Assembly (NCBI GenBank): GCA_001871235.1
Contig: MNUV01000022.1
Location: 1 to 13,332 of the forward strand
From: Candidatus Falkowbacteria bacterium CG1_02_41_21
Lineage (GTDB): Bacteria > Patescibacteriota > Patescibacteriia > Patescibacteriales > UBA12465
Direction of reading: 5' to 3'
DNA length: 13,332 nt
The notes below the pieces were generated by a model that was not told the origin of the DNA, made no database searches, and worked only from the letters and a program-made list of their open reading frames with translations. Both the position numbers and the translations under genes were made by a program. This document shows positions 1 to 13,332 of this stretch, piece by piece (positions within the stretch are counted from its first letter, which is position 1; every line of letters begins with the position of its first letter).

Positions 1-198
1 TATGAATCAGTCGCTGAGTGTCGAGCAGGCTTAACTAAATTCTTTGAGAAGTATAACGGCTATCGGCCACACCAAGGAATAGACTATCAGACTCCAGCCA
101 AGGTCTATTTCGACCAAAACAAAAAAACTGCCTTCACAGGGCAGATTAATATATGTAATCTTAACTTAAATACCATTCCGGTTTGTCCAACTATTTAA
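1..198 (+). CDS. IS3-family transposase (OrfB), C-terminal part
   Basis: Frame 1 is open from the window edge to TAA at 196-198 and gives 65 residues. The sequence starts YESVAE, followed by KFFEKYNGYRPHQGIDYQTP. This is the C-terminal end of the DDE integrase core (rve) of IS3-type OrfB transposases, where 'YN..RPHQ(G/S)L...TP..' follows the catalytic Glu helix. The catalytic residues themselves lie upstream of the window. The last roughly 15 codons run into the terminal repeat of the element, as in compact insertion sequences. The stop overlaps the tail of the convergent minus-strand small gene by 8 nt. The family call is firm for DDE/rve and reasonable for IS3; intactness of the element cannot be judged here. 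Confidence 0.85.
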   Translation, partial: YESVAECRAGLTKFFEKYNGYRPHQGIDYQTPAKVYFDQNKKTAFTGQINICNLNLNTIPVCPTI

Positions 199-220
199 TG
201 ACGTCAAATTTGTATTGACA
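1..220 (+). mobile_element. Right end of an IS3-like insertion sequence
   Basis: After the transposase stop the sequence ends ...TTGTATTGACA at 220, reading inward on the minus strand as TGTCAATACAAATTTGACG. This fits the TG...CA termini of IS3-family elements and contains GTCAA/TTGAC inverted motifs. A small ORF entering from the right changes character exactly here, which supports 220 as the boundary. The left end and the target duplication are outside the window, so the terminus is inferred. Confidence 0.6.
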
Positions 221-364
221 GACTGGACCACTATAGATTTCATTAAACGCCACATTCCAAGTTATCGGCTTATTTTCATCTAAAACTAGAATAATCTCCT
301 GCCTAATTCCCATGGGTAGGTTTGCATAAATTTTAATAAATTTTTCTTTACTGCCGGAGTTCAT
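191..364 (-). CDS. Small conserved-type protein, C-terminus replaced by IS sequence
   Basis: ATG at 364 to TAG at 193-191 encodes 57 residues, beginning MNSGSKEKFIKIYANLPMGI and continuing with an IILVLDENKPITWNVAFNEI core. It reads like a small soluble alpha/beta protein; I have the impression of similar 60-70 aa CPR hypotheticals but cannot name a family. A textbook promoter sits just upstream (379-407). The final nine residues (CQYKFDVIK) are encoded by the terminal sequence of the IS3-like element, so the native C-terminus was lost and replaced by an IS-derived tail with a fortuitous stop. The tail overlaps the transposase stop end-to-end by 8 nt. No Shine-Dalgarno is present and the leader would be only about 8 nt. 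Function unknown; it may be a decaying gene. Confidence 0.6.
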   Translation of the reverse strand: MNSGSKEKFIKIYANLPMGIRQEIILVLDENKPITWNVAFNEIYSGPVCQYKFDVIK

Positions 365-378
365 AATAATCTAGTTAT

Positions 379-407
379 ATTATACCACTATATTACTCGG
401 GCATCAA
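379..407 (-). promoter_or_regulatory. Sigma70-type promoter of the 57-aa gene
   Basis: On the minus strand TTGATG (407-402), a 17-nt spacer and a perfect TATAAT (384-379) precede the ATG at 364 by 14 nt. The expected start at about 372 leaves a leader of roughly 8 nt, too short for a ribosome binding site. Confidence 0.75.
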
Positions 408-496
408 TAAATGTCAAATAAATAAATGCTATAGTAATTATTAATAAAACCTCAGTTTTTACGCCATTTTTGACTACAAATTACTCTTTTAAAAAT

Positions 497-1969
497 TTAA
501 ACTTGCTGATAAAAAGACTTGGTCAGACTGTTATACTCTCTGATATTGGCATTATAAATATCTATTTTTAATTGATAATCAGCCACTTTATCATTATAGT
601 TTTTGGCCGCTTCATTATATTGCGGAATTAACAGATTATAATTAGTTGTATCACCGGCATTTATATAATTATTCATGGTTGTTCGCAGCAAATCCAAAGC
701 GCTGCGATCATCGGCCAACTCCAAAGAAACGGCATTTAATTCAGCTTTGGCGCTATCAATACTCTGGACTAATTTTTTAATTAGGTCAGCCTCGGCCATA
801 GTCTGAGTGATGCCGGAATAAGTCAGGGCTGAGGTTTTTTGATATATTTCCATACTGCCTAAATGGCTGGCATCAAAAATATTATCAAATTGGGTGGAAG
901 TTTCACCCTGACCGGCTTTCAAGGTATTGGGCACTACTCCGATGGGGAAAAAATTAGTGGTTTCAATAAAGCAATAACCGGAAGCGCTGGTTGATTGATC
1001 GGCGGCGCAAGCCACGCCGGGCGCTGAATGCTTATTATCGGGATAATCTAAAATAGCGGCGCCATAATTTATTTTCCGCAAAATCGCTACCGCCAAAAAG
1101 CTCTTGTCCGAACACACTCCGGAATTTCGGTAGAGAGTTTCATAAATATAGTTGGGAATATTCTCCCCCGCCAATTTACTGCTGTCATAGGGGATATATT
1201 GGACAAAGGCCATCATAAACTCCACCAATCTGTCGCCGGTAATGCCATCCGTTTGGGCGATTTTATTTAAATCAACCATGATCCGATCTAAAGTGGCGTC
1301 CCCGCTCCGCGGAGTTAAAAACATGGCATAAAAACTATCCCGCAAATTAGCCGGGGCCTCATCTAACTGGTAGGTTAAAATCCGAGTCATAGCGCTATAT
1401 TGAGCATATAAATTCTTGCTAAAAATTTCATTCAAATAATAACTCTGACCGTCATATTTCCATGTAAACTTGACCAAGTTCTCATCCGGCCCCAAAACCA
1501 CCGTCGGCGACGTCGGATTAGCCGGAGTAATATTTAAAGTTCCGATAATGATTTTACTTAAATCGCTATTGGTAATTCCCTCTCCTAAACTCCGAATCAC
1601 CTGAAAAGCATCATCCGGTCTCCCGAGATAATTTAAATGACCATTTAAAGGGTCAACATAATAAGCTTGACCTTTATCTTGCACGCGCAGGATAATCCGG
1701 CCTAAGATATTTTGCGGCGGCCTAATCGCCGACGCATAAAAATCTTTTTCAGAAATGCCCAGACCCAACTGCCTCATGATATTGAAAGCATCATCCGGGC
1801 GACCTAAATAATATCTCTTGGCGTCAACCGGATAAATATACCAAGCTTGGCCTTTATCTTGCACTTGCAAAAAAATCCGACCGGACAAACCGGCCGCTTG
1901 AGCGGGACTGACAAAAAACAAAGAGAAACAACTGAAGATGATTAAAATCGAGAGATAAATCTTTTTCAT
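497..1969 (-). CDS. Secreted transglutaminase-like protein with two N-terminal CPR repeats
   Basis: 490 aa. Residues 1-25 are a signal peptide ending SPAQA, so the protein is exported. Two tandem copies of a roughly 43-residue module follow (about 30-72 and 90-132), each with GRI-L-VQDKGQA-Y...YLGRPDDAF...LG-GI. I recognise this repeat from surface and cell-wall-associated proteins of Patescibacteria; its ligand is unknown to me. Residues about 185-345 resemble a transglutaminase-like cysteine protease fold: NSGVCSDKS supplies candidate nucleophile C286, DNKHSAPG gives H314, and GYCFIETT gives an acidic E336 in the place of the triad Asp. Residues 390-490 are helical and probably coiled coil. 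It is the last gene of the long minus-strand operon, 5 nt after tsaB. The likely role is cleavage or cross-linking in the envelope; the substrate is unknown. Confidence 0.8.
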   Translation of the reverse strand: MKKIYLSILIIFSCFSLFFVSPAQAAGLSGRIFLQVQDKGQAWYIYPVDAKRYYLGRPDDAFNIMRQLGLGISEKDFYASAIRPPQNILGRIILRVQDKGQAYYVDPLNGHLNYLGRPDDAFQVIRSLGEGITNSDLSKIIIGTLNITPANPTSPTVVLGPDENLVKFTWKYDGQSYYLNEIFSKNLYAQYSAMTRILTYQLDEAPANLRDSFYAMFLTPRSGDATLDRIMVDLNKIAQTDGITGDRLVEFMMAFVQYIPYDSSKLAGENIPNYIYETLYRNSGVCSDKSFLAVAILRKINYGAAILDYPDNKHSAPGVACAADQSTSASGYCFIETTNFFPIGVVPNTLKAGQGETSTQFDNIFDASHLGSMEIYQKTSALTYSGITQTMAEADLIKKLVQSIDSAKAELNAVSLELADDRSALDLLRTTMNNYINAGDTTNYNLLIPQYNEAAKNYNDKVADYQLKIDIYNANIREYNSLTKSFYQQV

Positions 1970-1974
1970 AAAGT

Positions 1975-2331
1975 TTAGCCGATATTAGGCATCCGGTCAT
2001 ATTCCGGCACTACCACCCTAATTCCCTTTTTAACTAAAGCTTGTCGGCCTCCGGCTGAGGCCACCGGGATATTCAAAGCGTAGGCCAAGGCATTGGCGGT
2101 TAAAATCCCGATGCGCAAAGCGGTAAAGCTGCTGCCCTTCTCCATCACTGCAATCTTTTTTAAATCGGATAATTTCTGGCCGGTCTTTTTTAATAATTTA
2201 TCAATCTCCACCAATAATTTCTCGGCCTGTCGTTGCGGCGCCAGAAAAGACTTAAGAATAATATTCTTATTTCCGTTTTTCAAAGCGATAATAATTTTAA
2301 CTCGATCGGAAGTGTCAATATATAAAGTCAT
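1975..2331 (-). CDS. tsaB: Short TsaB, tRNA t6A threonylcarbamoyltransferase subunit
   Basis: 118 aa, matching the N-terminal ASKHA lobe of TsaB. It opens MTLYIDTSDRVKI (phosphate-1-like strand) and carries SSFTALRIGILTANALAYAL, corresponding to the TsaB dimerisation segment usually written 'GPGSFTGLRIG'. TsaB partners TsaD in making N6-threonylcarbamoyl-adenosine at tRNA position 37. Typical TsaB is about 220 aa, so this version lacks the second lobe. The reading frame ends cleanly (PEYDRMPNIG) and the next gene follows 5 nt later, so I read it as a natural CPR short form rather than a truncation. The usual GPGSF is replaced by EKGSSF. It starts 2 nt after the dusB stop, which places it with another tRNA-modification gene. 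Confidence 0.8.
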   Translation of the reverse strand: MTLYIDTSDRVKIIIALKNGNKNIILKSFLAPQRQAEKLLVEIDKLLKKTGQKLSDLKKIAVMEKGSSFTALRIGILTANALAYALNIPVASAGGRQALVKKGIRVVVPEYDRMPNIG

Positions 2332-2333
2332 AA

Positions 2334-3263
2334 TTATAATGATAAAACTTTTTTAATATCCGCCAAGCTCTCCACCCGAACCATCCGGGCGCGCAGTTTT
2401 TTGGCTCCGGCCAACCCGTTAACATACCAGCATAAATGCTGGCGCATTTCCAATATTCCGGCTCGCCCTTTCTGCTTAAACATTAATTGCGCCTGCCGGA
2501 ACGCTAAACGAGAAATTTGTTCCGGACTTATCTTAAACTTAGAATCTTTTAACTCTCTAAAAATCCACGGACGGCCTAAAGCTCCCCGACCAATACCCGC
2601 GCCATCGACTCCGGTCTCAGACAGCACTTTCGCCAGGTCATCATAATTATGAATTCCGCCGTTAGCCAAAATAATACCGGAAAAATATTGGCGCGCCTCT
2701 CTAATCGCCTTTAAATCAATTTCCCCGTTAAACCCTTGCGCCAAAGTCCGGCCATGAATCATCAGAGCGGAAATGGGCAAATCGGCTATATTTTGCAAAA
2801 AATCTTTTAGCTTGACCTTCCCCGACTGAGTTCGGACTTTAATGGATACCGGCAACTTGGTATTTTTAAGCACCGCTTCCAGCACCGCCCGAGAATTTGG
2901 CAAATTGGCCATTAGGGCCGAACCGGCTCCCTGCTTGGTGACTTTTTTGACCGGACAACCGAAGTTAATATCAATCCCGTCGGGTTTTATTTTCTTCTCA
3001 ATAATCCGAACAGCCGCCGCGAAATGCTCCGGTTTGGAACCAAAGAGTTGGACCACGTAAGGCCGTTCGGAGGAGGTAAACTGTAAGAGCTTTAAAGTTT
3101 CTTCGGGGTTATAAAATAAAGCGGTGGCGCTGGCCATTTCACTGTATAAAACATCAGCCCCGTATTTTTTGACTAAGATCCGAAAAGGGCTGTCAGTCAA
3201 TCCGGCGAGGGGCGCCATCGCGAGGATCGGAGTTTTTAATTTCCGCCAAAAATTCTTTGCCAT
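2334..3263 (-). CDS. dusB: tRNA-dihydrouridine synthase (DusB type)
   Basis: 309 aa, normal family length. It has an FMN-binding TIM barrel starting PILAMAPLAGLTDSPFR, with catalytic Cys in NFGCPVKKV (C103), flavin/tRNA-contacting K142 (SIKVR), H170 in MIHGRT, the ANGGI phosphate loop near 200-204, and GIGRGALGRPWIF near 223-235. It reduces uridines in the tRNA D-loop using NADPH. The C-terminal helical RNA-binding domain (about 240-309) is present. The gene lies between cysS (3 nt gap) and tsaB (2 nt gap), so it is almost certainly co-transcribed and probably translationally coupled. No Shine-Dalgarno precedes the ATG; the upstream bases are AATAATTT. DusB is the best subfamily guess from the GCPVKKV and GRGALGRPW motifs. 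Confidence 0.93.
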   Translation of the reverse strand: MAKNFWRKLKTPILAMAPLAGLTDSPFRILVKKYGADVLYSEMASATALFYNPEETLKLLQFTSSERPYVVQLFGSKPEHFAAAVRIIEKKIKPDGIDINFGCPVKKVTKQGAGSALMANLPNSRAVLEAVLKNTKLPVSIKVRTQSGKVKLKDFLQNIADLPISALMIHGRTLAQGFNGEIDLKAIREARQYFSGIILANGGIHNYDDLAKVLSETGVDGAGIGRGALGRPWIFRELKDSKFKISPEQISRLAFRQAQLMFKQKGRAGILEMRQHLCWYVNGLAGAKKLRARMVRVESLADIKKVLSL

Positions 3264-3266
3264 AAA

Positions 3267-4637
3267 TTATTTTTTCATGAGCGTAAACCCGTTCGGACCG
3301 TCTTTTAACAGATATCCCTGATCTTCAATTATCTGCCGAAGTTCATCCGACCGGGACCAATCCTTAGCGATTCTAGCTTCTTCTCGTTCTTCGGCCAGAG
3401 CCATAATTTCCGCCGGAATCTTTTCCGCCAATTCCAAACCCAGAACTAAATCAAAATCTAAAACAGTCGCCAACTTATCCGCATCGCTCAGTTTTGATTT
3501 CAACATTTCAGAGGCTACCGCCAAAGCCTGAGGCAAATTTAAATCATTATTAATCGTCTCCAAAAATTTATATTTATATTCCTTGCCAATCTTTCCCACC
3601 TCAGTTCCCAAATCGTTGACTTGGTGACGCAGATGATCCCAGCCATTCTCCGCGTTTTTGATAATCTCTTTGCTGTATTCCATGGGCTTGCGATAGTGGA
3701 CGTTTAATATGGCGTAACGATAGGCTAAGGGGTTGATTCCTTTTTTGATAAAAGCATTGTCCAGAGTGAGAAAATTACCGTCGCTCTTGGCCATTTTCTT
3801 GCCCCCGGCAATATTCAAAAAAGCGCCATGCAACCAATATTTGAAAAATGGCCGGCCGGTGGCCGCCTCGCTTTGAGCGATTTCATTAGTATGATGAACA
3901 TTAATATGGTCAATCCCGCCGCAATGAAGATCTAAGTTCGGACTTAAATATTTCAAACTCATGGCCGAACATTCAATATGCCAACCCGGGAAACCCACGC
4001 CCCAAGGAGATTCCCATTCCATCTGTCTTTTAGCGCCAACCGGAGAAAATTTCCATAAGGCAAAATCAGTCGCGTTCCTCTTGGCCTCATTCTTGGCCAC
4101 CCGAGCGCCTTCCCGCAACTCATCTAAATTCAAGTGACTTAATTTATTGTATTCGGGAAATTTAGCGGTGTCAAAATAAACACCGTCGGGAGTAAGATAA
4201 GTGTAGCCCCTAGTTTCCAGGGTTTTTATGAGTTCAATCTGCTCCGGAACATTATCAGTCGCTTTGCACCAAATAGTCGGTTCAATGATATTTAAGTTTA
4301 TTAAATCTTTTTTGAAGGCGGCGGTATAAAATTCGGCCAGATCCCAAGCGCTCCGCCCTTCTCGTTTCGAACCCTCTTCCATCTTATCTTCCCCGTTATC
4401 AGTATCACCCGCCAAATGGCCGACATCGGTAATGTTCATAACATGTTGGACGGTATAACCGTTATAAACCAAAACCCGCTTCAAGATATCTTCAAACAGA
4501 TAAGTCCGCAAATTCCCGATATGAGCAAAATTATAAACCGTCGGGCCGCAAGTATAAAGTCCGACTAAATCAGTTTTCAGGGGAATAAATTTTTCCAATT
4601 CGCGGCTTAAAGTGTTATACAAAAATAATTCTGACAT
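3267..4637 (-). CDS. cysS: Cysteinyl-tRNA synthetase
   Basis: 456 aa, usual length. A class I synthetase charging tRNA-Cys. The HIGH motif is FAHIGN (39-42) and the KMSKS motif is KKMAKSDGN (281-285 for KMAKS). The zinc site is complete: C30 (CGPTVYN), C223 (WHIECSAMS), H248 and E252 (HHTNE), with the C-to-H spacing of 25 as in the family. GWHIECSAM and LHCGGIDHINVHHTNE are diagnostic. The C-terminal DALR-type helical domain and small anticodon-binding region follow. The start at 4637 is the only one that retains the N-terminal LFLYNTLSRE strand. It follows the conserved unknown gene by 6 nt and precedes dusB by 3 nt within the operon. Confidence 0.97.
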   Translation of the reverse strand: MSELFLYNTLSRELEKFIPLKTDLVGLYTCGPTVYNFAHIGNLRTYLFEDILKRVLVYNGYTVQHVMNITDVGHLAGDTDNGEDKMEEGSKREGRSAWDLAEFYTAAFKKDLINLNIIEPTIWCKATDNVPEQIELIKTLETRGYTYLTPDGVYFDTAKFPEYNKLSHLNLDELREGARVAKNEAKRNATDFALWKFSPVGAKRQMEWESPWGVGFPGWHIECSAMSLKYLSPNLDLHCGGIDHINVHHTNEIAQSEAATGRPFFKYWLHGAFLNIAGGKKMAKSDGNFLTLDNAFIKKGINPLAYRYAILNVHYRKPMEYSKEIIKNAENGWDHLRHQVNDLGTEVGKIGKEYKYKFLETINNDLNLPQALAVASEMLKSKLSDADKLATVLDFDLVLGLELAEKIPAEIMALAEEREEARIAKDWSRSDELRQIIEDQGYLLKDGPNGFTLMKK

Positions 4638-4643
4638 AATTTA

Positions 4644-5621
4644 TTAGGGCTTAAGTTTTTGATGAGTTTCTTTCATTTTCTGCAATGATTTTTTAAAATT
4701 TAATAAATTTAAACGCATATTATTTTGGCCCATCCGCGCTTTCCAATTAAGTCCCTCTTCGGTCTGGCTCCAAACCTCTTCGCCCAGAGTTTCTTTCAAT
4801 TCCTCTTGTTCCGACAACAGGCTATTTCTACTGGCAAAAAGATTTTCTTTAACATTAACATGACCCTTATAGAGAGTGGCCATCTGGCCGTCAAAAGAGC
4901 TTAAGATACGCTGAATAATACTACTTTCAACTTCAGAAACTTCAGTCGTAGCCAAGGCCGGCAATAATTTTTCCAAATCAGCTTCATCTAGAGACATAAA
5001 AAAAGCCGGGACGTTTTTAATGGCCTTTTTCTGCAGCTCACCGTTCCTGAAAGTGGCTCCGTATTTAACATAAGCGCCATTATGGCCGATGATATCATAA
5101 ATTTTTTGGCCTTTGCGATAATAACTGTAAGCATCATCGGCTCCCATTTCATCCACGCCGCAAATCGGAGCGCCGGTTTCCAAATTAATAATCATCATAT
5201 CAACTCCGTGGCAATAATCATCATAAGCGGCCGTCCGAGCGATAATAAAATCCTCCCCGAAAAATTTATAGAAAAGTAAAGTCAGAACCTTTTCGGTTAT
5301 TATTCCCCGGGCTTTTTCCCGATCAATTAGCCATTCCTCTCGAGTCATATTCCTCTCGGCCGCAAATACCCTTTCTTTTTCTTCCACGAATTTTTGGTCA
5401 GTTTCCTTATTAGGAAATTTATATTCGGCGGTATCAATGGAAACATCGCTTTTCAAAAAATGACCAAAACGATTGTTGGTGGCGGCGGCCATATTTTTCA
5501 ATCCGGAATCTAACATGTCATTATAACCTTCCTTGGCTTCAAGGTCGGCCCTTAGTTCCAACTTACTAGGTTTTTTGTCAAACTGGCTCAGATCAATATT
5601 ACCGACTATTTTTAACCCCAT
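4644..5621 (-). CDS. Conserved-looking unknown protein, possible nuclease-like fold
   Basis: 325 aa, cytoplasmic, with no signal or TM segment. The N-terminus (MGLKIVGNIDLSQFDKKPS) is followed by acidic helices. The central part (about 100-180) has EKVLTLLFYKFFGEDFIIA, then YDDYCHGVDMMI and GVDEMG. This has the E...D-hydrophobic-strand layout seen in PD-(D/E)XK-like CPR families that carry '(Y/F)DD...GVD' signatures. However, no Lys follows the last acidic pair, so nuclease activity is only a suggestion. Residues about 265-325 are charged helices, likely coiled coil. It sits between alkD (12 nt) and cysS (6 nt). I cannot assign a function. Confidence 0.75.
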   Translation of the reverse strand: MGLKIVGNIDLSQFDKKPSKLELRADLEAKEGYNDMLDSGLKNMAAATNNRFGHFLKSDVSIDTAEYKFPNKETDQKFVEEKERVFAAERNMTREEWLIDREKARGIITEKVLTLLFYKFFGEDFIIARTAAYDDYCHGVDMMIINLETGAPICGVDEMGADDAYSYYRKGQKIYDIIGHNGAYVKYGATFRNGELQKKAIKNVPAFFMSLDEADLEKLLPALATTEVSEVESSIIQRILSSFDGQMATLYKGHVNVKENLFASRNSLLSEQEELKETLGEEVWSQTEEGLNWKARMGQNNMRLNLLNFKKSLQKMKETHQKLKP

Positions 5622-5633
5622 ATGATTATTGGA

Positions 5634-6335
5634 TTATTTTTTATTTAAAAACTTTTTTCTTTTACTCTCCGAAAATTTTTCAATGGCATAACGCAACATC
5701 GTTCGTGGCAGACGAGCGGAATATTCTTCCAAAAATTCCAACTCAGTCTCAAGATTCCGTTTCCCCACCTCTCGCAACATCCAACCGACCGCTTTATGAA
5801 TCAAATCATGACTGTCATTTAAAAGGATGGTCGCTATTTTGATAGTGTCTCCGAACTGATTTTCTTGGATAAAAGCCAAAGTGGAAATAATCGCTATCCG
5901 GCGCTCCCATAAATTTCCGGAATGGGCCAACTTAAGCAATAGCTTCCGATTTCGGCTCAATAGATAATCCCCCAAAATCTTCGGAGCGGATAAATCAACC
6001 AAATCCCAATTATTTATATTATTGGTGTTTTTCAAGTAAAAGTCAACGTAATTCCGCCGGGGCCGACAGTCGGCTCCGGCATACTGCAAAATTAACACTA
6101 AAAGCGCCGTCAAGCGAAATTCGTGAATTTTAGAATTCAACAAAGTTTGAATCTCGGCTAGAGTGGCGTCCATGTTATTTTTAGCGACCGCTCGCTGTTG
6201 TGGGACCATTATTCCCAAAAAAACATCACCCGCGCCATATTGGTTCTGACCGGTTTTAAAAAAACGAGCTAAGTCCAAAGCTTTGACGGGGTTAGCCAGA
6301 GCGCGCAATTCTTTTTCAATTTTATTTTTAACCAT
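5634..6335 (-). CDS. AlkD-like DNA alkylation repair protein (DNA glycosylase)
   Basis: 233 aa, right size for the AlkC/AlkD HEAT-like-repeat glycosylases that remove cationic 3-methyladenine and 7-methylguanine. The diagnostic elements are NNWDLVDLSAPKIL (W110, D114), LWERRIAIIST (W143, R145, R146), and DLIHKAVGWMLREVGKR (W185, R188). These align with the Trp-Asp-Arg-Trp set that cradles the lesion in Bacillus AlkD (W109, D113, R148, W187). The C-terminal RTMLRYAIEKF is also typical. It lies 4 nt after the PH-domain gene and 12 nt before the next gene, so it is mid-operon. It is likely functional, since all expected key residues are visible. Confidence 0.92.
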   Translation of the reverse strand: MVKNKIEKELRALANPVKALDLARFFKTGQNQYGAGDVFLGIMVPQQRAVAKNNMDATLAEIQTLLNSKIHEFRLTALLVLILQYAGADCRPRRNYVDFYLKNTNNINNWDLVDLSAPKILGDYLLSRNRKLLLKLAHSGNLWERRIAIISTLAFIQENQFGDTIKIATILLNDSHDLIHKAVGWMLREVGKRNLETELEFLEEYSARLPRTMLRYAIEKFSESKRKKFLNKK

Positions 6336-6339
6336 ATTA

Positions 6340-6813
6340 TTATCGGCTCGCCGCCTCCTGTTTCAGAGCCCCAGCCTCAGCTTTAGTCAGATAAAAGGAA
6401 AATTCGGGGTGATTACGGCTATCGCCGGAATTGAGATTGAATTGCTGGGGCGACGAACTCCAAACCCGCACCACCACCAAACCGAAAACCTGGATTAAAG
6501 GGTCATAGCTGACATCAATACTCTGAATAGATTTAAAAGCGATAGTTTTCATATTTTTAACGATGACCCCCGACCTAACGGTAAAACTATCCGGTCCGAC
6601 TTCCAAACTAAAATAATAATATTCCAAATAAGCGATGAAAAAGATGATCGCTCCTAAAATAAATAAAATTAGAGCTAGATATAAAGTCAGCTTTAAATCA
6701 CGGCTCAACCACCAAGTCGGTAAAACCCCAACTAACCACAAAATGATCACTTGAAATAAATGAAAAGCTAAAACCGCTCTGGGTAATTTATAAGATTTTA
6801 ATATGGCCGCCAT
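6340..6813 (-). CDS. Bacterial PH-domain (bPH2, YdbS-like) membrane protein
   Basis: 157 aa. Two TM helices (about 14-36 and 42-64) are followed by a single bPH2 domain (about 66-150). The domain signature is FTVRSGVIVKNMKTIAFKSI, then QSIDVSYDPLIQVFGLVVVRV, matching the family pattern 'G...........I..IQ.v.v...pl.r.fGl..v.v.s'. Family members are membrane anchored with the PH barrel at the membrane surface; no catalytic role is known to me. It is 5 nt downstream of the nuclease gene and 4 nt upstream of alkD. Confidence 0.85.
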   Translation of the reverse strand: MAAILKSYKLPRAVLAFHLFQVIILWLVGVLPTWWLSRDLKLTLYLALILFILGAIIFFIAYLEYYYFSLEVGPDSFTVRSGVIVKNMKTIAFKSIQSIDVSYDPLIQVFGLVVVRVWSSSPQQFNLNSGDSRNHPEFSFYLTKAEAGALKQEAASR

Positions 6814-6818
6814 AATTT

Positions 6819-7589
6819 TTAAAATAAACCCGGTTGAATTTTATTAACCCCGCTCGCCGCCGCCACATACTGGCAATAATCGCAATCCGGGCCAGAGTCG
6901 GGAATATTATCGGACAGTAAACATTTCTGGGCGGCAACGATGGTTGACTCAATCCAATCGTCAGCGCCGGTATAAGGAATTAATTTCACATCGAACTCCA
7001 ACTTGGCGTCAAAAGCCACCCGATCGGTCTGACCATTACAATAGACGAAATAACCGGTATCAGAAACCTTAAAACCATTCTGCCTGAGCAACCATTGATA
7101 AACTTCCATTTGTCGTTTGTAAGCGATTTGCCAATCGGCTTCAATATTGACCTCGCTCTCTTTGCTGGTTGATTTATAATCCACCACGTACAAAACTTTT
7201 TTGGCATCAACCCAAACATCATCCACGGCGCCGAAAATCAATAAATTGGTCGCCGGATGTAAATACCGGACTCCCGTAAAATTAGTCCGCCACTCATTCA
7301 TCTGAGGATGATCAAACGGAACCAGGTCCAGGCCATAAGCGGCCAGCAGCGGATGATGCGAATTCTGCGCTCGATGCCGATCAAACTCTTTTTTGAGCAG
7401 CGTATCAACGGCGCTATTTAAATTAAACGGAAAGCCGGGCGGTTGAGAAATGCCCAAACGCCGATCCAAATAAAAGCAACGCGGGCAATTCAAGAACAAA
7501 TCTATCTTGGAGCGGCTCAGCTTAAAAACCTCAGAACTCTGGGGATCAAATAAATTTTTCGTTTTGTGAGCGTTGTAATAAACCGACAT
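6819..7589 (-). CDS. PD-(D/E)XK nuclease, RecB/Cas4-like, with Cys pairs
   Basis: 256 aa. The N-terminal LSRSKIDLFLNCPRCFYLDR box (C35, C38) is the one that opens RecB/AddB/Cas4-family nuclease domains. The catalytic core is FGAVDDVWV (D123, D124) and VVDYKST (D137, K139), followed by the QMEVYQWLL helix (motif IV-like Q and Y). The C-terminus has PDCDYCQY, giving a second Cys pair and suggesting a 4Fe-4S cluster or zinc site joining the two ends, as in AddB and Cas4. No CRISPR array or cas gene is nearby and there is no helicase domain, so I read it as a free-standing CPR RecB-like nuclease. Residues missing from the classic quartet geometry cannot be judged without alignment. It lies 5 nt from both neighbours. 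Confidence 0.87.
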   Translation of the reverse strand: MSVYYNAHKTKNLFDPQSSEVFKLSRSKIDLFLNCPRCFYLDRRLGISQPPGFPFNLNSAVDTLLKKEFDRHRAQNSHHPLLAAYGLDLVPFDHPQMNEWRTNFTGVRYLHPATNLLIFGAVDDVWVDAKKVLYVVDYKSTSKESEVNIEADWQIAYKRQMEVYQWLLRQNGFKVSDTGYFVYCNGQTDRVAFDAKLEFDVKLIPYTGADDWIESTIVAAQKCLLSDNIPDSGPDCDYCQYVAAASGVNKIQPGLF

Positions 7590-7594
7590 AGAGG

Positions 7595-7933
7595 CTAATC
7601 TTTAAGGATTAAATTGGTAAACCAAGAAACTAACCAGAGGAACAAAGACAAGAAGAAGGCCGGCCAGAAACCCAGAACCGAAAAGCCTTTGACAAAACTG
7701 GCGACAAACAAGACCAGTAAAGAATTGATTACCAAAGTAAAAAGACCGAGAGTCAAAATGGTAATCGGCAGAGTTAGCAGGATTAAAAGCGGCCGGATAA
7801 CGGCATTGACCAATCCCAAAATAATCGCCGCGATCAGGGCGGTATAAAAATTGGCGACATCAACGCCGCTGATTAAATACGAAGCAGCTAAAAGAGCCAA
7901 AGCGTTTAACAGCAAACGAACGATTAATTTCAT
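7595..7933 (-). CDS. Phage-holin-family (4-TMS) membrane protein
   Basis: 112 aa, very hydrophobic, with segments at about 4-22, 30-46, 50-79 and 86-108. The strand order and motifs GLVNAVIRPLLILLTLPITI and LGLFTLVINSLLVL are characteristic of the '4 TMS phage holin, superfamily IV' (DUF360-like) proteins. These are widespread in bacteria and usually not phage-borne; the real role is unknown. It is the first gene of the minus-strand run, with only 14 nt between its ATG and the stop of the IS30-family transposase remnant. Its promoter must therefore be very close, inside the IS end, or further upstream. There is no Shine-Dalgarno upstream (GGTAACTATAGAAAT). Confidence 0.85.
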   Translation of the reverse strand: MKLIVRLLLNALALLAASYLISGVDVANFYTALIAAIILGLVNAVIRPLLILLTLPITILTLGLFTLVINSLLVLFVASFVKGFSVLGFWPAFFLSLFLWLVSWFTNLILKD

Positions 7934-7947
7934 ATTTCTATAGTTAC

Positions 7948-7965
7948 CTAGTTTCTAGAATCTAG
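7948..7965. repeat. Near-perfect palindrome at the IS30 remnant end
   Basis: CTAGTTTCTAGAATCTAG is a palindrome apart from one mismatched base pair. It overlaps the last codons and stop of the transposase remnant. It may be part of the terminal inverted repeat of the element or an operator for the adjacent operon; the sequence alone does not decide. Confidence 0.5.
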
Positions 7966-8088
7966 CGCAACAGCGCTGTTAATTAATTGATTAAATACTT
8001 GGTATGGTGTTTTGAAGTCTAGGGATTGTCTGGGACGGCCATTAAGTAGGTCTTGGACTTTCTTCACTTCATATTCGATCGGCCAAAG
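7948..8088 (-). pseudogene. IS30-family transposase remnant (C-terminal ~47 codons)
   Basis: Read on the minus strand up to TAG at 7950-7948: IEYEVKKVQDLLNGRPRQSL, then DFKTPYQVFNQL and INSAVALDSRN. The 'LN.RPR..L.(F/Y).TP.EVF' signature and the VAL.. ending identify the extreme C-terminus of IS30-type DDE transposases. The DDE catalytic core and the whole 5' part are missing. The fragment joins the truncated Avd gene in a different frame at roughly 8080-8100, so the right-hand boundary is approximate. It marks the place where the downstream half of the DGR cassette would be expected. Confidence 0.8.
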
Positions 8089-8254
8089 TGCCGTTAGCTC
8101 GGTAAATATTGGTAATTATGGCCGCCGTTTCTTTTTTTAAATTCTCGCCCACCGTATATTTATATTCCTTTTTCATCTCGACGGAAAAATTAAATATCAC
8201 TAGCAGCAAATCATAACTAGTTTTATAGACCGGCAGGTTATCATAGGTGGGCAT
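8069..8254 (-). pseudogene. avd: Truncated Avd-like four-helix-bundle protein (DGR accessory)
   Basis: 61 codons open with MPTYDNLPVYKTSYDLLLVI and run through KYTVGENLKKETAAIITNIYRAN. This is the first half of the Avd/IVS-23S four-helix-bundle family, in the form found beside CPR DGR reverse transcriptases. Full-length proteins are about 110-130 aa. After RAN (about codon 54) the sequence leaves the family, continues GTLADRI and stops, exactly where the IS30 transposase tail begins in another frame. Avd forms a pentamer that binds reverse transcriptase and template RNA; this half protein lacks at least helices three and four and should not function. It starts 73 nt downstream of the target-gene stop, the normal DGR order. 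Confidence 0.85.
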
Positions 8255-8274
8255 ACCAACAAAAATTATTTACA

Positions 8275-8298
8275 CCCGCCTCACAATAGCGAGGCGGG
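8275..8298 (-). other. GC-rich hairpin just downstream of the DGR variable region
   Basis: CCCGCCTC (8275-8282) and GAGGCGGG (8291-8298) form a perfect 8-bp stem with an 8-nt loop, 29 nt past the target-gene stop. In the Bordetella phage DGR an 8-bp GC-rich hairpin or cruciform shortly downstream of the variable region is needed for efficient retrohoming; position and stem length match here. On the minus strand it is followed by TGTAAATAATTTTTG, so a weak terminator is the alternative. Confidence 0.65.
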
Positions 8299-8302
8299 GG
8301 AA

Positions 8303-8322
8303 AGAGACAAAGAGACAAAGAG
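8303..8322. repeat. Short tandem AGAGACAA repeat
   Basis: Two exact 8-bp units AGAGACAA (8303-8310, 8311-8318) and a partial third lie between the hairpin and the target-gene stop. It may be a spacer of the DGR homing site or simple slippage. Confidence 0.5.
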
Positions 8323-8327
8323 TCGAA

Positions 8328-9585
8328 TCAGTCCTGGACACACCGCACCGAGAACCCGTAGACTCGGAGATCGTAGAGGCCGTAGAAATTGGAGACCCTG
8401 GAGTAAAGGTAGCCGTACCAAGCGTTGATCGGATTACCCGAGTTAGGCAATGACAACCACAGGAGGGCGTAGCTGCCGCGATTGAGGAACGACCCATTGT
8501 TTAAACGGCAGCCGGCAGGAAGAGCGGAAAAATTATAATCATTAGTGCCGTCCCAAGTTATGGGGGTGCTGGTGGGAGATGCCTTTAATTTGCCGCCGGC
8601 AGTGGTGCAAGTGCCACCATCTAAATTACAGCCGGGGTCGGAATTTTGGGCTAGAATTTGGAGTTCAACAAAACTGGGGATATGCCAGCCAATGGGACAA
8701 ACGCCCTGTCTCTTAGTGGCGGCCGGGTCAGGATAATCGCAAGCCGGGGAATGTTCGGTTGAAACGCAGGTGGTGCCATTGCAAGTGTAATTAGTGTAAT
8801 TGCAATTATAGGGCAACTGGATGGCTTCGGCCCATTCATAGAGACCGCCATCGGTGGTGCAATAGGAAGCGGTATTACTATAGCAATATTTTTGAATACC
8901 GCTATAACCTTGGCAGGACCATAAACCCGAACCGCCGGAAACATCGGTGCAGTCATCAGTGTTGCCAGGAATGCCGTCGAAACCGTCAGTAGAGCTACTG
9001 CTACCAATATATGTTCCAATATCCAGATTTTTGGCGAACCAACATTGAGTGCCGATTCTGATGATGGGATAAGATCCACCACCATAGCTGATTTCGCCAT
9101 GGCAACAATCGCTATTTAATATTCCGGCTGGCGTGGCACATTTTAGACCGCCGGAGGTCAGAGATCCGACAGTGTTACCAGTACAGAAATTAATGGCATA
9201 GGAGGCGATCTGGACTGGGGGTATAGGTGAACGTATTCTGGCCAGTAGTACAGGAGCCGTCAGAGGGAGCGGAGGCAGTCGGAATGATAGCCAGGTAGGT
9301 CGTAGTGCCGCTCGTGGAAGTGGAATAGAGAGAATTAAAACCCCATTCTGTAACCGTGGGATAGCGGTTTTGGTCATTAAAAAATAGTTCCAGAGCGGTC
9401 TGGATCTGTTTAATATCCGCCACGCGTTTGGCATCTCTAGCTTTAGCCCGGGCGTTAGACAGAGAAACAATGGAAATGGTCACCAAAATACCAATGATGG
9501 CAATCACGACGAGTAGTTCAATGAGAGTAAAAGCTGACTTGCTTTTCGGTGAGCAATCTATTTGGCTGAAATATTTTGGTTGCAT
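8328..9585 (-). pseudogene. DGR target: prepilin-FISUMP protein, split by a +1 frameshift
   Basis: Two overlapping frames belong to one gene. Frame one (9585 to about 9221) is a type IV prepilin: KSKSAFTLIELLVVIAIIGI, with the cleavage site after A18, mature F1 and E5, a long hydrophobic helix, then ARAKARDAKRVADIKQIQTA. At TACCCCCAG (five C, 9221-9217) the frame breaks; without it the protein would stop nine codons later. Dropping one C gives continuous ...TYTPVQIASYAINFCTG... and joins frame two. Frame two has a FISUMP-type C-type-lectin-like domain (QCWFAKNLD, GLYEWAEAI, CPIGWHIPS) and ends GFSVRCVQD. The corrected protein would be 418 aa: a surface pilin-like stalk with a diversified tip. 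The frameshift may be mutation, phase variation or sequencing error. No strong promoter is visible; it begins 45 nt after the upstream RNase gene. Confidence 0.85.
8331..8515 (-). other. DGR variable region (VR) of the target gene
   Basis: The last ~60 codons after CRLNNGSF are rich in codons of the form NNC at solvent-loop positions: TAC, CTC, TTC, GTC and GGC alternating with fixed codons (for example TAC GGC CTC TAC GAT CTC CGA). This is the product of adenine-directed mutagenesis of AAC/AAT codons in a template repeat. Fixed parts (NAW, GFSVRCV) match the invariant residues of FISUMP-type DGR targets, where template-encoded versions read as runs of Asn. The invariant 3' end GGGTTCTCGGTGCGGTGT is the candidate IMH. 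The left boundary is approximate. Confidence 0.75.
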
Positions 9586-9630
9586 AGATTTGAAAATTTA
9601 AATTATTCTAAATACTTAGTTAATTAAGTT

Positions 9631-10998
9631 TTATAACTCATAAACCATCCCCAGCTCTGGGACGATTGGTTTAATCTTTAATTCTTGAGTAATTTTCTCC
9701 GCCAGGACATTGCTGGACTCTTCTTCGCCATGATTAACAAAGATGGTAGCCGGTTTCGGACTCTTGATATGACTCAGCCAATTCATAATCCGCGGCGAAT
9801 CGGCGTGAGAAGAAAAAGAATTGATAACCGAGATCTTAGCGAGAACTTCCACCGATTGATCATCGACAAAAACGGTTTTGTCTCCTTGCAAAATCTTCCG
9901 GCCCAAAGAACCTTGGGCTTGATAAGCCACGAAAAGCAGCTGATTCAACTTATTATCCAAATTCAATTTCAAATGAAATGGGATTCGACCCCCCACGCAC
10001 ATCCCCGAAGAAGCCAGAATAACTTTCGGCGGCTGAGTGACATTAATTTTTTTGGACTCATCTTTAGTCAAAGTAAATTTCAACCCCGGAAAATCAAAAA
10101 TATCATCGCCGGATTTAATCAGATTCCAAGAATTACGATTATAGAGATCCTCATAATGACGATAGATCTCCACCGCCTTAATCGCCAAAGGACTGTCCAA
10201 AAAAATTGGCACTCGAGGAATCTTTCTATTTTCCATCAAATAATTCAATTCAAACAAAATCTCCTGAGTTTTTTCAATCACAAAAATCGGAATCATCAGC
10301 ACTCCGCCCAACCCGACAGTTTCAATAATCGCCTGACGTAATTTATTAATTCCCTCTTCCTTGGTTTCATGAACCCCCCGAGCATAGGTCGATTCCGTGA
10401 TGACAAAATCAGCCCCGTCGGCAAACTCCAAATCACGGATAATCGGCGAGGGAGAATTACCTAAATCGCCGGAAAAAATAATCTTTTTGGTTCGGCCCTC
10501 ATCGGCAATATAAAGTTCAATGAAAGCGGAGCCTAAAATATGGCCGGCATCCCGAAATTTTAACTTAATATTATCATCAATAAAGCTCATCTGGTCATAA
10601 GGCAAAATCTCAAAATGATTCATCAACCCAGCCACATCTTCTTCGGTATAAAGCGCCTCATGGCCGGAAGCCAGGGCTTCATGGGCAATAATCCGCGCCG
10701 CATCCAACAACATGATTTCAGCCAAATCTCGCGTCGGTTCCGTGCAAAAAATCTTACCCCGAAAACCATCTTTATAAAGCTTGGGCAAGCGGCCGCAATG
10801 ATCCACATGGGCGTGAGTCAAAAAAACATATTCAATTTCGGCGGGATCAAAATGAAAATCTTCCAAATTACGCTCCGCCGCAAAACGCTTACCCTGAAAA
10901 ATTCCGCAATCCACCAAAAATTTCTGGCCCTCATGTTCCAATAAATTGCAGGAACCAGTCACCTCCCGACAAGCTCCGTGGAAAGATAATTTAATCAT
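9631..10998 (-). CDS. Beta-CASP metallo-beta-lactamase RNA-processing exonuclease/endonuclease
   Basis: 455 aa from the ATG at 10998 (MIKLSFHGACREVTGSCNLL). A 22-codon upstream extension of the frame lies inside the previous gene and looks unlike the family, so I reject it. It has a metallo-beta-lactamase fold with THAHVDHCG (H62, H64, D66, H67), GHILGSAF (H153) and FSGDLG (D178). A beta-CASP insert (about 200-400) includes FLDSPLA and ASSGMCVGGR. The C-terminal RNA-specificity part has NSFSSHADSP (H398) and FVNHGEEES (H423). These are the motifs of the CPSF73/RNase J-related 'RNA metallo-beta-lactamase' family that cleaves RNA. The stop of the M50 gene overlaps the start as ATGA, a translational coupling signal. 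Confidence is high for family and moderate for substrate. Confidence 0.94.
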   Translation of the reverse strand: MIKLSFHGACREVTGSCNLLEHEGQKFLVDCGIFQGKRFAAERNLEDFHFDPAEIEYVFLTHAHVDHCGRLPKLYKDGFRGKIFCTEPTRDLAEIMLLDAARIIAHEALASGHEALYTEEDVAGLMNHFEILPYDQMSFIDDNIKLKFRDAGHILGSAFIELYIADEGRTKKIIFSGDLGNSPSPIIRDLEFADGADFVITESTYARGVHETKEEGINKLRQAIIETVGLGGVLMIPIFVIEKTQEILFELNYLMENRKIPRVPIFLDSPLAIKAVEIYRHYEDLYNRNSWNLIKSGDDIFDFPGLKFTLTKDESKKINVTQPPKVILASSGMCVGGRIPFHLKLNLDNKLNQLLFVAYQAQGSLGRKILQGDKTVFVDDQSVEVLAKISVINSFSSHADSPRIMNWLSHIKSPKPATIFVNHGEEESSNVLAEKITQELKIKPIVPELGMVYEL

Positions 10999-11510
10999 AA
11001 TAATTTTACATAATGAATAAAATAGGCCTGGCCGATGTAGAATAAAAAAATGGCGTAAGCCCAATCAAAATAAAATCGCTTCAATAAATTTAATAAATAT
11101 AAAATCAGGACTAAGGGATAAAGCAAGATAACCAACGGGTTTTTCCAAAAATTCCGATTGGCCATGAGCAGCAACGATTCAGCGTCCCCCGTGGACGGAA
11201 TCGCTTGCAAGGCGACGGCTATCCCCAGATACAAGAACAATAAATCCCACCAATCATAAAGCGGACGGACCTGAGCAAACAAAAACATAGCCAGATAAGA
11301 ATTAATTACCAAGGGGCCGAAAGAAATTAACCAACTGCTCATAAAACCTTTCGGCTCCGCATGAACCACATAACCGGCCACCGGCTGAAATCGAAATAAA
11401 TTAATCTTATAAATTTTAACCCCGCTTAAAAAACAAAAAAAGGCATGCGCCAGCTCATGGACAATAACTCCCGGAGCCGTCAAAATAGCGTAAAAATAAT
11501 ATAATTTCAT
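10995..11510 (-). CDS. M50-type site-2 membrane metalloprotease
   Basis: 171 aa polytopic membrane protein. The zinc motif HELAH (H18, E19, H22) lies within the first TM helix (PGVIVHELAHAFFCFLSG). The second motif, usually N-P-D-G, is represented by PSTGDAESLL (D109), which keeps the metal-binding Asp. About four to five TM segments follow. It is shorter than RseP/SpoIVFB types and lacks PDZ or CBS domains. It resembles compact M50 proteins of CPR and Firmicutes; its substrate is unknown. It is the first gene of a two-gene unit with the beta-CASP RNase, overlapping by 4 nt. Its promoter places the transcription start at or next to the ATG. Confidence 0.85.
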   Translation of the reverse strand: MKLYYFYAILTAPGVIVHELAHAFFCFLSGVKIYKINLFRFQPVAGYVVHAEPKGFMSSWLISFGPLVINSYLAMFLFAQVRPLYDWWDLLFLYLGIAVALQAIPSTGDAESLLLMANRNFWKNPLVILLYPLVLILYLLNLLKRFYFDWAYAIFLFYIGQAYFIHYVKLL

Positions 11511-11516
11511 AAATTA

Positions 11517-11545
11517 ATTATATCATAATTGGAGACTAAAACCAA
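11517..11545 (-). promoter_or_regulatory. Leaderless promoter of the M50-RNase operon
   Basis: On the minus strand TTGGTT (11545-11540), a 17-nt spacer and a perfect TATAAT (11522-11517). Only six bases (TAATTT) separate the -10 box from the ATG at 11510, so the transcript should begin at the start codon itself. The promoter faces away from the plus-strand promoter at 11558. Confidence 0.75.
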
Positions 11546-11557
11546 CCCCGATTATTA

Positions 11558-11586
11558 TTGACAATCTCCGATCATTAATATAAGAT
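11558..11586 (+). promoter_or_regulatory. Promoter of the 103-aa gene
   Basis: Consensus TTGACA (11558-11563), a 17-nt spacer and TAAGAT (11581-11586). This leaves a leader of about 17 nt before the ATG at 11610 with no Shine-Dalgarno, only an A-rich run (AACATAAAAAATG). Confidence 0.7.
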
Positions 11587-11609
11587 GGCGATAACTTAAA
11601 ACATAAAAA

Positions 11610-11921
11610 ATGAGCGCAATAGACTTTGACAGGATTTACGTCCCGCCGTTTCACAACGAGCGGGACAAGATTAAAGAACTTGTCCGAATCGCTCTGGAAA
11701 ATGGCTTTAAATGCCTGCCAGATATCAGCGTTGAGGAACAAGTCCAAAAATTAACCGAAAAAAAGAACTATCTGGTTCTGGAAAAATTTAAAACCGAGTT
11801 AACAATATCCAACAAAGAGGCGTCCAGCATCATGCCTCGTTTAGGTAATGACGATGTCAAAATCTATAGTCTGGAAAAAGCCCGAGAATGGATTATGGCC
11901 AAAGCCGAAGAAATCAAATAA
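11610..11921 (+). CDS. Small unknown cytoplasmic protein
   Basis: 103 aa, MSAIDFDRIYVPPFHNERDK through KIYSLEKAREWIMAKAEEIK. It is charged and mostly helical with no signal or TM. A central KNYLVLEKFKTELTISNKEA segment may contain one strand. I do not recognise the family. Coding reality is supported by its own promoter (TTGACA-17-TAAGAT), a strong terminator nine bases after the stop, and composition like its neighbours. The opposite strand has a shadow ORF that I discard. It is a single-gene transcription unit placed between the divergent M50 operon and rnhB. Short acidic C-terminal helices could suggest an adaptor or regulator, but that is speculation. Confidence 0.75.
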   Translation: MSAIDFDRIYVPPFHNERDKIKELVRIALENGFKCLPDISVEEQVQKLTEKKNYLVLEKFKTELTISNKEASSIMPRLGNDDVKIYSLEKAREWIMAKAEEIK

Positions 11922-11929
11922 GAAATTAG

Positions 11930-11957
11930 GCCGTTTGAACATTCAGACGGCTTTTTT
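11930..11957 (+). terminator. Rho-independent terminator of the 103-aa gene
   Basis: GCCGTTTGAA (11930-11939) pairs with TTCAGACGGC (11942-11951) with one G-U pair, followed by TTTTTTATTTT. The run-out reaches within 10 nt of the rnhB -10 box, so the two units are insulated. Confidence 0.88.
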
Positions 11958-11963
11958 ATTTTA

Positions 11964-11972
11964 TGTTATAAT
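11964..11972 (+). promoter_or_regulatory. Extended -10 promoter of rnhB, leaderless or nearly so
   Basis: TGTTATAAT: the extended -10 TGn followed by a perfect TATAAT (11967-11972). There is no good -35, as the terminator occupies that place. Nine bases separate the hexamer from the ATG at 11982, giving a leader of about 2-3 nt. Confidence 0.7.
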
Positions 11973-11981
11973 ATAGGCGCT

Positions 11982-12605
11982 ATGAATTTAGACAAAGAAC
12001 GAGAATTATTCCAAAACGGTTACCACCTCATCGGAGGCGTGGATGAAGCCGGCCGCGGTCCGCTGGCCGGACCGGTCGTGGCGGCTTGCGTGGTAATTGA
12101 TGATAATTTCGTTATTTCCGGACCGGAGTTAGAATTGGTCCGAGACTCCAAAAAACTATCCGCCCGACAGCGAGAGAAAATATTTGCCGTCATTAAGGCC
12201 AAAACGGCGGCAGTCGCCATTGGAGTGGTTGATCATAAGACTATTGATAAAATAAATATACTGCAAGCCACATTTCTGGCTATGAAAAAAGCCATTGATC
12301 AAATGGCTGTTACTCCCGACTATATTCTGGTGGACGGCGGTTTCCAAATTCCACAATTGAAATTGGCGCAAGAAGCCGTCAAAGAAGGCGACGCTAAAAT
12401 TTTTTGTATCGCCGCCGCTTCCATTATCGCCAAAGTCAGCCGAGATTACCTGATGACCGAATTGGATAAAAAATATCCCGCCTATAACTTCGCCCAACAT
12501 AAAGGTTATGGCACTAAACTTCATCTGGCCAAGATATTGGAACATGGCCCTTCTCCGATTCATCGGCGCAGCTTCTCTCCCATCAAAGAAATGATGGAAA
12601 AATAA
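11982..12605 (+). CDS. rnhB: Ribonuclease HII
   Basis: 207 aa, standard length. It hydrolyses RNA of RNA-DNA hybrids and single ribonucleotides in DNA. Motifs: GGVDEAGRGPLAGPVV carries D21 and E22 and the GRG ribose-recognition motif; RDSKKLSARQR; YILVDGG with D118; and ASIIAKVSRDYLM with D155. This gives the full four-carboxylate metal site. The C-terminal YNFAQHKGYGTKLH and HRRSFSP motifs are also diagnostic. It is a single-gene unit with a leaderless promoter and its own terminator. Confidence 0.97.
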   Translation: MNLDKERELFQNGYHLIGGVDEAGRGPLAGPVVAACVVIDDNFVISGPELELVRDSKKLSARQREKIFAVIKAKTAAVAIGVVDHKTIDKINILQATFLAMKKAIDQMAVTPDYILVDGGFQIPQLKLAQEAVKEGDAKIFCIAAASIIAKVSRDYLMTELDKKYPAYNFAQHKGYGTKLHLAKILEHGPSPIHRRSFSPIKEMMEK

Positions 12606-12637
12606 AAATCCTGGCATGAGCTACCAGGATTTTTTTG
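12604..12637 (+). terminator. Rho-independent terminator of rnhB
   Basis: AAAAATCCTGG (12604-12614) and CCAGGATTTTTTT (12624-12636) form an 11-bp stem with a 9-nt loop CATGAGCTA and a T tract. The A-rich left arm means it could also act in the reverse direction. Confidence 0.92.
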
Positions 12638-12714
12638 TTTTTTTGCGATTTAAAAATGAACGGGTTGAGAGGAGCCCAGAATGGGATTGAATAAATAACA
12701 AATTTAAGGTAAAC

Positions 12715-12903
12715 GTCTTGTTTTAATTAATACCTGGCATAGATTAATAATGTTGAAATTACTGTTTTCGAATGCCCTGGGCAATCGACAGATAACATTA
12801 CAAAAATAACTGGTGATTAATTAGGCGAACTCATAGTCGCTATGACGAATAACAACTTAAAATTATTGTTTAAACAAGACCACCTTGGCTTGTCTTATTT
12901 TTC
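12715..12903 (+). ncRNA. Candidate structured non-coding RNA, 6S-like shape
   Basis: This sits in a stretch of over 400 bases without a credible gene (12618-13049). Nested complementary segments can be read directly. P1 is GTCTTGTTT (12715-12723) with AAACAAGAC (12872-12880). P2 is AATTAAT+ACC (12725-12734) with GGT+g+ATTAATT (12812-12822). P3 is TAATGTT (12748-12754) with AACATTA (12794-12800). P4 is CTGT, CGA and TGCC (12762-12776) with GGCA, TCG and ACAG (12780-12791), closed by a CTG loop. A side hairpin TCATAG-TCG-CTATGA (12831-12845) lies on the 3' strand. A terminator follows. The long hairpin with a 3'-side small hairpin in a large asymmetric bubble and a length near 166-190 nt recall 6S RNA, but I see no sequence match that proves it. 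No clear promoter was found. The 12638-12714 flank holds only a short CCCA-GAA-TGGG hairpin. Confidence 0.55.
12874..12903 (+). terminator. Terminator-like hairpin after the candidate RNA
   Basis: ACAAG-(a)-CCA, loop CCT, TGG-CTTGT (12874-12893), followed by CTTATTTTTC. It shares the ACAAG bases with stem P1, so the two pairings compete. Confidence 0.55.
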
Positions 12904-13012
12904 AAAAGAGCTAATAAATTTTAAAAAATTGGGAAAGAGCTTTTGCCTATAAATATCAGTTGATACTTACACTTAAATCTTAACAGATAACCATAACAAA
13001 GTCAACAAAAAG

Positions 13013-13043
13013 AAAAAAGGCATTGTTTGCCAACGCCTTTTTT
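13013..13043 (-). terminator. Terminator of the 69-aa gene
   Basis: On the minus strand AAAAAAGGCGTTG, loop GCAAA, CAATGCCTTTTTT. The only imperfect pair is G-U in minus-strand RNA but A-C on the plus strand, which supports the minus orientation. It lies 6 nt after the stop. Confidence 0.85.
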
Positions 13044-13049
13044 ACGCTT

Positions 13050-13259
13050 TTACCGGCAAAATATTATCCTGATAATGGCCGCAAAAGTGGAAATAATAAA
13101 CCCGATACCGAACATTAAAACGCCGAGAATAGCCAAGGGATTGGCGGTGAAAGTCAGAATGAGAGAGTCTTGAAACGGCTCCCAGTCTTCCTTGAGAAAA
13201 CCCCATTCTCGCCAGAATACTTTTTTTCTGGCGGAACTGATAATTAAACTAGCTGTCAT
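13050..13259 (-). CDS. Small single-pass membrane protein, unknown
   Basis: 69 aa: MTASLIISSARKKVFWREWG, then an acidic/aromatic middle (FLKEDWEPFQDSLILTF) and one strong TM helix at about 41-66 (NPLAILGVLMFGIGFIIS...) ending IIRIIFCR. I do not recognise a family. A dedicated terminator directly after the stop supports it being real. The predicted topology places the short charged tail inside. The 73 nt upstream to the window edge hold no convincing promoter and no Shine-Dalgarno. It could be a small accessory subunit of an envelope complex; no partner is visible. Confidence 0.65.
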   Translation of the reverse strand: MTASLIISSARKKVFWREWGFLKEDWEPFQDSLILTFTANPLAILGVLMFGIGFIISTFAAIIRIIFCR

Positions 13260-13332
13260 CTTAAGGGCTCTACGTCGAAAAGTGTGTATAAAAAAGAAGA
13301 ATTCTGTTAATATATTGGTGAATATAAGCCAA

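What the first reader, a model, noticed from the sequence alone, without database searches (positions are those of the whole stretch)
7948..9585. Decapitated diversity-generating retroelement: target and half an Avd remain, RT and TR are gone
Directly visible: a prepilin-FISUMP gene with a VR-like 3' end, a post-VR hairpin, then the first ~54 codons of an Avd-type protein fused to the last ~47 codons of an IS30-family transposase. Established: DGRs need Avd, a template repeat and a reverse transcriptase, normally right after Avd. None follows; the next gene is an ordinary holin-family protein. Inference: an IS-associated deletion froze a hypervariable surface protein in one state, unless another DGR in the genome still supplies RT and TR in trans.
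Basis: partly seen in the sequence, partly recalled or inferred. Interest (0 to 1): 0.82.

Follow-up and report, generated by a model that had tools for sequence, protein, structure and literature searches.

The report
Displaced, broken remnant of hypermutation system
A Falkowbacteria-like genome carries a dead fragment of a gene-diversifying retroelement, cut short beside a transposon piece and lodged between two ordinary genes; such decay is already known in other bacteria, so this is a tidy new example rather than a new kind of system.

Summary
On the minus strand (9585-8069) lie a prepilin-FISUMP target, a VR-like end, a hairpin and the first ~59 codons of an Avd, which abut an IS30-type transposase tail at ~8075. 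Same-genus genome G005 shows the order target-Avd(114 aa)-TR-RT, so this Avd is truncated. No matching TR and no FISUMP-type RT was found in the assembly (85.6% complete).

Three points change the interpretation. (1) The target changes frame within 9203-9229, between its prepilin and FISUMP parts; homologues read straight through. The gene is broken, not "frozen". (2) It was probably not beheaded in place: in both same-genus relatives the flanking MBL and holin genes lie 16-18 bp apart; here 1.7 kb lies between them, with the IS end on the holin side. (3) The genome keeps an intact-looking DGR of another type (C41) and a second RT cut by a contig end, so only this system is seen to be lost.

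Four of the genome's six FISUMP genes are disrupted, and sister genome G004 has another Avd, cut elsewhere. Transposon-degraded DGR loci are published. New member of a known kind; modest interest.

The parts
9190..9585 (-). Prepilin part of the target gene (N-terminal methylation motif), ending at a stop reached through the frame change
   Evidence: PF07963 E 2.5e-8; homologues continue in another frame
9203..9229 (-). Region of the frame change that splits the target
   Evidence: tblastn with two G005 targets and two own paralogues: frame 2 ends at 9229-9208, frame 3 starts at 9224-9203
8328..9227 (-). FISUMP (Fib_succ_major) part of the target, including the VR-like end, stop at 8328-8330
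   Evidence: PF09603 E 1.3e-22; 48% aa identity in the best segment to the G004 target
8327..8516 (-). VR-like region
   Evidence: alignment to the G005 TR: mismatches at 26/47 TR adenines v 44/134 other bases, p 0.0057
8275..8298 (-). Post-VR hairpin, 10-bp stem, 4-nt loop
   Evidence: DNA fold z -4.89; G005 equivalent z -5.41; G004 equivalent z -2.10
8069..8254 (-). Avd N-terminal fragment (61-aa ORF, ~59 codons of Avd homology)
   Evidence: PHROG Avd E 2.2e-5; 75%, 70% and 46% aa identity to G004, G005 and G007 Avd
8074..8076 (.). Junction between the Avd fragment and the IS piece
   Evidence: Avd homology to G004 ends at 8076, IS homology starts at 8074
7944..8074 (-). 3' tail and terminal end of an IS30-type element
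   Evidence: 93% to C47:46-171, 93% to C17:1-76, 41/42 to the C42 end; the C17 copy is HTH_38 + rve
7934..9630 (.). Segment between the MBL stop and the holin start (1,697 b); this spacer is 18 b in G004 and 16 b in G005
   Evidence: synteny by tblastn and ORF ends; spacer sequences

Best explanation
A relocated, inactive remnant of a FISUMP-type DGR. Shown: an intact locus in the same genus (G005) has the order prepilin-FISUMP target with VR, hairpin, Avd, TR, RT. In this genome a piece holding a target and the first half of Avd, ending in an IS30-type element end, lies between an MBL-fold gene and a holin-family gene that are adjacent in both same-genus relatives. Avd is cut at ~codon 59, no matching TR or FISUMP-type RT is in the assembly, and the target's frame is broken. 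Inferred: IS30 activity (insertion plus deletion, or movement of the segment with an IS end) separated this piece from TR and RT and put it here. Without RT and TR the VR no longer receives mutagenised cDNA (DGR mechanism: established knowledge), and the target has since decayed. The FISUMP frame is still open over 299 codons and the Avd fragment shows dN 0.12 v dS 1.07 against G004, so decay probably began recently relative to the species split.
For: Relatives: G005 target-Avd-TR-RT with TR/VR mismatches at 25/48 adenines v 11/131 others; G007 Avd-TR-RT after a target cut by its contig start, 30/67 v 8/134. Truncated Avd and sharp IS junction. MBL-holin adjacency in G004 and G005, 2 of 2 same-genus genomes. 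Frame change in the target with 4 of 4 queries, while the 9 other window genes that had a G004 query and the same 9 with a G005 query were each hit in a single frame. No TR-like match: the best non-self hit of the VR query is 34 bases at 85%, for a stretch upstream of the VR, whereas the same kind of search recovers G005's TR-VR pair at 80%. No FISUMP-type RT in own or G004. Four of six own FISUMP genes disrupted.
Against: The genome is 85.6% complete in 61 contigs; RT and TR may lie in gaps. One RT (C22) starts at a contig edge, so its TR is unseen. The MBL-side end of the insertion is not defined: an IS-end-like 12/15 match there is equalled by 95 of 2000 shuffles, and the IS left end does no better (530 of 2000). 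Adenine bias of the VR is modest and the NNC test failed. Pfam's Avd-like model is hit below its cut-off. Avd dS against G004 (1.07) is lower than that of holin (2.46) or MBL (2.23), over only 58 codons and with saturated values, which could mean later arrival rather than simple descent.
Confidence: 0.78

Rival explanations
1. One reading: a native DGR was beheaded in place by an IS-associated deletion, leaving a working surface protein frozen in one sequence.
For: Sharp Avd-IS junction at 8075; 299-codon open FISUMP frame.
Against: Frame change between prepilin and FISUMP; the flanking genes are adjacent in both same-genus relatives, so this does not look like the ancestral DGR site.
Confidence: 0.08
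2. Remote target served in trans: an RT and TR elsewhere, in missing sequence or beyond the C22 contig edge, still rewrite this VR.
For: A second RT fragment at C22:3-485 with its upstream part off the contig; trans activity is described for other DGRs (passages of PMC10907252).
Against: C22's RT matches the G005 FISUMP-DGR RT at only 45% over 111 aa, against 55% nearly full length for G007. DGRs of the other type in own C41 and G004 C29 have their TR-VR pair in targets that are not among the FISUMP hits. The target is frameshifted.
Confidence: 0.07
3. Assembly artefact: the contig is chimeric at the IS repeat, or the frame change is a base-call error.
For: Three other IS pieces lie at or within 45 bases of contig ends (C47, C17, C42); the window shares 37 exact bases with the C42 end.
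Against: The Avd-IS junction lies inside the IS where the two sides share almost no sequence; the 9 other window genes compared show no frame change, and disruptions recur in four of six FISUMP genes.
Confidence: 0.05

Closest known systems
'Degenerate' DGR loci of Thiohalocapsa PB-PSB1 (PMC10907252; passages seen)
   Same: DGR loci missing RT or TR, with transposon remains replacing or interrupting components and duplicated target genes
   Different: There each class has one complete locus, and VRs at DGR 4 and 5 match DGR 2's TR at all non-adenine sites; here no matching TR was found and the target is frameshifted
Remnant target genes in Treponema denticola isolates lacking RT and TR (PMC4891356; passages seen)
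   Same: Target gene kept after loss of the core DGR
   Different: Here half an Avd and an IS end are also kept, and the piece lies at a site that is empty in relatives
FISUMP-type DGR at G005:C12 (same genus)
   Same: Prepilin-FISUMP target, hairpin, Avd start; 75% DNA identity over 240 bases after the target
   Different: G005 retains full Avd, TR and RT; it sits near a Rep gene and a serine recombinase
   Same: Target plus truncated Avd with no RT or TR after it
   Different: Avd cut ~20 codons later, next to an LD-carboxypeptidase C-terminal piece (PF17676), and no IS30 tail aligned there

Membership tests
Diversity-generating retroelement (complete) | DGR-type reverse transcriptase with the target | tested here: not met
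   None in the window's contig; two RVT_1 hits elsewhere in the genome, neither of the FISUMP-DGR type
Diversity-generating retroelement (complete) | Template repeat matching the VR except at adenines | tested here: not met
   No TR-like match in the assembled genome; ~14% of the genome unseen
Diversity-generating retroelement (complete) | Full-length Avd | tested here: not met
   ~59 codons against 114 aa and 111 aa in G005 and G007
Degenerate DGR remnant | Target, post-VR hairpin and Avd start collinear with an intact DGR of a relative | tested here: met
   Collinear with G005
Degenerate DGR remnant | Adenine-biased difference between VR and a TR | tested here: inconclusive
   Only relatives' TRs available: p 0.0057 (G005) and 0.0099 (G007); NNC codon excess p 0.135
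Trans-diversified remote target | VR identical to a distant TR at non-adenine sites | tested here: not met
   No such TR in the assembled genome; ~14% unseen
IS30 family element | HTH_38 plus rve transposase (family assignment from this pair is recalled) | tested here: met
   In the C17 copy, itself cut by the contig start; the window keeps only a 93%-identical tail and end
IS30 family element | Two terminal inverted repeats and a short target duplication at this insertion | tested here: inconclusive
   Right end present; the MBL-side 12/15 match is equalled by 95 of 2000 shuffles; a TAA on both sides was read by eye

The most novel reading that the evidence does not exclude
An IS30-type transposase moved the target plus half Avd as cargo, using one true IS end and a weak IS-end-like sequence 5' of the target. 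That would offer one route by which prepilin-FISUMP genes came to be scattered (6 genes here; 15 and 16 PF09603 places in the two sister genomes), and so seed orphan DGR targets across a genome.
Probability: 0.12. Interest if true: 0.5.

Novelty: new member of a known kind. Interest (0 to 1): 0.3.

Why it matters
It gives an example of DGR decay in Falkowbacteria-like genomes for which the empty site, an intact relative and a second cut Avd are all at hand in one genus. It also warns that a FISUMP gene is no proof of DGR activity: of the 39 family genomes searched, 16 carry FISUMP domains, but only 4 have an RT closely similar to the G005 FISUMP-DGR RT (E below 1e-90).

Tried and rejected
Trans supply by the C41 DGR: rejected, its TR pairs with its own VR, and the window VR finds only a 12-base chance match in C41. 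Window VR sharing a TR with other own FISUMP genes: an alignment of five of the six VR ends (C8 left out) shows, by eye, differences at all kinds of positions and no shared template. TR of G005 as bait in own and G004: best hits 17-26 bases. IS end at the MBL side: weak, not relied on. NNC codon test of the VR: not significant. A first fold of the G004 stretch (695-770) missed the hairpin and showed nothing (z 0.38). PDB search with the Avd alignment: one hit, E 0.39. Literature: no paper in the held library has both 'Falkowbacteria' and 'diversity-generating retroelement'; this says nothing about papers not held.

Limits of the counts: the 39-genome counts include the window's own genome and genomes of 80-100% completeness, so absences are uncertain. 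One search used 9 of 39 family genomes, another choice of 9; one search used all 39. In one search, 24 query ORFs had a hit and at least 4 had none; only the window and C41 were tested, and the holin gene was too short to be included. One search counts PF09603 places at E 1e-6 or better; whether each has a VR was not checked. The G007 RT match runs past one TAA near its end, and the G007 target is cut by its contig start.

Full report
What is there. On the minus strand of the window, between an MBL-fold gene (stop at 9631) and a PF04020 holin-family gene (7595-7933), lie a prepilin part (9190-9585, PF07963), a FISUMP part ending in a VR-like region (8328-9227, PF09603), a hairpin (8298-8275), an Avd fragment (8069-8254) and an IS30-type transposase tail (8074-7944). 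The window is contig C36 of a 635,779-base, 61-contig genome, 85.6% complete.

The Avd is truncated. The same-genus locus G005:C12 reads target, target, Avd (114 aa), TR, RT on one strand. Its TR and nearer VR differ at 25 of 48 TR adenines and 11 of 131 other bases. G007:C22 has a target cut by the contig start, then Avd (111 aa), TR and RT, with differences at 30 of 67 adenines and 8 of 134 others (the stretch compared runs slightly past the repeats). The window's fragment is 75% and 70% identical in protein to G004 and G005 Avd and matches only profile positions 12-64 of PHROG 'Avd protein of DGR'; Pfam's 23S_rRNA_IVP is hit below its cut-off. DNA homology to G004 ends at 8076 and homology to the IS begins at 8074. 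The Avd frame stops at 8069, so Avd and transposase are not one reading frame.

The target is broken. Against two G005 targets and two paralogues of the same genome, the window gene matches in frame 2 for the prepilin part and in frame 3 for the rest, the change lying within 9203-9229. By contrast, nine other window genes are each hit in one frame by their G004 and by their G005 counterparts. Of the genome's six FISUMP genes, C10 and C22 are whole, while the window's, C31 (match ends about 40 residues early, at the VR), C33 (two frames) and C8 (only the middle matches, internal TAG) are not (that the C31 tail goes on in another frame was read by eye).

The locus looks like an insertion. In G004 and G005 the genes for M50 protease, MBL, holin, PD-(D/E)XK, PH, AlkD-like, an unknown and cysS follow in the same order as here, with one extra ORF in G004 between PH and AlkD-like (gene names other than holin are my reading of the sequences). 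There MBL and holin are separated by 18 and 16 bp; here by 1,697 bp. The IS end lies next to the holin gene. The MBL-side end is undefined: a 12/15 match to the IS end is equalled by 95 of 2000 shuffles.

Is there an RT or TR elsewhere? The genome has two RVT_1 hits. C41 carries a complete-looking DGR: RT, bAvd on the other strand, TR, and VR in a target without a FISUMP hit; in the best 70-base window 6 of 6 TR-VR mismatches lie at TR adenines, and 13/31 adenines v 10/124 others over a longer span that passes the repeat edges. C22 has an RT fragment that starts at the contig edge. Their best stretches match the G005 RT at 42% and 45% over 117 and 111 aa, while G007's matches at 55% over nearly full length. 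The window VR finds no TR-like partner in the assembled genome, though the same kind of search finds G005's TR-VR pair. The missing 14% leaves room for one.

A second truncation. In G004 the Avd homology runs ~20 codons further and gives way to an LD-carboxypeptidase C-terminal piece. The two cuts differ in place and partner, so I infer that the visible breaks are independent; an earlier shared loss of the RT cannot be excluded. G004 also has no FISUMP-type RT.

Timing. The Avd fragment shows dN 0.12 and dS 1.07 against G004 (58 codons), so it was probably under constraint for most of the divergence. Its dS is lower than that of holin (2.46) and MBL (2.23), which may mean the cassette moved between lineages later; the sample is small and the values are saturated.

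Wider pattern. FISUMP domains occur in 16 of 39 family genomes, RTs close to the G005 type (E below 1e-90) in 4 of 39, all four among the 16. So 12 of the 16 FISUMP-bearing genomes show no DGR RT of that type, some of them being incomplete; whether their FISUMP genes ever were DGR targets was not tested.

Known before? Degenerate DGR loci with transposon damage, and trans targets, are described in Thiohalocapsa PB-PSB1 (PMC10907252, passages), remnant targets in T. denticola isolates without RT and TR (PMC4891356, passages), and a DGR clade restricted to Patescibacteria in PMC8144416 (passages). This case is a new member of that known kind.

Noticed in passing
L003 (own C41) 9659-11979: A separate, intact-looking DGR with RT on the minus strand, bAvd on the plus strand, TR and VR with adenine-biased differences; a close relative of it lies at G004:C29.
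   Followed up: partly
L004 (own C22) 3-485 and L156 (G004 C46) 3946-4830: An RT of a second type sits at a contig edge in both genomes; the G004 copy is interrupted by a TAG and, by eye, seems to lack about 29 residues.
   Followed up: partly
L023 (own C8) 3813-4004 and L020 (own C10) 1-192: Two other FISUMP genes also lie near transposase pieces at contig ends (rve_3; Zn_Tnp_IS91).
   Followed up: partly
L043 (G005 C12) 7916-10642: The FISUMP DGR of G005 is followed by a Rep protein (REP_ORF2-G2P) and a large serine recombinase, which suggests that it rides an integrated mobile element.
   Followed up: no
L043 (G005 C12), within 60 bases upstream of 4206: A run of 12 G precedes a promoter-like TATAAT of the second target, a possible phase-variable tract (read by eye).
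   Followed up: no
L154 (G018 C27) 3052-7999: A DGR with an RT close to the FISUMP type, beside a 990-codon frame that reaches the locus edge and holds a FISUMP hit.
   Followed up: no
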